A DNA stretch of 64,000 bases from Nocardia sp. BMG111209 (GTDB taxonomy: Bacteria; Actinomycetota; Actinomycetes; Mycobacteriales; Mycobacteriaceae). This document shows positions 1 through 64,000 of the stretch, piece after piece. How positions within the stretch are numbered: position 1 is the stretch's first letter; each line of letters opens with the position of its first letter. The position numbers and the translations under genes were made by a program. The notes beneath the pieces are model-generated. The model saw only the letters and a program-made list of their open reading frames with translations. It was not told where the DNA came from and ran no database searches. Where the stretch lies: positions 3,782,001-3,846,000 of the forward strand of contig NZ_KB907307.1 of the NCBI RefSeq assembly GCF_000381925.1, read 5' to 3'.

Positions 1-2417
1 AGCTGCGACGCCCGTGGATCACCGGCATCGGTACCCGGCAACACGTCGGCCGACCGACCGCCCATGTCAGGGTCGGTCGATACCCGCCCCGAGCCGGGCA
101 TGATCCCGCTACGGCCCGCCGAGGCCCACGCGGAGCCGGGCACAACCCCGGCGACCGTCGAAGTCCCCGAAGCGTCGGCCCGACCTGCCCCGGAATCGTT
201 GCCCGGCAACGCATACAGCGTGATCCGCAACGGAACGTCCACGGTCACGTCGAATCCCGTGGTCGCGTCGGCCGCGATCCTGGCGAGCAGATCGTGTTCA
301 CCCGCTACCGGAACCGGGATCAGGTCCGGGCCCGGCGGCGGCAGGATCTGTTGCACCGCATCGGATTCCGCGCGCGGATAGACGGTGCGCAGGGCCTCGT
401 GCCGCGCCAGCACGTCGGCGACGGCCGCGCCGAGGGCGGGTACGTCCAGTGGGCCGGTGAGGCGGATCGCGACCGGCACGTTGTAGAGCGCCGAGGCCGG
501 GTCGAACTGGTTCAGCAACCACATCCGATACTGGGCGGGCGCCAACGGGATCGGCTCCCGGCGGGGTCGCGGCGCCAGGCGCGGCCGGGCCGGGCCGGTG
601 GGCCGCAACGCCGAGACCGCCGCCGCCAGCGCCTCGACCGTCGGCGCCTCGAACAGCACGCGAGCGGGGAAGTCGGTGCCGGTTTCGGCGCGGATCCGGG
701 CGGCCGCCTGGGTCGCCGCCAGCGAGTTACCGCCGAGCGCGAAGAAATCGTCGTCCAGTCCGACGCGGGTGACCTGCAGCAGGTCGGCGAAGATCGCCGC
801 GACGACCCGCTGCACCGGGTCGACCGGCGCGCGATAGGCGGCCATCGCCAGGTCCGGCGCGGGCAGCGCGGCCCGGTCGAGTTTGCCGACGGGGGTGAGC
901 GGAATGTGGTCCAGCACCGTGATCGAGGCGGGCACCATGTACGCGGGCAGCGCCTGACCGGCGTGCGCCAGCAGACCGGCGGCGTCGACGGACACACCCG
1001 CGGCCGGCAGCACATGCGCCACCAGAACGGTCGCGCCGGTGGGCCCGGTGTGCGCGACGGTGGCGGCGAAGTCGACGTCCGGATGCGCCGCCAGGACCGC
1101 GTCGATCTCGCCGAGTTCGATGCGGAAGCCACGCACCTTGACCTGGAAGTCGTTGCGGCCCACGTACTGTACGCCCGCGCGCGTCTCCCGGCCCAGGTCG
1201 CCGGTGCGGTAGGCGCGGCTGCCGGGCGGTCCGAACGGATCGGCCACGAAGCGGGCCGCGGTGAGCCCGGGGCGGCGGTGGTAGCCGCGGGCCACGCCCG
1301 CACCGGCCAGGTACATCTCGCCGACGTCACCCGGGACGGCCCGGCGCAACCGGTCGTCCAGGATCCGCGTGCTCATGTTGCGGATGGCCGTGCCGAGGGT
1401 GATCGGGTCGCCGGGCGCCAGCGGTTCGCCGATCGACATGATCACGGTGGCCTCGGTGGGCCCGTATACATTGACGAACCGGCGGCCGCGGGTCGCCCAG
1501 CGGGTGACCAGATCCGGTGCCCAGGCCTCGCCGCCGATCGCGAGGCTCTCCAGGTCGCCGAGCCCGGCCGGATCCATCGAGGCGACCGCGGCGGGCGTGA
1601 GGAATGCGTGCGTGACCCGCTCGGCGCGCAGCAGTCCGGCCAGTTCTGCACCGCCGTACACGTCGGTCGGCGCGATGACCATGGTCGCGCCCGCGCCGCA
1701 GGCCAGCAGCAGTTCCAGCATCGAGGCGTCGAAACTGGGCGAGGCGAAGTGCAGCGTCCGCGAATACTCGGTCACGCCGTAGCGCTCCCGCTGTTCGACG
1801 CACACCCCCGACAGGCCGGTGTGGCTCACCACGACACCCTTCGGCAGGCCGGTGGAGCCGGAGGTGTAGATCAGGTATGCCGCGTCGTCGCCGCGCAGCG
1901 GCCGCACCCGATCGGTGTTGACGACCAGATCGTCGGGAAAGCGGCGGCAGGCCGCCTCGAATTCGGGGTCGTCGAGCACCAGCCAGGGCGGGCCGGCGGG
2001 CAGTGCCGCCCGCGCGGCGGCGATCGTGAGGCCGAGTACGGCGCCGGAGTCCTCGGCCATCCGGCTCACCCGCGCGGCCGGATAGCGGGGATCGATCGGC
2101 ACGAAGGCGGCGCCCGACTTCGCGACGGCCCACACCGCGGCCACCGACCACACCGAGCGCGGGATGCCCAGGGCGACGACGTCCTCGGGCCCGAGGCCGC
2201 GGGCGATCAGCAGCCGCGCCACCCGGGAGGACCAGCCGTCCAGTTCGGCATAGGTCATCGACCGTTGCGCGTCGGCCACGGCGATACCGTCGGGATTGCG
2301 CTCGACGGCCGAGGCGAGCAGATGCGGGAGGGTGGTGACGGACGGGGTGCGACGGCGTAAGGGGCGGGTCCGGGTGGCCGTCACGCGCCGATCCTGCCTC
2401 GAACCCACGTCCACCAT
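1..2417 (-). CDS. Non-ribosomal peptide synthetase, N-terminal part (A-T-C), cut by window edge
   Basis: Partial gene, open to the left edge. The ATG at 2417 has GGAGG seven bases upstream and an in-frame TGA just before it. The protein starts directly with an adenylation domain: [11 protein letters not shown] core (complement of about 1830-1870), [16 protein letters not shown], and the catalytic lysine in [13 protein letters not shown] carrier domain follows ([11 protein letters not shown], serine for phosphopantetheine), then the start of a condensation domain ([12 protein letters not shown], complement of about 500-560). An A-first order suggests an initiation module. Aligning by eye to GrsA, I read the specificity positions as D-A-L-F-A-G-V-V, a hydrophobic pocket with no confident substrate. 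After [10 protein letters not shown] the condensation domain holds an unusual stretch of at least 60 Gly/Ser/Asp-rich residues before its HHxxxDG motif, which is outside the window. Confidence 0.9.
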
Positions 2418-2656
2418 GCATCAACCTCCACGCTCACGAAAACGATCTCGCCCGATCGACCCCTCGGGCGGCACACCGGTATGCAACACTCACTGCGCAA
2501 TACAACAGCTCCAGCGCAGTCAACGCCACTCGGCGAGTGCCGGGTACCCCTCTTTTCCATCAAGGGAAACCGATCGGCCGGGATTCACAGCCGCCTCACA
2601 CCTGCGACGATGTGAAACCGGCTGCCGTACAACGTGAGCGGGTTCGAATCCGACGG

Positions 2657-2830
2657 TCAGAGGTGCGGGTGGTGTCCCAGCGAGGCGCTGAACACCGAGG
2701 CGGGGCGGCGGCCGGCCGCCAGATTGACCCGCTCCTGCGGAGTCAGCACATGCCGGGAATACATGCGGCGGGCACGATCACGCACGGCGGCCAGCAGACG
2801 GACCCGCGACGGGGCATGAACAGCGAACAT
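2657..2830 (-). CDS. Small basic hypothetical protein, 57 aa
   Basis: Family not recognised. The ATG at 2830 is preceded by GAGGAG with eight bases of spacing, which favours it over upstream starts in the same frame. The product is short, Arg/Ala-rich and without a signal peptide or membrane segment; it contains LTPQERVNLAAGRRP and ends LGHHPHL. It lies upstream of and co-directional with the NRPS gene, with 240 bp between them. It is not MbtH-like: it is too short and lacks the conserved Trp/Pro pattern of that family. A helical cytosolic protein is possible. Confidence rests on the ribosome binding site alone. Confidence 0.5.
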   Translation of the reverse strand: MFAVHAPSRVRLLAAVRDRARRMYSRHVLTPQERVNLAAGRRPASVFSASLGHHPHL

Positions 2831-3072
2831 GACGGCAACTCCTCGTAGACGAACGTCAACCCCCCTGGGTGGGCGGAATGTCCATTCTCGCACGTTATTA
2901 CCCACAATGTCGTCAAGAATTCATGAAGAGTTCACGAAAATTCAACTGCGACCAGTTCGCTTCCCGTAAACATACTGGTCACAAGGTGTTTCGGCACGAC
3001 ATCGGGCAATCCCGCACCGGCCCCAGGTTTCCCGGTCTGGACCGAGCGCCCGGCACAACCGACAATACAAAG

Positions 3073-4746
3073 GTGGCCCGTATCCTCCTGACGCACGCGC
3101 TGCGCCGCCGGCTGCCGGTCGTGCTCGGCATGCTGCTGGTGCTGCTGGCGACTCCCCTTCCGGCAGTGGCCGATCCGCCGCTCCCCTACCGATGGCACGA
3201 GGAGTTCCTCACCACCCCGGACGGCCTCCGGCTGCACGCGGACGTGTTGCGCCCGAGCGGATTACCCGACGACGCCCGAACTCCGGTGGTGCTGACCGTG
3301 AGTCCGTACCGAGCCCACCTCGCCTATCTGACCGAACCCCGCCCCGGCGGCGGGCCGTCCACCACCGACCTGCCGGTGGACATGTTCCTGGCCGCCGGAT
3401 ACACCTACGTGATCGCCGATCTGCGCGGCTTCGGCGGCTCCACCGGATGTCCCGACTTCGGCGGCCCCGGCGAGCGATCGGACGTGCACACCGCGGTGGA
3501 ATGGGCTGCCGCACAACCCTGGTCGACCGGTCGCGTCGGTCTGCTCGGCACCTCCTACGAGGGCTGGACCGGGCTGATGGGCCTGGCCACCCACCCGGAC
3601 GGCCTCGCCGCGGTCGCCGCCTTCGAACCGGTGGTCGATCCCTATTCCTATCTGTACATGCAGGGCATCTCGTGGAAGTTCTCCGGGAAACCGGTGACCG
3701 AGAACGGGATCCGGCCCGCCGATCTCGCCGGGCTGGAACATCTGCTGATCTCCGCGACCCCGCCGCATCCCGGCGACTCACCCGAGTACCGCGCGAATGC
3801 GGCTCGGGCGCCGCTGGAATGCGCGCCGCCGTATCTGGCCGGCATCATGAACCACGACGGCGCCACCGACTTCTGGCGCGACCGCGATCTGGTGGATCGG
3901 CTGCGCGGCAACACGATTCCACTGTTCCTCGGCCAGGGCTTCGTCGACTACAACACCCGCGCGGACCGGATCTTCCGGTTGTGGAACGGACTCGGGCCCG
4001 GCGAGCACCGCGCCTGGTTCGGCCAGTGGGGCCACCGAACCTGTCATGTCGACTGTGGCACACCGCAATTCGATACCGAACTGCTCGCCTTCTTCGACCG
4101 GCACGTGGCCGGCCGGGACGTCGAGGTACCCGGGCCGCGGATCACCGTCGGCCAGTTCGACGGCCGCTGGCGCGCGGAAGACGCCTGGCCACCGGCGGAT
4201 TCGCGAACGGTCACGATGCCGCTGCGCACCGGCGACTACACCGATCGCGGCTTCCCGCCCGGCCCCGACCGCGAGATCTGGTCGGTGTCACAGCCGTCGG
4301 CCGAGGATCAGCACCTGTCCGGCGCGCCGGTCGCCACCGTGACCGCGGCCGGACCGCCGGACGCCACCGTCGCGGTCGAACTGTACGACGTGGCCCCCGA
4401 CGGGCTCGCCACCGTGATCACCCGCGGGATCGCCCCGGTCGGCGCCGGGCAGATACGCCTGCTCGCGCAGGACTGGCCGATCCCGGCCGGGCACCGGATC
4501 GCGGCCCGGATCACCGATGTCGTGGACGACGTCTGGTCGCACGCCCCGGCGTTCGCCCGGGTCTCGGTCACCGCAGCCAGCGTCGACCTGCCGCTGCTCA
4601 CCGAGATCCGCCGTCCCGGCCTCACCGGCGCCGTCACCGACGGCATCGTCAAATGGCGGGCGGAGAAGATCACGGCGATCCGGCCGGACGTGTTGAACAA
4701 TGACACAGTGACCGTTTCGTTCCCCAACCGTACCGGCGACCGATGA
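3073..4746 (+). CDS. Secreted CocE/NonD (S15) family alpha/beta hydrolase
   Basis: 557 aa from the GTG at 3073. This start is chosen because a signal peptide follows at once: arginines at 11-13, a Leu/Val core at 16-26 and a likely cut after AVA at residue 33. An upstream frame opening would bury the signal. Family features are the DLRGFGGSTG strand-turn, the nucleophile motif GTSYEGW, a helical cap, GHRTCH carrying the likely catalytic His, and the C-terminal jelly-roll typical of Xaa-Pro dipeptidyl-peptidase/cocaine-esterase enzymes. The substrate cannot be read; an exported peptidase or esterase is expected. The stop overlaps the next start as ATGA, so it is translationally coupled to the M20 peptidase, which hints at joint peptide or amide breakdown. 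Confidence 0.86.
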   Translation: MARILLTHALRRRLPVVLGMLLVLLATPLPAVADPPLPYRWHEEFLTTPDGLRLHADVLRPSGLPDDARTPVVLTVSPYRAHLAYLTEPRPGGGPSTTDLPVDMFLAAGYTYVIADLRGFGGSTGCPDFGGPGERSDVHTAVEWAAAQPWSTGRVGLLGTSYEGWTGLMGLATHPDGLAAVAAFEPVVDPYSYLYMQGISWKFSGKPVTENGIRPADLAGLEHLLISATPPHPGDSPEYRANAARAPLECAPPYLAGIMNHDGATDFWRDRDLVDRLRGNTIPLFLGQGFVDYNTRADRIFRLWNGLGPGEHRAWFGQWGHRTCHVDCGTPQFDTELLAFFDRHVAGRDVEVPGPRITVGQFDGRWRAEDAWPPADSRTVTMPLRTGDYTDRGFPPGPDREIWSVSQPSAEDQHLSGAPVATVTAAGPPDATVAVELYDVAPDGLATVITRGIAPVGAGQIRLLAQDWPIPAGHRIAARITDVVDDVWSHAPAFARVSVTAASVDLPLLTEIRRPGLTGAVTDGIVKWRAEKITAIRPDVLNNDTVTVSFPNRTGDR

Positions 4747-6098
4747 CCAGCGGCATCTCCCCCGTCACCGGCGTCGACGACCGCACCGCCGAGCGGCTCG
4801 CGGCCGCGCTGCGCTGCATCACCGTCTCCCGTGACACCGGCGACCGCGACGACGCCGAATTCCACCGCCTCGGTGCGCAACTCGAGCGGGACTATCCGCT
4901 CGTGCACGCCGAGCTGACCCTCGAACGGTTCGGGCACAGCCGCCTGTACCGCTGGGACGGCGTCGAATCCGGACCGCCCGTGGCGATCCTGCTGGCCCAT
5001 CTGGACGTGGTGCCCGCCGACGACGAGCGGCTGTGGACCCATCCGCCGTTCGCCGGGGTCGTCGACGACGAATTCGTCTGGGGCCGTGGCGCCATCGACG
5101 ACAAGAGCCGGGTGCTGGCCCTCCTCGAGGCCGTGGAGGCGCTGCTCGCCGCGGGCCGGCGCCCCCGCCGCACGATCTACCTCGCCTTCGGCCACGACGA
5201 GGAGCTCAGCGGCGCCGAGGGCGCCGTCCGGATGGCCGCCCGGCTGCGCGAACTCGGCGTGCACGCCGATCTGCTGCTGGACGAGGGCGGCGTGATCACC
5301 ACCGGCCTCGCCGCCGGCGTCGAGCGGCCGGTCGGCAACATCATGATCGGCGAAAAGGGCTGGGCCACGGTGAAATTGACGGTGGTCGAACCGGGCGGAC
5401 ATTCCTCGATGCCGGGCCGGGAGACCGCGGTGGGCCGGATCGCCCGCGCGGTGGCGCGGATCCAGGACCATCCGATGCCGCTGCGGATGACCCCGGCGGT
5501 CGCCGAGATGCTGCGCCGGGCCCGCCCGGCGATGGCCGAACCGCGCCGCAGCGCGCTGCGGCTGCTACCCGTGGTCTCCCCGATCGTGACCCGCATCCTG
5601 GCGACCCGGCCGCAGACCGAGGCGATGGTCCGCACCACCGCCGCGGCGACGGTGATCCACGGCGGCGTGAAGGCCAACGTGCTGCCGCAGCGGGCCGAGG
5701 CGCTGGTGAATTTCCGTATCCTGCCCGGCGATTCGGTGGCCGCGGTGCTCGAGCACTGCCGCCGGGTGGTCCGCGACCCCGAGGTGAGCGTGGAACTCGA
5801 CGGGCCGGTGGCCGAGCCGTCGCGGATCGGCGCGCCGGGCCCGGCCTACGATCTGGTCGCCGAGGTGGCCTGTGCGGTGGTCCCCGGGATCGTGCCGACC
5901 ACCGGAATCGTGCCCGGCGCCACCGATTCCCGGCACTACGACGGCCTGGCCGGCACCCGCTGCAATTTCGCCCCGATCGTCCTCGACGAGGTCGATCTCG
6001 GCCGGATCCACGGCGCCGACGAACGCCTGTCCCGCATCGACTACGGCCGCCTGATCGAGTTCGACCACCGCCTGCTCACCCGCCTGAGCGAGCGGTGA
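4743..6098 (+). CDS. M20 family metallopeptidase (carboxypeptidase/PM20D1-like)
   Basis: 451 aa, starting inside the stop codon of the preceding hydrolase. The LAHLDVVP motif supplies the first metal histidine and the neighbouring Asp. WGRGAIDDKS supplies the bridging Asp, and GHDEELSGAEGA the catalytic Glu pair. A dimerisation domain lies at about 200-310 (GWATVKLTVVEPGGHSSMPG), and the last metal histidine is near the end in IHGADER. This order matches the two-zinc M20 hydrolases closest to PM20D1 and yeast carboxypeptidase S, which cleave peptides or N-acyl amino acids. No signal peptide is visible, so it is cytosolic while its operon partner is exported. Confidence 0.88.
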   Translation: MTSGISPVTGVDDRTAERLAAALRCITVSRDTGDRDDAEFHRLGAQLERDYPLVHAELTLERFGHSRLYRWDGVESGPPVAILLAHLDVVPADDERLWTHPPFAGVVDDEFVWGRGAIDDKSRVLALLEAVEALLAAGRRPRRTIYLAFGHDEELSGAEGAVRMAARLRELGVHADLLLDEGGVITTGLAAGVERPVGNIMIGEKGWATVKLTVVEPGGHSSMPGRETAVGRIARAVARIQDHPMPLRMTPAVAEMLRRARPAMAEPRRSALRLLPVVSPIVTRILATRPQTEAMVRTTAAATVIHGGVKANVLPQRAEALVNFRILPGDSVAAVLEHCRRVVRDPEVSVELDGPVAEPSRIGAPGPAYDLVAEVACAVVPGIVPTTGIVPGATDSRHYDGLAGTRCNFAPIVLDEVDLGRIHGADERLSRIDYGRLIEFDHRLLTRLSER

Positions 6099-6237
6099 GA
6101 TCCCGGCCCGCCACGAGGAGAAACCGGGGCGGAGCCGGACATCTCGTGCGACCATGGGTAGCCCCGCGGGCCCGTGGCCGAGCCGCCACGCGCGCGGCGG
6201 TACAGCCGGACGATCGGAAGAAAGGCGGGCGGGCCTC

Positions 6238-7095
6238 ATGCCGCGGACCGAAACCAGCAGGTTCGACGGGAAGGGCGGCCGGATCTTCTGGCGGGCCTGG
6301 CTACCCGACGGCGAGGTCCGCGCGGTCGCGATCCTCGTGCACGGCGTCGGCGAGCACTCCGGCCGCTACGAGCACGTCGGGCAGCGGCTGGCCGAGCACG
6401 GGTTCGCCACCTACGCCGACGACCACATCGGCCACGGACAGTCCGCCGGTCACGGCGCGAACATCGGATCGCTGGACGAGGCCGCCGACAACGAGGCCAC
6501 GATGCTCGACATCGCCACGCAGCGGCATGCCGGATTGCCGCGGTTCGTCATCGGCCACAGCATGGGCAGCCTGATCGCGCTGTATCTCGTCACCCGCGGC
6601 CCGGTGGACCTCACCGGCCTGGTGATCTCGGCGCCGCCGCTGATCCAGCACGCCAATCCGGTGGAACGGCTGGCCTGGCCGGTGCTGACCCGGCTGGCGC
6701 CGGTGCTGAGCCGCCGCGCTCCCGGCCTGGGGGTGGTGAAATTGGACACCTCGGCGATCAGCCGCGACTCCGAGGTGGTCGCCGCCTACACCGGCGATCC
6801 GCTGGTCCATCACGGCGCGTTGCCGGCCCGCACGGCCGCCGAGATCCTGCGCGGCGCCGCCTTCGTCCAGGAACATCTGGATCGGCTGACCCTGCCCACG
6901 CTGGTATTGCAGGGCAGCGCCGACCGGCTGGCCCCGCCCGCGGGCGCCGACCTGGTCGAGCGGCACGCGGCCGCGACCGATCTCACGGTGATCCGCTACC
7001 CGGGCCTGTTCCACGAGGTCTTCAACGAACCGGAGCAGGATACGGTGCTCGGGGACATGGTCGGCTGGCTGGAGGCGCATCTGCCCCCGCAGTAG
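6238..7095 (+). CDS. Monoacylglycerol-lipase-like alpha/beta hydrolase
   Basis: 285 aa. It begins MPRTETSRFDGKGG, the usual short lead-in of bacterial monoglyceride lipases. LVHGVGEHSGRY forms the oxyanion region, DHIGHGQS follows, and GHSMGS contains the nucleophile serine. The acid lies in LQGSADRLAPP and the histidine in PGLFHEVFNE. The length and all motifs fit the family of M. tuberculosis Rv0183 and human MGLL, which hydrolyse monoacylglycerols in host or storage lipid breakdown. The ribosome binding site is weak; the start at 6238 is preferred over 6154 because homologues start here. The next gene begins 10 bp downstream, so the two are likely co-transcribed. Confidence 0.85.
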   Translation: MPRTETSRFDGKGGRIFWRAWLPDGEVRAVAILVHGVGEHSGRYEHVGQRLAEHGFATYADDHIGHGQSAGHGANIGSLDEAADNEATMLDIATQRHAGLPRFVIGHSMGSLIALYLVTRGPVDLTGLVISAPPLIQHANPVERLAWPVLTRLAPVLSRRAPGLGVVKLDTSAISRDSEVVAAYTGDPLVHHGALPARTAAEILRGAAFVQEHLDRLTLPTLVLQGSADRLAPPAGADLVERHAAATDLTVIRYPGLFHEVFNEPEQDTVLGDMVGWLEAHLPPQ

Positions 7096-7578
<483 letters not shown>

Positions 7579-7708
7579 CCGACCGGTCCGGAAACCGCAA
7601 AGCACCGGGTCAGCGGGGCCCTCGCGGGCCGGGGAGCCGACGTCAAAAGTACGGCAACTCCACCCTGCTGTTCAGCTGGCGGCAACCAGCCGCTGCTAGC
7701 GTGCGCGC

Positions 7709-8434
7709 GTGTCCGCACAGTTGGTGGTGAGTATCCATGACGTGGCTCCGGCAACCGACGCCGAGACCGCGCGGTGGTGCGCCGATGCCGATTCGTTCGG
7801 TATTCCGGTGTCGCTGTTGGTGATTCCGGGGCCGTGGCGGGGTGCCCGCCTGTCCGAGGCGCCGGAGTACGGGATGTTCCTGCGGGAGCGGCGCGCACAC
7901 GGCGACGAGATCATGTTGCACGGCTGGGAACATCGCGCATCCGGCGAGGGCCCGGCGCTGCGCCGTGCGGTGGCGCGGGCGGTGGCGCGCGGCGCCGCGG
8001 AGTTCGCCGCGCTGGAGACCGCCGGCGCCGACGACCGGTTACGCCGGGCGACCGCGGTGATGGACGAGATGGGCCTGGCGACAACCGGATTCACCCCGCC
8101 GGGCTGGCTGGCCTCGCCGGCCGCGCTCCGGTCCCTGACCAGCGCCGGATTCTCGCACACCACAGACCATTTCGGCCTGCTCGATCTGCGCACCGGACAG
8201 CGCCGGCGCGGCTTCGCGCTGTCGCAGCGGCCCGGCGGCACCGGGGAACGCATGGCGGCCGGACTGATGCAGCGGCTGGCCCGCCACTCGGCCCGGCGGG
8301 GCGGATTCGTCCGCATCGCCCTGCATCCCGACGATCTGCACCGGCCCGGACTGCGCACGGCGGCGCTGCGGGCCATCGAGTCCGCGCTGACGGCGGGCGC
8401 GCAGGCCACGACCTACGCCGGAGTGATCGAATGA
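7709..8434 (+). CDS. DUF2334 polysaccharide-deacetylase-like protein
   Basis: 241 aa from a GTG. It opens with VVSIHDVAPAT, which places an Asp near the N-terminus as in metal-dependent deacetylases. HGDEIMLHGWEH follows, a probable metal-binding His pair, then GFTPPGWLASPAA and VRIALHPDDL near the end. This is the NodB-type fold pattern of DUF2334 proteins, whose substrates are mostly unknown. Its last codons overlap the start of the glycosyltransferase gene, so the pair is translationally coupled. A role in trimming or modifying a glycolipid or polysaccharide made by that partner is a reasonable inference. Confidence 0.82.
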   Translation: MSAQLVVSIHDVAPATDAETARWCADADSFGIPVSLLVIPGPWRGARLSEAPEYGMFLRERRAHGDEIMLHGWEHRASGEGPALRRAVARAVARGAAEFAALETAGADDRLRRATAVMDEMGLATTGFTPPGWLASPAALRSLTSAGFSHTTDHFGLLDLRTGQRRRGFALSQRPGGTGERMAAGLMQRLARHSARRGGFVRIALHPDDLHRPGLRTAALRAIESALTAGAQATTYAGVIE

Positions 8435-9792
8435 TGCGTATCGTGCAGCTGGCCAATTTCTACACGCCGGCCTCCGGGGGGCTGCGTACCTGTGTGGACG
8501 AGATCGGCCGCGGCTATCTGGCGGCCGGGCACGAACGGGTGCTCGTGGTGCCCGGCCTGACCGACACCGACGAGATCACCCCGGCCGGACGCCGGATCAC
8601 CGTGCGCGGGCCGCGATTCGGCGGCACCGGCTACCACATGCTGACCGCCCGCCGCACCCGCCCGTTGCTGGAGGAGCTGGCGCCGGACGTGATCGAGTGC
8701 AGCGACAAGCTCAGCGTGCGCTGGCTCGCGCCGTGGGCCCGCCGCGCGGGGGTGCCGCTGGTGCTGTTCTCGCACGAGCGCATCGACGCCATCCTGCGCG
8801 CCCGGGTACCGCGCGGATTCCCGCTGTCGGCGGCCGCCGACGTGGCCAACCGCCGCCTGGCCGCGCGGGCCGAGAAGATCGTCGTCACTTCGGGTTTCGC
8901 GCGCACCGAATTCACCCGGATCGGCGCGGGCAACGTGCACCGGGTACCGCTGGGCGTGGACCTGGACACCTTCCATCCGCAGGCGGTCGCGCGGCTGGAT
9001 CCGGACGTGGTGGCGATCCGCCCGCCCGGCGAGGCCGAGAAGCGGCCCACCCGGCCGCTTCCGGTCCGGCCGCGCGCCGGGCTGTCGCTGGCCCGGCCGG
9101 AATACGCGGTGGTGCGGCGCAATGCGGCGTTCCGGCGCACCGCCTCGGCCGCCGCGCGCGGCGATCGGGTGCGGCACAACGGGATCCGGCCGCTGTTGCA
9201 GACCCGGCACGGCGGCCCGATCCGCATCGGTGACGAGATCGCCCCCCGCACCCTGCCCTCCGGGCCGGAGGTTCGGCTGGTCACCGTGAGCCGGTTGTCC
9301 CGGGAGAAGCGGCCGGAGCGCGCGATCGAGGCCCTGGAGTTGTTGCGCAACAGCGGGGTTCGCGCCGAACTGACCATGATCGGGGACGGCCCGCACCGCG
9401 AGCGCCTGCACCGCCGGGCCGCGGACCTGCCGGTGCGGTTCCTCGGGCACGTCACCGACCGGGACGCGGTGGCCGCGTGGGTGGCCGCGGCCGATATCGC
9501 GATCTGCCCCTCCCCTGCGGAGACCTTCGGACTCGCGGTGCTGGAGGCCCTGGCCTGCGGTACGCCGGTGGTGGTGCCGCACGACGGCGCCGCGCGAGAG
9601 TTGCTGGGCCCGGCCGGATCCGGGATCGAATGCGACGGCACCCCGGCCGGTCTCGCCGACGGCGTCCGCAACCTGCTCACCGTACCGGCCACCGATCGGC
9701 GCAACGCGGCCCGGCTGGCCGCCGAGCGCTTCCCGTGGTCGACCACGGTGGCCGGGATGCTCGCGCTGTACGCCGACTACACCGGGATGTGA
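8431..9792 (+). CDS. GT4 glycosyltransferase, PimC-like mannosyltransferase
   Basis: 453 aa. The start ATG at 8431 overlaps the deacetylase stop. The N-terminal QLANFYTPASGGLRTCVDEI and FSHERIDAI strongly recall mycobacterial PimC, an alpha-mannosyltransferase of phosphatidylinositol mannoside synthesis. The C-terminal Rossmann half shows VSRLSREKRPERAIEAL and PSPAETFGLAVLEALACG, the GDP/UDP-sugar binding E-x7-E motif of GT4 enzymes. Between the domains, residues about 188-278 form a roughly 90-residue Arg/Pro-rich stretch that PimC lacks. A cytosolic or membrane-associated enzyme acting on a lipid-linked acceptor is expected. The donor sugar is inferred only from the family. Confidence 0.82.
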   Translation: MMRIVQLANFYTPASGGLRTCVDEIGRGYLAAGHERVLVVPGLTDTDEITPAGRRITVRGPRFGGTGYHMLTARRTRPLLEELAPDVIECSDKLSVRWLAPWARRAGVPLVLFSHERIDAILRARVPRGFPLSAAADVANRRLAARAEKIVVTSGFARTEFTRIGAGNVHRVPLGVDLDTFHPQAVARLDPDVVAIRPPGEAEKRPTRPLPVRPRAGLSLARPEYAVVRRNAAFRRTASAAARGDRVRHNGIRPLLQTRHGGPIRIGDEIAPRTLPSGPEVRLVTVSRLSREKRPERAIEALELLRNSGVRAELTMIGDGPHRERLHRRAADLPVRFLGHVTDRDAVAAWVAAADIAICPSPAETFGLAVLEALACGTPVVVPHDGAARELLGPAGSGIECDGTPAGLADGVRNLLTVPATDRRNAARLAAERFPWSTTVAGMLALYADYTGM

Positions 9793-9870
9793 CCGCGGCG
9801 CGGTAGCGGACACCGGACGAATCACCCCTTCCGGTCGGCACATCCTGCCGGGAACAGTCACCATGATCGG

Positions 9871-12198
9871 GTGGCAGGGCAATTCGTACCCATTCCGGAC
9901 TGGTTCTCCTGGGAGAACCAGGACTGCGGCGTCGCCGTGGCCGATCTCGACGGCGACGGCGAACCCGACGTCGTGGTGCTGATGGTCGACGATCCGGCGG
10001 GCCAGAACACCGGCAACTACCGGATCGGCACCCGGCTCGCCGCCGACGGCACCGTATCGTCCTGGGGTCCTTGGCTTTCCGTACCGGACTGGTGGGGCTG
10101 GGAGAATCAGGGCGCGGGTATCGCGCTGGCCGACCTGTCGGGTTCCGGCCGGCTCGACATGGTGGTGTTCACCGTCGACCATCCGGCCCAGGGCAATCAC
10201 GGAAAGTACCGGATCGCACGGGATCTCGCCGCGGACGGGACGGTGACCGGCGGCTGGACGCCCTGGCTGGACATTCCCGACTGGTACGGCTGGGAGAACC
10301 AGGGCGCCGACATCTGCCTCACCGAGATCGACGGTGAGCACGTACTGGTCGTGCTGACCGTCGACAATCCGGCCGGCCAGAACTCCGGGCAGTTCCGGCT
10401 CGGCAAGGGACTCACCGCCGACGGCGCGGTGACGGAATGGACGCCGTGGCTGGCGGTTCCGGACTGGTGGGGCTGGGAGAACCAGGGCGCGGGAGTGACC
10501 GTGGCCGACCTCGACGGCGACGGCCGCCCCGAACTGATCGTCTTCACCGTGGACCATCCCGCCGACGGCAACGCCGGGCTGTACACGGTCGGCTGGGGTC
10601 TGGACGGTACCGGGCACTGCGTCGACGGCTGGAGCCGCTGGTCGCACGTGCCGGACTGGGGGTTCGCGCAGAATCAGGGCGCCGCCGTCGCGGTGCTGCC
10701 CACCGGTGCGGCGCTGCCGAGCCTGGTGGTCCTCACCATCGACAATCCGGCGGGCGGCAACGAGGGCTACCTGCGGGTGCTCGACCCGGATCTCGATGTG
10801 GCACAGGGCGCCACGCTCGGCGCGTGGCGAATCCTCGACTTCGGCACCGAGATCAATCCGGTGCACGCCGCCCTGCTGCACACCGGCGACGTGCTGTTCT
10901 ACGCGGGCTCCGGCAACGATCCGGATCGGGAGCCGACCCACGACTTCGCCACGCGCGTATGGCATTACCCGCGTCCCGGACTCGCCGCGCCACCGCTGGG
11001 CGTCGACATCTTCTGCTCCGCATCGGCTTTCCTGCCGGACGGGCGGGTGCTCGCCGCGGGCGGCACCGAACAGTACGACCCCTTCTTCGGGCTGCGCGAC
11101 GCGCTGCTGTTCGATCCCGCGACCCTGGCCTGGAACGCGGTGCCGGACATGACCTTCGGACGCTGGTACCCGAGCCTGGCGGCGCTACCGAGCGGGAAGG
11201 TGGTGGCCACCTCGGGACTCGGCACGGACGGATTCCTCGCGGAGACACCGGAACTGTTCGATCCCGCCACCGCGACCTGGTCGCAGCTGCCGGTACCCGG
11301 CCCGATCCCGATGTTCGCCCATCTGGTGCTGCTCACCGGCGGCCGGTTGTTCTACACCGGCGGCCAGTACGGCGGCAACAACGGGATGCACCCCTCGATC
11401 TGGGACACCGCCACCGGCGCGGTGACGGTGGTGGACGGCCTGGCCGATCCCGATTCGCGCAACCAGTCCACCAGCGTGCTGCTGCCACCCGCCCAGGGCC
11501 AGCGGGTGATGCTGATCGGCGGCGGCGGATACGATCCGCACCAGCCCTCACCCGCCACCGCCGACACCCACGTCGCCGACCTGAGCGCCGCCACCCCGGT
11601 GTACCGGCCGGGTCCGCCGCTGGAATTCGCGCGCATGCACGTCAGCGCGGTCGTGCTGCCGGACCGGACGGTGCTGGCGTGCGGCGGCGCGACCATGGAG
11701 GAGATGGGCACCATGGCCCCGCCCCACGCGGAACTGCTCGACCCGGCCACCGAGACCTGGAAACCGACCGCGCCGCAACGGGTTCCGCGCCTCTACCATT
11801 CGGTGGCGCTGCTGACGCCGGACGGCAAGGTGATCACCGCGGGCTCCAATCCGGCCCGCAAGACCGAGGAGACCCGGATCGAGGTGTTCTGGCCGCCCTA
11901 CCTGTTCCGGGGACCTCGGCCGGATCTACGACTCGACACCGAAACCGCCGGCTACGGCGGCACGCTCACCGCGACCACCACCGCCACCGTGCGGGACGTC
12001 AACCTCCTGCACCCCACCGCGTGCACGCATTCCTGCGACAACAGCCAACGCCTGATCGACCTGCCGTTCACCGGATCCGGCACACTCACCGTGACACTGC
12101 CGGCCGATCCGGGCCTCGCACCTCCGGGCTGGTACCAGGTGGTCGTCGTGGACACCGACGGCATTCCGTCACCCGGCCGCTGGATACACCTGGGCTGA
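9871..12198 (+). CDS. Radical-copper oxidase (galactose/glyoxal oxidase type) with five N-terminal repeats
   Basis: 775 aa from a GTG. Five imperfect repeats of about 62-65 residues start near residues 9, 72, 136, 197 and 261. Each begins PDWWGWENQG-like and continues to DLDGDGRPELIVFTVDHP, a calcium-binding FG-GAP/VCBS pattern. A Kelch beta-propeller follows and then a DUF1929-type domain. The copper-radical residues of fungal galactose oxidase all have counterparts: Cys382 (DIFCSAS), Tyr433 (GRWYPS), Tyr642-His643 (RLYHS) and His720 (CTHSCDN). The enzyme should oxidise an alcohol or aldehyde with release of H2O2. No signal peptide is visible at this start, which is odd for a family that is normally secreted. 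It converges on an SDR gene six bases away. Confidence 0.85.
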   Translation: MAGQFVPIPDWFSWENQDCGVAVADLDGDGEPDVVVLMVDDPAGQNTGNYRIGTRLAADGTVSSWGPWLSVPDWWGWENQGAGIALADLSGSGRLDMVVFTVDHPAQGNHGKYRIARDLAADGTVTGGWTPWLDIPDWYGWENQGADICLTEIDGEHVLVVLTVDNPAGQNSGQFRLGKGLTADGAVTEWTPWLAVPDWWGWENQGAGVTVADLDGDGRPELIVFTVDHPADGNAGLYTVGWGLDGTGHCVDGWSRWSHVPDWGFAQNQGAAVAVLPTGAALPSLVVLTIDNPAGGNEGYLRVLDPDLDVAQGATLGAWRILDFGTEINPVHAALLHTGDVLFYAGSGNDPDREPTHDFATRVWHYPRPGLAAPPLGVDIFCSASAFLPDGRVLAAGGTEQYDPFFGLRDALLFDPATLAWNAVPDMTFGRWYPSLAALPSGKVVATSGLGTDGFLAETPELFDPATATWSQLPVPGPIPMFAHLVLLTGGRLFYTGGQYGGNNGMHPSIWDTATGAVTVVDGLADPDSRNQSTSVLLPPAQGQRVMLIGGGGYDPHQPSPATADTHVADLSAATPVYRPGPPLEFARMHVSAVVLPDRTVLACGGATMEEMGTMAPPHAELLDPATETWKPTAPQRVPRLYHSVALLTPDGKVITAGSNPARKTEETRIEVFWPPYLFRGPRPDLRLDTETAGYGGTLTATTTATVRDVNLLHPTACTHSCDNSQRLIDLPFTGSGTLTVTLPADPGLAPPGWYQVVVVDTDGIPSPGRWIHLG

Positions 12199-12204
12199 AA
12201 CCGT

Positions 12205-12960
12205 TCACAGCCGGGCGCCGCCGGTGGCGTCGATCACCCGGCCGGTGACCCAGCGCGCGTCGTCGGAGGCCAGAAAGGCGACGACACCCGCGATGTCGTC
12301 CGGCGTGCCCACCCGGCCGAGCGCGGCCAGTGCCGCCGCACCGGCCTCGGCCTCGGGGTTGCCGCGCAACCACCCGGCGTTGATATCGGTGTCGACGATG
12401 CCCGGGGCGACCGAGTTCGCCGTGATACCACGCGATCCCAGCTGGGCGGCCAGATTCACGGTGAAGGTGTCCAGTGCCCCCTTGGTCGAGCCGTAGGCGA
12501 TGCCATCCGGCATCGCCAGACGCGCCGCGCCACTGGAGATGTTGATGATCCGGCCGCCGTCGCGCAACCGCCGCAACCCTTCTCGCACGACGAAGAACGG
12601 CGCGCGCAGGTTCACCGCGAAGACGCGATCGAACTCGTCCTCGGTGAGCGCGAAAATATCTGCGGGACTGTTGGTTCCGGCATTGTTCACGATGATGTCC
12701 ACGCCGGGCGCCGGGGCGGCGGCGTCGAAGGCCGCCCACAGCCGGGCCGCGTCACCGTGTTCGCCGAACGCCGCGTGCAGCGCGAACGCCCGCCCACCAC
12801 CCGCACCGATCCGTGCGACGACCGCCTCGGCGGCGGCGCGATCGGCCGCGTACGCCACGGCCACCATCGCACCGTCGCGCCCCAGCCGCTCCGCCACCGC
12901 CCGCCCGATCCCCCGGCTCCCGCCGGTCACCAGCGCGACCTTGCCGTCCAGTACTCCCAT
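12205..12960 (-). CDS. SDR family NAD(P)-dependent oxidoreductase
   Basis: 251 aa. The classical short-chain dehydrogenase layout is clear: TGGSRGIGRA cofactor motif near the N-terminus, NNAG at about 88, catalytic Ser in INISSGAARL, and Y-x-x-x-K in IAYGSTKGAL, ending with DATGGARL. It resembles glucose-1-dehydrogenase or FabG-type members; the substrate is unknown. The ATG at 12960 is chosen over the GTG at 12966 because GAGG lies six bases upstream. The gene is divergent from a TetR regulator 81 bp away, which probably controls it. Confidence 0.88.
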   Translation of the reverse strand: MGVLDGKVALVTGGSRGIGRAVAERLGRDGAMVAVAYAADRAAAEAVVARIGAGGGRAFALHAAFGEHGDAARLWAAFDAAAPAPGVDIIVNNAGTNSPADIFALTEDEFDRVFAVNLRAPFFVVREGLRRLRDGGRIINISSGAARLAMPDGIAYGSTKGALDTFTVNLAAQLGSRGITANSVAPGIVDTDINAGWLRGNPEAEAGAAALAALGRVGTPDDIAGVVAFLASDDARWVTGRVIDATGGARL

Positions 12961-13027
12961 GGCCACCCTCGCTCAATTGTTGGTCGGTCAATCAAAAAAT
13001 AAGGTAGCAAGTTATTTGAACGATCGC

Positions 13028-13033
13028 TATACA
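13028..13033 (+). promoter_or_regulatory. Candidate -10 box for a leaderless TetR transcript
   Basis: TATACA lies nine bases before the ATG of the TetR gene, placing transcription initiation at or next to the start codon. No Shine-Dalgarno sequence is present between them. The 81-bp divergent spacer is strikingly AT-rich for this genome and should also hold the operator and the promoter of the SDR gene. I could not fix a convincing -35 box or palindrome. Confidence 0.35.
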
Positions 13034-13041
13034 ATTGGCGG

Positions 13042-13773
13042 ATGGCTGACGCTCCCCGGGGCCGACCCCGTACCTTCGACCGCGATGCAGCCCTGACCGC
13101 CGCGACCCGCCTGTTCTGGGAGCGCGGCTACCACGCCACCTCGCTGTCGGACCTCACCACCGCGATGGGCATCCGCTCCGCGAGCCTGTACCAGGCGTTC
13201 GGCGACAAACGCGCGCTGTTCCACGAGGCCGTCGCCTCCTACTCGGCGACACCCGGCGCCGACTTCGTCACCACCGCCCTCGCCGAGGAGCCAACGGCCC
13301 GAAGCGCTTTCGCGCGAATACTCCACGAGGCCGCGCGCTTCTACAGCGACCCGTCCCATCCCCCCGGCTGCCTGGTGATCACCGCCGCCACCAACATCAC
13401 CACACAGGACAGCGCCGTCGAGGAGTACCTGCGCGAGATGCGCCGAGCGAACCTGGACACATTCCGCACCCGCCTGGCCGCGGCGCAACGAACCGGGGAG
13501 TTACCCGCCGACACCGCTACCGACACCCTCGCGAACTACTTCGCGGTGGTCGTCCAGGGCATGTCCCAGCACGCCCGGGACGGCGCCGACACGGACACCC
13601 TCACCGGCGTCGCCACCGCGGCGATGGCGGCATGGCCGGCCGGTGATCACATCGCGGCGGTACAACCGGGTGGATCACACGACGTGGCCGCACAACCCGC
13701 CGGACCACCACAGCGGGCCGCTCGGGACGGTACCGAACGGATACGCCGACCGGCGTCGTTGCCGTGGCTGTGA
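13042..13773 (+). CDS. TetR/AcrR family transcriptional regulator
   Basis: 243 aa. GRPRTFDRDAALTAATRLFWERGYHATSLSDLTTAMGIRSASLYQAFGDK, read in parts, gives the complete N-terminal TetR helix-turn-helix at residues about 7-55. A ligand-binding domain with the TetR_C-type pattern of AcrR relatives follows. The last 40 residues (after about 203) are Ala/Pro/Gly-rich and probably disordered, longer than usual. It is divergent from the SDR gene and is the likely local repressor. There is no clear ribosome binding site and a -10-like box sits immediately upstream, so a leaderless mRNA is plausible. Confidence 0.88.
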   Translation: MADAPRGRPRTFDRDAALTAATRLFWERGYHATSLSDLTTAMGIRSASLYQAFGDKRALFHEAVASYSATPGADFVTTALAEEPTARSAFARILHEAARFYSDPSHPPGCLVITAATNITTQDSAVEEYLREMRRANLDTFRTRLAAAQRTGELPADTATDTLANYFAVVVQGMSQHARDGADTDTLTGVATAAMAAWPAGDHIAAVQPGGSHDVAAQPAGPPQRAARDGTERIRRPASLPWL

Positions 13774-13799
13774 CGGCGTAGCCCGGATGACGTGCGGGC

Positions 13800-14570
13800 T
13801 CAGCCGCGGAAGGTGCGGGCCGTGGCGAGGGTGGCGAGGCGGTTCTCGTTACCCGAGTCGCGGAGTTCGACGCGGCCGAGGCCGTCGATGAGGCGGGCGG
13901 TCGCGACGACCGGGCCGACCCGGGCGGCCTGCAGATAACGGAGGCCGAGGAAGCTCAGACTGTCGCCGGGGGCCAGCGACAGCACCGCTTCCTCCGCGGC
14001 GAGGGCGATCAGGCCGCCGTTGACGGTGTTGGAGGCGTTGAGCCCGTCCTCGGTGCGCGGCAGTACCGCCACTCCGGGCCCGCGGCGTTCACATCCCGCC
14101 CGATCCGCGAGGGGCATCGCGAGCCGCTCGGTCGCGGCGGGCATATCGATGCTGAGGTCGCCGTGGAACTGGACGTCCGGATTGGGCGCCACCATGAAGG
14201 AGGCCGCGCCGAACGCCACCGGCACATCGTCGACGGTGCATTCGGTCTCGGCGACGAAGACCGAGCGGCCCACCTTCACCGTGCGGCCGATCATCCGCAC
14301 CACGCCCGCACCGGGCAGCGGCCGGTACAGGTTCACGTCGAGCTCGAGGGTGACCGGCACCCGCGGCCCCATGATCAGGGCCGCGAGCAGACCGGACACC
14401 GTATCGGCCCAGGTGGCGAGGATCGAGGTACGCAGGTGAGCGGTGCCGGGAACATGCATCTCCGGCGTGATCTCGGCGGTGCCGTGCAGCTCGTCACCGA
14501 CCTTGCGGGTGGCGAATCCGAGTTCGCGGAGTATGTGCCGGCGGTCCTCCAGCCTGGTCTCGACGGTCAC
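13800..14570 (-). CDS. Double-hotdog PaaI/thioesterase-like protein
   Basis: 256 aa from the GTG at 14570, which has GGAG six bases upstream. The sequence looks like two hotdog modules. The first (about 25-140) carries HLRTSILATWADTVSGLLAAL; the second (about 165-250) carries NASNTVNGGLIALAAEEAVLS. Both are helix segments typical of PaaI/4HBT acyl-CoA thioesterases. An acyl-CoA or aryl-CoA thioesterase is the best guess, with no substrate evidence. The upstream region (14621-14667) holds interleaved inverted repeats that look like an operator. Confidence 0.75.
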   Translation of the reverse strand: MTVETRLEDRRHILRELGFATRKVGDELHGTAEITPEMHVPGTAHLRTSILATWADTVSGLLAALIMGPRVPVTLELDVNLYRPLPGAGVVRMIGRTVKVGRSVFVAETECTVDDVPVAFGAASFMVAPNPDVQFHGDLSIDMPAATERLAMPLADRAGCERRGPGVAVLPRTEDGLNASNTVNGGLIALAAEEAVLSLAPGDSLSFLGLRYLQAARVGPVVATARLIDGLGRVELRDSGNENRLATLATARTFRG

Positions 14571-14620
14571 TGCGCACTCCTCACCTTCGGCACCCAACCG
14601 GCCGGACCGGCGGGACTCTC

Positions 14621-14667
14621 AGTAGATAATGCAGTTCTACTATTCGGCAAGTAGCATTCTCACTACT
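14621..14667. promoter_or_regulatory. Interleaved AGTAG/CTACT inverted repeats, probable operator
   Basis: Four pentamers alternate: AGTAG at 14621, CTACT at 14637, AGTAG at 14650 and CTACT at 14663. The last three are spaced exactly eight bases apart, giving two overlapping inverted repeats that share the central pentamer (14637-14654 and 14650-14667). The segment is AT-rich and lies 50-100 bp upstream of the hotdog gene, where a repressor dimer pair could bind. The regulator is not identified. Confidence 0.45.
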
Positions 14668-14745
14668 GAGATTATTGATTTCAAAGTTAGCACCCGGCTG
14701 CCGCGGTGAGGTTGCGACGCCGAGTTGCCTGGATCACACTCACAC

Positions 14746-15513
14746 TCACTGCCCAGGGGCGTCCTGCCAGCGCCGGAGCAGCCGGCCGGCCTCGGCGGCG
14801 AGCTGATACTGCAAGAATGGGCCGAAACTGATTCGCGCGGCACCGGATTCGGCGAACTGCGCGCGATCGCCGACCTCCGGCGAGGTGACCGCGTTGACCG
14901 GCAACGGCAATGCGGCCGTCAGCCGAGCCAGGGTGCCCGGATCGTGCCGGCCGATCGGATACAGCACATCGGCCCCCGCCTGCGCCGCCAGCAGCAACCG
15001 CGCCACCGCACGATCGAAACGATCCGCCGGATCGCCGACCGCGCGCAGGAAGAGATCCGTGCGCGCGTTGATCACCAGCGGCACCCCGGTCGCATCGGCC
15101 GCCGCCCGCAACGCCGCCACCAGATCGGCATGCTCCTGCGGCTCGCGCAGACGGCCACCCTCACTGTGCACGGTGTCCTCGATATTGAGACCCACCGCAC
15201 CGGCCTCCAGCAACCCCTCGACCAGCCGAACCGGTTCCAGCCCATACCCCGATTCCGAATCCACGGACACCGGAATGTCCACCGCGCCGGTGATCTCCCG
15301 AACCCGCCCCAGCACCTGCGCGAAAGCCATCCCCTCCCCGTCCTGAGCGCCGACCGAGGCGGCGAGCGGATGACTGCCCACCGTCAGCGCCCGAAAACCA
15401 CCCTGCTGCACCAGATCCGCCGACCAGGCATCCCACACCGTCGGCAACACCACCGGATCCCCCGGCCGATGCAACCCGAGAAACGCCACCGCCGTCTCCG
15501 CACGTGCACTCAT
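14746..15513 (-). CDS. Isocitrate lyase/PEP mutase family protein
   Basis: 255 aa. The ATG at 15513 follows AGGAGGAGATGAG. The TIM-barrel family signatures are present: LPTVWDAWSADLVQQGGF, TVGSHPLAASVG, the metal/active-site segment VDSESGYG, GLNIEDT, and NARTDLF. These match the phosphonopyruvate hydrolase/2-methylisocitrate-lyase-like branch (oxaloacetate decarboxylase and carboxyPEP mutase relatives). The isocitrate lyase KKCGH active-site motif is not seen, so this is probably a C-C or C-P lyase of unassigned substrate. Its upstream side is a minisatellite rather than a normal promoter region. Confidence 0.85.
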   Translation of the reverse strand: MSARAETAVAFLGLHRPGDPVVLPTVWDAWSADLVQQGGFRALTVGSHPLAASVGAQDGEGMAFAQVLGRVREITGAVDIPVSVDSESGYGLEPVRLVEGLLEAGAVGLNIEDTVHSEGGRLREPQEHADLVAALRAAADATGVPLVINARTDLFLRAVGDPADRFDRAVARLLLAAQAGADVLYPIGRHDPGTLARLTAALPLPVNAVTSPEVGDRAQFAESGAARISFGPFLQYQLAAEAGRLLRRWQDAPGQ

Positions 15514-15564
15514 CTCTCATCTCCTCCTGTCGTTGAACAACAACCCGAAACCGAAACGCCCACA

Positions 15565-15910
15565 GCACATCTCGTACCCGCCGAACCGGACCGCCCCACC
15601 GTCCGGTCCCAGCCTGCCGCAACCGCCGCCAGCACACTCATACCCGTCATGCCGGAACGCCGTACCCGTCCAAGTCCCGCCCACCGAGGCTGCCCCGCAC
15701 ATCTCGTACCCGTCGTACCGGAACGGCCTACCCATTCGGTACCCGCCCGCGGCACATCTTGTACCCGCGTACCGGAACGCCGCGCTCGTCCAGTCCAGCC
15801 CGCCGAGGTTGCCCGCAGTACATCTCGTACCCGTCGTACCGAACGCCCCGCCCGTCCAGTCCCGCCCGCCCGCAGAAACCGGTGGCACATCGCGCATCTC
15901 TCGTGCCAGA
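15565..15910. repeat. Degenerate minisatellite, about 66-bp unit, five to six copies
   Basis: The motif GCACATCTCGTACCCG, followed by a GTACCGGAACGCC-like block, recurs at 15565, 15632, 15697, 15752, 15818 and, degraded, near 15885. Spacings are 67, 65, 55, 66 and 67 bp. Between these blocks is a CCGTCCAGTCCCGCCCGCCG-like filler. The array fills the gap between the PEP-mutase-like gene and the epimerase gene, both on the minus strand. Readable frames cross it, but none shows a start, ribosome binding site or protein-like composition, so I regard it as non-coding. Confidence 0.8.
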
Positions 15911-15978
15911 ACGCCCGCCGGCCGGTCCCCGTCCGCCGAGGCCGCCAGGAACCTTCCGGTCTCGGCCGGGCCGCTGAT

Positions 15979-16851
15979 TCACACACCGAAACCCGTACGC
16001 CAACTGGCGTATCGCGGCTTCCATCCGAGCGAGCGAGCGAAACCGTTGGCGGCGCCGCGCTCCCATCCGGCCCGCCCAGGTACCGGCCCCGGGGTGGGCG
16101 CACCGAAGGCTGCCGCCAACACCGGCACCCATTCCCGCCCCGGCGCGGGCTCGTCGTCGACGATGTTGACCGTGCCGGTCGGCCACTCCAGCGCCTCGAC
16201 GGTGGCCTGCGCCGCGTCCTCGACGTGCACGAAGGACGAAACCGCGTCGTTCGCCACCAGCGTGGCCATGAATCCGGCCGCCGGATCGGAGGTGTCGCCG
16301 TGCAATACCGCATCGGCCAGTCCGCCCCGCCTATACCAGGTACCCGGCCCGTACAGCAGTCCGTACCGCAACACGACATGGTGCGGCAGCTCCGCAACCG
16401 CCTCCTCGAGCGCCCGCACCCCCGCCACCGTGCGAGCCCTCGGCAGGTCCGCCTCCACATCCAGCGGAACAGCCTCGTCCGCCGGCTCCTCCCCCGGTGC
16501 ATAGGCCCACGAAATCGACTGCGCAACAATCCGTTCCACACCCGCACGACGCGCCGCATCCACCAGATGCCGAGTACCGACCTCCCGGATCCGGCTGTTC
16601 TCGGCCGGTGCGCCACCACTGAGTGCGGTCAGCTGATGAATCACCACGTCAGGCGCGGCATCGGCCACAACCCGCGCCACCGCCTCGGCATCGAAGACAT
16701 CCAGCCGCACCCCCTCGGCGCCGAGCGCCCGCACACTCTCCACCCCGGCCGCACTCCGCGAGGTACCGGTCACCACATGCCCGGCTTCGACCAGAGCCGC
16801 AACCAACGGCCGACCGATCGCCCCGGTGCCACCCGCCACGAATATCCGCAT
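15979..16851 (-). CDS. NAD-dependent epimerase/dehydratase (extended SDR)
   Basis: 290 aa from the ATG at 16851, with GAGGAG five bases upstream; two GTGs just before it are less likely. The N-terminal MRIFVAGGTGAIGRPL is the GxxGxxG dinucleotide fold of extended SDR proteins. VIHQLTAL, RIVAQSISWAY and VLRYGLLYGPG follow, the last being the usual post-catalytic segment. The canonical YxxxK is not obvious after ISWAY, so the reaction is uncertain. A short-chain sugar-nucleotide or ether/thioester reductase role cannot be separated. The MocR regulator lies divergently behind an 18-bp repeat array and may regulate it. Confidence 0.8.
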   Translation of the reverse strand: MRIFVAGGTGAIGRPLVAALVEAGHVVTGTSRSAAGVESVRALGAEGVRLDVFDAEAVARVVADAAPDVVIHQLTALSGGAPAENSRIREVGTRHLVDAARRAGVERIVAQSISWAYAPGEEPADEAVPLDVEADLPRARTVAGVRALEEAVAELPHHVVLRYGLLYGPGTWYRRGGLADAVLHGDTSDPAAGFMATLVANDAVSSFVHVEDAAQATVEALEWPTGTVNIVDDEPAPGREWVPVLAAAFGAPTPGPVPGRAGWERGAANGFARSLGWKPRYASWRTGFGV

Positions 16852-17122
16852 CACCACTCCTCACCCACGAATGTCGTTGCCGCCCTGAGCTTCCGCCCCG
16901 GCAAACGGCCGCCCGCACCGAACGCGCCCGACCGTCTGCTGCTCACGCTACCCACCCAGTAGCCCAACCGAATGAGCCACTCGAGGCAGAATAAATTGGA
17001 CCACTGACACTGACCACCAGGCGACAGGGCACCGGCACCCGCTCGATCGCCCCAGACCACGCTCCACAAGGCAACACCGAACCATGCCACCTCCGCGAAA
17101 AACGGCACGCCGCACCACCGCC

Positions 17123-17914
17123 GATCGACCGACCACCCCCGCGAATCCGGCCATCACCAGACATCCGACCAGCACCACGAATCCGGCCGCCGTCGACCGG
17201 CCTACCACGGATGAACCTCCGACCACTGCTGCGAATCCGGCGGCCGCCGAACATCCGGCCGATGCCATTCGTCAGACCATCACCGGATATCCGACCAACA
17301 GGGATCATCCAACCACCGCCGATCATTCGGCCACCTCGGATCATCCGACCAACACCGATCGTCCGACCAACGCGAATCATTCGGCCACCTCCGGTCACCC
17401 GACCAACGCGAATCATTCAGCCACCGCGGATCGTTCGGCCGTCGCCATTCGTCAGACCACCCCCGATCGACCGACCACCCCCGCGAATCCGGCCATCACC
17501 AGACATCCGACCAGCACCACGAATCCGGCCGCCGTCGACCGGCCTACCGCGACCGAACATCCGACCGCTGTTGCGAATCCGGCGGCGGCCGAACATCCGA
17601 CCAACGCCGACCGGCCGACCATCACCGGACATCCGACCAACAGGGATCATCCAACCACCGCCGATCCTTCGGCCACCTCCGGTCACCCGACCGACGCGAA
17701 TCGTTCGGCCACCGCCATTCGCCAGACCACCGCCGATCGGCCTACCACGGACGAACATCCGACCACTGCTGCGAATCTGGCCGCCGCCGAACATCCGGCC
17801 GATGCCATTCGTCAGACCATCACCGGACATCCGACCAACGCGGGTCATCCGACCTCTGGGGATCGTCCGACCGCCACCGATTATCCCGCCACAGCGGCGA
17901 ATCCGCCCGCCACA
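17123..17914 (+). repeat. 44 x 18-bp tandem repeat array upstream of, and in frame with, the MocR gene
   Basis: From 17123 to 17914 the sequence divides into exactly 44 units of 18 bp with no insertion or deletion. A typical unit is GATCATCCGACCAACACC. In the MocR frame each unit reads as a hexapeptide of the form [DEGN]-[HR]-P-T-[TNA]-[AT], for example DHPTNT, DRPTTP or EHPADA. Larger duplications are visible: units 1-4 recur almost exactly as units 20-23 (342 bp apart), and units 5-9 recur as 35-39 (540 bp apart). Codons here often end in T (GAT, CAT, AAT), unlike the flanking genes. Other frames stay open as well, so openness alone does not prove translation. Confidence 0.92.
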
Positions 17915-17932
17915 CGCGGTACGGCCGGGCGG

Positions 17933-19333
17933 ATGCCGACGGGTGCCGAATTGCTGCTCGAACTTCGCGCCGACGGCACTCGGCGGCATGCGCTGGAGGA
18001 AGCCTTCCGGACCGCCATCCGTGACGGGCGGCTGGCGGCCGGGACCGCTCTGCCGTCCAGCCGGGACCTCGCCACTCAACTCGGGCTGTCGCGTGGCACG
18101 GTCACCACGGTCTATGAGCAGCTGGCGGCCGAGGGGTGGTTGAGCGCGCGGCAGGGCGCGGGTACCCGGGTGGCCGACGGTGCCGTCGAATCGGGACCCG
18201 GCATCGCGGCGCCCGCGCGACCGGAGGCGCGGTATCGCTTCGATCTGCGTCCGGGCCGGCCGGATGTCGGGGGGTTCCCTCGCAATGACTGGGCACGGGC
18301 GATGCGTACCGTGCTGCGCGACGCGCCGGACGAGGCCTTCGGATTCGGGGATCCGCGCGGGCGGCCGGAGCTGCGGGCCACACTGGCTGCCTATCTGGGG
18401 CGGGTGCGCGGGGTTCGGGTCGATCCCGCGCATCTGGTGATCTGTTCCGGGTACACCCAGGCGCTGGGTCTGCTCGCCGAGGTGTTCGCGGAGTCGGGTA
18501 TCGGGGCGGTCGGGATGGAGGATCCGTCGATCGGCGATCATGTCCGGTTGGTCGCGGGCCGGGTGCCTCTTGTCGATATTCCGGTGGACGACAACGGGAT
18601 TCGGGTGGACGCGCTGGCCGCCACGGGCGTCGGTGCGGCGGTCTGTACCCCTGCGCACCAGTTCCCGACGGGAGTGGCCATGACCGCGGACCGCCGGACC
18701 GCTCTGCTGGACTGGGCCGACGGATGCAACGGCTGGATCGTCGAGGACGATTACGACGGGGAGTTCCGCTACGACCGGCACCCCACCGCCGCACTGCAAT
18801 CGCGCCGCCCGGCGCGGGTGGTGTACGCGGGCTCGACCAGCAAGACCATCGGCCCGGCCGTGCGGCTGGGCTGGATCGCCTGTCCGCCCGCGCTGCTGGA
18901 ACCCCTGCTGGCCGCCAAACGCCGGACCCACGACTGGCGTCATCTGGATCAGCTCGCCCTGGCCCGCCTCATCGATACCGGCGGCTACGACCGGCACCTG
19001 CGGACCGTGCGGCGCGCCTATCGCCGCCGCCGTGATCTGTTCACCGCCGCGATCCGAAACGACCTGCCGCACAGTGTGATCCGCGGCCTGGAGGCGGGGC
19101 TGCACGCGGTCCTCGAGCTCCCGCCCGGGGTGACCGAGGCGGCGGCCGTCACCGCACTGGCCGCGGCCGCCGTGACCACGTTCCCCCTGGCCGAGCTGCT
19201 CCGCACCGATCGTGACCACTATCCGCCCTCCCTCGTCATCGGTTACGCCACCCCGGCGGCGCGGGACTACCCCGCTGCCCTCGGCGCCCTCACCCGTGCG
19301 CTCGCCGGACTCGGCCCGTCTCCTGCCACCTGA
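17933..19333 (+). CDS. MocR-type (GntR-HTH/aminotransferase) transcriptional regulator
   Basis: 466 aa if started at the ATG at 17933, which gives a normal MocR protein. A winged helix (LPSSRDLATQLGLSRGTVTT) covers residues about 10-80. A type I aminotransferase fold follows, with SGYTQALGLL, DDYDGEFRY and the PLP lysine in AGSTSKTIGPAVRLGW. MocR proteins bind PLP and often control vitamin B6, GABA or amino-acid genes, usually a divergent neighbour, here the epimerase. Neither this ATG nor the one at 17084 has a good ribosome binding site. Starting at 17084 would add 283 residues, mostly the hexapeptide repeats, and no known MocR has such a leader. Confidence 0.86.
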   Translation: MPTGAELLLELRADGTRRHALEEAFRTAIRDGRLAAGTALPSSRDLATQLGLSRGTVTTVYEQLAAEGWLSARQGAGTRVADGAVESGPGIAAPARPEARYRFDLRPGRPDVGGFPRNDWARAMRTVLRDAPDEAFGFGDPRGRPELRATLAAYLGRVRGVRVDPAHLVICSGYTQALGLLAEVFAESGIGAVGMEDPSIGDHVRLVAGRVPLVDIPVDDNGIRVDALAATGVGAAVCTPAHQFPTGVAMTADRRTALLDWADGCNGWIVEDDYDGEFRYDRHPTAALQSRRPARVVYAGSTSKTIGPAVRLGWIACPPALLEPLLAAKRRTHDWRHLDQLALARLIDTGGYDRHLRTVRRAYRRRRDLFTAAIRNDLPHSVIRGLEAGLHAVLELPPGVTEAAAVTALAAAAVTTFPLAELLRTDRDHYPPSLVIGYATPAARDYPAALGALTRALAGLGPSPAT

Positions 19334-19404
19334 ATCTTTGCGTTCACGAACTCCGTTGGGACACAGTCGTACCGGCAGAATGCGGCCGGGGACCCGCTGC
19401 GCGG

Positions 19405-19815
19405 TCAGGTACCGTTGCGTCTCCGGGACATCGCGGAGCCGCCGGTCGGCGTCGCATCCGCGGATTCGGTTGCGGGAGTGGCCGCTTCGGACCCGCCGGT
19501 GCGGCCCGGTGGACGGCCGCGCCGGGCCGACGCCTGCCGCACGGCACGCAACCGCTCCAGTACGACTTCCGGATCGTCGCCGACATCGATGTCGACCGCG
19601 GAGGCCGCGAGCGCCTCGTACTGCTGCCGCCGCCGGGCCTCCCGATACCGGAGCACATCGTCGAGACGTAAACGGTGGAAACGCTTTCCGACCAGTTCGG
19701 CCGGCAGCTCCCCCTTCTCGATCCAGCGTTTGACCGTCGGCCGGCTCACCCCGAGCAGGTCGGCGGCCTGCTGGGAGGTCAGCGCCACGGCAGGCCGGGA
19801 CAGCGAGTCGCCCAT
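19405..19815 (-). CDS. Excisionase/MerR-like helix-turn-helix DNA-binding protein
   Basis: 136 aa from the ATG at 19815, with AGAGG seven bases upstream. ALTSQQAADLLGVSRPTVKRWIEKGELP is the winged-helix of the excisionase family at residues about 11-40, followed by GKRFHRLRLDDVLRY. The C-terminal half is charged, then Pro/Thr/Ser-rich and probably disordered. In actinobacteria such proteins are often antitoxins next to a PIN-domain toxin. No toxin gene is adjacent here: downstream is the convergent MocR gene. It may be a lone regulator or an orphaned antitoxin. Confidence 0.75.
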   Translation of the reverse strand: MGDSLSRPAVALTSQQAADLLGVSRPTVKRWIEKGELPAELVGKRFHRLRLDDVLRYREARRRQQYEALAASAVDIDVGDDPEVVLERLRAVRQASARRGRPPGRTGGSEAATPATESADATPTGGSAMSRRRNGT

Positions 19816-19927
19816 GAGATCACCTCTCCTCCGTCACCGAATGTCCGGTTCACGGTACGGCGGGGGTACGACACGAATTCGGCGTCGCACACGGCGACAT
19901 GGCCGGATCGGGGGCCGAGCCGTGCGA

Positions 19928-20806
19928 TCAGCTGTGCACCGGCACCTCGACCCCGCCGGGGTCGCGCTCGTCGTGCAGGGTCGGCGAATTCGCCAGCAGA
20001 ATGATGCCGACGATCACGACGACGGCGGCAGCGGCCAGCGGGAGCGGTTGCGGCTGCGCGGCGACGGCGAACAGGGTCACCCCGGCCAGATAGCTCAGCG
20101 ACGGATCGGTGATCGTCATGGTGGTGAGCGCGGTCGGCAGCGAACCGCGAGCGAAGGCCTCCTGGGTCAGCACCGCGCCGATCGTGGTGGTGACCGGGAT
20201 GGCGAACAGGGCCCAGGTGATCTGTGGCAGCGCCGGAACGGCGATCGCGGTGACCACGGCCGTGGTCGATACGCAACATCCGGCGGCGACCGCGGTCAGG
20301 GCGGACCGCATCTGCGGCGACCCGACCAGCCGGGAGGCGATCAGCGCCACCACGATCGCGGCCAGGATCAGCCCGCCCGCGGCCGGCAGGGCCGAGGTCC
20401 GCACATGCCCGTGCGGTACACCCTGCGCGATCAGCAGGGCCAGACCCGCGCACACCGCGACGGTGCCCACCCAGTCCCGGCGCAGCAGCGCCCGGCCGCG
20501 CCGGCGCGCCGCGAGCGGCAGCGCGAACAACAGCTGCACCACCAGCAGCGCCTGCACCATCGGCAGCGCGCCGAAGCGCAGGGCCGCGGCGTGGGAGAGG
20601 AATCCCGCGACGCTCGCGACCTGCCCGGCCAGCCAGCGGCGGCTGGTCAGCAACGAGCGGAAGATCCCGGCGACGGCCAGGACCCGGGTCGTATCGGGAT
20701 CCGCGAGCGCGGCCTTACGCGCACTGCTCTGCTGCAACGACGCCGACAGCGCGAACAGCATCGCCGAAACCAGCGCCAGCATCGCGCTGAGCAGCCCCGA
20801 ACTCAT
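19928..20806 (-). CDS. DMT-superfamily (EamA-like) membrane transporter
   Basis: 292 aa from the ATG at 20806 (MSSGLLSAMLALVSAM). About nine to ten hydrophobic helices can be counted, beginning with ALVSAMLFALSASLQQSSARKA and ending LPLAAAAVVVIVGIILLAN. The tenfold-helix arrangement and small-residue content fit the drug/metabolite transporter superfamily of actinobacterial EamA-like proteins. The substrate is unknown. An upstream in-frame opening exists but precedes the first helix with low-complexity Arg/Ser sequence, so the later start is chosen. It lies 121 bp downstream of the lipoprotein peptidase gene on the same strand. Confidence 0.75.
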   Translation of the reverse strand: MSSGLLSAMLALVSAMLFALSASLQQSSARKAALADPDTTRVLAVAGIFRSLLTSRRWLAGQVASVAGFLSHAAALRFGALPMVQALLVVQLLFALPLAARRRGRALLRRDWVGTVAVCAGLALLIAQGVPHGHVRTSALPAAGGLILAAIVVALIASRLVGSPQMRSALTAVAAGCCVSTTAVVTAIAVPALPQITWALFAIPVTTTIGAVLTQEAFARGSLPTALTTMTITDPSLSYLAGVTLFAVAAQPQPLPLAAAAVVVIVGIILLANSPTLHDERDPGGVEVPVHS

Positions 20807-20927
20807 CGGGCCGGGCCCGGACGTCCGCAGCGGACCGGCGGAAGACACACCATGTCCACATCCTGGGCATTCCGGGTGAACCCCGGTTGTCGGGCAGATG
20901 GACCGTTTCCGGCGACCGCCACACGTC

Positions 20928-22385
20928 CTACTTGTAGTTCGACAGGCACGCGGCCTCACCGTCGAGGACGCCGGTGCGGAACGCGTCGATGCGCTGATAG
21001 CCGCTGGCGACCACCTTGCCGCCCACATCGCTGGCCGCGAGACCGTCGGCGAGCAGGCCGGATACGGCGGCATCCAGGTCACCCGCGGTCAGTTGCACCT
21101 CGCTGCCGGGATCGCTGAACTTCGTGGACACCACGCCGGCCAGGCAGACCGTCCGCAACCCGGCGGTGTCGGCGCCGGTCAGGCTCAGCTTGCGACTCTG
21201 CTCGACGGCCAGCATGTAGCGCGAGACGAAGACGATGAACGCGTTGTAGTTGCCGTCCACCATCGCCGACAGCGGTTCGTTGTCGCCGGCCTGCTGCCCG
21301 GCCCGTTTCGCCAGCTCGGGCACATCGGTACCGATGGTGCCGCTGGCCGGGCAGTAGGAGGCCGGTTCCACGCCGGCGGCCGGTGCGCAGTTCTTCACGA
21401 TGCCCGAGTAGTCGAACCGGGGCGGCTGCGGCAGCGGGTAGAGCTTGGCGAGCGCCCCCGCGACCAGATTCAGCGAGTTGTTGTCGACCGGCAGCTGTCC
21501 CTCCTCGTCACCGGGCTTGTAGGTGACGGGCAGTTCGCCGCGGCGCTTCTGAATCTCCTTGCGGTTGATGTTCTTACACGCGACGGCGCCGTCCTGCCAG
21601 CCCATCTGCACCGCGGTGACCCGCTCGAACGCGGAACCGTGCACGTTGTGCGGATTGTTCGGATCCTGGTCGCGCACAGCCACCGTCGCGCCCAGCACAC
21701 CGTTGAGACCGTCGGTGGTGTTCAGTGTGAAGTGGGTGGAGCCGCCGTCGGCGACGTGCCGCAGGAACACCCCCGCGAAACAGTCCGCCTGCTGCTCCAA
21801 TACCAGGCCCGGAGTGAGGAATCCGTTGAGCCGCGCGAGATGCTGGATGGAGTGCCCGTACTCGTGCGCGAGCACCATGACCACGGCCATCTTGCCGTAC
21901 TTCTGGGAGATCAGCGGCAGCAGCACTCCGCGGTCCCAGCCGATGGTCTGATCCACCGAGCAGTAGGCCGCGTTCACCACGTGATAGGTGCCGGCCCGGC
22001 AGAACGTGATCTGTTGTTCCTGCGGCGCGCGGGCGTCCCAGGAGAAGAAGTGATTCACCGGCACGAACGTGCCCTTGTCGAAGGTCTTGCCGTACTCGGT
22101 CTTCCAGAAATCGCCGAGGTCGGCGATGGTGTTGAGCGCCAGCCGATCCATCTCGCCGCCGTCGCCGTTGTCGGCGCGCAGCGGCGCGTCCGGTACCCCC
22201 GCCCGCGGACCGCTCGGCTCGTTCTGCGCCGATCCGGCCGCCGGCCAGGACCCGCTGTCCGCCGCGGCGGCCTGAGGTTGTTGCGGCACAGCGTTGTTCG
22301 TCGCCGCGCCCCCGCATCCCGCCAGCAGCAGCGCCGTCGCCAGCAGACCGGACAGCATCACCGGCCACCGTCGTGTCCCCGTCAT
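20928..22385 (-). CDS. Neutral zinc metallopeptidase lipoprotein (LpqM-like)
   Basis: 485 aa. The ATG at 22385 is preceded by GGAGG. A lipoprotein signal runs to LLATALLLAGC at about residue 22, so the mature protein should be anchored outside the membrane. The zinc site HEYGHS is in VMVLAHEYGHSIQHLAR, with a downstream Glu in EQQADCFAG; this is the layout of YpfJ/neutral zinc metallopeptidases and of mycobacterial LpqM. The linker after the lipobox is Gln/Ala/Pro-rich. A role in extracytoplasmic protein turnover is expected; no substrate is indicated. Confidence 0.85.
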   Translation of the reverse strand: MTGTRRWPVMLSGLLATALLLAGCGGAATNNAVPQQPQAAAADSGSWPAAGSAQNEPSGPRAGVPDAPLRADNGDGGEMDRLALNTIADLGDFWKTEYGKTFDKGTFVPVNHFFSWDARAPQEQQITFCRAGTYHVVNAAYCSVDQTIGWDRGVLLPLISQKYGKMAVVMVLAHEYGHSIQHLARLNGFLTPGLVLEQQADCFAGVFLRHVADGGSTHFTLNTTDGLNGVLGATVAVRDQDPNNPHNVHGSAFERVTAVQMGWQDGAVACKNINRKEIQKRRGELPVTYKPGDEEGQLPVDNNSLNLVAGALAKLYPLPQPPRFDYSGIVKNCAPAAGVEPASYCPASGTIGTDVPELAKRAGQQAGDNEPLSAMVDGNYNAFIVFVSRYMLAVEQSRKLSLTGADTAGLRTVCLAGVVSTKFSDPGSEVQLTAGDLDAAVSGLLADGLAASDVGGKVVASGYQRIDAFRTGVLDGEAACLSNYK

Positions 22386-22570
22386 CGGATCTCGTTCCTC
22401 CCCGAATACCACAGTCGCACACCCGAAACGGGTGCCGGGCCGCCGTCGCGGCGTACCGGGTCCCGTGCACGAGCGCTCACATCGTAATCGCGCGGGGCGA
22501 CACCCGCGCAACAACGATTCCCGATCGCATCCGATCGGATCACCCGCACGCCCGATACCGGGCGGCCGGA

Positions 22571-23956
22571 TCAGCCGTGCTTGCGGTGCGGCACGAACTC
22601 CAGCGTGAACAGGGCCAGCCCGGTGAACACGATCTCCCGCCAGCGCAGCAGCACGAACCGCTGATCGCCGAACGAGTTGAACTTGCGCAGGAACCGGTAC
22701 AGCGACTCCAGCCGGATCATCGGATCCAGCGTGCGGGCCAGCATGTACAGCGCCTGCTTCACCCGGGAGCGCTGCTTGTCCGAGTACAGCTCGGGGAAGG
22801 CGGCGAAGGCCAGCGAGATGCGCCGCACCCCGGTGCGCTTACCGTGCTCGATCAGGTCGACGATCATGCGCTCGTCCAGGCCGTTGGGCGCGTCCTTGCG
22901 GCGCCACGGCACGTCCAGGCTCAGTTCGCTGCCCCTATTCGAGCTTCCGTAGCGCTGGAACCCCACCACCGTGCCGTCGGCATCGCGCGCGATCACCAGC
23001 AGCATGCCCGGATTCCGGCCGTCCAGCAGATGGTCGAGGATCATCGAGAAACCGCGGGTCTGCCGGCCCTGATTCCACTCGTCGACGATCGAGAACAGCG
23101 TGTCGCGCATCGGGTCGGTGAGTTCGCGCTCCGGCACGATCTCGGTGGTGACGCCGAAGTTGCGGGTGCGGCTGACCGCCTGGCGGAGGTTGCGGAACTT
23201 CCGGCCGACCAGATCGAATTCGTCCACGTCGACGACCACGTCGCGGCCGATCGGGATGGCGTGCAGCCCGTGGTGGTCGATCGCGCGGGTACGCCACAGC
23301 TCCGACATCTGCGGGCTCGCGCCCAGCACGGCGATCCGCCAGCCCTGGTTGTGCGCGAATTCGGAGAATTCACCCACCAGCGCGCCGAACCGCTCCCGGT
23401 CGCCGACCGGATCGCCCGCCACCACCGCCACGCCGAACCGGGCCCGGTAGCCGATCGCCGCGGTGGACGTGTCGTCGAAGAAGTAGGTCTTGGACGAGTG
23501 CAGCGCGAACGGCGCCAGCGGGTCGGTGGTCGTACCCTCGATCAGCTCCGCGATCTGGAACCGCTGCTCCGGCTGCGCTCGCGAGTTCTGCGGCAGCATC
23601 AGCAGGAATCCGGTGGCGGCCAGGCAGACGAAGCCCACCGCCGGATGCTGGTCCCGGTACGCGACATTGGACACGCCCAGCACGATCACGGCCAGCGTGA
23701 CGTGCGGCAGTGTGATCGGCCGGCGCAGGTGCAGCCCGCGGGCCACGAAAAGTCCGGAGATCGACACCGCGACGAGCCAGCCGCGGTTCACGCCCTCGCG
23801 CGCGGCCCGGTCGGCCACATACAGCAGGACGACCCCGACCAGCAGCAACATCGCGATCAGCGGCAGTCGCACGGCGCGGGTGGGCGACAATGCCGCCTGC
23901 CGGTAGGTGCGGTAACCCGCTACCCCGTAACCCAAACCGGAGTTCAGATCAGCCAC
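22571..23956 (-). CDS. DUF2156 (MprF/LysX lysyltransferase-like) membrane protein
   Basis: 461 aa from a GTG at 23956 that has a G-rich stretch upstream. Residues about 25-140 form four to five transmembrane helices. The C-terminal 320 residues are a DUF2156/GNAT-type domain with VVAGDPVGDRERF, VDVDEFDLVGRKFRNLRQAVSRT, GFSMILDHLLDGR and VGFQRYG. This is the catalytic region of phosphatidylglycerol lysyltransferases, which move an aminoacyl group from tRNA to a lipid. It lacks the eight-helix flippase of full MprF and any lysyl-tRNA synthetase domain, so the acceptor is uncertain. Cell-envelope charge modification is the likely theme. Confidence 0.8.
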   Translation of the reverse strand: MADLNSGLGYGVAGYRTYRQAALSPTRAVRLPLIAMLLLVGVVLLYVADRAAREGVNRGWLVAVSISGLFVARGLHLRRPITLPHVTLAVIVLGVSNVAYRDQHPAVGFVCLAATGFLLMLPQNSRAQPEQRFQIAELIEGTTTDPLAPFALHSSKTYFFDDTSTAAIGYRARFGVAVVAGDPVGDRERFGALVGEFSEFAHNQGWRIAVLGASPQMSELWRTRAIDHHGLHAIPIGRDVVVDVDEFDLVGRKFRNLRQAVSRTRNFGVTTEIVPERELTDPMRDTLFSIVDEWNQGRQTRGFSMILDHLLDGRNPGMLLVIARDADGTVVGFQRYGSSNRGSELSLDVPWRRKDAPNGLDERMIVDLIEHGKRTGVRRISLAFAAFPELYSDKQRSRVKQALYMLARTLDPMIRLESLYRFLRKFNSFGDQRFVLLRWREIVFTGLALFTLEFVPHRKHG

Positions 23957-24162
23957 GTCACAACCCCCCGGTCGCGCTCCCGTGCCGTCGCCATAGTGGT
24001 CCTCCCGATGATCTTTCCATCCACACACTATGCGGAACGGTAGTTCCGTCTTCCACCGGACCGCTCGGAAACGCGGCGGCACAGCATGCGGGTCGTACAA
24101 CCCATATCGCTCGCAGGCTGTTCCCAGCAACTGGGTTTTCGGTTCTTCTCGGCCTCCTCCCC

Positions 24163-27100
24163 TCAGCCGCCGAACACCCGCTCGACGACCGTTTTGGCCC
24201 GGCGGGTGACCCGCATGTAGTGATCGAGGAATTCGCTGCCGTCGTCGTTGGGCCAGCCCGCGACCCGCGCGACCGCCGACAACAGCCGGCCCGGACCGGG
24301 CAGCTGATCGGCGGGTTTGCCCCGGACCAGGACCAGGGCGTTGCGCGCCTTGGTCGCTGTGAGCCACGCATCGCGCAGCAGCGCGATATCGGTGGCGTCC
24401 AGCAGTTCGGCCCGCTCGATGGCGTCCAGCGACTCCAGCGTGGACGTGTTGTGCAGCTCCGGCACCTCGTGCGCGTACCGCAACTGCATCAACTGCACGG
24501 TCCACTCGATATCGGCCAGCCCGCCGCGGCCCAGTTTGGTGTGCGTGGCGGGATTCGCCCCGCGCGGCAGCCGCTCCGAATCGACCCGGGCCTTGATCCG
24601 CCGGATCTCCCGCACCGAGTCCGCCGACACGCCGCCCGCGGGGTATCGGACCGCATCGATCATCCGCAGGAATCGCACGCCGAGCTCCTGATCGCCCGCG
24701 ACCTGATGGGCCCGCAGCAGCGCCTGCACCTCCCAGGCCTGCGCCCACTGCTGGTAGTAGGCCTCGTAGGCGGCCAGTGTCCGCACCAGCGAACCGTTGC
24801 GGCCCTCCGGCCGCAGCCCCGCGTCCACCTGCAGCGGCGGGTCGGTACTCGGCGCCCCGAGCAGCCGTTGTACCTGCTCCGCGACGCCGTTCGCCCACTT
24901 CACCGCGATCGTCTCGTCCGCGCCGGGCCGCGGATCGCAGACGAACAGCACATCGGCGTCGGAGCCGTAACCCAGTTCGAAACCGCCGAGCCGGCCCATG
25001 CCGATGACCGCCAGATCCGCCGGCGCGGGCTCGTCCTGTTCCAGTTCGCTCGACCGGATCACCGCCTGCAGCGCGGCCTCCAGCACCGCGACCCACACCA
25101 GCGACAGCGACCGGCACACCTCCGGCACATCGAGCATGCCCAGCACATCCGCGGACGCCACCCGGGCCAGCTCGTGGCGGCGCAGCGACCGCGCGGTCGC
25201 GACCGCGCGGCGCGGATCGTCGTAGCGGGCGACCGCGGCCACGATGCGGCTGCCGACCTCGGCCGGCTGCGTGGTCGTGAGCAGCGGGCCGTCCGGTCCG
25301 TCGGCGAACATCCGGATCGTCTCCGGCGCGTTGATCAGCAGGTCCGGCAGATACGCCGAGGACCCGAGCACGATCATCAGCCGCTGCGCGACGGCGCTCT
25401 CGTCGCGCAGCTCGCGCAGGAACCAGATCTCGTCGTCGAGGCCCTCCGAGACGCGGCGATAGGCCAGCAGCCCGGCGTCCGGATTGGGGGTGTCGCCGAG
25501 CCACTCCAGCAGCGTCGGCAGCAGCAGCGCCTGGATGCGGCCCTTGCGGCCCACCTCGCCGGTCAGCGCCTTGAGGTGGCCGAGCGCGTGGGTGGGGTCG
25601 GCGTAGCCGAGTGCGGCCAGCTGCCGTACCGCCGCCTCCGGGCTCAGCCGCAGCGAGTCCGCGTCCAGCCGCGCCACCGATTCCAGCAGCGGCCGGTAGA
25701 ACAGTTTGGCGTGCAGCCGCCGCACCCGCAGGGCGTTGCGCTTGATCTCGCTCTGCAGCACGCCGACCGCGTCCTGACGGCCGTCCGGACGCATATGGGC
25801 GGCACGCGCCAGCCAGCGCATGCCCTCCTCGTCGTCGGCGGCCGGCAGGGTGTGGGTCCGCTTGAGCCGCTGCAACTGCAACCGGTGCTCGAGCAACCGG
25901 AGGAATTCGTAGGAGGCGGTCAGGTTGGCCGAGTCGTCGCGGCCGATGTAACCACCGGCGGCCAGCGCCGCCAGCGCCTCCACCGTGCCCTGTACGTGCA
26001 GTTTCTCGTCGGCCTTACCGTGCACCAATTGCAGTAGCTGCACCGCGAATTCGACGTCGCGCAGGCTGCCGTGACCGAGTTTCAGTTCGCGCTCGCGCAT
26101 GTCCGCGGGCACCAGGTCCTCGACCCGCCGCCGCATCGCCTGCACGTCGGCGACGAAATCCGAACGCTCCGAGGCATTCCAGACCATCGGCAGCAGTTCC
26201 GCGCGGTACTCCTCGCCGAGCTCCAGATCGCCGGTGGCGGGCCGCATCTTCAGCAGCGCCTGGAACTCCCAGGTGCGGGCCCACCGCTTGTAGTACGCCA
26301 CATGGGATTCCAGCGTGCGCACCAGCGCGCCGGCCTTGCCCTCCGGCCGCAGCGCCGCGTCCACCTCGAAGAAGGCGTTGCCGGCCACCGACATCAGCTC
26401 CGCGGCCAGCCGGGTCGCCTCGGTGTCGGCCGGTTCGGCGACGAACACCAGATCCACGTCCGAGACGTAATTCAGTTCCCGCGCACCGCATTTACCCATC
26501 GCGATCACACCGAGCCGCGACGACACCGGCCGCTCCGGGCACACCCGCGCCACCGCCACCGACAGCGCCGCGGTGAGCGCGGCGTCGGCGAGATCGGTGA
26601 GATGCCGGCCGACCTGCTGATACGGCAGCACCGGCTCGTTCTCGACGGTGGCGGCCAGATCGATCGCCGCCAGCAACATCAGCTGATCGCGATACCGCTT
26701 GCGCAGCAATGCGATGGACTCCGGCCCGTGGATCTCGGCCCGGTGGATCATCGGGCCCGCACCGGATTCCGGCGTTGCTCCCACCGCGGCGAGCAGATCC
26801 GCGATCAGTTCCGCGCGGTCCGGCAGTTCCCGGCGGCGCAGCATCGGCCACACCGCCGGATCGGCCACCAGGTGGTCGGCGAACGCGCTGGAGGATCCGA
26901 TCAGCGCGAACAACCGCCCGCGCAGGGATGTTTCGGAGCGCAGCGCGGAATCCAGTGCGGCCCACTCGGTCCCGAGCTTCTCGCGCAATCGGATCAGGGT
27001 CAGCAGGGCCAGGTCGGCGTCGGGTGAGCGGGACAGCGCCCACAGCAGCGGAATACTTTCGACGTTGTCCCACGCCAACTCTCGCAGAGAGTCGGCAGCC

Positions 27101-27168
27101 GTCGGTTCGAGCAGGCCCAACCGGCCTGCTCCGGGAACCGCGGGACGGGCAGTCGGTGGCCGTACCAT
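24163..27168 (-). CDS. glnE: Glutamine synthetase adenylyltransferase/deadenylase
   Basis: 1001 aa, the usual full length. It has the two-headed architecture: an N-terminal deadenylylase nucleotidyltransferase with [12 protein letters not shown] (residues about 225-240) and a C-terminal adenylylase with [14 protein letters not shown] (about 730-745), separated by the helical regulatory domain. GlnE adds or removes AMP on a tyrosine of GlnA1 in response to nitrogen status. It lies 24 bp downstream of glnA2 on the same strand, as in mycobacteria, and the pair is probably one transcript. Confidence 0.95.
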
Positions 27169-27191
27169 GCTCTCAAGTTACATGGTGCGGA

Positions 27192-28529
27192 TCACAGATC
27201 CAGATACTCCTGCAGTTCCCACGGGGTCACCTGCGCGCGGTAGCCCGCCCACTCCCGCCGCTTGTTGCGCAGGAAGAAATCGAAGACGTGCTCGCCCAGG
27301 GTCTCGGCGACCAGTTCCGACCGCTCCATCGCCTGCAGCGCCTCGTCCAGGCTGGTGGGAAGCTCCTTGAAACCCATCGCCCGGCGCTCGGCCGCGGTCA
27401 GCGACCACACGTCGTCCTCGGCCTCCGGGGGCAGCGTGTAGCCCTTCTCGATCCCGCGCAGGCCCGCGGCCAGCAGCACGGCGAACGCGAGATACGGGTT
27501 GCAGGCCGAATCGGGGCTGCGGATCTCGACCCGCCGCGAGGAGGACTTGTTCGGCGTGTACATCGGCACCCGGACCAGCGCCGAGCGGTTGGACCGGCCC
27601 CACGACGCGGCCGTCGGCGCCTCGCCGCCGTGCACCAGCCGCTTGTAGGAGTTCACCCACTGGTTGGTGACCGCGCTGATCTCGTTGGCGTGCTCCAGGA
27701 CACCGGCGATGAAGGCCCGTGCGGTCGCCGAGAGGTTGTTCGGATCGTCCGGATCGGCGAACGCGTTCTGCTCGCCTTCGAACAGGCTCATATGGGTGTG
27801 CATGGCCGAACCGGGGTGCTCCCCGAACGGCTTCGGCATGAACGAGGCCCGCACGCCCTCGTCGATCGCCACCTCCTTGATGAGGTAGCGGAAGGTCATC
27901 ACGTTGTCGGCCATCGAGAGGGCGTCGGCGTAGCGCAGGTCGATCTCCTGCTGGCCGGGCGCGCCCTCGTGATGGCTGAACTCCACCGAGATGCCCATGG
28001 ACTCCAGCGCGTCGATGGCGTGCCGGCGGAAGTTCGGCGCCTCGTCGTGCACCGCCTGATCGAAGAAGCCGCCGTTGTCGACCGGGACCGGGGACAGGTT
28101 CGTCGCGCTCGCCTTCAGCAGGAAGAACTCGATCTCCGGATGTACATAGCAGCTGAAACCGAGATCACCGGCCTTGTTCAGCTGGCGGCGCAGCACGTGC
28201 CGGGGGTCGGCCCAGGACGGCGAGCCGTCCGGCATGGCGATATCGCAGAACATCCGCGCCGAATGCTGATGGCCCTTGCTGGTGGACCAGGGCAGCACCT
28301 GGAAGGTGGACGGATCCGGCTTGGCGACCATGTCGGCCTCCGAGACCCGGGCGAAACCCTCGATCGCCGAACCGTCGAAACCGATGCCCTCCTCGAAGGC
28401 GCCCTCCAGCTCCGCGGGTGCGATGGCGACCGATTTGAGATACCCCAAGACATCCGTGAACCACAGCCGCACGAAACGGATGTCACGCTCCTCGAGCGTG
28501 CGCAGCACGAATTCTTTCTGGCGATCCAT
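27192..28529 (-). CDS. glnA2: Type I glutamine synthetase, GlnA2 class
   Basis: 445 aa from MDRQKEFVLRTLEERDIRFV, the same start as mycobacterial GlnA2; an ATG 18 bp upstream is not preferred. GS signatures include IGFDGSAIEGFARV, EIEFFLL, EFSHHEGAPGQQEIDLRYADAL, the ATP-binding KPFGEHPGSAMHTHMS (read in parts), and NRSALVRVP. It makes glutamine or, in this subclass, may gamma-glutamylate other amines. The region that carries the adenylylated DLY-x-LPP tyrosine in GlnA1 reads EKGYTLPPEAED, without the insertion. This enzyme is therefore probably not a GlnE substrate although glnE is adjacent. Confidence 0.93.
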   Translation of the reverse strand: MDRQKEFVLRTLEERDIRFVRLWFTDVLGYLKSVAIAPAELEGAFEEGIGFDGSAIEGFARVSEADMVAKPDPSTFQVLPWSTSKGHQHSARMFCDIAMPDGSPSWADPRHVLRRQLNKAGDLGFSCYVHPEIEFFLLKASATNLSPVPVDNGGFFDQAVHDEAPNFRRHAIDALESMGISVEFSHHEGAPGQQEIDLRYADALSMADNVMTFRYLIKEVAIDEGVRASFMPKPFGEHPGSAMHTHMSLFEGEQNAFADPDDPNNLSATARAFIAGVLEHANEISAVTNQWVNSYKRLVHGGEAPTAASWGRSNRSALVRVPMYTPNKSSSRRVEIRSPDSACNPYLAFAVLLAAGLRGIEKGYTLPPEAEDDVWSLTAAERRAMGFKELPTSLDEALQAMERSELVAETLGEHVFDFFLRNKRREWAGYRAQVTPWELQEYLDL

Positions 28530-28588
28530 ACGCGCGAGCGTAAGCATGCCGAGTTAAATCCGTGTTACATGGCGAACACAGTGCTGAA

Positions 28589-30133
28589 TTAGCCACAGGT
28601 GAGCCCGCTCGGCGGCTCCCTCAGGTCGACCAGATAGTCGAATACGGCGTTGTCCACGCAGGCCACGCCGCCGGAGAGGAACACCGTGTGCCGGGTGCCC
28701 TTGTTCGTGATCAACGCCGCACCCAGTTGCTGGGCGAGGTTCACCCCGGCCTGATAGGGCGTCGCGGGATCCTGGGTGGTGGAGATGACCACCGTCTTCG
28801 GCAGCCCCGGCACCGAGATCTTGTGCGGGGTGGCGCTGTTGGGCACCGGCCAGAACGCGCACAGTTCCAGGGGCGCCTGATCGCCGCCGTGACCGTCGTC
28901 CAGGAACGGGGCAACCTTCCGGTATTCGACGTCCTGCTTGTCGACCTCCTGGCGATCCTTGATCGCCGGATCGTCCACGCAGTGGATGGCCAGGAACGCG
29001 TCCTGGGAGTTGTCGTAGCTGCCGTCGTTGCGCCGGCCGTTGTACAGATCCGCCAGCTTCAGCAGCAGATCACCGGAACCGGCCGCCACCTGGGTGAGCC
29101 CGGCGCTGAGCACGTTCCAGTTGTCCTCGGCGTACAGGGTGTTCTGCACACCCGTGACCGCGTCGCCGAACGAGAGGCCGCGGCCGTCCTTGGTCTGCGC
29201 CGGATGGTCCCACAGCGGTGCGAGCAGCGCGTGGAATTTCGTGACCGCCTGCGCCGGATCGGGGCCCAGCGGACAGTCCGGTTTGGTGGCGCAGTCGGTG
29301 GCGTAGGCGTCGAAGGCCTTCTGGAAGCCGCCGGCCTGCTGCACCGATTCCGCGACCGGATCGGCGTCGGGATCCACGGCGCCGTCGAGCACCATCGCCC
29401 GCACCCGGTCCGGGAAACGCTCGGCGTACGAGTAACCCAGCCGGGTGCCGTAGGAGTAGCCGACATAGGTCAGCTTCGGATCGCCGAGAACCGCCCGGAT
29501 CACGTCCATGTCCTGCACCACCTCGCGGGTGCCGACATGTTCCAGGAACTCGTCGCCGGTGCGCTCGGCGCAGTGCGCGGCGAACTGCTTGTTCTCGTCC
29601 TCGGCGGCGGCCACCCCGGCCGGGGAGCCGTCCTTCGGCGGCTCGGCCCGTTCGGCATCCCATTCCCGCCCGGTGAGGCAGGCGATCGCGGGGACGGACG
29701 CGCCGACGCCGCGCGGATCGAAACCGATCCGGTCGAAACGCTGCGACAGCTGCGTGTCCTGGCCCTGCGCGGCCATCCACAACCCGGCCTGGCCCGGACC
29801 GCCGGGATTGAACAGCAGCGAACCGACCTTCTTCCCGTTCGCCTTGATCCGGGAGATCGCGATCTGCGCGGTGCCGCCGTCGGGCTTCGCGTAGTCGATC
29901 GGCACGGTGACGTGGGCGCACTGGGTGTCGGTCGGGAAGCGACTGCCCTGGTCGCCGCCGAAGGTGTCGCAACCGGTCCACTGCAGCGCCTGGTTGTAGA
30001 ACTTCTCCAGCCCCGCGGGGGTGGGGACGGCGGGTTCGGGCGAGCCCGGCACCACCTGTGACGTCGAACACGCGGCAGCCATCAGTAAAGAGGCGGCCAG
30101 CACAGCGACTCGACCGGATCGCGACAAGGTCAT
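28589..30133 (-). CDS. Hip1/CaeA-type alpha/beta hydrolase lipoprotein
   Basis: 514 aa with a lipoprotein signal ending LLMAAACS, so the protein is exported and lipid-anchored. It has the TAP/tripeptidyl-aminopeptidase layout: SLLFNPGGPG oxyanion motif, nucleophile in VGYSYGTRLGY, acid in TTQDPATP and histidine in TRHTVFLSGG near the C-terminus. The position between glnA2 and panB matches M. tuberculosis Rv2223c/Rv2224c. Rv2224c (Hip1, CaeA) is a cell-envelope serine protease/esterase linked to virulence. Only one copy is present here where M. tuberculosis has two. It is divergent from panB across 138 bp. Confidence 0.87.
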   Translation of the reverse strand: MTLSRSGRVAVLAASLLMAAACSTSQVVPGSPEPAVPTPAGLEKFYNQALQWTGCDTFGGDQGSRFPTDTQCAHVTVPIDYAKPDGGTAQIAISRIKANGKKVGSLLFNPGGPGQAGLWMAAQGQDTQLSQRFDRIGFDPRGVGASVPAIACLTGREWDAERAEPPKDGSPAGVAAAEDENKQFAAHCAERTGDEFLEHVGTREVVQDMDVIRAVLGDPKLTYVGYSYGTRLGYSYAERFPDRVRAMVLDGAVDPDADPVAESVQQAGGFQKAFDAYATDCATKPDCPLGPDPAQAVTKFHALLAPLWDHPAQTKDGRGLSFGDAVTGVQNTLYAEDNWNVLSAGLTQVAAGSGDLLLKLADLYNGRRNDGSYDNSQDAFLAIHCVDDPAIKDRQEVDKQDVEYRKVAPFLDDGHGGDQAPLELCAFWPVPNSATPHKISVPGLPKTVVISTTQDPATPYQAGVNLAQQLGAALITNKGTRHTVFLSGGVACVDNAVFDYLVDLREPPSGLTCG

Positions 30134-30271
30134 TGCACGATCCTCCCATCCGCGGCCGTGTGACGAATTCCATGGCCGTACCGCTTCGAGCGGCGTGTCG
30201 GTCCGGGCAGACTGGAGAGGTCACAACGACCCGGGGACCCGGACGGGCCTCGAGGACCGACGAAAGGGACG

Positions 30272-31123
30272 ATGATGTCCGAATCCACTTCGGAAACCCC
30301 TGCATACGGTGCCGCACCTCGTACTTCCGGCAAGAAGACGCGAGTGCACCACCTCCAGCAGTGGAAGGCCTCCGGTGAGCGCTGGTCGATGCTCACCGCC
30401 TATGACTACTCGACGGCGAAGCTGTTCGACGAGGCCGGCATCCCCGTGCTGCTGGTCGGCGATTCGGCCGCCAATGTCGTATACGGCTACGACACCACGG
30501 TGCCGATCACCGTGGACGAGCTGATCCCGCTGGTCCGCGGCGTGGTCCGCGGCGCCCCGCACGCGCTGGTCGTGGCCGACCTGCCGTTCGGCAGCTACGA
30601 GGCGAGCCCCACCCTGGCCCTCGCCTCGGCCACCCGGTTCATGAAGGAGGGTGGTGCGCAGGCGGTGAAACTCGAAGGCGGAGAACGAGTTTCGGAGCAC
30701 ATTGCCACCCTGACGATGTCCGGCATCCCAGTGGTCGCGCATATCGGCTTCACCCCGCAGAGCGTCAACACCCTCGGCGGATTCCGGGTACAGGGCCGCG
30801 GCGACGCCGCCGAACAGCTGATCGCCGACGCCATCGCCGTCCAGGAGGCCGGTGCGCTCGCGGTCGTCATGGAGATGGTGCCCGCCGAACTCGCGGGCCA
30901 GGTCACCCGCAAACTGACCATCCCGACCGTCGGCATCGGCGCCGGCGCGGAATGCGACGCCCAGGTATTGGTCTGGCAGGACATGGCCGGCTACACCAGC
31001 GGCAAGACCGCCCGCTTCGTGAAGCAGTTCACCCAGCTCGGCGACCAGCTCCGCACGGCCGCGGCGACCTACGCCGACGAGGTCCGCCGCGGCGTCTTCC
31101 CGGGACCGGAACACAGCTTCTGA
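30272..31123 (+). CDS. panB: 3-methyl-2-oxobutanoate hydroxymethyltransferase
   Basis: 283 aa; the second ATG at 30275 is an equally good start given AAAGGG just upstream. PanB adds a hydroxymethyl group from methylene-THF to ketoisovalerate, the first step of pantothenate and CoA synthesis. Typical segments are [35 protein letters not shown] (metal Asp), [30 protein letters not shown] and MEMVPAELA with the catalytic Glu. A strong hairpin 33 bp after the stop probably ends the transcript. Confidence 0.95.
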
Positions 31124-31155
31124 TCGACGGAGACACCGCCCACCCGCGGTGAAAA

Positions 31156-31183
31156 CCCGGTGCGACCGGCCGGTCGCACCGGG
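31156..31183 (+). terminator. Hairpin terminator after panB
   Basis: A perfect 12-bp stem, CCCGGTGCGACC paired with GGTCGCACCGGG around a GGCC loop, starts 33 bp after the panB stop. There is no U-tract, which is usual for actinobacterial intrinsic-type hairpins. It also argues that the kinase-like gene downstream has its own promoter and starts beyond the hairpin. Confidence 0.7.
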
Positions 31184-31252
31184 TACCGTCCCGCCATGCC
31201 GGTCACCCCGCGAACCCACCGGACCCCCGACGGCACCGATCGGAGTCCGCTG

Positions 31253-32143
31253 ATGACGGTGCCGGTGTCGGTGGCCGATCAGCCGCTGGCACCACTCGTG
31301 CACTGGGCCACCGATACCTCGGCGACGCTGGGTATCACCGTGACCGGCCCCGCCGAGGAGATGCGCCGCCGGGACTGGACCCTGCTGGCCCGCATCCCCA
31401 CCACCGCCGGCCCGATCTGGGCCAAGGCCTGTGCCCGCGCGTTCGCCCACGAGGGCCCACTGCTGCACACCCTGCACCGCCTGGTACCCGGCAGCGTCCC
31501 GGAACCCCTTGCGGTGCATCGGGACAACGGCTGGTTCCTCACCGCCGACGGCGGCGAGACCCTCCGCACCGATCCGGCCGAACGCACCCTGTTCGGCCCC
31601 GTCACCCGCCGCGACCCCACCTCCTGGTCCGCCGCGCTGCACACGTACGCCCAACTCCAGCAACAGCTTTCACCGCACATCCCCGAACTCGGCGAAACCG
31701 GCGTCCCCTACCTGCCCCCGACCCGCCTACTGGCGGTGTACCACCACTACGAACACCGCGCCCCCGGCCTCAGCGCCGCGATAACCAGTGCCGCAACCGA
31801 GTTGGAGCGCTACGACCGCCTGACCCTGGAACACAACGACCTGTTCCCCGGCCACGTATTCGCCACCGGCACAAGGTTCTTCGACTGGGGCGACGCGCTG
31901 CTCACCCACCCCTTCCTGTCGATGCGCACCCTGAGCGACCCCTGCCGCGAGTCCTACTTCGACGCCTGGCGCACCCTGGGCCCCGTCACCCCCACCGAAC
32001 TCGACCTGGCCGAACGCCTGGCCCCGCTGGCCGCCCTGCACCCCTGGCGCACCCTCGACCCCACCCCCGGCCACCCCGCCGCACCCCACACCCATTTCGT
32101 CGACGAGCTACTGACGCAGTTGCGCAACGGTTTCGAGCGCTGA
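31253..32143 (+). CDS. Aminoglycoside-phosphotransferase/kinase-like protein
   Basis: 296 aa from the ATG at 31253, chosen for GGAG seven bases upstream; another ATG at 31196 lacks one. The C-terminal lobe carries LEHNDLFPGHVF, matching the H-x-D-x4-N catalytic loop pattern of APH/choline kinases loosely (the final Asn is replaced by His-Val), and RFFDWGDALLTHPF in place of the DFG-type metal loop. Such proteins phosphorylate small hydroxyl or amine substrates, and many orphan members have no known one. Resistance should not be assumed. The gene interrupts the mycobacterial-type gene order downstream of panB. Confidence 0.72.
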   Translation: MTVPVSVADQPLAPLVHWATDTSATLGITVTGPAEEMRRRDWTLLARIPTTAGPIWAKACARAFAHEGPLLHTLHRLVPGSVPEPLAVHRDNGWFLTADGGETLRTDPAERTLFGPVTRRDPTSWSAALHTYAQLQQQLSPHIPELGETGVPYLPPTRLLAVYHHYEHRAPGLSAAITSAATELERYDRLTLEHNDLFPGHVFATGTRFFDWGDALLTHPFLSMRTLSDPCRESYFDAWRTLGPVTPTELDLAERLAPLAALHPWRTLDPTPGHPAAPHTHFVDELLTQLRNGFER

Positions 32144-32159
32144 CCGCGGAACTGCAGCT

Positions 32160-32393
32160 GACAAGGCTGCTGAGGTACATTTTCACTGTCGGCAAGAGCT
32201 GCGCGCGCAGCCCGAGAACGAGTTCTGGGTCAAAGGGCAGGCCGAGATCGTGCTGGAACAGCTGTCGTTCCGGTTCGGAGCGGTTTCGGACCGTGTACGT
32301 CAGGCGGTGCGGGCCGCGAGTCCGGCCGAACTGCGCGAGTTCGCGCGGCGCATGTTCTCGGCCACCTCGGTCGACGAGGTGATCGCCGGGTGA
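32160..32393 (+). pseudogene. Decayed C-terminal fragment of a DUF4351/Rpn-like protein
   Basis: A reading frame without a start codon encodes about 77 residues, of which the last 55 look like real protein: ENEFWVKGQAEIVLEQL, then FRFGAVSDRVRQAVR, AASPAELREFARRMF and a final VDEVIAG before TGA. This resembles the C-terminal GQAE-LLLRLLERRFG helical tail (DUF4351) found on Rpn/PD-(D/E)XK nuclease-like and transposase-associated proteins. Upstream the frame becomes anonymous and has no start or ribosome binding site. It is most simply the remnant of a mobile or nuclease-like gene. Assignment is by eye. Confidence 0.5.
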
Positions 32394-32539
32394 TCCGTCG
32401 TCGATTCGGGCGTGCGGCAGGTGCCGCACGGGGTTGTTCGCGCGCCCTTCCATGGGTCTGCGACGTGGCGTCCAGGGGCACATACCTGGCAATCGGTGGC
32501 AGACTCGGATCGGACGGGATCATGAGCGGAGGACGGTTG

Positions 32540-33947
<1,408 letters not shown>

Positions 33948-33948
<1 letters not shown>

Positions 33949-34859
33949 TGAACACCAAGGCCGGGCCCGCCCTCACCGCGGCCCTCGACGACGACATCGA
34001 TCGGCTGCTGACCGCCGAACCCGAAGTGCGCGACGACCTCCCCGATTCCGTGCACCAGATGCGGGTCGCCACCCGCCGGCTGCGGAGTGTGCTGCGTTCC
34101 TATCGGAATGTGCTGCGGCGCCGCCGTGTCGACGATATGCGCACCGAATTGCATTGGCTGGCCGGACTGCTCGGCGTGGCCCGCGACGCGGAGGTGCGGG
34201 CCGACCGGTTCGCGACCCTGCTCGAGGAGCAGCCGCCGGAACATCGCGACGCCGCCGAGCGCCTGGTCGCCGACGAACGCGCGAAATACGCCGCCGCGCA
34301 TCGGGAGGTGCTGGCCGCGCTGGACGGCGACCGCTATTCGGTACTGCACGACGGCCTCGCCACCTGGCACGACCGCCCGCCGCTGCGCCGCCGGCACACC
34401 AAGGACGAGGCGGGCAGAGTCTTCTCCGGGGTGCTGCGCGACGATTTCCACCGCCTGCAGCGCCTGGCCCACACCGGTACCAAACTCACCGGCGACGAGC
34501 GCATCGAACATCTGCACGAGATCCGCAAGGGCGCCAAGCGATTGCGCTATTCCGCCGAGGCGGCCGCCCGGGTACTCGACGGTCCCGCCGTGGAACTGGC
34601 CGATCGGGCGAAACATCTGCAAACGGTGCTCGGCGATCACCGGGACGCGGTCGAGGCCGGTGAGGCGATCCGCGCTCGCGCCGTCGTGGCGGCCGCCCGG
34701 GGCGCCGACACCTCGGGATACGACGAATTGGCCCAGCTCGAGGCCGATGCCGCCCGCAAGGCCCTCGACGAGTATCCGGCCGCGGCCGAGTTCCTGAAAC
34801 ACGCGTACGGCAGCAAGGCCCTGCGGAAGTCCAAGCGGCACGGCAAGAAGAAGAAATAG
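33948..34859 (+). CDS. CHAD domain-containing protein
   Basis: 303 aa. The repeated histidine/basic helix pattern of CHAD (conserved histidine alpha-helical domain) is clear: SVHQMRVATRRLRSVLRSYR near residue 35 and HLHEIRKGAKRLRY near 190. CHAD domains bind inorganic polyphosphate through these basic surfaces. The tail is Lys-rich (KSKRHGKKKK). In M. tuberculosis the syntenic gene Rv2226 fuses CYTH and CHAD; here only CHAD is present. The gene converges on a hydrolase gene with a 3-bp gap. Confidence 0.85.
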
Positions 34860-34862
34860 GGC

Positions 34863-35750
34863 TCAGGGCCGCAGCACCGAGACCAGGAAATCGGTCTGGT
34901 CGTAGACCGCCTTCTCGAACCAGTCGTCGAAGTAGATGTCGAAGTGGCCGATCGGATATCGCTTCACCACAGCGTGTTTGGTGCGGGTGGCGGCCGCGAG
35001 CACCGGGCCCACCGGGATCAGCGAATCGTTGTCGCACACCGAGTACAGCACCGGCACCTTGATGTTCTTCGTGCGCCGCCACGGCGCGTCGAACATCGTG
35101 GCCAGGGCGATCCGGGCGCCGACCTTCGGCTGATACTTACTGCTCTCCTCGGCGAGCAGGCCGAATCCCTCGGGGACGTCGGCGGCGCTCATCAGGGCGG
35201 CGGAATGCCGGCGGCCGGCCAGTCGCACCCGGACCGGTTTGCGGCGGATCGGGCCGAACAGTACGTCCGTCAGCGCCACGGTGCCCGTCTTGACGAATCC
35301 GATCGGCCCTTTCGCCCGCGCCGAGGCCCGGCCGCTGGTGAACGGGCACTGGGCCACCACGGCGGCCAGATAGTCGTCCTCGTGCGCGATCGACAGCACA
35401 TGCCCGCCGCCGAAGGACGTGCCCCACAACGCGATTCGCGTCGCGTCGAAACCCTTGAGGGTGCGGGCGTAGGCGATGGCCGCGCGCCAGTCGTCGCGCT
35501 GCCGCCGGATGTGGATCACCTGACGCGGGGCGCCCCCACTGGCCCCGAATCCGCGGTAATCGAAAACCAGCACACCCATTCCGGCCACGGCGAAACGCCG
35601 CGCATATCGGTCCAGCCCCATTTCCCGATCGGCGCCCAGACCGTGTCCCATGATCACCAGTGGCCGCGGCTTCGGCGGACCGTCCGGAAGATAGAGCCAC
35701 GCTGCACACTGATCGCTTCCCGACGGGAACCCCACCTCGACACGCTCCAT
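34863..35750 (-). CDS. Alpha/beta hydrolase (acetyl-xylan-esterase/dienelactone-like)
   Basis: 295 aa from the ATG at 35750; a GTG two codons upstream is possible. Landmarks are VIMGHGLGADREMGLDRYARRF, VFDYRGFGASGG, nucleophile motif WGTSFGGGHVLSIA, acid in YSVCDNDSLIP and histidine in YPIGHFDIYFDDWFE. This is the cytosolic alpha/beta hydrolase type found in many mycolata as uncharacterised esterases or peptidases. No substrate is indicated. It is transcribed away from rnpB. Confidence 0.82.
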   Translation of the reverse strand: MERVEVGFPSGSDQCAAWLYLPDGPPKPRPLVIMGHGLGADREMGLDRYARRFAVAGMGVLVFDYRGFGASGGAPRQVIHIRRQRDDWRAAIAYARTLKGFDATRIALWGTSFGGGHVLSIAHEDDYLAAVVAQCPFTSGRASARAKGPIGFVKTGTVALTDVLFGPIRRKPVRVRLAGRRHSAALMSAADVPEGFGLLAEESSKYQPKVGARIALATMFDAPWRRTKNIKVPVLYSVCDNDSLIPVGPVLAAATRTKHAVVKRYPIGHFDIYFDDWFEKAVYDQTDFLVSVLRP

Positions 35751-35863
35751 GACCACTAACGGTAACGGGTCTCACCCCTGCCCGCCGAACAGGTTCCGTT
35801 CATTACGGACGAAGCGGTATTCCCCCGTTCGGGGGCCGTGAACCCCCCGCGACACCGGATGGG

Positions 35864-35869
35864 CATAAT
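35864..35869 (+). promoter_or_regulatory. Candidate -10 box of rnpB
   Basis: CATAAT lies nine bases before the predicted 5' end of the RNase P RNA, at the right distance for a sigma-A-type start at about 35877-35879. No TTGACA-like -35 box is visible at the expected distance. Confidence 0.45.
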
Positions 35870-35878
35870 GTATTCACA

Positions 35879-36302
<424 letters not shown>

Positions 36303-36421
36303 CCCACAACTTCCCCGCGCGGCCGGATTCCGGCTGTGGCGCCGCCGATGCCGCGGTGCCATCATCGAGATACCGGGCAGGCCCGGCACATACGGCGCGA
36401 AAGCTCAGGTGGCGCAGGGAT

Positions 36422-37297
36422 ATGGACATTCCGGGGATCATCGGAACCGTTGCCGGGGTGGTCGTCGCGATCGGCGTCGTGGTGGCGAGCGCGAGCGTCC
36501 GGGTCGTGCAGCAGTTCGAGCGAGGCCTGGTGTTCCGGTTCGGACGGGTGCGCGCGGTCCGGGAACCCGGTCTGCGCGTGTTGATTCCGGTGGTGGACCG
36601 GATGCGCAAGGTGCCGATGCGGATCGTCACCATGCCGGTGCCCGCGCAGGAGGGCATCACCCACGACAACGTGACCGTGCGCGTGGACGCGGTGGTGTAC
36701 TTCCGGGTCGTCGACCCGGTGCAGGCGGTGGTCGAGGTGCAGGACTACATGTTCGCGGTCGCGCAGGTCGCGCAGACCTCGCTGCGGTCGATCATCGGCA
36801 AGAGCGATCTGGACGATCTGCTGTCCAACCGCGAGGAGCTCAACAAGGGGCTCGAGGTCATGATCGACAGTCCGGCGCTGGCATGGGGTGTGCACATCGA
36901 TCGGGTGGAGATCAAGGATGTGGCACTGCCGGAATCGATGAAGCGGTCCATGTCGCGTCAGGCGGAGGCCGAGCGGGAGCGCCGGGCCCGCATCATCACC
37001 GCCGAGGGTGAACTGCAGGCCTCACATATGCTGGCCGAGGCGGGCACCCGGATGTCGGCGGCGCCGGCCGCGCTGGAATTGCGGCTGCTCCAGACCGTGG
37101 TAGAGGTTGCGGCCGAGAAGAATTCGACCTTGGTACTGCCGTTTCCGGTGGAGCTGTTGCGATTTCTGGAACGCTCCACGCCGAATTCCCCACAACGCTC
37201 CGCGCCGGAATCTCCGCAATCCGTCCCCGGCGGCGCCGGATCAGTGCCGGACAACTCGGCCGCCGCGATTCCGGCGGAGACCGGAACCGAGGACTGA
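36422..37297 (+). CDS. Slipin/SPFH (band 7) family protein
   Basis: 291 aa from the ATG at 36422. One N-terminal membrane segment (IIGTVAGVVVAIGVVVASA) is followed directly by the SPFH domain: VVQQFERGLVFRFGRVR, PGLRVLIPVVDRM, EGITHDNVTVRVDAVVYFRV, ALAWGVHIDRVEIKDVALPESM. A coiled-coil SRQAEAERERRARIITAEGE, typical of stomatin-like oligomers, comes next. The C-terminal 45 residues are Ser/Pro/Glu-rich. Slipins scaffold membrane microdomains and often work with an NfeD partner protease, which is not adjacent here. Confidence 0.88.
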   Translation: MDIPGIIGTVAGVVVAIGVVVASASVRVVQQFERGLVFRFGRVRAVREPGLRVLIPVVDRMRKVPMRIVTMPVPAQEGITHDNVTVRVDAVVYFRVVDPVQAVVEVQDYMFAVAQVAQTSLRSIIGKSDLDDLLSNREELNKGLEVMIDSPALAWGVHIDRVEIKDVALPESMKRSMSRQAEAERERRARIITAEGELQASHMLAEAGTRMSAAPAALELRLLQTVVEVAAEKNSTLVLPFPVELLRFLERSTPNSPQRSAPESPQSVPGGAGSVPDNSAAAIPAETGTED

Positions 37298-37401
37298 GCC
37301 GACGGCGGTATTCGACCGGCGCCGTGGCCCGGGAGACGGCGGATCTGCGGAAAAAGCACGGCGACACCGTTTTCGGCGGCGCCGCGGCGGACCGGTACGG
37401 A

Positions 37402-37497
37402 CTAACCGGCCGGACTGATGACGAGCATCTGCGCCCAATAGGCGGCCTGCTCGGGGCCGAGCAACGGCAACAGGTAGTCGTAGACAATCGACGACAT
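37402..37497 (-). CDS. Candidate small protein, 31 aa
   Basis: A short minus-strand frame starting at the ATG at 37497 encodes MSSIVYDYLLPLLGPEQ and continues to WAQMLVISPAG before TAG. The composition is protein-like (amphipathic, with a hydrophobic run) and a purine-rich GGAAGGAAG stretch lies 11-17 bases upstream, somewhat far. It occupies a 443-bp gap between the slipin gene and a secreted-protein gene that otherwise holds no gene I can support. Expression is unproven. Confidence 0.4.
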   Translation of the reverse strand: MSSIVYDYLLPLLGPEQAAYWAQMLVISPAG

Positions 37498-37740
37498 GCG
37501 GTGCTGAACTTCCTTCCTACCTCGACTGACGGCTTGACCCGCGCCACAGTAGCAGCGCCGCCTGCGAAACGCCGCAGACCCACCATATGGTCGCCGGTCA
37601 TAGCGTGTCTCTGTCGAATGTCCGTGCTGAACTGGCCCGAGACGTGATCGACGTCATAGAGTGTTCGCGTTGGAAAGTTGCGTCGTGGGGTGGCGGCGAA
37701 CTGTGGGTGTCAACGGACGTGGAAAGCAGGGTTCATCTAT

Positions 37741-38073
37741 ATGCGAGTAGTTCGCGCACTGGCCATCGGCGCGCTGATCGCCGGTGCCGCTTCGATTTCG
37801 ACCGCGCTGGGAGCCGGCTCGGCCGGCGCGGTGGCGTTCACCCCGGTGCCCGGCGGGGTTCAGGTCGACCTCACCCCGGGGGATACCCAGTGGGTGCACC
37901 AGACTCATTTCGGACAGGTCCTGGCGGGCCTGCCGCATCCGTCGGCGTCCTCCTTCGGTGAGGCGCTGGATTCGGCGGCCGACCTGTCCGCGCAGTACCC
38001 GAGCGGGCGCGTCGTATTCACGGTCTACGGGCCGCTGGACAAGCTCAACGGCACGATGCTGGCGCTGCAGTAG
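37741..38073 (+). CDS. Small secreted hypothetical protein
   Basis: 110 aa. A classic Sec signal peptide starts at the ATG at 37741: MRVVRALAIGALIAGAASIS and so on, with probable cleavage after an A-x-A site near residue 31 (AGAVAF). The mature part of about 80 residues is neutral, has no cysteine, and contains TPVPGGVQVDLTPGD and VVFTVYGPLDKLNG. I do not recognise the family. It may be the positional counterpart of other short exported proteins in mycolata, but that is not shown. A strong bidirectional hairpin follows the stop. Confidence 0.7.
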   Translation: MRVVRALAIGALIAGAASISTALGAGSAGAVAFTPVPGGVQVDLTPGDTQWVHQTHFGQVLAGLPHPSASSFGEALDSAADLSAQYPSGRVVFTVYGPLDKLNGTMLALQ

Positions 38074-38147
38074 AGCGTCCGCACACCTGGGTCGGATTCC
38101 AGCGGTGCCGCGTTCGGCGCGAGACAGCAAGGGCGACACCACTTTTC

Positions 38148-38183
38148 GGGCCGGTTTCGGAACGCGAGCTCCGGAACCGGCCC
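38148..38183. terminator. Bidirectional hairpin terminator
   Basis: GGGCCGGTT at 38148 pairs with AACCGGCCC at 38175, extended inward by a further four to five pairs around an ACGCGAGC loop. It lies between the convergent secreted-protein gene (plus) and the RNase H gene (minus). A TTTT run on the left flank supplies an A/T tract. It can serve both transcripts. Confidence 0.7.
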
Positions 38184-38191
38184 GTGTTGCG

Positions 38192-39340
38192 TCACAGGTA
38201 GGACGTCTCGTTCACCAGTCGCACCGACGAACCGCCGTCCGGATAGAACTCGGCGATCGACAACGAGGCGAGATCCAGATGCAGCCGGTACAGCAGCGAC
38301 GGCCCGACCCCCAGCGCCAGTTGCAGCAGCGTCTTGATCGGCGTCACGTGACTGACCACCAACACGTTCCGCTCCGGGTACAGCGCGACCAGATCCCGGC
38401 GCACCGCGTCCACCCGCTCCCGCACCCGGTCGAAACTCTCACCGTCCGGTGGCGGTAGCGACGGATCGCCGAGCCACGCCGCGTGCACCTGCGGATCCCG
38501 TTGCGCCGCTTCGGCGAATGTGAGGCCCTCCCAGGCGCCGAAATCGGTCTCGGTCAGGCCGTCGAGCACCCGCACCGTCAGACCCAGCGCCTGCGCCGCC
38601 GCCTCGGCGGTCTCCCGCGCCCGGCCCAGCGGTGAACTCACCACCGCCGCGATATTGCCCTTGCCGGCCAGATGCGTCGCCGCGCGGGTGGCCTGCTCCC
38701 GGCCGAGCGCGGTCAGCGGCGGATTGCCCCGGCCGGAATACCTTCGCTCCACCGACAATTCGGTCTGCCCGTGCCGCAGCAGCAACAGCCGCGTCGGCCG
38801 GCCGACGACCCCGGACCAGCCCGGACCACCCGACGCCGCCGTCGCGGCCCGGACGGTGCCGCTCGCGGATTCGGCCGGATCGTCCGAAACCGTCGGCGCC
38901 GCAGCGTTTCCCGCCGCGCGGACGGCCGCCACCAGCCCGGCGTCGTCCATCGCCTCGTTGGCCAGCCGGTCGGCGTGCGAATTGCGTTCGCGCGGAATCC
39001 ATTCGAAACGGACGATATCGAAACCCGCCACGAGCTGCCGGGCCCGGTCGGCGAGCGGAATCATGGCCGCGTGCTTGACCTTCCAGCGGCCGGACATCTG
39101 CTCCACGACCAGTTTGGAATCCATCCGCACGTCGACCTCGCGGGCACCGAGTTCGGCGGCGGCCGCCAGACCCGCGATCAGGCCCCGATATTCGGCGACG
39201 TTGTTGGTGGCGACGCCGATCGACTCCTTGCGTTCGGCCAGCACCCGGCCGCGGCCGGAATCCCATACCACCGCACCGTATCCGGCCGGCCCGGGATTGC
39301 CGCGGGAACCACCGTCGGCCTCCACGATCACATTCGTCAT
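38192..39340 (-). CDS. Bifunctional RNase H/acid phosphatase (Rv2228c-like)
   Basis: 382 aa from the ATG at 39340, preceded by GGGGAGAG. The N-terminal RNase HI domain (1-130) has the acidic triad in EADGGSRGNPGPAG, NVAEYRGL and RMDSKLVVEQM. The C-terminal domain (180-382) is a histidine phosphatase with LLLRHGQTELS, ETDFGAWEGLTF and VVSHVTPIK, a CobC/alpha-ribazole phosphatase-like fold. This fusion is known from M. tuberculosis Rv2228c, where both RNA/DNA-hybrid cleavage and alpha-ribazole phosphatase activity are reported. A flexible Ala-rich linker joins the halves. Cobalamin genes nearby fit the second activity. Confidence 0.93.
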   Translation of the reverse strand: MTNVIVEADGGSRGNPGPAGYGAVVWDSGRGRVLAERKESIGVATNNVAEYRGLIAGLAAAAELGAREVDVRMDSKLVVEQMSGRWKVKHAAMIPLADRARQLVAGFDIVRFEWIPRERNSHADRLANEAMDDAGLVAAVRAAGNAAAPTVSDDPAESASGTVRAATAASGGPGWSGVVGRPTRLLLLRHGQTELSVERRYSGRGNPPLTALGREQATRAATHLAGKGNIAAVVSSPLGRARETAEAAAQALGLTVRVLDGLTETDFGAWEGLTFAEAAQRDPQVHAAWLGDPSLPPPDGESFDRVRERVDAVRRDLVALYPERNVLVVSHVTPIKTLLQLALGVGPSLLYRLHLDLASLSIAEFYPDGGSSVRLVNETSYL

Positions 39341-39371
39341 CGTCTCTCCCCGCGTCACCGCCGGTGGCGGC

Positions 39372-40109
39372 TCACAGACCGGACTGCTTGGTGCGGACCA
39401 GCACGGCCCCGCACTCCGGGCAGCGCACGACGATCTGGGGTTCGGTCTTCGCGATCCGCGCGATCTCGCCGCGGTCCAGTTCGATGCGGCAGGCGCCGCA
39501 GCGCCGGGCCTGCAACAACGAGGCCCCGACACCGTGCTGGGCACGCTGCTTGTCGTAGATGCCGAGCAGTTCGGCCGGGAACACGCCGAGCAGCTGCCCG
39601 CGGTCGTTCGCGCACCGCTGCGCCGCGACGTCGAGATCGGCCACCGCCTGATCGCGCAGGCGCGCGGCATCGGCCAGATCGGATTCGGCCTTGCTCAGGT
39701 TGGCGCCGGCGTGCTGATGATCGGCGACGGCGGCCTCCCGCCGTTCCATCACCTCGAGCAGATCGTCCTCGAGCACCGACCGGCGGCGCTGCAGACTGGT
39801 GAGCTCGTGCTGCAACTCGGACAGCTGCTTGGCGCCGACACCGCCGCTGTCGAGCATGCCGCGGTCGCGCTCCTCGCGCTTGCGCACACCGTCGATCTCG
39901 GTCTCCAGCTTGCGGATGTCGCGGTCGAGATCGTCGATCAGGATCTCCACCTTCACCGCCGCATCCTTGCGGGTGGAGCGCTCCGTCTCCAGCCGCTGCA
40001 CCTCCTGCGCCTCGGGCAGTACCTTGCGGCGATGCTCGATGCGGGTCAGTTCGGCGTCGACTCCGGCGAGGTCGAGCAGTTTGGCCTGGATCGATGATTC
40101 GACATTCAA
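39372..40109 (-). CDS. Coiled-coil zinc-ribbon protein (Rv2229c-like)
   Basis: 245 aa. The start appears to be TTG at 40109, with GGAG about 12 bases upstream; no better in-frame start is present. Residues about 10-175 form a long, charged coiled coil (repeated RKxEERDR and RLETERS blocks). The C-terminus is a four-cysteine zinc ribbon: RRCGACRIE and VRCPECGAV. The family is conserved next to the RNase H fusion and NIF3 genes in mycolata. A role in translation or nucleic-acid handling has been suggested for relatives but nothing is visible here to settle it. Confidence 0.85.
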   Translation of the reverse strand: MNVESSIQAKLLDLAGVDAELTRIEHRRKVLPEAQEVQRLETERSTRKDAAVKVEILIDDLDRDIRKLETEIDGVRKREERDRGMLDSGGVGAKQLSELQHELTSLQRRRSVLEDDLLEVMERREAAVADHQHAGANLSKAESDLADAARLRDQAVADLDVAAQRCANDRGQLLGVFPAELLGIYDKQRAQHGVGASLLQARRCGACRIELDRGEIARIAKTEPQIVVRCPECGAVLVRTKQSGL

Positions 40110-40295
40110 CGCGGAACGTACTCCTCGACACTATGGACGGTTCGGTGGTTCACGGCGGCCCACGGGGCTGCCGAGACCGGAAGGTCAACGGTACTCTGCC
40201 CTTCGCGCATTGCGCTCGAGCCCGCCCGCTTTCCGGCGGTGCGGGCCCGGAAAATGCGCACGCGGACCCGGACCCCGGCATGTCAGGCTGGGCGC

Positions 40296-40736
40296 ATGGG
40301 TGCACATCACTACGCGGTCGACGTGGTCTGGAGCGGCGCGACGACCGACTACCGCTCCTACTCCCGCAACCACGAGGCCCGCGTGCCCGGCCGCCCACCG
40401 ATCCCGGGCAGCGCGGACCCGCAGTTCCGCGGCGACCCGGCCCGCTGGAATCCGGAACAGCTGCTGGTCGCCGCCCTCGCCGAATGCCACATGCTCTGGT
40501 ACCTGCACCTGTGCGCGGACGCCGGCATCGGCGTGACCGATTACCGGGACGCCGCCACCGGCGTCATGAACGACCAGCGCTTCCTCGGGGTCACCCTGCA
40601 TCCCCGGATCACCGTCACCGACGCCACCCGCGTCGACGCCGCGCACGCTCTCCACGCCGAGGCGCACCGGCGCTGTTACCTCGCCAACTCGATGAACTTC
40701 CCGGTGACGCACGCGCCGATCGTCGTCGCCGGGTGA
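40296..40736 (+). CDS. OsmC family protein
   Basis: 146 aa from the ATG at 40296. OsmC/Ohr proteins are thiol peroxidases acting on organic hydroperoxides. The two reactive cysteines sit in the expected helices: ALAECHMLWYLHL and HRRCYLANSMN. The N-terminal VVWSGATTDYRSYSRNH and the middle VTDYRDAATG fit the OsmC-like rather than the Ohr branch. The gene is on the plus strand between two minus-strand genes that are adjacent in M. tuberculosis (Rv2229c, Rv2230c), so it is a lineage-specific insertion into the block. Confidence 0.85.
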   Translation: MGAHHYAVDVVWSGATTDYRSYSRNHEARVPGRPPIPGSADPQFRGDPARWNPEQLLVAALAECHMLWYLHLCADAGIGVTDYRDAATGVMNDQRFLGVTLHPRITVTDATRVDAAHALHAEAHRRCYLANSMNFPVTHAPIVVAG

Positions 40737-40785
40737 GAGGTCGCGTCGACCGCCGCCTGCCGTCCGCCACTCGGACGATCCGGTC

Positions 40786-41874
40786 TCACTCGTCGGCGGC
40801 GCCGAGGGTCCAGGGGTCGGTGCGCACGGTGCAGACGCGGGTCGCCACGGCCGGCAGAGCGGCGTGGACGAGGGTCGCGGCCTGTGCGCACCAGGGGAAT
40901 TCCGTGGCCCAGTGCGCGGCATCGATGAGGGCGGGGCCGCCCGCGCGCAGATGTTCGTCGGCGGGATGGTGGCGCAGGTCGGCGGTCACGTAGACGTCGA
41001 CACCGAGGCGAGACACGGTGCCCAGCAACGAATCTCCGGCGCCACCGCAGACGGCGACGGTGCGCACGAGCCGATCGGGATCACCGGCGGCGCGCACTCC
41101 CCAGGCGGTGCCGGGCAGTCCGGCCCGCACCCGGGCGGTGAAGGCGCGCAACGTTTCCGGCTGCGGCAGCGTACCCACCCGGCCCAGCCCGCGGGAGGTC
41201 GGCAACGCGGCACGCTCGGTGACGTGGAAGGCCGGTTCCACGGCCGGATGTGCCGTCCGCAGGGCCGCGAGCAGCGCGCCCCGCGCCGAAGGCGGTGCCA
41301 GCACCTCGATCCGGTCCGAGGACGCGGATGCGCCGTCCTCCGTTCCGCCGTGCCCGCACGCGTGACCGCCCCCGTTCGCGGTGGCCCCCGCCGCGAACAA
41401 CGCCTCCCGGACCGCGGCACTGTCCCCGGCCGGGGTATGGACGACCCATTCATCCACGGCCGCAGCGGTTCTGGTCTCCAGCGGACCGGTCACGGTGATG
41501 CCCAGCGCCTGCGCGAGAGCGTCGGACACACCCGGATCGGCGGAATCGGCGTTGGTGTGCGCGGTGAACAGCGCGCAGCCGTGCCGGATCAGCCGATGGA
41601 TCAACGCCCCCTTCGGGGTATCGGCGGCCACGGTGTCGACCCCGCGCAGCAGCAGCGGGTGGTGCACCACGAGAGTCTGTGCGCCCCAGGCGATCGCCTC
41701 GTCGACCACGGCGGCGGTGGCGTCGACGGCGAACAGCACGCGGGTCACCGCATCACCCGGGTCGCCGCACACCAGCCCCACCGAATCCCACGATTCGGCC
41801 AGCCGGGGCGGGTACGCCGCATCCAGCACCGCGATCAGTTCCCGCACCGTCACACCCGCGTCACCCCGCGTCAC
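40786..41874 (-). CDS. NIF3-like dinuclear metal-centre protein (Rv2230c-like)
   Basis: 362 aa from a GTG at 41874 with AGGAGG just upstream. The N-terminal half has [15 protein letters not shown] and [10 protein letters not shown], with metal-ligand histidines; [18 protein letters not shown] follows. The C-terminal half has [11 protein letters not shown] and [13 protein letters not shown]. Between them (about 150-270) is the PII-like insert typical of the longer hexameric NIF3 proteins. A GTP-cyclohydrolase-like or metal-handling activity has been proposed for the family, but its role is unknown. The upstream gap to cobC is filled by a repeat array. Confidence 0.87.
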
Positions 41875-42019
41875 CGCGCCTCCTCACCATCCGCGCCGGG
41901 GGCCGCACGCCGGGCACCGCGCCCGGCCGGTCCTCGGCGCCATCGCTTGCCGGAGGTCCGACACTACCGAAGGTCCCGGCGATTTCCGGCCGGGAATCGG
42001 TGCCTCACAACCGGACCAC

Positions 42020-42355
42020 CCCGCATCCGGGCCGGACGCCACAGCCGTCACAATCCGGATCGGGACCCGGACACCAGAACCGGCACGTTCCGGATCAGTC
42101 CCGATCACCACCACCGTCGCGATCCGGATCAGGGCCGGATGCCACGACCGTCGCGATCCGGATCACGGCCGGACACCACAACCGGCACAATCCGGATCAC
42201 GGCCGGACACCACAACCATCACGATCAGAGCCGGACACCATAACCGTCACAATCGGGATCCGGACTCGGACATCACAATCGGGATCCGCGCCGAACGCCA
42301 CGACCGGGATCCGGGCCGAACGCTACGACCGTCACGATCCGTGGTGCTCCGGACA
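42020..42355. repeat. Minisatellite, about 34-bp unit, around ten copies
   Basis: GGCCGGACACCACAACC followed by a GTCACAATCCGGATCA-type block repeats with a 34-bp period. CCGGA anchors are at 42032, 42067, 42135, 42169 and 42203, then 42231 after a shortened unit; further copies decay towards 42355. Each unit contains the self-complementary ATCCGGAT. The array lies in the 517-bp gap between the cobC stop and the NIF3 start, both on the minus strand, so a transcript crossing the gap would include it. No coding frame with a plausible start is seen. Confidence 0.85.
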
Positions 42356-42391
42356 TCGCGATCGGCACGATGCGGCCCGAATGCCCGTCGA

Positions 42392-43459
42392 TCACAGTCC
42401 GACGTCGCGAACGGCGGCGATCAGCCGATCGACCACCGCAGGCGGACGCACGGCGAGCCGTAAATGGCCGGGGCCGAGTCCGGGGAAGGTGTCGCCGCGG
42501 CGGACGGCGATCCCCTTGTCCGCCAGCTGTTTCCGCAGGAGTTCGGCATCCGGCACGCGGATCAGCAGGAAGGGGCCGGCCGCGGGTTCGTGGACGTGGA
42601 TGCCGACGGAACGCAACCGGGCGATCATGGCGCTGCGATGGATCGCGAGTCGTTCGGCGCGCGAACGGGATTCGGCAACGGCGGCCGGTTCGGCGGTGGC
42701 CGCGACGGCCTCCAGTTGCAGCACGCCCAGCGGCCAGTGCGGGCGGCCCCGGTTCAGCCGGGCGAGCAATTCCGGTGGGCCGAGCACATATCCGCAGCGC
42801 AGCCCGGCCAGCGCCCAGGTCTTGGTGAGGCTGCGGAAGATCAACACATCCGGAAGCGATTGCTCGGCAAGGGATTCCGCTTCACCCGGAACCGCGTCGA
42901 TGAAGGCCTCGTCCACCACCAGGACCCGGCCGGGCCGGCGCAGCGCGCGAATCCGTTCGGCCGGATGCAGTACCGACGTCGGATTGGTCGGATTGCCCAG
43001 CACCACCAGATCCGCCGACGACGGCACCAGCGCCGGATCGAGGGTGTAGGGCGGTGGCAGCAGCACCCGGGTCACCGGCGTCCCGGCCTCCCGCAGCGCG
43101 AATTCGGGCTCGGTGAACGACGGCTGGAGCACCGCGGCCTCGGCCGACCCGAGCCGCGGCAGCATCGCGAAGCCCTCGGCCGCGCCCGCCAGCAGCAGCA
43201 CCTCCTCGGGTGTACGCCCGTGCCGGGCCGCCACCGCCGCGCGCGCCGCGTGCTCCTCCGCGGCGGACGGATACCGGCCCAGCTCCCCCAGCCGGGCCGC
43301 CAACCGCTCCCGCAACCAGGCGGGCGGGCCGCTGCCCTGCACGTTCACCGCGAAATCCAGCATTCCGGGCTGCGCGTCGACATCCCCGTGATGCCGCAGC
43401 AGCTCCCGGTCCACCGGCCACGCCGCGTCCTCGGAGTCGTGTTCCGCCCGGTCGTCCAT
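42392..43459 (-). CDS. cobC: CobC-type PLP-dependent L-threonine-phosphate decarboxylase (Rv2231c-like)
   Basis: 355 aa from the ATG at 43459. Fold type I aminotransferase of the HisC/CobD(Salmonella) branch: DFAVNVQGSGPP at the substrate end, LLLAGAAEGF, NPTNPTSVLHP, VVDEAFIDAVPG, and the PLP lysine in IFRSLTKTWALAGLRCGY. In cobalamin synthesis this group supplies the aminopropanol arm. The gene sits at the position of M. tuberculosis Rv2231c. It is divergent from ptpA across 129 bp. Confidence 0.9.
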   Translation of the reverse strand: MDDRAEHDSEDAAWPVDRELLRHHGDVDAQPGMLDFAVNVQGSGPPAWLRERLAARLGELGRYPSAAEEHAARAAVAARHGRTPEEVLLLAGAAEGFAMLPRLGSAEAAVLQPSFTEPEFALREAGTPVTRVLLPPPYTLDPALVPSSADLVVLGNPTNPTSVLHPAERIRALRRPGRVLVVDEAFIDAVPGEAESLAEQSLPDVLIFRSLTKTWALAGLRCGYVLGPPELLARLNRGRPHWPLGVLQLEAVAATAEPAAVAESRSRAERLAIHRSAMIARLRSVGIHVHEPAAGPFLLIRVPDAELLRKQLADKGIAVRRGDTFPGLGPGHLRLAVRPPAVVDRLIAAVRDVGL

Positions 43460-43588
43460 CTCGCGACTCACCCGCGGACCGGTGCCACACCGGTGGTCCG
43501 GCGCGCCGGCCGCGTTGTACGACGTTCTGTAGTGGTATCGGGCACAGAGCACACCCTACGTGGCCGCCGCGCGGGCCGACCCGACAGA

Positions 43589-44074
43589 ATGGCTGTTGTG
43601 GGCGAGTTGCACGTGACCTTCATCTGCACGGGAAACATCTGCCGATCGCCGATGGCCGAGAAGATCTTCGCCACGGCGGTGGCACAGGCGGGCCTGGACG
43701 ACCGGGTGCGGATCACCAGCGCGGGCACCGGCGGCTGGCATGCCGGCGACGACGCCGACCGCCGCACCACCGCGCTCCTGCGCCGGTACGGCTATCCCGT
43801 CGGGCATGTGGCCGCCGCACTCGACGCCGATCATCTCGCCGCCGACCTGCTCGTCGCGCTGGACACCACGCACGACCGCGAGCTGGCCCGGCTCGGCGTC
43901 CCCGCACCGCGGCGGCGGCTGCTGCGCTCCTTCGATCCGGACGCCGACGGGCCGGACGTCCCGGACCCCTACTACGGCGACACCGCCGACTTCGAACTCG
44001 TCCGCGAGCAGATCGAGGCCGCGGTGCCCGGACTGCTCGACTGGGTGCGCGAGCAGCTCGGCGAGCGCCGATGA
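43589..44074 (+). CDS. ptpA: Low-molecular-weight protein tyrosine phosphatase PtpA
   Basis: 161 aa from the ATG at 43589; a GTG three codons later is an alternative. The P-loop CTGNICRSPMAEKIF gives nucleophile Cys13 and Arg19, and the general-acid loop is DPYYGDTADFE near residue 132. M. tuberculosis PtpA (Rv2234) is a secreted effector. In non-pathogens the role is unclear. The kinase gene ptkA, which precedes ptpA in M. tuberculosis, is absent: the gene upstream is cobC on the other strand. The stop overlaps the SURF1 start. Confidence 0.92.
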   Translation: MAVVGELHVTFICTGNICRSPMAEKIFATAVAQAGLDDRVRITSAGTGGWHAGDDADRRTTALLRRYGYPVGHVAAALDADHLAADLLVALDTTHDRELARLGVPAPRRRLLRSFDPDADGPDVPDPYYGDTADFELVREQIEAAVPGLLDWVREQLGERR

Positions 44075-44979
44075 ACCTCGTGCGCCGGCTCACCTTCCTG
44101 CTGCGACCCAGCTGGGTGATCCTGGCCGCCGTCGTGGTCGCGTTCGCCTACCTGTGCTTCACGGTGCTCGCGCCCTGGCAGCTGGGCAAGAACGTGCGCA
44201 CCTCGCACCGCAACGACCTGATCGCCGCCTCGGTCAACGCCACCCCCGTCGACATCACCGACCTGCTGAACACCCCGAATTCGAAGGACACCGAGTGGCG
44301 CCGGGTCGTGGCCACCGGCAGCTATGTGCCCGGATCGACGGTGCTGGAGCGATTGCAGCGCCTCGACGACAAACCGGCCTACGGGGTGCTCGGCGTGTTC
44401 CGGCTGGCCGACGGCCGGGAGCTGCTCGTCGACCGCGGGCTGATCGCCGCGGCCGAGGGCACCCAGCTGCCGCCGATCGCCGAGCCGCCGGCCGGTCCGC
44501 AGCGGATCGAGGGCCGGGTCCGCAAGTCCGAGGGCGTCATCCCCGGTAAGGAGCCGATGACCCAGGCCGGCTATCGGCAGGTGTACTCGATCGATGCGGC
44601 GGAGGAGTCGACGGTCCTGGGCACCGCGCTCACCACCGTGCCCACCGGCGATCGCGGCGGCTACCTGCAACTGTCCGAGCGGCAGCCGGGCGCCTTCACG
44701 CCCGAACCGCTGCCGCAGTTGGACGCCGGTCCGTACCTGTCCTACGGCCTGCAGTGGATCGCGTTCGGCGTGATGGCCCCGCTCGGCCTGGGCTACTTCG
44801 TCGTCGCCGAGATCCGGGAACGCCGCCGTGAACGCGGCGTGCCCCCGGCCACCACCGCACCCGCCGAACCCGTCCCCGCAACATCGGCGACCTCGGCCGA
44901 TCCGGTCGCGACCCCCCCAGCGCCACCGAAGTCCAACGCCGACCGCCTCGCCGACCGCTACGGCGGCACCCGCCGCTGA
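44071..44979 (+). CDS. SURF1 family cytochrome oxidase assembly protein
   Basis: 302 aa. SURF1 helps insert haem into cytochrome c oxidase subunit I. Two membrane helices flank an extracytoplasmic domain: PSWVILAAVVVAFAYLCFTVL near residue 14 and YGLQWIAFGVMAPLGLGYF near 228. The signature APWQLGKN follows the first helix, and VATGSYVPGSTVLERLQRLDD and LVDRGLI follow in order. The C-terminal 50 residues are Pro/Ala/Thr-rich and cytoplasmic. It starts inside the ptpA stop codon (ATGA), matching Rv2234-Rv2235. Confidence 0.9.
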   Translation: MNLVRRLTFLLRPSWVILAAVVVAFAYLCFTVLAPWQLGKNVRTSHRNDLIAASVNATPVDITDLLNTPNSKDTEWRRVVATGSYVPGSTVLERLQRLDDKPAYGVLGVFRLADGRELLVDRGLIAAAEGTQLPPIAEPPAGPQRIEGRVRKSEGVIPGKEPMTQAGYRQVYSIDAAEESTVLGTALTTVPTGDRGGYLQLSERQPGAFTPEPLPQLDAGPYLSYGLQWIAFGVMAPLGLGYFVVAEIRERRRERGVPPATTAPAEPVPATSATSADPVATPPAPPKSNADRLADRYGGTRR

Positions 44980-45035
44980 CTCGCCCGGCGGGCGCGGCCA
45001 TGGTGGGTAGCGCTCGGCCTCGATGCAGACACGCT

Positions 45036-45300
45036 CCCGCCGGGCCGCTGCGCGGGGTGCACCGTGCGCCGGGCCGCTGTACAGGTATGCCGTCCGCCAG
45101 GCCGCTGTGCGGGTACGCCCGCCGGCCGCTGCGCGGGGTACGGCCGTCCGCCGGACCGCAGTGGTACGCGCCCGCCGGGCCGCTGTGCGGGGTAGCCACA
45201 GTGCGGGTACGCCGCCCGCTGAGCCGCTTCGCGGGGTGCGCCGTCAGACCCGGTCACAGGTGGGTGCGCCGCCCGCTGGGCCGCCGTGCGGGCACGCCGT
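45036..45300. repeat. Minisatellite, 24-30-bp unit, about eight copies
   Basis: Copies of GCCGGGCCGCTGTGCGGG with a following TACGCCGTC-like block recur. CCGCTG cores are at 45045, 45074, 45102, 45126, 45156 (degenerate), 45180, 45224 and 45281, so spacing is 24-30 bp in the first six and wider at the end. The array fills most of the 495-bp gap between SURF1 and the antiporter. Frames crossing it on both strands are Arg/Ala/Pro low-complexity and look non-coding. Confidence 0.75.
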
Positions 45301-45474
45301 CCGCGAACCGGCACTCGCACCGGAGGCGAACCTGTCGATCGGAGCGGTCGATCGGAGCGGTGCTCGGGGAGTAAACCGTGTGGAGTCCGGGATCAAAGGA
45401 ACGCTAAAGTTGGATCCGGTGTGTCGGGAAGTCTGGTCGACGAGTCGCTGTCGATTGCCCAGGAAGGACGGCCC

Positions 45475-45543
45475 GTGCCAGTCGTGAACCGATCGAATCA
45501 CTCTGTGCGACACCGCGAATCCTGCTTCGAGTCGTCGCGATGA
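45475..45543 (+). CDS. Candidate 22-aa leader peptide of the antiporter gene
   Basis: A GTG at 45475 preceded by AGGAAGGA six bases away opens a frame reading MPVVNRSNHSVRHRESCF and ending SSR-stop. Its TGA overlaps the antiporter ATG as ATGA. The antiporter start has no ribosome binding site of its own, so coupled translation from this short frame would explain its initiation. The peptide is basic with no hydrophobic signal. It may be a regulatory upstream frame. Confidence 0.5.
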   Translation: MPVVNRSNHSVRHRESCFESSR

Positions 45544-47018
45544 CTGATGTCTCCGCGTTCGCCGCGGCCCTGCTGATCGTCTCGCTGATCGGGCTGGCCG
45601 GGGTGTTGTCGAGCCGGCTCGGGGAGTGGCTGCCGATTCCCGCACCCGCCCTGTTCCTCGGGGGTGCGGCCGCCGCGTCCGATATCTGGCCCGCGCTGGG
45701 GCGGATTCCGATGACCTCGGTACAGCACGTGGTGACGGTCGCGCTCGTGGTGATCCTGTTCGACGGCGGTATGCAGATCGGGTGGCGCCGGTTCCGGGCG
45801 AACGCGGCCGCGATCACCTGGATCGGGGTGGCCGGGACCCTGGTCACCGCGGTGGCGCTGACGCTGGCCGCGCATCTGATCTTCGGCCTGGACTGGCGGA
45901 TCGCATTGCTGCTGGGCACCGCCCTGTCGCCGACCGATCCGGCGGTGGTGTTCTCGGTCCTGGGCCGGCGGCAGATCGACGGCCGCGCCGGGACCCTGTT
46001 GCAGGGCGAATCCGGGGCCAACGATCCGGTCGGCATCGCGCTGCTGGTGGTACTGCTGGAGACGACCCGATTTCATTGGGACGCAATCGGATCCGTGGCC
46101 GGGGAGTTCACGGTCCAGTTGCTCGTCGGCGCGGTCGCGGGCATCGTCTGCGGGCGAGCGCTGCTGTGGTTCATGCGGACGGTGCCGTTGCCGGCGGCCG
46201 GGCTGTATTCGGTGCGAGTGCTGGTGTGCGTGCCCGCGATCTACGCGGTCACCACCCTGATCCACGGTTCGGGATTCCTCGCGGTGCTGGTGGCGGGGAT
46301 CGTCATCGGCGACCAGCGGGCACCCTATCGCGCCGAGATCGAGCGATTCCACTCGGCGCTCGCGAGTCTCGGCGAGATCGTGGCCTTCGTGATGCTGGGG
46401 CTGACCATCCAGGTGACCGGGCCGCACGGGGTGGTGGAGGGCGGGGCCCTGCCGATCGGGCTGGGACTCGCGATCCTGCTCGCACTGGTGATCCGGCCAC
46501 TTCTGGTGGGACTGACCACCCTGCCGATCCGATTACCGCGCGGCGATCGGATATTCGTCCTGTGGACCGGGCTGAAGGGAGCGGTGCCGATCCTGCTGGG
46601 CACATTCATCCTGAACGCCGGAATACCGGATGCCCACCGCGCCTATGCGATCATCTTCGTCGTCGTCGCGTTCTCGGTGGTCGTACAGGGCGGTACCCTT
46701 CCGGCCGTGGCCCGATGGCTGCGGTTGCCGCTGCGCACGGTCAATCCGCGACCGTGGGCGATGAACGCCCGCTTCGAGGAAGAACCCGACAGCCTGCACC
46801 GCTTCACGGTCGCCTCCGGGTCGCCCGCCGACGGCACCACGGTGGCCGGCCTGCCGTTCGCCGACCTGTGGGTGAGCGTGATCATCCGCCGCGGACTGCT
46901 GGTCGTCGTCAGCCCCGACACCCGACTGCGCAGCGGCGACGAGGTACTGATCCTGGCGGACCCGGGATCCGCCGCTGCGATCGAAAACCTCTTCACAACG
47001 AAACCCCAAGCACCGTAA
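45540..47018 (+). CDS. CPA1-type potassium/proton antiporter with RCK_C domain
   Basis: 492 aa. About twelve membrane helices occupy residues 1-395, with the cation/proton exchange motifs LSPTDPAVVFSVL and GESGANDPVGIAL (paired Asp in the ND motif) and GLKGAVPILLG. A TrkA_C/RCK_C-type domain lies at about 415-487 (FTVASGSPADGTTVAGLP, DTRLRSGDEVLILADPG). This is the NhaP2/CvrA layout of K+/H+ exchange. It is not part of the mycobacterial-type block. It has no ribosome binding site except through the 22-codon frame that overlaps its start. Confidence 0.88.
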   Translation: MTDVSAFAAALLIVSLIGLAGVLSSRLGEWLPIPAPALFLGGAAAASDIWPALGRIPMTSVQHVVTVALVVILFDGGMQIGWRRFRANAAAITWIGVAGTLVTAVALTLAAHLIFGLDWRIALLLGTALSPTDPAVVFSVLGRRQIDGRAGTLLQGESGANDPVGIALLVVLLETTRFHWDAIGSVAGEFTVQLLVGAVAGIVCGRALLWFMRTVPLPAAGLYSVRVLVCVPAIYAVTTLIHGSGFLAVLVAGIVIGDQRAPYRAEIERFHSALASLGEIVAFVMLGLTIQVTGPHGVVEGGALPIGLGLAILLALVIRPLLVGLTTLPIRLPRGDRIFVLWTGLKGAVPILLGTFILNAGIPDAHRAYAIIFVVVAFSVVVQGGTLPAVARWLRLPLRTVNPRPWAMNARFEEEPDSLHRFTVASGSPADGTTVAGLPFADLWVSVIIRRGLLVVVSPDTRLRSGDEVLILADPGSAAAIENLFTTKPQAP

Positions 47019-47029
47019 CGGATTTCACC

Positions 47030-47220
47030 AGCGCAGCGGTCCCGCCTTTGCCCTCTACAAGCACAGCGGTCCGGCCGCCGCACAGGCACCTGCCCAGCGC
47101 AAGCACGGCGGTCCGGCAGCAACGCAGCATCTGCCCGGCACAAGCACTGCGGTCCGGCGGCCCACATCACCTGGCGGCGCAAGCACAGCGGTCCGGCGGG
47201 AAGCGCAGCATCTGCCCACG
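47030..47220. repeat. Minisatellite, about 40-bp unit, four to five copies
   Basis: CAAGCACAGCGGTCCGGC-type blocks start at 47058, 47100, 47141 and 47180 (spacings 42, 41, 39), with a degenerate one near 47032. Alternate units carry a GCAGCATCTGCCC block. The array fills the 235-bp gap between the convergent antiporter and cobD genes, where a terminator would be expected. Confidence 0.8.
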
Positions 47221-47253
47221 AGGTCCGAAGGCCGTGCGGCCGGCTCGGCACGC

Positions 47254-48186
47254 CTATGCACGCTTGCGGCGACGCCCCAGGATCTCCGCTAGCACCACGG
47301 CCACGCACGCGGCGGCGAGCTGGACGGCTTCGGACATTCGCACGGCTCGGCGCAGGTCGCCGACGCCGGGGGCGGGCCCGTCGCCGAGTGTGGGTCGCAT
47401 CTCGATCCCGTGCCGGTATTCGGTGCGGCCGCCGAGCCGTACCCCGAGCGCACCGGCCATGGTCGCCTCGGCGACCCCCGCGTTCGGGCTGGGATGCTGC
47501 CGGGCGTCCCGCCGCCAGGCCCGCAGCGCGCCGTCGCGCCGCTCCCCCGCCAGCGCGACGGTCAGCAGCCCGGCGAGCCGCGCCGGAACCAGATTCGCCA
47601 CATCGTCGAGACGCGCTGCGGCCCAGCCGAATCGGCGGTACCGCTCGTTGCGGTAGCCGACCATGGCGTCGAGGGTGTTGATCGCCCGATACCCCAGCAG
47701 CCCCGGCACCCCGGCGACGGCCCCCCAGAACAGCGGCGCCACCGTGGCGTCGGAGGTATTCTCGGCGATGGATTCCAGTGCGGCCCTGGCCAATCCGTCG
47801 GCGTCGAGCAGTTCGGGGTCGCGCCCGCACAGCGACGGCAGCAGGGCCCGCGCCCCGCCGATGTCCCCCGCCTCCAGCAGCCCGGCCATCCGCCGGCCGG
47901 TCCGTGCCAGCGTGGTGCCGCCGAGGACCGTCCACGTCGCCACCGCGGTCACCGCGATTCCGCCACTGGTGGACCGGAACCGCTGCCGCACAACGCCACC
48001 GAGGGCCACCGCACTCCCGGCGAGCAATATCTCGTAGACCACGCCGGCCGCGCGCCGGTCCCGGTACACCAGCGGTTCCAGCCGCGCCGCGACCGTGCCG
48101 AATCCGGCCACCGGATGACCCCGGCGCGGATCGCCCAGTACCCGGTCCAGCCCGAATCCGAGCCCGATCCCGATCGCCGTCACCAT
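47254..48186 (-). CDS. cobD: Cobalamin biosynthesis protein CobD/CbiB
   Basis: 310 aa from the ATG at 48186; GTG codons a few residues upstream are possible. This membrane protein attaches the aminopropanol arm to adenosylcobyric acid. Family motifs are LDRVLGDPRRGHPVAGFG, DLDADGLARAALESIAENTSDATVAP (read in parts), RAINTLDAMVGYRNERYRRFGWAAARLDD and SPNAGVAEATMAGAL. Four to five hydrophobic segments are visible. It corresponds to Rv2236c and functionally follows cobC, 5 kb away. Confidence 0.93.
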   Translation of the reverse strand: MVTAIGIGLGFGLDRVLGDPRRGHPVAGFGTVAARLEPLVYRDRRAAGVVYEILLAGSAVALGGVVRQRFRSTSGGIAVTAVATWTVLGGTTLARTGRRMAGLLEAGDIGGARALLPSLCGRDPELLDADGLARAALESIAENTSDATVAPLFWGAVAGVPGLLGYRAINTLDAMVGYRNERYRRFGWAAARLDDVANLVPARLAGLLTVALAGERRDGALRAWRRDARQHPSPNAGVAEATMAGALGVRLGGRTEYRHGIEMRPTLGDGPAPGVGDLRRAVRMSEAVQLAAACVAVVLAEILGRRRKRA

Positions 48187-48367
48187 CCCCGTTCGCACCC
48201 GGCGACAGTAACGCACCGATCATCGGCGCAGCCTCGAGAGCCGGGGACCGCCGACCAGCGAGTGGGATACCGGCCGGGCCGCCGCCACGGCACCGAGCGC
48301 GAACTACGCTCGGCGACCCCCGGCGACCCGGGATCCGGCGACCAAAGCCCCGGCCCGCGGATCCGGC

Positions 48368-49336
48368 TCACATTGCGGCGCGGAAGAGGCGGCGGTGGTC
48401 GGCCGGGGAGAGGCCGAGTGTGCGATGGAAGTGGTGGCGGAGGTTGACCGCGGTGCCGAAGCCGGCGTCGGTGGCGATGCGGTCCACGGTGTCGTCGGTG
48501 GATTCCAGCAGCAGGCGGGCGTGGTCGATGCGCTGGTGCAGCAGCCACTGCTGCGGGCTGGATCCGGTGCGGTCGCGGAAGCGGCGGGTGAAGGTGCGCC
48601 GCGACATCAGCGCGACACGGGCCCAGCTGTCGAGGTCGATCCGGTCGTCGAGCCGGGTGCGGGCCCACAGCATCGCGTGTTCGATCGGATCGTCGTCGGC
48701 CTCGTCGGGAACCGCGATCGGGATGTACTGCGCCTGCGAGCCGCCACGGTGCGGGGCGAGCACCAGGGTGCGGGCCAGGTCCGCGGCGACGCGGCTGCCG
48801 TGGTCGGACCGCACCAGATGCAGGCAGCCGTCCAGGGCGGCGGCGACGCCGGCGGAGGTCATGATGTCGCCGAGGTCGGTCCACAGCCGGTCGGCGCGGA
48901 CCCGGACCGCCGGATGCGCGCGGGCCAGGTCGGCGGCGGCGGACCAGTGGGTGGTGATCTCCCGGCCGTCGGCGAGTCCGGACGCGGCAATCGCCCAGGC
49001 GCCCAGGCACAATCCGACCAGCCGGGCGCCGCGCTCGTGCGCGCGGCACAGCGCCTCCCGAATCGGCTGGGACAGTTCGGTTCCCGGACTCCAGCTGGGG
49101 ATCACCACGGTGTCGGCGGCCTCGATCGCCTCGAGTCCGTGCCGCACGGCGATATCGAAATCGCCCGGGGTGCGCAGGATTCCGGGATGTTCGACGCAGG
49201 TCCGCAGCCGGTAGCGGGACTGCGGCCGGGCGCTGGTGCCGATACCGCCGAACACCAGCCCGGGCACCGACAGATGGAACGGGCTGATGCCGTCGAAGGC
49301 GAGCACCGCCACCTCGTGCGGACGATCGGAGGTCAT
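48368..49336 (-). CDS. GlxA-type AraC family transcriptional regulator
   Basis: 322 aa. The N-terminal 180 residues are a DJ-1/PfpI-like domain (VAVLAFDGISPFHLSVPGLVF, VGLCLGAWAIAASGLADG with the nucleophile-elbow Cys). The C-terminal 100 residues form an AraC-type double helix-turn-helix: ALMSRRTFTRRFRDRTGSSPQQWL (in parts) and RIATDAGFGTAVNLRHHF. Such regulators usually sense metabolites and control amine, carnitine or betaine catabolism. No such operon is adjacent. The divergent MBL-hydrolase gene 71 bp away is the natural candidate target. Confidence 0.88.
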   Translation of the reverse strand: MTSDRPHEVAVLAFDGISPFHLSVPGLVFGGIGTSARPQSRYRLRTCVEHPGILRTPGDFDIAVRHGLEAIEAADTVVIPSWSPGTELSQPIREALCRAHERGARLVGLCLGAWAIAASGLADGREITTHWSAAADLARAHPAVRVRADRLWTDLGDIMTSAGVAAALDGCLHLVRSDHGSRVAADLARTLVLAPHRGGSQAQYIPIAVPDEADDDPIEHAMLWARTRLDDRIDLDSWARVALMSRRTFTRRFRDRTGSSPQQWLLHQRIDHARLLLESTDDTVDRIATDAGFGTAVNLRHHFHRTLGLSPADHRRLFRAAM

Positions 49337-49407
49337 GGCCCGATATTATCGGAGGGCGGCCTTCGGGCCACTGTCGAGGCGCCGGGCCGCCGACCAGGAT
49401 CGAAACC

Positions 49408-50172
49408 ATGACCGACACCTCCACCACCGCATTCGAACTGCTGCACATCGGCGGCCCGACCGTCCGCATCCGCTACGGCGGCCTGACCTGGCTCAGCGAC
49501 CCGACCTTCGACGCGCCGCGCGACTATCCCGGTCCGGTCACACTGCACAAACTCGAGGGCCCGGCGATCCCGGCCGAACAGGTCGGCCCGGTGGACGTGG
49601 TGCTGCTGTCCCACGATCAGCACGCCGACAACCTCGATGTCTCCGGCCGCGAATTCCTCACCGCGGCCACCACCACGCTGTCCACGCCGGAGGCGGCCGG
49701 ACGGCTGGAAGGCGTTCGGGGACTGGCGGAATGGGAGACGGTCCGGATCGCCGAGGTGACCGTCACCGCGGTTCCGGCCCTGCACGGCCCCGAGGGTGCG
49801 GAGGAATTCTCCGGCACCGTCACCGGATTCGTGCTGCGGGCGGACGGGCTGCCTACGGTCTACGTCTCCGGTGACAACGCGTCGGTGGACTACGTGCGGC
49901 GCATCGTCGAGCGCATCGGCTCGATCGATATCGCGGTCCTGCACGTCGGCGCGGCGAATGTCGGCCGGTTCGGCGACATCGACGTCACCCTCAACGCGCG
50001 GACGGCGCTGGAGGCCGCCGGGGAACTCGGTGACGCGGTGATCATCCCGGTGCACGCCGAGGGCTGGGCCCATTTCTCCGAAACGCTGGAGCATCTCGCG
50101 CGCACCTTCGGCTACGGCGGCCGCACCGCGCAACTGCGCATCCCCACCGCGGGCGTGCCGCTGACGGTGTGA
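49408..50172 (+). CDS. MBL-fold metallo-hydrolase
   Basis: 254 aa. The metallo-beta-lactamase core is recognisable: LLHIGGPTVRIRYGGLTWLSDPTFD, the metal motif LLSHDQHADNLD (HxxxH-D, with Gln at the place of the usual central His-Asp spacing), ALHGPEG, VYVSGDNAS, and IIPVHAEGWAHF with the last ligand. This matches the UlaG-like/RomA-like group with unknown substrates, such as lactones or phosphodiesters. It is probably regulated by the divergent GlxA-type gene. Confidence 0.85.
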   Translation: MTDTSTTAFELLHIGGPTVRIRYGGLTWLSDPTFDAPRDYPGPVTLHKLEGPAIPAEQVGPVDVVLLSHDQHADNLDVSGREFLTAATTTLSTPEAAGRLEGVRGLAEWETVRIAEVTVTAVPALHGPEGAEEFSGTVTGFVLRADGLPTVYVSGDNASVDYVRRIVERIGSIDIAVLHVGAANVGRFGDIDVTLNARTALEAAGELGDAVIIPVHAEGWAHFSETLEHLARTFGYGGRTAQLRIPTAGVPLTV

Positions 50173-50282
50173 GCAACCCCTCGTGCCCGATGGATTCCGG
50201 ATGAGCGAATCGCGAAGCCGGACGGGGTGAATCGCCGCCCGTGGTCGTGGCAACCGGCACCGATCTACGCGACGATGACCGC

Positions 50283-51407
50283 ATGAGAATCGGCGTTCCG
50301 CGAGAGATCAAGGAGCAGGAGGCCCGGGTGGCGCTGACCCCGGCCGGCGTCGGGGAACTCGTCCGGCACGGGCACGAGGTGGTGGTCGAGGCCGGCGCCG
50401 GCATCGGATCCGCGTTCACCGATGCCGACTACCTCACCGCCGGGGCCCGCACCCTGTCCACCGCCGACGAGGTCTGGCAGACCGCCGAACTGATCCTGAA
50501 GGTGAAAGAGCCTGTCGCACCGGAATATTCACGGATGCGGCCGGACCTGGTGCTGTTCACCTATCTGCATCTGGCGGCCTCCCGGGCCTGCACCGAGGCC
50601 GTCCTCGCGTCCGGTGTCACCGCCGTCGCCTACGAGACGGTGCGCGGCCCGGACGGCTCGCTGCCGTTGCTGGCGCCGATGAGCGAGGTGGCCGGCAAAC
50701 TCGGCAGCCAGGTCGGCGCCTATCACCTGATGTCGCCCAACGGCGGCGCGGGCGTACTGCTCGGCGGGGTGCCGGGGGTGCGGCCGGCGAATGTGGTGGT
50801 GATCGGCGGCGGCGTCGCCGGATCCAACGCCGCGGCCGTGGCGGCCGGGATGGGCGCGCGGGTGACCGTGCTGGACACCAGCCTGCCGGTGCTGCGCCGG
50901 CTCGACGCCCGCTTCGCCGGCCGGGTCGTCACCATCGGCGCCAACGCCGCGGAGATCGAAAGGGCCGTGCTCGCAGCGGATCTGGTGATCGGCTCGGTGC
51001 TGGTCCCGGGCGCGCGGGCGCCGCAACTGGTGCCCGACACCCTGGTCGCGCGGATGCGGCCGGGGTCGGTGCTGGTCGACATCGCGATCGACCAGGGCGG
51101 CTGCTTCCAGAGCTCGGTGCCGACCACGCACGCGAATCCGACCTTCCGCGTGGCGGATTCGCTGTTCTACTGTGTCGCCAACATGCCCGGTGCGGTACCG
51201 CACACCGCGACCGTGGCGCTCACCAACGCCACGCTGCCGTATGTGCGCACCATCGCCGATCACGGCTGGCGGGCGGCCTGCCGCGCCGATCCGGGCCTGG
51301 CCCGCGGCCTGACCGCCGATGCGGGACAACTGCTCTCGGCGGAGGTGGCCGCGGCCCACGGTCTGGCCGCCGGTACCGAGGAGGGGCTCGACGCGGTCGC
51401 CGGCTGA
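50283..51407 (+). CDS. ald: Alanine dehydrogenase
   Basis: 374 aa from the ATG at 50283. Ald reversibly deaminates L-alanine to pyruvate with NAD. Signatures are MRIGVPREIKEQEARVALTPAG, LKVKEPVAPEY, the catalytic His in LFTYLHLAAS, VVIGGGVAGSNAAAVAAGMGA as the NAD fold, and VDIAIDQGGCFQSS. Length and motifs are complete. It converges with the sigma factor gene across 13 bp. No Lrp/AldR-type regulator is adjacent. Confidence 0.94.
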   Translation: MRIGVPREIKEQEARVALTPAGVGELVRHGHEVVVEAGAGIGSAFTDADYLTAGARTLSTADEVWQTAELILKVKEPVAPEYSRMRPDLVLFTYLHLAASRACTEAVLASGVTAVAYETVRGPDGSLPLLAPMSEVAGKLGSQVGAYHLMSPNGGAGVLLGGVPGVRPANVVVIGGGVAGSNAAAVAAGMGARVTVLDTSLPVLRRLDARFAGRVVTIGANAAEIERAVLAADLVIGSVLVPGARAPQLVPDTLVARMRPGSVLVDIAIDQGGCFQSSVPTTHANPTFRVADSLFYCVANMPGAVPHTATVALTNATLPYVRTIADHGWRAACRADPGLARGLTADAGQLLSAEVAAAHGLAAGTEEGLDAVAG

Positions 51408-51420
51408 CCGGACCGGCCGC

Positions 51421-52350
51421 TCACAGATACCAGTCCGGCTCCCATTCCGCCGGCAGCGCACGGAGTTTGTCCGGATTGCGCACGATCTGGATCGCGCTGA
51501 CCCGTCCGGCGTCGACGGTGAACGACATCACCCCGAGGTAGGCGCCGTCGAACACCACCAGGCCGGGCTTGCCGTTGACCAGCACGTTGCGGCCGGAGGC
51601 GTCGTTGCCCGCCCGATACCAGCCGAAGAACAGCTTCGCGACCAGTTCGGCGCCGTTGACCGGCCGCCGGATCGCGGGCACCTTCCCGCCGCCGTCGGCG
51701 GTCAGGACGACGTTCTCGTCCAGCACGCCGAGCAGCGCGGACAGATCACCGGACCGCCAGGCCAGCGCGAACGCGGACACCACCTTCTCGTGTTCGTCGC
51801 GACCGGCCGGGAACCGTGGGGTGCCCTCCTCCACATGTCTGCGGGCGCGCGAGGCCAGCTGCCGCACCGCGGCCGGGGTGCGGCCGACCACCTCGGCCAC
51901 CTCCGGACCCGACATCCCGAACACGTCCTGCAGGACGAATGCGGTGCGCTCGGCCGGCGACAGCGATTCCAGCACCATGAGCAGCGCGGTCGTCACCCGC
52001 TCGTCCTGGGTGATCCGGTCGGCCGGATCGTCCCACGAGGTCACCTCCGGTTCGGGCAGCCATTCGCCGACGTACTGTTCGCGGCGGGCCCGCGCGGAAC
52101 CCAGCTGATCCAGCGCCAGGCGGCCGGTGACGGTGCTGAGCCAGGCCCGCAGATTGTCGATCCGGCCCTCGGCGCCGTTGTCGTGCCAGCGTTGCAGCCG
52201 CAGCCACGCCTCCTGCACCACGTCGTCGGCATCGCTGAGGCTGCCCAGCGTGCTGTAGGCCAGCCGGCGCAGATACGGACGCTGATCCTCGAATCGGCGC
52301 GCCAGCTCCACGCGATCGATGTCACCCGCTATCGGCTCGGTCACGGCCAT
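51421..52350 (-). CDS. sigJ: ECF41-group sigma factor (SigJ-like)
   Basis: 309 aa from the ATG at 52350, with GGAG six bases upstream. Region 2 is YLRRLAYSTLGSLSDADDVVQEAWLRLQRW and region 4 is LSPAERTAFVLQDVFGMSGPEVAEVVGRT (both read in parts). The C-terminal SnoaL-like domain carries both ECF41 hallmarks, DGGGKV and NPDKL, which are known to modulate sigma activity in place of an anti-sigma factor. The carboxymuconolactone-decarboxylase/oxidoreductase partner that usually accompanies ECF41 is not adjacent. Confidence 0.9.
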   Translation of the reverse strand: MAVTEPIAGDIDRVELARRFEDQRPYLRRLAYSTLGSLSDADDVVQEAWLRLQRWHDNGAEGRIDNLRAWLSTVTGRLALDQLGSARARREQYVGEWLPEPEVTSWDDPADRITQDERVTTALLMVLESLSPAERTAFVLQDVFGMSGPEVAEVVGRTPAAVRQLASRARRHVEEGTPRFPAGRDEHEKVVSAFALAWRSGDLSALLGVLDENVVLTADGGGKVPAIRRPVNGAELVAKLFFGWYRAGNDASGRNVLVNGKPGLVVFDGAYLGVMSFTVDAGRVSAIQIVRNPDKLRALPAEWEPDWYL

Positions 52351-52442
52351 CGTCCTCTCCGGCATCCGATCCGCCCGGTTTCCGGCGGATCTCCCACCAT
52401 GATGACGAAGCCGCCGCACGGACTGTGACAGACCGGCTCCGA

Positions 52443-53453
52443 TCAGGGCCGCCCGACACCGTCGACGGGCTGGATGAGGCAGCTCAGGAACCGATCGGGC
52501 GCACCGGCGTGCCGGACGGCGTACAGCTCGACCGGTACCCAGCCACCCTCGACGGTCAGCAGCCGCACCACCGCGTGGCCGGAGTCCTGCCGGCTCTCGG
52601 CCAGTTCGACGATCACCCGCAGGTAGTCCTCGCGATCGTCCGGATGGACGACATGGCTGTTCAGCAGGTTGTGGTCGGATCCGCCCGGCGGTTCGGTGCC
52701 GCGCGAGGCCGGATGGTGCCGCCAGGCGATCCCGGGCAGCGGCGGGGTCAGCCATTCGATGATCTGCATATTGCGCAGATCGATCAGCGCGGTGGTACCG
52801 CCGAGCAGCGTCGCGGTGGTGTCGTGGTGATGAGCGGGCACCGCGAGATCCGGTTCGTGCCCGGCCTCCACCCGCAGCAGCAGTCCCCGCAGCCGATCGG
52901 GTGCGTGATAGCGGAACCAGCCGTAGATCCGGGCGATGCCGCCGTCGGCGGTCAGCACCCGCATCGGCCCCTCCCAGACGGCCCCCGGTTCGGGCGCGAG
53001 CGCCGCCGCGATCAGCCGATCCCGGCCCTCGCACTCCAGCACCCGGGACAGGAACCAGGCACCGTGCAGCAGTGGATGGCCGGCGGGCAGGACCGCGCCG
53101 CCGTTCCCGCTGCTGCGCAGGGTCCAGTGGCTGCCGTGCCAGAGGAAGACGTCCGCCGGCGGCGGATCCTCGCGCGGGGTGCCGGCCGCGCCGACCCACA
53201 GCCGCACGGCCGCCACCACACCCCCGTACCCGGCGATCGGCGCCGCGACGACATCGAAACTCTCGCCGCGGATCAGCGCCCGGCGCGCACAGCTCCGGCC
53301 GGAATCCACCGCCTCGGCCACGGCGACCTCGGCCAGTGCGGTGAGGAAACCGGGGCGGACCGCCCGTTGCAGCGACCGTTCCCGCGCCGGACCCTCGCCC
53401 GGGGTGTGCCGGACGACCCGATCGGGGCGCGCGGCGTCGATCAGATACCACAC
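52443..53453 (-). CDS. Probable PAS/GAF-like sensory protein (DUF5593-like)
   Basis: 336 aa from the GTG at 53453, preceded by GGAGG with seven bases of spacing. The N-terminal half reads like a GAF-type domain (SLQRAVRPGFLTALAEVAV, SFDVVAAPIAGYGGVVAAVRLWVG). The C-terminal part (about 215-330) has the PAS look: TALIDLRNMQIIEWLTPPLPG, VHPDDREDYLRVIVELAES, VRLLTVEGGWVPVELYAV. No kinase, cyclase or HTH domain is attached. The DUF5593 label is from memory. It lies 92 bp upstream of the sigma-factor gene on the same strand, which suggests signal input to that sigma factor. Confidence 0.65.
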   Translation of the reverse strand: MWYLIDAARPDRVVRHTPGEGPARERSLQRAVRPGFLTALAEVAVAEAVDSGRSCARRALIRGESFDVVAAPIAGYGGVVAAVRLWVGAAGTPREDPPPADVFLWHGSHWTLRSSGNGGAVLPAGHPLLHGAWFLSRVLECEGRDRLIAAALAPEPGAVWEGPMRVLTADGGIARIYGWFRYHAPDRLRGLLLRVEAGHEPDLAVPAHHHDTTATLLGGTTALIDLRNMQIIEWLTPPLPGIAWRHHPASRGTEPPGGSDHNLLNSHVVHPDDREDYLRVIVELAESRQDSGHAVVRLLTVEGGWVPVELYAVRHAGAPDRFLSCLIQPVDGVGRP

Positions 53454-53558
53454 AGTCTTCCCTCCCGCACCACTGACTCCGTGCCCCCGAGCGCCCGGCA
53501 GCGAGTCTAGTAGCGGCGGCCGTGCGCGCGGTCGGGCGGGCGTGGCAGACTGCCCGGC

Positions 53559-55118
53559 ATGGGCGAGCATCCGGCACCGGTTGTGCGGTGCGGCAACCGG
53601 ATTCGGCGGCATTCCGAGGTACACGACCGGGCGGGACGGCTGGCGGCGGCGCTCGCGGCGGCCGGGGCCGGGCGCGGCGCGCGGGTCGCGCTGTTGCTGC
53701 GCAACGACATCGAGTTCCTGGAGGCGTCGCTGGCCGTGGCCGCCACCGGCGCCAATCCGGTCCCGATCAACACCGCCTGGCGCGCACCGGAGGTCGCGCA
53801 CGTCCTCGCCGACAGCGGTCCGCTGCTGATCATCGCGCACACCGAATTCGTCGGCGTGGTCGAAGACGCGCTCGATATCGCGGGCGGCACAACCGAAGTC
53901 GTGGAGGCGGCGATGCCGCCGGAACTGCTCGCCGAGGCCGGTCTCGACGCCGCGCTCGCCCGGCCCACCGGCCGGCACCGCCTGCTCGAGGATCTGATCG
54001 CCGGTCACCCGCAACCGCTGGGGCAGGTCGAGGGCGCGATCGCCGACTCGATGGGCCTCATCTACACCTCCGGCACCACCGGCCGGCCGAAAGGCGTACT
54101 GCGCGAACGGCTCACCGCCGAGCAGTTGCTGTCCATCGCCGGCGCGACCGCCACCCGGATGGGCCTGACCCCGCAGGCCGAGGTCCTGGTGGCCGGGCCG
54201 CTGTACCACACCAGCCCGAATGCGGTGGCGGTGCTGGCACTCCGGATCGGCGCCTCGATCACCGTGATGCCGCGGTTCGATCCGCGGCGCTTCCTCGACC
54301 ACGTGCAGCGGTACCGGATCACCCAGGCGAAGGTCGTGCCGACCATGCTGTCGCGGCTGCTGTCGCTGCCGGCCGAGGTGCGCGCGGGCTACGACGTGTC
54401 GTCCCTGACCCATCTGATCCACTCGTCGGCGCCGTGCCCGCCCACGGTGAAACGCGCCGCGATCGACTGGTTCGGGTCCGCGGTGCGCGAATTCTACGGC
54501 TGCACCGAGGCGGGCACGGTCACCTGGATCGACGCCGACGAATGGCTGTCCCACCCGGGCAGTGTCGGGCGACCCGCCGACGGTTCGGCGGCGGTGGTCG
54601 CCGACGCGGCCGGAGAACCGTTGCCGCCCGGGCAGATCGGCGACGTCCACGTGCGCGGGGCCGACTACTGGCCCGGTTTCCACTATCTGCACCACACCGG
54701 CGGGCCGGACGGCCCGTTGCCGGGCCTGCTGTCCGTCGGCGACACCGGCTTCCTCGACGAGGACGGATACCTCTATCTCACCGGCAGATCCGCGGAGATC
54801 ATCATCCGCGGCGGGGTGAACATCCACCCCGCGGAGATCGAGCACGCCCTGATGGCGATCCCGGAGGTGGAGGATGTCGCGGTCTTCGGCATCCCCGACG
54901 ACGATCTCGGCGAAACCGTTGCCGCGCACATCGTCCCGCGGCCCGGCGCCACCCTGACCCCGGCCGACATCGGCCCGGCGCTGCGCGATCGGCTCGCGAA
55001 GTTCAAACATCCCACCACGATTCGCATCACCGCGAGCCTGCCCCGCGACGACGCCGGCAAACTGCGCAAACAGACGCTGCGCGCCGAGTACGCTCCCGCA
55101 CCCGGTCCGGATCGGTGA
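53559..55118 (+). CDS. AMP-forming acyl-CoA ligase
   Basis: 519 aa. ANL-superfamily signatures: GLIYTSGTTGRPKGVLRE (ATP loop), EFYGCTEAGTVTWI, SVGDTGFLDEDGYLYLTGR with the hinge Asp, GGVNIHPAEIEHAL and the catalytic Lys in RDDAGKLRKQTLR. The N-terminus and HxxP(x)NA-like AGPLYHTSPNAVAVL resemble bile-acid/steroid-side-chain and FadD-type ligases. The acid substrate is not indicated. It is followed after 27 bp by the carbonic anhydrase gene, probably in one operon. Confidence 0.88.
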   Translation: MGEHPAPVVRCGNRIRRHSEVHDRAGRLAAALAAAGAGRGARVALLLRNDIEFLEASLAVAATGANPVPINTAWRAPEVAHVLADSGPLLIIAHTEFVGVVEDALDIAGGTTEVVEAAMPPELLAEAGLDAALARPTGRHRLLEDLIAGHPQPLGQVEGAIADSMGLIYTSGTTGRPKGVLRERLTAEQLLSIAGATATRMGLTPQAEVLVAGPLYHTSPNAVAVLALRIGASITVMPRFDPRRFLDHVQRYRITQAKVVPTMLSRLLSLPAEVRAGYDVSSLTHLIHSSAPCPPTVKRAAIDWFGSAVREFYGCTEAGTVTWIDADEWLSHPGSVGRPADGSAAVVADAAGEPLPPGQIGDVHVRGADYWPGFHYLHHTGGPDGPLPGLLSVGDTGFLDEDGYLYLTGRSAEIIIRGGVNIHPAEIEHALMAIPEVEDVAVFGIPDDDLGETVAAHIVPRPGATLTPADIGPALRDRLAKFKHPTTIRITASLPRDDAGKLRKQTLRAEYAPAPGPDR

Positions 55119-55145
55119 TCCGCGCGGCCCGGCTAGGGTCGGCAT

Positions 55146-55661
55146 ATGAAGATCAGACTGGGTGAATTCGAGCCGCAGATCGACGAGACGGCGTGGCTGG
55201 CGCCGAACGCGACCGTGATCGGCCGGGTGCGCGTGGGCGCGGAGGCCGGCATCTGGTACGGCGCGGTGGTCCGCGCGGACGTCGAGGACGTCACGATCGG
55301 CGCCCGCACCAACATCCAGGACGGCTGCGCGCTGCACGCCGATCCCGGATTCCCGCTCACCCTCGGCGCCGGAGTGTCGGTCGGGCACAACGCGATCCTG
55401 CACGGCTGCACGATCGAGGACAACGTGCTGATCGGCATGGGCGCGACGGTGCTCAACGGTGCGGTCGTCGGGACCGGCAGCCTGATCGCCGCCAACGCGC
55501 TGATCCCGGAGGGTGCGCAGATCCCCCCGGGCTCGCTGGTGGCCGGGGTGCCGGGCAAGGTCCGCCGCGAACTGGGCCCCGCCGAGATCGATCGCATCCG
55601 GCTCAACGCCACCGTCTACGTGCAGAACATCGGCGTGCACCGGGGCGCCGAGGTGGTGTGA
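55146..55661 (+). CDS. Gamma-class carbonic anhydrase family protein
   Basis: 171 aa. A left-handed beta-helix of hexapeptide repeats is visible from residue 15 to 140 (IGRVRV, AGIWYG, AVVRAD, VTIGAR and on). Zinc ligands correspond to the His in GCALHADPG, and the HxxxxH pair in SVGHNAILHGCTIEDN. This is the YrdA/PaaY/Cam-H-like branch, which lacks the long acidic loop of classical Cam. Many members are inactive or of unknown function. CO2 hydration should not be assumed. Confidence 0.9.
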   Translation: MKIRLGEFEPQIDETAWLAPNATVIGRVRVGAEAGIWYGAVVRADVEDVTIGARTNIQDGCALHADPGFPLTLGAGVSVGHNAILHGCTIEDNVLIGMGATVLNGAVVGTGSLIAANALIPEGAQIPPGSLVAGVPGKVRRELGPAEIDRIRLNATVYVQNIGVHRGAEVV

Positions 55662-55814
55662 AAGTGCCCACACCGGGCATCGGACCGGACACATTTTGTT
55701 AACATTTTCGCCAACGTGCCCGGTGAAGCGGCCGACGACCTCGGTGCGGCGCACGCGCGATTCGAGCCCGCGCGGCATTCCGGGCTCGTCAGCGGGTGAG
55801 CAGGAGGTACCACG

Positions 55815-56009
55815 GTGGCGTACGAGCAGTCCGGTATGCACCGACCCGCCGGGCGGATCAGCGTGGCCGATATCGCCGCGGAGCCCGGTGGCATCGAGGC
55901 GCTGCGGCGCCGCGTCCACGAATTGCGCGCGCGGGGTATCGACTTCGCCGCCAATGCGATCGAGCGGGAGATGGTCGCGTTCGACCTGAACGTCGCCAAC
56001 CGGCCCTGA
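55815..56009 (+). CDS. Small hypothetical protein, 64 aa
   Basis: The GTG at 55815 follows a strong AGGAGG seven bases upstream. The product is a helical protein: ISVADIAAEPGGIEALRRRV, then HELRARGIDFAANAIEREM and FDLNVANRP. No signal peptide, cysteine or membrane segment is seen. An AT-rich stretch with TTGTTAACATTTT at about 55694 lies upstream and may be its promoter. I do not recognise the family. Confidence 0.68.
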   Translation: MAYEQSGMHRPAGRISVADIAAEPGGIEALRRRVHELRARGIDFAANAIEREMVAFDLNVANRP

Positions 56010-56121
56010 TCCCGCGGCCGGGGTATACGTCGCCCGGAGCGGCCGCATGTCGATGCGATACTGATCGGCACCCTTCCGCACGAGGCGCTGCCCCGCGGAC
56101 CGAATTCGACATGGAGACTCG

Positions 56122-56748
56122 ATGCCCACCGTTCCATCCATCCTGGCTCGCATCCTGGAGAAACCGCGGGCCGACGGCGAACAACTGCTGGAGAGCGCGC
56201 TGTCGGCATTCCTGGACTTCGGGATCAAGCGCACCAGTATGGGTGAGATCGCGCGCCGCGCCGGTATCAGTCCCGCCACCCTGTACCGGCGGTTCGAATC
56301 GAAGAACGACCTGGTCGAGGCGGTCGGGGTGCGGGAGGCGCAGCGCTTCGTCGCCGCGATCGAGGAACGGGCGGCCCGCATCACCGGCGGTTCCGGCGTC
56401 GACGAACTGGTCGAGATCTTCGCATCCTTCACCACGCTGCTCGCCCGCAACGAACTGCTGCAACGACTGCTGCGCACCGAGCCCGAACTGATCCTGCCGC
56501 GGCTGACCGTCGACGGCGGCCCGGTCCTCGAGGTCGGCCGCATCTACCTCGCCGAGAAACTGCGCGGACTCCGGCAATCCGATACCACCCTGGATTTCGA
56601 CCCCGATCTGGTCGCCGAGGTGCTGGCGCGCCTGGCGCAATCGCTGATGCTGACCCCCGAGGGCCGGATCCCGCTGCGCGACGAATCCGCCGCCCGCGAA
56701 TTCGCCCGCCGCACACTGCTTCCCATGGTCGGCGTGCGCTCGGCCTGA
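56122..56748 (+). CDS. TetR/AcrR family transcriptional regulator
   Basis: 208 aa. The TetR helix-turn-helix is at residues about 18-65: ALSAFLDFGIKRTSMGEIARRAGISPATLYRRFESKNDLVE, read in parts. The ligand domain is of the TetR_C type common in mycobacterial lipid regulators. Its target is not evident. It is preceded by the 64-aa gene on the same strand and converges on the methyltransferase gene. Confidence 0.87.
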   Translation: MPTVPSILARILEKPRADGEQLLESALSAFLDFGIKRTSMGEIARRAGISPATLYRRFESKNDLVEAVGVREAQRFVAAIEERAARITGGSGVDELVEIFASFTTLLARNELLQRLLRTEPELILPRLTVDGGPVLEVGRIYLAEKLRGLRQSDTTLDFDPDLVAEVLARLAQSLMLTPEGRIPLRDESAAREFARRTLLPMVGVRSA

Positions 56749-56761
56749 CCGGGCGGCCGAT

Positions 56762-58597
56762 TCAGCCGGGCAGGCCGAAGGCGGCCGCGACCAGTTCGTC
56801 GAGCGGGCCGGGATCGGATATCGTACCGTCGGCCAGGTCCCGGACCAGGACGGTGAGCGCCTCGGCGGCCGGGGTGCACGGATCCGGCACCGGCAGCCGC
56901 GTCACGTACTGGGTGATCCACCGCCGGCGGCCCGAGTACAGCCGGTTGCCGCAGACCGCATCGTAGAACCGCAGGCCCACCGCCGAATTGGCCACGCCCA
57001 TCAGCAGATACCCCAGCCGATCCACCTCGGCCGCCGATCCGGGCAGATCCGCCAGCGAGATCCAGTAGCAGTCGCCGTTGACGATCGCGCCGCTGCGGTC
57101 GAGCGCGAACCGCGGCGCCACACTGATATCGGGGAACACCAGTTTCGGCAGCCGCCACAGATGCGGCCGCTGCGGCACCCAGATCTCGAACCACTCCCGG
57201 CCCCCGCCCACCAGGTAGTCGCGCGCGGCCAGCAGATCCTTGTGCGCGGCCAGATACGCGGCGGCGCCGGGATATTCGGACAGATCGACGGGAGTGCGCC
57301 GGGACCGGGTCACATCGTAGGGATAGAGCACCCGCGTCGGCCGGCCGCGGGTGATCCGCCACGGGGTCAGATCGTGATGGGTGAGCAGGTCGAACAGCAA
57401 CTCGGCCTCCGGTTCCGGGTGGGACTCGTGCCACCGGTCGGAGATGAACACCCGATCCGCGGTGGTCTTGATCCCCACCCGGATCCGCGCCAGCTCACCG
57501 AAACTCCGCCAGGTGCCCGCCGCGATCCGCCGGAGCCAGGCATCCGTCTCCGGCTGCGACATCCGCCAGGGGACGGTGGCCGGACCGCCGGACGGCACGA
57601 CGCGTTCGGCCGCAACCGATCCCGCCGCCCCGCAGTCCAGCGTGCCCACCCGGACGGCGATGCTGCGGCCGTCGTGGCGGACCACGGTGTCGCACTCGGC
57701 ATTCAGCGCCGCGAACAGATCATCCGCTGCGGCCACCGGCGGCCGGGTGGCGGCGCACGCAGCGGCCGGGGCCGGCCCGGGTACCGGATCCGCCGCTCCG
57801 GCAGCCGAATTCGGACCGGGGCCGGCGGCGCCCGCCGCCGGGGTCTCGTACGCGGCGACATAGCGGCAGGTCACAGGGCCACCGGCCCCCGGCAGCGGGC
57901 GGACGGCGATGGTGACCGCGGGCAGCACCGCGGCCTCGAACAGCTTGGTGTCGCCGAGATCGTAGAGCTCCACCGGAATCAGGTCGCGGCACAACAACGC
58001 GCGCAGATTCGCCCCGGCCTTGGTGGTGAGAAACCGGTTGGCGCACAGCAATCCGAGCACCCCGCCGGGCCGCAGCAACCGCGGCACACTGGCCACGAAG
58101 GGATGGGTGAGATCGATCCGGCCCGCGAGCCCGAACCGATTGCGCAGCAACCGCGCCGTCTGCGCACCCAGCTGCTGGGTGCGCACGTACGGCGGATTGG
58201 TGATCACCACGTCGAACTGCCCGTCCGCCAATTCCTCGGCCGCGCAGAGGAAATCGCCGACCCGCCAGGTCACGTCCAGGCCCGCGGCCCGCTCCCGCGC
58301 CACCCGCACCGCCGCCGGATCCAGATCGTGACCGGTGGCCCGGACCGGCAGGCCCGGAAATCGTTGCGCCGCAGCGTCTCGCAACGCCAGCAGCAGTTCG
58401 CCGTCACCACAGGCCGGATCCAGGATGCGCAGCGTATCGCCCGGGGTCAGATGTTCCAGCAGCCGATCGGCCAGGAATCGCGCGAGCCGGTCCGGGGTGT
58501 AGTGCCGGCCGTGCCGTTTGCGCGCACCGGCCCCGCCGGGCTCCCTGCCCGCCCGCCGGTCGATTGCTGGCCCGCCCCAGCCATCCATATCCCGCAT
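56762..58597 (-). CDS. Eco57I/TaqI-type adenine-N6 DNA methyltransferase, apparently solitary
   Basis: 611 aa (start at 58597; ATGs at 58612 and 58588 are alternatives). GRHYTPDRLARFLADRLLEHL leads into the SAM motif ILDPACGDGELLLAL, and FDVVITNPPYVRTQQLG carries the catalytic NPPY of gamma-class m6A methylases. The C-terminal half (about 350-600) is a TaqI-like target-recognition region: IRVGIKTTADRVFI, PYDVTRSR, DISVAPRFALDRSGAIVNGDCYW (in parts), GYLLMGVANSAVGLRFY. A Pro/Ala-rich insert lies at about 250-295. No PD-(D/E)XK nuclease domain or restriction gene is seen alongside, so it could be an orphan or regulatory methylase, or a phage-defence component. Confidence 0.84.
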   Translation of the reverse strand: MRDMDGWGGPAIDRRAGREPGGAGARKRHGRHYTPDRLARFLADRLLEHLTPGDTLRILDPACGDGELLLALRDAAAQRFPGLPVRATGHDLDPAAVRVARERAAGLDVTWRVGDFLCAAEELADGQFDVVITNPPYVRTQQLGAQTARLLRNRFGLAGRIDLTHPFVASVPRLLRPGGVLGLLCANRFLTTKAGANLRALLCRDLIPVELYDLGDTKLFEAAVLPAVTIAVRPLPGAGGPVTCRYVAAYETPAAGAAGPGPNSAAGAADPVPGPAPAAACAATRPPVAAADDLFAALNAECDTVVRHDGRSIAVRVGTLDCGAAGSVAAERVVPSGGPATVPWRMSQPETDAWLRRIAAGTWRSFGELARIRVGIKTTADRVFISDRWHESHPEPEAELLFDLLTHHDLTPWRITRGRPTRVLYPYDVTRSRRTPVDLSEYPGAAAYLAAHKDLLAARDYLVGGGREWFEIWVPQRPHLWRLPKLVFPDISVAPRFALDRSGAIVNGDCYWISLADLPGSAAEVDRLGYLLMGVANSAVGLRFYDAVCGNRLYSGRRRWITQYVTRLPVPDPCTPAAEALTVLVRDLADGTISDPGPLDELVAAAFGLPG

Positions 58598-58680
58598 TGT
58601 GCCCGCCGGCACCCCGTTCCCGGCGCAGGAACGACATCACGGTCCGGCACGACCGCGGATTTTCCGGCAGACTTCGAACT

Positions 58681-59362
58681 GTGGGAGCGGAGAATTCGGG
58701 GGCGGGACCCCGCACGGCACGGTGGCGGCGACCGGTGGTCGTCCGGCGGGTGGCGATCGGACTGACCGCGGTGATCGCACTGCTGGCGGCGGTGGTCCTG
58801 GGTGCCGACGGCTGGATCCGGTCGCGGGCCGCCGGGCGGGAGTACACCGCCGCGGACGTGCCGCCCGCCGATGTGGCGCTGGTACTCGGCGCACAGGTCT
58901 ACGCCGACGGGAAGCCCTCGCCCTATCTGGCCGCGCGCCTGGATCTCGGCCGCGAGCTGCTCGAGCGCGGGAAGGTGAAGGCGCTGCTGCTCAGCGGCGA
59001 CCACGGGCAGTGGGCCTACGAACAAGGGTGTCCCGGCGGCGAAGATCGCGGTGGACTACGCGGGCTTCGACACCTACGCGTCCTGCGCCCGCGCGTACCG
59101 GATCTTCGGGGTCCGCTCGGCGATCGTCGTCACCCAGGACTTCAGCGTGCCGCGCACGGTCGCGCTGTGCCGTGCGGTCGGCATCGAGACCACCGCGGTC
59201 GGGGACCACGGCCAGCCGCACAACGCCACCTACGCCCGGATCTGGCTGCGCGACCAGTTCGCCGACACCAAGGCGGTGTATTCGATCGTCACCCGGCCCG
59301 ATCCGGTCCTGGGCGACCAGGAGACCACCGTCCGCGACGCGATCGCCGCGGACGGTGGCTGA
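58681..59362 (+). pseudogene. SanA/YdcF-family (DUF218) gene broken by a deletion
   Basis: From the GTG at 58681 one frame encodes a membrane anchor (RVAIGLTAVIALLAAVVLG) and the first half of a SanA/vancomycin-exclusion-type domain: VALVLGAQVYADGKPSPYLAARLDLG and LLLSGDHGQWAYEQ. After 59027 the family sequence continues in a different frame: GVPAAKIAVDYAGFDTYASC to the end at 59362. Between WAY and EQGVPAAK about ten residues normally present in the family are missing. A single deletion of about 35 nt accounts for both the loss and the frameshift. The 3' half is otherwise intact, so the event looks recent. Confidence 0.75.
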
Positions 59363-59371
59363 TCCGGCCGC

Positions 59372-60202
59372 TCAGCCGATGCTGAAGGGCCTGCCCCACA
59401 ACGTCTGCGAACCGTCCATGACGTTGTCGTGGACGGTCACGGTCGTGTAGGCGCGGGCCTCCGCGGCGCCGGCGCAGCCGTCGATCGACAGCGCGTGGTC
59501 CACGTACTGGGTGATGCCGTCGGTACCGGTGAAGGTGTAGGTCTGCACCTGTTTGGTGGTGACCGAACCCGGCTTCAGATGCAGCGACACGTTCGGATCC
59601 CCGTACGGCGAGAGCCCGTTGCCGTCGACGCCGACGCCGAGATCGCCCGCACCGACCGACAGTCCGCCGCCGCCACCGCCGTAACCGCCGCCGCTGCCGT
59701 GGCCGGAACTGCTGGCACCCGCGGAGTCGCCGCCGCTGCTGTCGTCGCCACCACCGTTGCCGTCGCCGCCCTGGCCGCCCTGGTCGCCGCCCGGACCGCC
59801 CTGGCCGTTCGGACCGCCGTTGCCCTGGTTCGTGGCCTGGCCCGCGGCATCGCCGCTGCCCTCGGCGTGCGCGCCGCTGCCCAGGTCGATCTGGCAGCCG
59901 AGCAGATATCCGGTCTCGATCCGGCCGCCGGTCACCTTGACCCCGTCCGGCGCCGTCACATGCACCGACGTCACGCCGGAGACCCAGGCGTTGCGCGACA
60001 ACGGATTGTCGGCGAGCGAGCCGGAGATCGTCGCGTGCTCCCCGGTGCGGTCCACGTCGATGGTCAGCCCGTCGCGGGTGTTCAGCTCGATATGGCCGTC
60101 GGGCAGCGCGACCTGGGTGTCGGCGTGCGCCGCACCCCCGGCGGCGATCAGCATCGGCACGCTGGCGAAGGCCACGAACGCCGTGCTCAAGGCACCTCGC
60201 AT
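59372..60202 (-). CDS. MspA family porin with glycine-rich insert
   Basis: 276 aa from the ATG at 60202 with AGAGG nine bases upstream. The signal peptide ends AAHA near residue 27. The MspA scaffold is shared with the next gene: ALPDGHIELNTRDGLTIDVDRTGEHATISGS, GYLLGCQIDL, YTFTGTDGI, DGCAGAAEARAYTTV and the terminal LWGRPFSIG. Residues about 108-180 are an insert of roughly 70 Gly/Ser/Asp/Gln residues at the place corresponding to the MspA stem and constriction loop. MspA-type proteins form octameric channels in the mycolic-acid outer membrane. Two cysteines (GCQ, GCAG) are shared with the paralogue. Confidence 0.88.
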   Translation of the reverse strand: MRGALSTAFVAFASVPMLIAAGGAAHADTQVALPDGHIELNTRDGLTIDVDRTGEHATISGSLADNPLSRNAWVSGVTSVHVTAPDGVKVTGGRIETGYLLGCQIDLGSGAHAEGSGDAAGQATNQGNGGPNGQGGPGGDQGGQGGDGNGGGDDSSGGDSAGASSSGHGSGGGYGGGGGGLSVGAGDLGVGVDGNGLSPYGDPNVSLHLKPGSVTTKQVQTYTFTGTDGITQYVDHALSIDGCAGAAEARAYTTVTVHDNVMDGSQTLWGRPFSIG

Positions 60203-60261
60203 GGCGGGTTTCCTCTTTCCTGTCCCGGGTCGGCCCGGCTCGTGGATGTCGGACACGGTGC

Positions 60262-60891
60262 TCATCCGATGCTGAAGGGCTGGCCGTACAGGGTGACCTC
60301 GGCCGAGCCGCGGTCGTTCTTCACGGTCAGGGTGCTGAAGGCCCGCGCCTGCGCGTAGCCGGCGCAACCGCTGACCTGGACCGCGCGGTCGCTGTAGGCG
60401 ATACCGACCGCTCCGGCCGTGGGATCGAGCTTCTTGGTGTCGAACTTGACCGTCGCGACCCCGCCCGGCACCAGATTGATGTTCGGGTAGATCTCCGGAT
60501 AGGCCGAATTCGGCGAGATGTAGATGTCACCGCCGAGCGAGACGCCGCCGGAGAGGTCGACCTGGCACCCCACCACATACCCGGTCACGAGATTGCCCGA
60601 GGTCGCGCCGTCGATGGTCGCGAACACCGTGGCCGACATGCTCGCCGTCCGGGACAGCCCGTTGGACGCGATCGACGGCGAGACAACCGCATGTTCGCCG
60701 GAGCGGGTCAGATCGACCTGGACCCCCGTCGCAGTGGTCAGGGACTGCTCCCCGTCCGGCAGCGGCACATAGGTATCGGCCCGCGCCACCGGTGAATCGA
60801 CCACCGTGGCCACCGCGCATCCGAGCAGCATCGCGGCAAACCCCAGCCCCGCGCCGGCGGCCCTGCGGCCGCCGGACTCATTTACCTTCAT
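60262..60891 (-). CDS. MspA family porin
   Basis: 209 aa from the ATG at 60891, with GAAGG six bases upstream. The signal peptide ends near residue 39 (VARADTYVPL). The mature domain has PLPDGEQSLTTATGVQVDLT, the stem region with NSAYPEIYPNINLVPGG, and the terminal LYGQPFSIG. The length is normal for MspA porins. It lies 59 bp upstream of its paralogue on the same strand, so the two probably arose by tandem duplication and are co-transcribed. The product forms outer-membrane pores for hydrophilic solutes. Confidence 0.9.
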   Translation of the reverse strand: MKVNESGGRRAAGAGLGFAAMLLGCAVATVVDSPVARADTYVPLPDGEQSLTTATGVQVDLTRSGEHAVVSPSIASNGLSRTASMSATVFATIDGATSGNLVTGYVVGCQVDLSGGVSLGGDIYISPNSAYPEIYPNINLVPGGVATVKFDTKKLDPTAGAVGIAYSDRAVQVSGCAGYAQARAFSTLTVKNDRGSAEVTLYGQPFSIG

Positions 60892-61055
60892 CAGTTACCT
60901 TCATCGGTTGGAACGATCGACACTGCAGCAAACGCCGCCCACGCTCGCATCCAGAGGTGAACGGAAGCTGTCAGCACGCTGCGCGTCCGGTTCGAATGCC
61001 GATTGTTCGCCGGCCGGTGACGGCCCCCGCGCGACACCTTACCGTTGAGCACTCT

Positions 61056-61072
61056 CGAGAATGACATTCTCG
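61056..61072. promoter_or_regulatory. Perfect 17-bp palindromic operator upstream of the fadB-like gene
   Basis: CGAGAATGACATTCTCG is a perfect inverted repeat of eight bases around one central A, ending 46 bp before the ATG at 61119. A TATGAC -10-like box follows at 61081-61086, so the palindrome overlaps the -35 region, a repressor position. A dimeric regulator of fatty-acid degradation is a reasonable guess; none is encoded next to it. The remaining 60892-61118 region also serves as the divergent promoter for the MspA pair. Confidence 0.65.
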
Positions 61073-61118
61073 CTGGATGGTATGACTATTACACCGAGCC
61101 AGGAAGTGAGACGACAGC

Positions 61119-63188
<2,070 letters not shown>

Positions 63189-63195
63189 GTCTGCG

Positions 63196-63234
63196 GCGGT
63201 GGTGTTTCCGGCGAGTCGCCGGAAGCGCCACCGC
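63196..63234 (+). terminator. First hairpin after the fadB-like gene
   Basis: GCGGTGG...TTTCCGGCGA pairs with TCGCCGGAA...CCACCGC, starting 8 bp after the stop, with a short internal mismatch. There is no U-tract. Confidence 0.65.
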
Positions 63235-63243
63235 ATCGTGAAC

Positions 63244-63275
63244 GCGTGCCGGGTGGGTGCTGCCACCCGGCACGC
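63244..63275 (+). terminator. Second hairpin after the fadB-like gene
   Basis: A perfect 13-bp stem (GCGTGCCGGGTGG with CCACCCGGCACGC) encloses a GTGCTG loop. It follows the first hairpin by 10 bp, making a tandem terminator that separates the beta-oxidation gene from the aldehyde dehydrogenase. Confidence 0.7.
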
Positions 63276-63347
63276 GCCGTTTCCACCGGCGCCGGGCGGA
63301 TTTCCCGGCGGTGATCGGATGCGCGCAAAGCATGGTCAATAACTAGA

Positions 63348-63357
63348 TGAGCGCTTA
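63348..63357. promoter_or_regulatory. Possible TetR-type half-palindrome upstream of ALDH
   Basis: TGAGCGCTTA differs by one base from the perfect palindrome TAAGCGCTTA and sits 64 bp before the aldehyde dehydrogenase start, with a TATGGT -10-like box near 63367. A single short site; weak evidence. Confidence 0.25.
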
Positions 63358-63420
63358 CTCTCTTGTATGGTGGCCGCACCGGCGCGAGGCGAGGTGCGGT
63401 GCTCGCGAGAGAGGACTCCC

Positions 63421-64000
63421 ATGCCGACGAACACCGCACTCGACCGACAGTCCCTGCCGTTCCTGACCGGGGTACCCCAGCGCCTGCTGATCGGTGGCGA
63501 ATGGGTCGAATCCGCTTCCGGCCGAACGTTTCCGAGCATCGACCCGTCCACCGGCACGGTGATCGCGGAGATCGCGCAGGGCGATCCGGCCGATGTGGAC
63601 CGCGCGGTGGCCGCCGCGCGGGCGGCGTTCGAGGGCCCCTGGCGGGCGCTGACCCCGGCGGCGCGGCAGTCGATCATCTGGCAGGTCGCCGACGTCATCG
63701 AGGCGAACGCGGCGGAGCTGCGGCGGCTGGAGGCCGTCGACATGGGCATGCCGATCGGCCGCGATCCGGGCGCCGGCGCGGACAAACTGGTGGAGGTGCT
63801 GCGCTACTTCGCGGGCTTCGCCACCAAGATCCACGGCCGCACGCTGCCGAATTCGATGCCGTGGCAGATCCTCACCTACACCTCGCACGAACCGGTCGGC
63901 GTGGTCGGGTCGATCATCCCGTGGAACAGCCCGATCAACAACGTGCTGTGGAAGCTCGCGCCGGTACTGGCCAGCGGCTGCACGATGGTGCTCAAGCCCG
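63421..64000 (+). CDS. Aldehyde dehydrogenase, N-terminal part, cut by window edge
   Basis: 193 residues are visible from the ATG at 63421, which follows AGAGAGGA. LLIGGEWVESASGRTFPSIDPSTG is the standard ALDH opening. DVDRAVAAARAAFEGPWRAL and the NAD-site approach PVGVVGSIIPWNSPINNVLWKLAPVLASG follow, with the conserved PWN, up to GCTMVLKP. The active-site Cys and Glu lie beyond the right edge. Oxidation of an aliphatic or aromatic aldehyde is expected; it may connect with the neighbouring beta-oxidation gene. Confidence 0.92.
   Translation, partial: MPTNTALDRQSLPFLTGVPQRLLIGGEWVESASGRTFPSIDPSTGTVIAEIAQGDPADVDRAVAAARAAFEGPWRALTPAARQSIIWQVADVIEANAAELRRLEAVDMGMPIGRDPGAGADKLVEVLRYFAGFATKIHGRTLPNSMPWQILTYTSHEPVGVVGSIIPWNSPINNVLWKLAPVLASGCTMVLKP

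Follow-up and report, generated by a model that had tools for sequence, protein, structure and literature searches.

In proteins of the MocR subfamily the N-terminal domain is described as comprising some 60 residues, and the interdomain linkers include variable low-complexity tracts, with lengths of up to 162 residues listed (PMC5026710). In NanR, an E. coli GntR protein of another subfamily, a mostly disordered N-terminal extension of 32 residues is needed for cooperative binding (PMC8012715). Literature searches, with subscription journals mostly outside their coverage, matched only NanR for MocR linkers and N-terminal extensions, and for Nocardia tandem repeats and disordered minisatellites returned nothing on a MocR-array locus. 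Here we describe a repeat array ahead of a PdxR-like MocR regulator of Nocardia sp. BMG111209, and propose that the array probably forms most of a translated, disordered N-terminal tail whose reading frame is kept while its sequence is free.

The window analysed is a stretch of 64,000 nucleotides of the BMG111209 genome. Within it, the regulator core occupies 17933..19333 on the + strand (466 aa from the inner ATG) and matches, above cut-off, the GntR winged helix-turn-helix (PF00392) followed by the fold-type-I aminotransferase-like domain (PF00155), which is the domain order of the MocR subfamily. Its score of 371 bits against NCBIfam NF052282 (PdxR) passes the curated cut-off of 320, and its dN/dS against the Nocardia aurantia ortholog is 0.17. 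PdxR regulators characteristically govern vitamin B6 genes and are responsive to PLP; the genes next to this one are an epimerase-like and a methylisocitrate-lyase-like gene. The epimerase/dehydratase-like gene (15979..16857, minus strand; PF01370) is divergent, shares the intergenic operator region and is not a recognised vitamin B6 gene, and the same divergent neighbour is present at the loci of the two nearest relatives.

The array, at 17123..17914 (+ strand), spans 792 bp and divides in a fixed register into 44 units, each exactly 18 bp long, as the first-pass annotation had it; it is in frame with an ORF at 17084-19333 (749 aa). The array is real and goes beyond chance. Its self-identity is 0.594 at lag 18 and rises to 0.744 at lag 342 and 0.738 at lag 540, bearing out the larger internal duplications claimed earlier, while the background lags listed between 3 and 39 (multiples of 18 left aside) give 0.144-0.377. 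TRF reported a period of 18 with 32.4 copies, 61% matches and 0% indels over 17303-17886, and two shorter rows with 1% (17275-17416) and 9% indels (17129-17185); the fixed 18-bp register does not need the indels of these two rows. The count does depend on the gap penalty. At the standard penalty with refined units a single 3-base gap is placed, whereas at a cheaper one (open -5 or -4) the aligner puts in 18-22, most of which we take as compensating pairs since the total stays at 44 x 18. If translated, the units would encode hexapeptides of the approximate form D/E/G/A-H/R/N-P-T/A-x-x in a disordered tail. The third residue is P in 33 of 44 units and the fourth is T or A in 43 of 44; the motif given earlier, [DEGN]-[HR]-P-T, is matched strictly by 19 of 44 units. 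A weak 67-bp DNA match to the array elsewhere in the genome was taken as chance, as were the 26-73 bp matches seen when 149 other genomes of the genus were compared (three candidates scored in each), of which 24 had such a match.

Upstream of the array is a putative three-box MocR operator at 16960..17003 (+ strand), within an island conserved in three species. Its boxes are TAGCCCA (16960-16966), TGAGCCA (16973-16979) and TGGACCA (16997-17003), the third inverted, with start-to-start spacings of 13 and 24. The island takes the forms TAGTCCA or TGGTCCA, TGGTCCA or TGATCCA, and TGGACCA, and by sequence match it has the repeated boxes near the regulator gene, often two direct and one inverted, that mark MocR operators. 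It was the best match to this geometry on either strand of the window, with two mismatches (one each in boxes 1 and 2) against four for the next best; N. aurantia has one mismatch, and both the third species (alder85J, locus L132) and locus L096 from another genus have none. A candidate -10 hexamer, TAAATT at 16992..16997 (+ strand), overlaps box 3 and is a guess made by eye; N. aurantia has TAAAGT at this place. Among 51 loci scanned for half-sites upstream of the core, three were the BMG111209, N. aurantia and alder85J loci, and 12 of the other 48 carried an exact half-site no more than about 105 bases from the core. Three distant PdxR-like genes (L096, L099 and L101) lack an insert: a box directly adjoins their start codon, and no more than about ten codons separate that codon from the core. 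The arrangement lacking a tail thus looks the older one, with the tail as an apparent insertion directly after the start codon.

A core match at E <= 1e-90 was found in 20 of 150 genomes of the genus, the genome itself included. Outside it, only N. aurantia RB56 (L001, 85%; L131 in this search is the same gene) and alder85J (L132, 81%) exceed 80% identity, the rest being at 49% or below; the Nocardia database proteins P0004, P0005 and P0016 are 66-71% identical to the core, with P0004 and P0005, the next relatives, at 66-69%. In both relatives the regulator ORF (L001 4599-6398 in N. aurantia; L132 1498-3294, minus strand, in alder85J) is open from an operator-side ATG into the core, over 139 and 141 codons, respectively. 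The two segments lie between the conserved operator and the helix-turn-helix, are rich in P, T, A, N and R, and begin with MSYPNGH and MLYPNND, their homologous start codons lying directly behind the island. The corresponding site in BMG111209, at 17009..17011 (+ strand), reads ACT in the MocR frame, and by the alignment and the list of in-frame starts this start has been lost. Counted from there, the BMG111209 tail has 308 codons. The place of the tail is taken in N. aurantia by an array of 57-bp units and in alder85J by a P-rich segment, and no similarity beyond shuffled controls was detected among the three tails (best scores 13.5-15.0, shuffle maxima 15.5-17.0), with the cores diverged by dN 0.09-0.12 and dS 0.54-0.56. 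Among the 7995 candidates sharing most words that were scored, no protein homolog was found for the BMG111209 tail at E 1e-5 or for the N. aurantia tail at 1e-3. Disorder-promoting residues make up 94, 96 and 88% of the three tails. An AlphaFold model of the BMG111209 protein gave pLDDT below 50 for residues 10-131 and 139-288 (mostly 31-52 over the tail), neither helix nor strand ahead of residue 300, and a pLDDT of 68 or more in nearly all blocks of the core. Judged from this model the tail looks disordered and not like a folded domain. The Pro/Thr N-terminal domain envisaged in the first-pass annotation therefore survives in part: a coded extension is better supported by the indels described below and by both orthologs, but as a disordered tail rather than a domain. 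Low-complexity sequence also occurs elsewhere in the family, and P0012 and P0016 (Nocardia sp. NPDC020380) have long T/A/G-rich linkers between the winged helix and the aminotransferase domain, which suggests that tracts of this kind expand wherever this protein tolerates them.

An open frame is by itself weak proof of coding here. A second forward frame of the array is also stop-free, the MocR frame stays stop-free in 44% of trials in which unit columns are shuffled among units, and a first-order Markov model of the 308-codon stretch leaves it open in 14%. For all three species jointly, the chance of openness is 0.14 x 0.33 x 0.30 = 0.014 under their own Markov models and 0.088 x 0.148 x 0.145, or about 0.002, when taken from intergenic frames of BMG111209.

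More can be learned from indels. The first-pass annotation had argued that a length in strict multiples of three points to translation, and this became informative when other arrays in the genome were used to calibrate it. The calibration covered 2.464 Mb (the window and 120 stretches, all of contig 1) and used a simple gene caller and TRF; it found 78 arrays, with 45 in called genes (the BMG111209 array included), 31 between genes and 2 partial. Since TRF consensus units inflated the counts through consensus errors, the final counts use refined repeat units. They exclude the array under study and those with units shorter than 10 bp, namely L228:14600 and one genic array; one ambiguous array (L181:12245) was omitted from the sorted counts and kept in the period-based count. 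Non-genic arrays whose period is not a multiple of three (n=19) carry 59 frame-breaking indels per 355 mismatches, genic arrays (n=43) 18 per 1656, and non-genic arrays with a triplet period (n=13) 11 per 485. The BMG111209 array has 0 per 208 and the N. aurantia tail array 0 per 65, as against 12 per 66 for a control array just behind the N. aurantia MocR gene. Under a gamma-Poisson model, the probability of 0 per 208 is 9e-5 at the non-triplet rate, 0.57 at the genic, 0.34 at the non-genic triplet and 0.09 at the rate of all 32 non-genic arrays; for 0 per 65 these values are 0.005, 0.69, 0.47 and 0.19. The pooled figure of 0.09 is too lenient because several of the non-genic triplet arrays are disordered coding segments missed by the gene caller, a sorting done by eye. 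As the eight non-genic arrays sorted by hand as coding were chosen partly for their lack of indels, which biases that count, the period-based figure is the main one. The first-pass annotation had also proposed looking in relatives for arrays that break the MocR frame; this check was run on two species rather than strains, and neither breaks it.

The codons tell a different story. Variation in the unit columns of the array is spread evenly among the codon positions (77/67/66, p 0.59), and dN/dS between the internal duplicates in the MocR frame is 1.0 (lag 342) and 0.85 (lag 540), compared with 0.56 and 0.61 in the next frame; the substitutions are thus not shaped by codons. In seven hand-checked coding arrays, five were skewed at p < 0.05 (17/5/70, 3/3/10, 21/7/19, 52/26/65 and 11/25/37) and two were not (29/26/33 and 8/3/8), the genic rows being left out, their frame assignment being doubtful for minus-strand and cut genes. 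The N. aurantia array gave 22/11/25 (p 0.06). In the BMG111209 array the MocR frame has a codon score of 0.013 per codon; this exceeds the 97.5th percentile of intergenic frames (-0.016) and is below the 2.5th percentile of genes (0.088), so that it favours this frame only mildly, and in the N. aurantia and alder85J tails a reverse frame outscores the MocR frame. The earlier remark that codon usage argues against long-term coding is partly right, in that the residues evolve without visible constraint, but the frame has been kept with no frame-breaking indel. A frame-bound tail with nearly free residues fits the missing indels and the flat codon positions alike.

After 17009 the only in-frame ATGs are those at 17084 and 17933, with no GTG or TTG between them. 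From the first, the protein would have a mass of about 79 kDa (64 kDa for the extended form in N. aurantia), and a protein lacking the tail about 50 kDa. The ATG at 17084, followed by the 13 codons (17084..17122, + strand) that precede the array, is the proposed start of the long protein; its best ribosome-site word is a weak AAGG 12 bases upstream, and no good ribosome site was found upstream of ATG 17933. The gene caller chose 17084 in BMG111209 and the short start at 5016 in N. aurantia. It is somewhat unlikely that the array is an untranslated 5' leader, in which the old operator-promoter would be followed by about 930 bases of C-rich repeat and MocR would be made from ATG 17933 at the usual family length of 466 aa; the relatives may still translate theirs, the loss of the ATG at 17009 having cut off the tail in BMG111209. 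That lost start and the flat codon positions with dN/dS near 1 fit such a leader, ATG 17933 is at the position where relatives such as P0004 and P0006 begin, and the predicted database protein for the BMG111209 regulator (P0001) has 466 aa. The missing indels do not fit, since 44 diverged units would hardly stay without a frame-breaking indel unless the loss were very recent, and a very recent loss should have left traces of the earlier codon pattern; the lack of a good ribosome site before 17933 also speaks against it. The RNA of this leader gave a structure z-score of -1.67, with 1 of 20 shuffles as good. The database proteins of the relatives, P0002 (N. aurantia) and P0003 (alder85J), begin at an inner TTG and GTG, respectively, and leave the extension out.

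It is very unlikely that both starts are used, 17084 giving a long form and 17933 a short one, so that the tail would be an extension made in part or under regulation. Exactly two in-frame ATGs, neither with a strong ribosome site, would agree with this reading; against it, the inner ATG has no counterpart in N. aurantia, whose ORF contains no inner start other than GTG 4848 and TTG 5016. The multi-site binding platform raised in the first-pass annotation, non-coding and bound by MocR or another protein, draws on the regular spacing and the place between divergent genes; it is now extremely unlikely. No TGGACCA or TGGTCCA was found in the array at up to one mismatch (the closest words have two), so that the units hold no MocR half-site, and the likely operator is upstream at 16960-17003. 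The array is also not conserved in the nearest relatives, while the operator and the regulator are, and a unit of 18 bp does not make up an integral number of turns of the B-DNA helix.

We therefore return to the translated, frame-kept tail as the probable explanation. The ancestral layout would have been an operator, a start codon, about ten codons and the winged helix. An insert would then have been gained just behind the start codon and would grow and turn over in frame by minisatellite slippage or unequal exchange. We propose that frame-breaking changes are purged because ribosomes read through the tail, and that its residues are nearly free because it is disordered, which would explain why each species has a different tail, of 139-308 codons. 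Translation of the tail, its start at ATG 17084 in BMG111209 and this order of events are what we infer, as is the disorder, which is predicted. The effect of the tail is most likely mild or none, at a guess. Its bulk, next to the DNA-binding domain, might for example modulate autoregulation or the binding of the operator. By analogy with NanR, whose disordered extension is needed for cooperative binding, the tail could change how the regulator assembles on its three boxes, and it is just as conceivable that it is baggage which the protein tolerates. We regard as unlikely the further idea of evolvable tuning, in which selection would keep an unstructured tail, not its sequence, between the start at an autoregulatory operator and the winged helix, and slippage, altering the length by six residues at a time, would let the strength of the repressor vary from strain to strain in a heritable and reversible way. 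Provided that the tail is made, this regulator would combine a conserved folded core with a stretch beside its DNA-binding domain that is swapped between close species. For GC-rich genomes a usable rule would follow, namely that a degenerate array which has kept its frame is probably translated, even when gene callers and codon statistics are of no help.

Several other arrays and frames were seen. The window holds four more degenerate intergenic arrays (15565-15867, 42021-42331, 45037-45191 and 47057-47217, with periods of about 65, 34, 28 and 41), all with frame-breaking indels, and the first of these seems absent from the corresponding N. aurantia spacer. The array directly behind the N. aurantia MocR gene (L001 6369-6844) has a unit of about 41-43 bp (84 bp as a pair); TRF listed no counterpart behind the BMG111209 gene (window 19334-19405). 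Elsewhere, L116 1070-19999 (+ strand) is an open frame of more than 6300 codons that runs off the stretch and contains several triplet arrays, and its first 4000 residues begin with a match to a WXG100-like domain and have matches to SecA-like domains mid-way. L183 7826-10225 (minus strand) is a frame of 799 aa in which a membrane stretch accompanies a repeat of 11 residues (SPEAVPAQEYA-like); it adjoins the gene at 10225-11613, and the gene caller missed the repeat part. Outside called genes, L228 14600-14846 has about 31 copies of an 8-bp unit with zero mismatches and is a candidate for fast copy-number change.

Set against the MocR proteins described in PMC5026710, the regulator differs in the low-complexity stretch of 139-308 codons ahead of its winged helix; the linkers of that family also carry low-complexity tracts, but these lie between the domains whereas the tail lies before the first. 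It also differs from PF00392 and PF00155 regulators in that its divergent neighbour is epimerase-like and not a recognised vitamin B6 gene. Like NanR (PMC8012715), it would have extra disordered residues, here predicted, before a GntR winged helix, together with a three-box operator; unlike the 32 non-repetitive residues of NanR, its tail is much longer, repetitive and variable between species. There is also a likeness to minisatellites that lie in frame within disordered segments of bacterial proteins, further examples of which occur in the BMG111209 genome (L161, L183, L207, L213 and L230). The array shares with these a low-complexity product, a triplet period (18 bp, and 57 bp in N. aurantia) and no frame-breaking indels at the gap penalty used, and is set apart from them by its position between an operator and a DNA-binding domain and by the absence of codon-level constraint.
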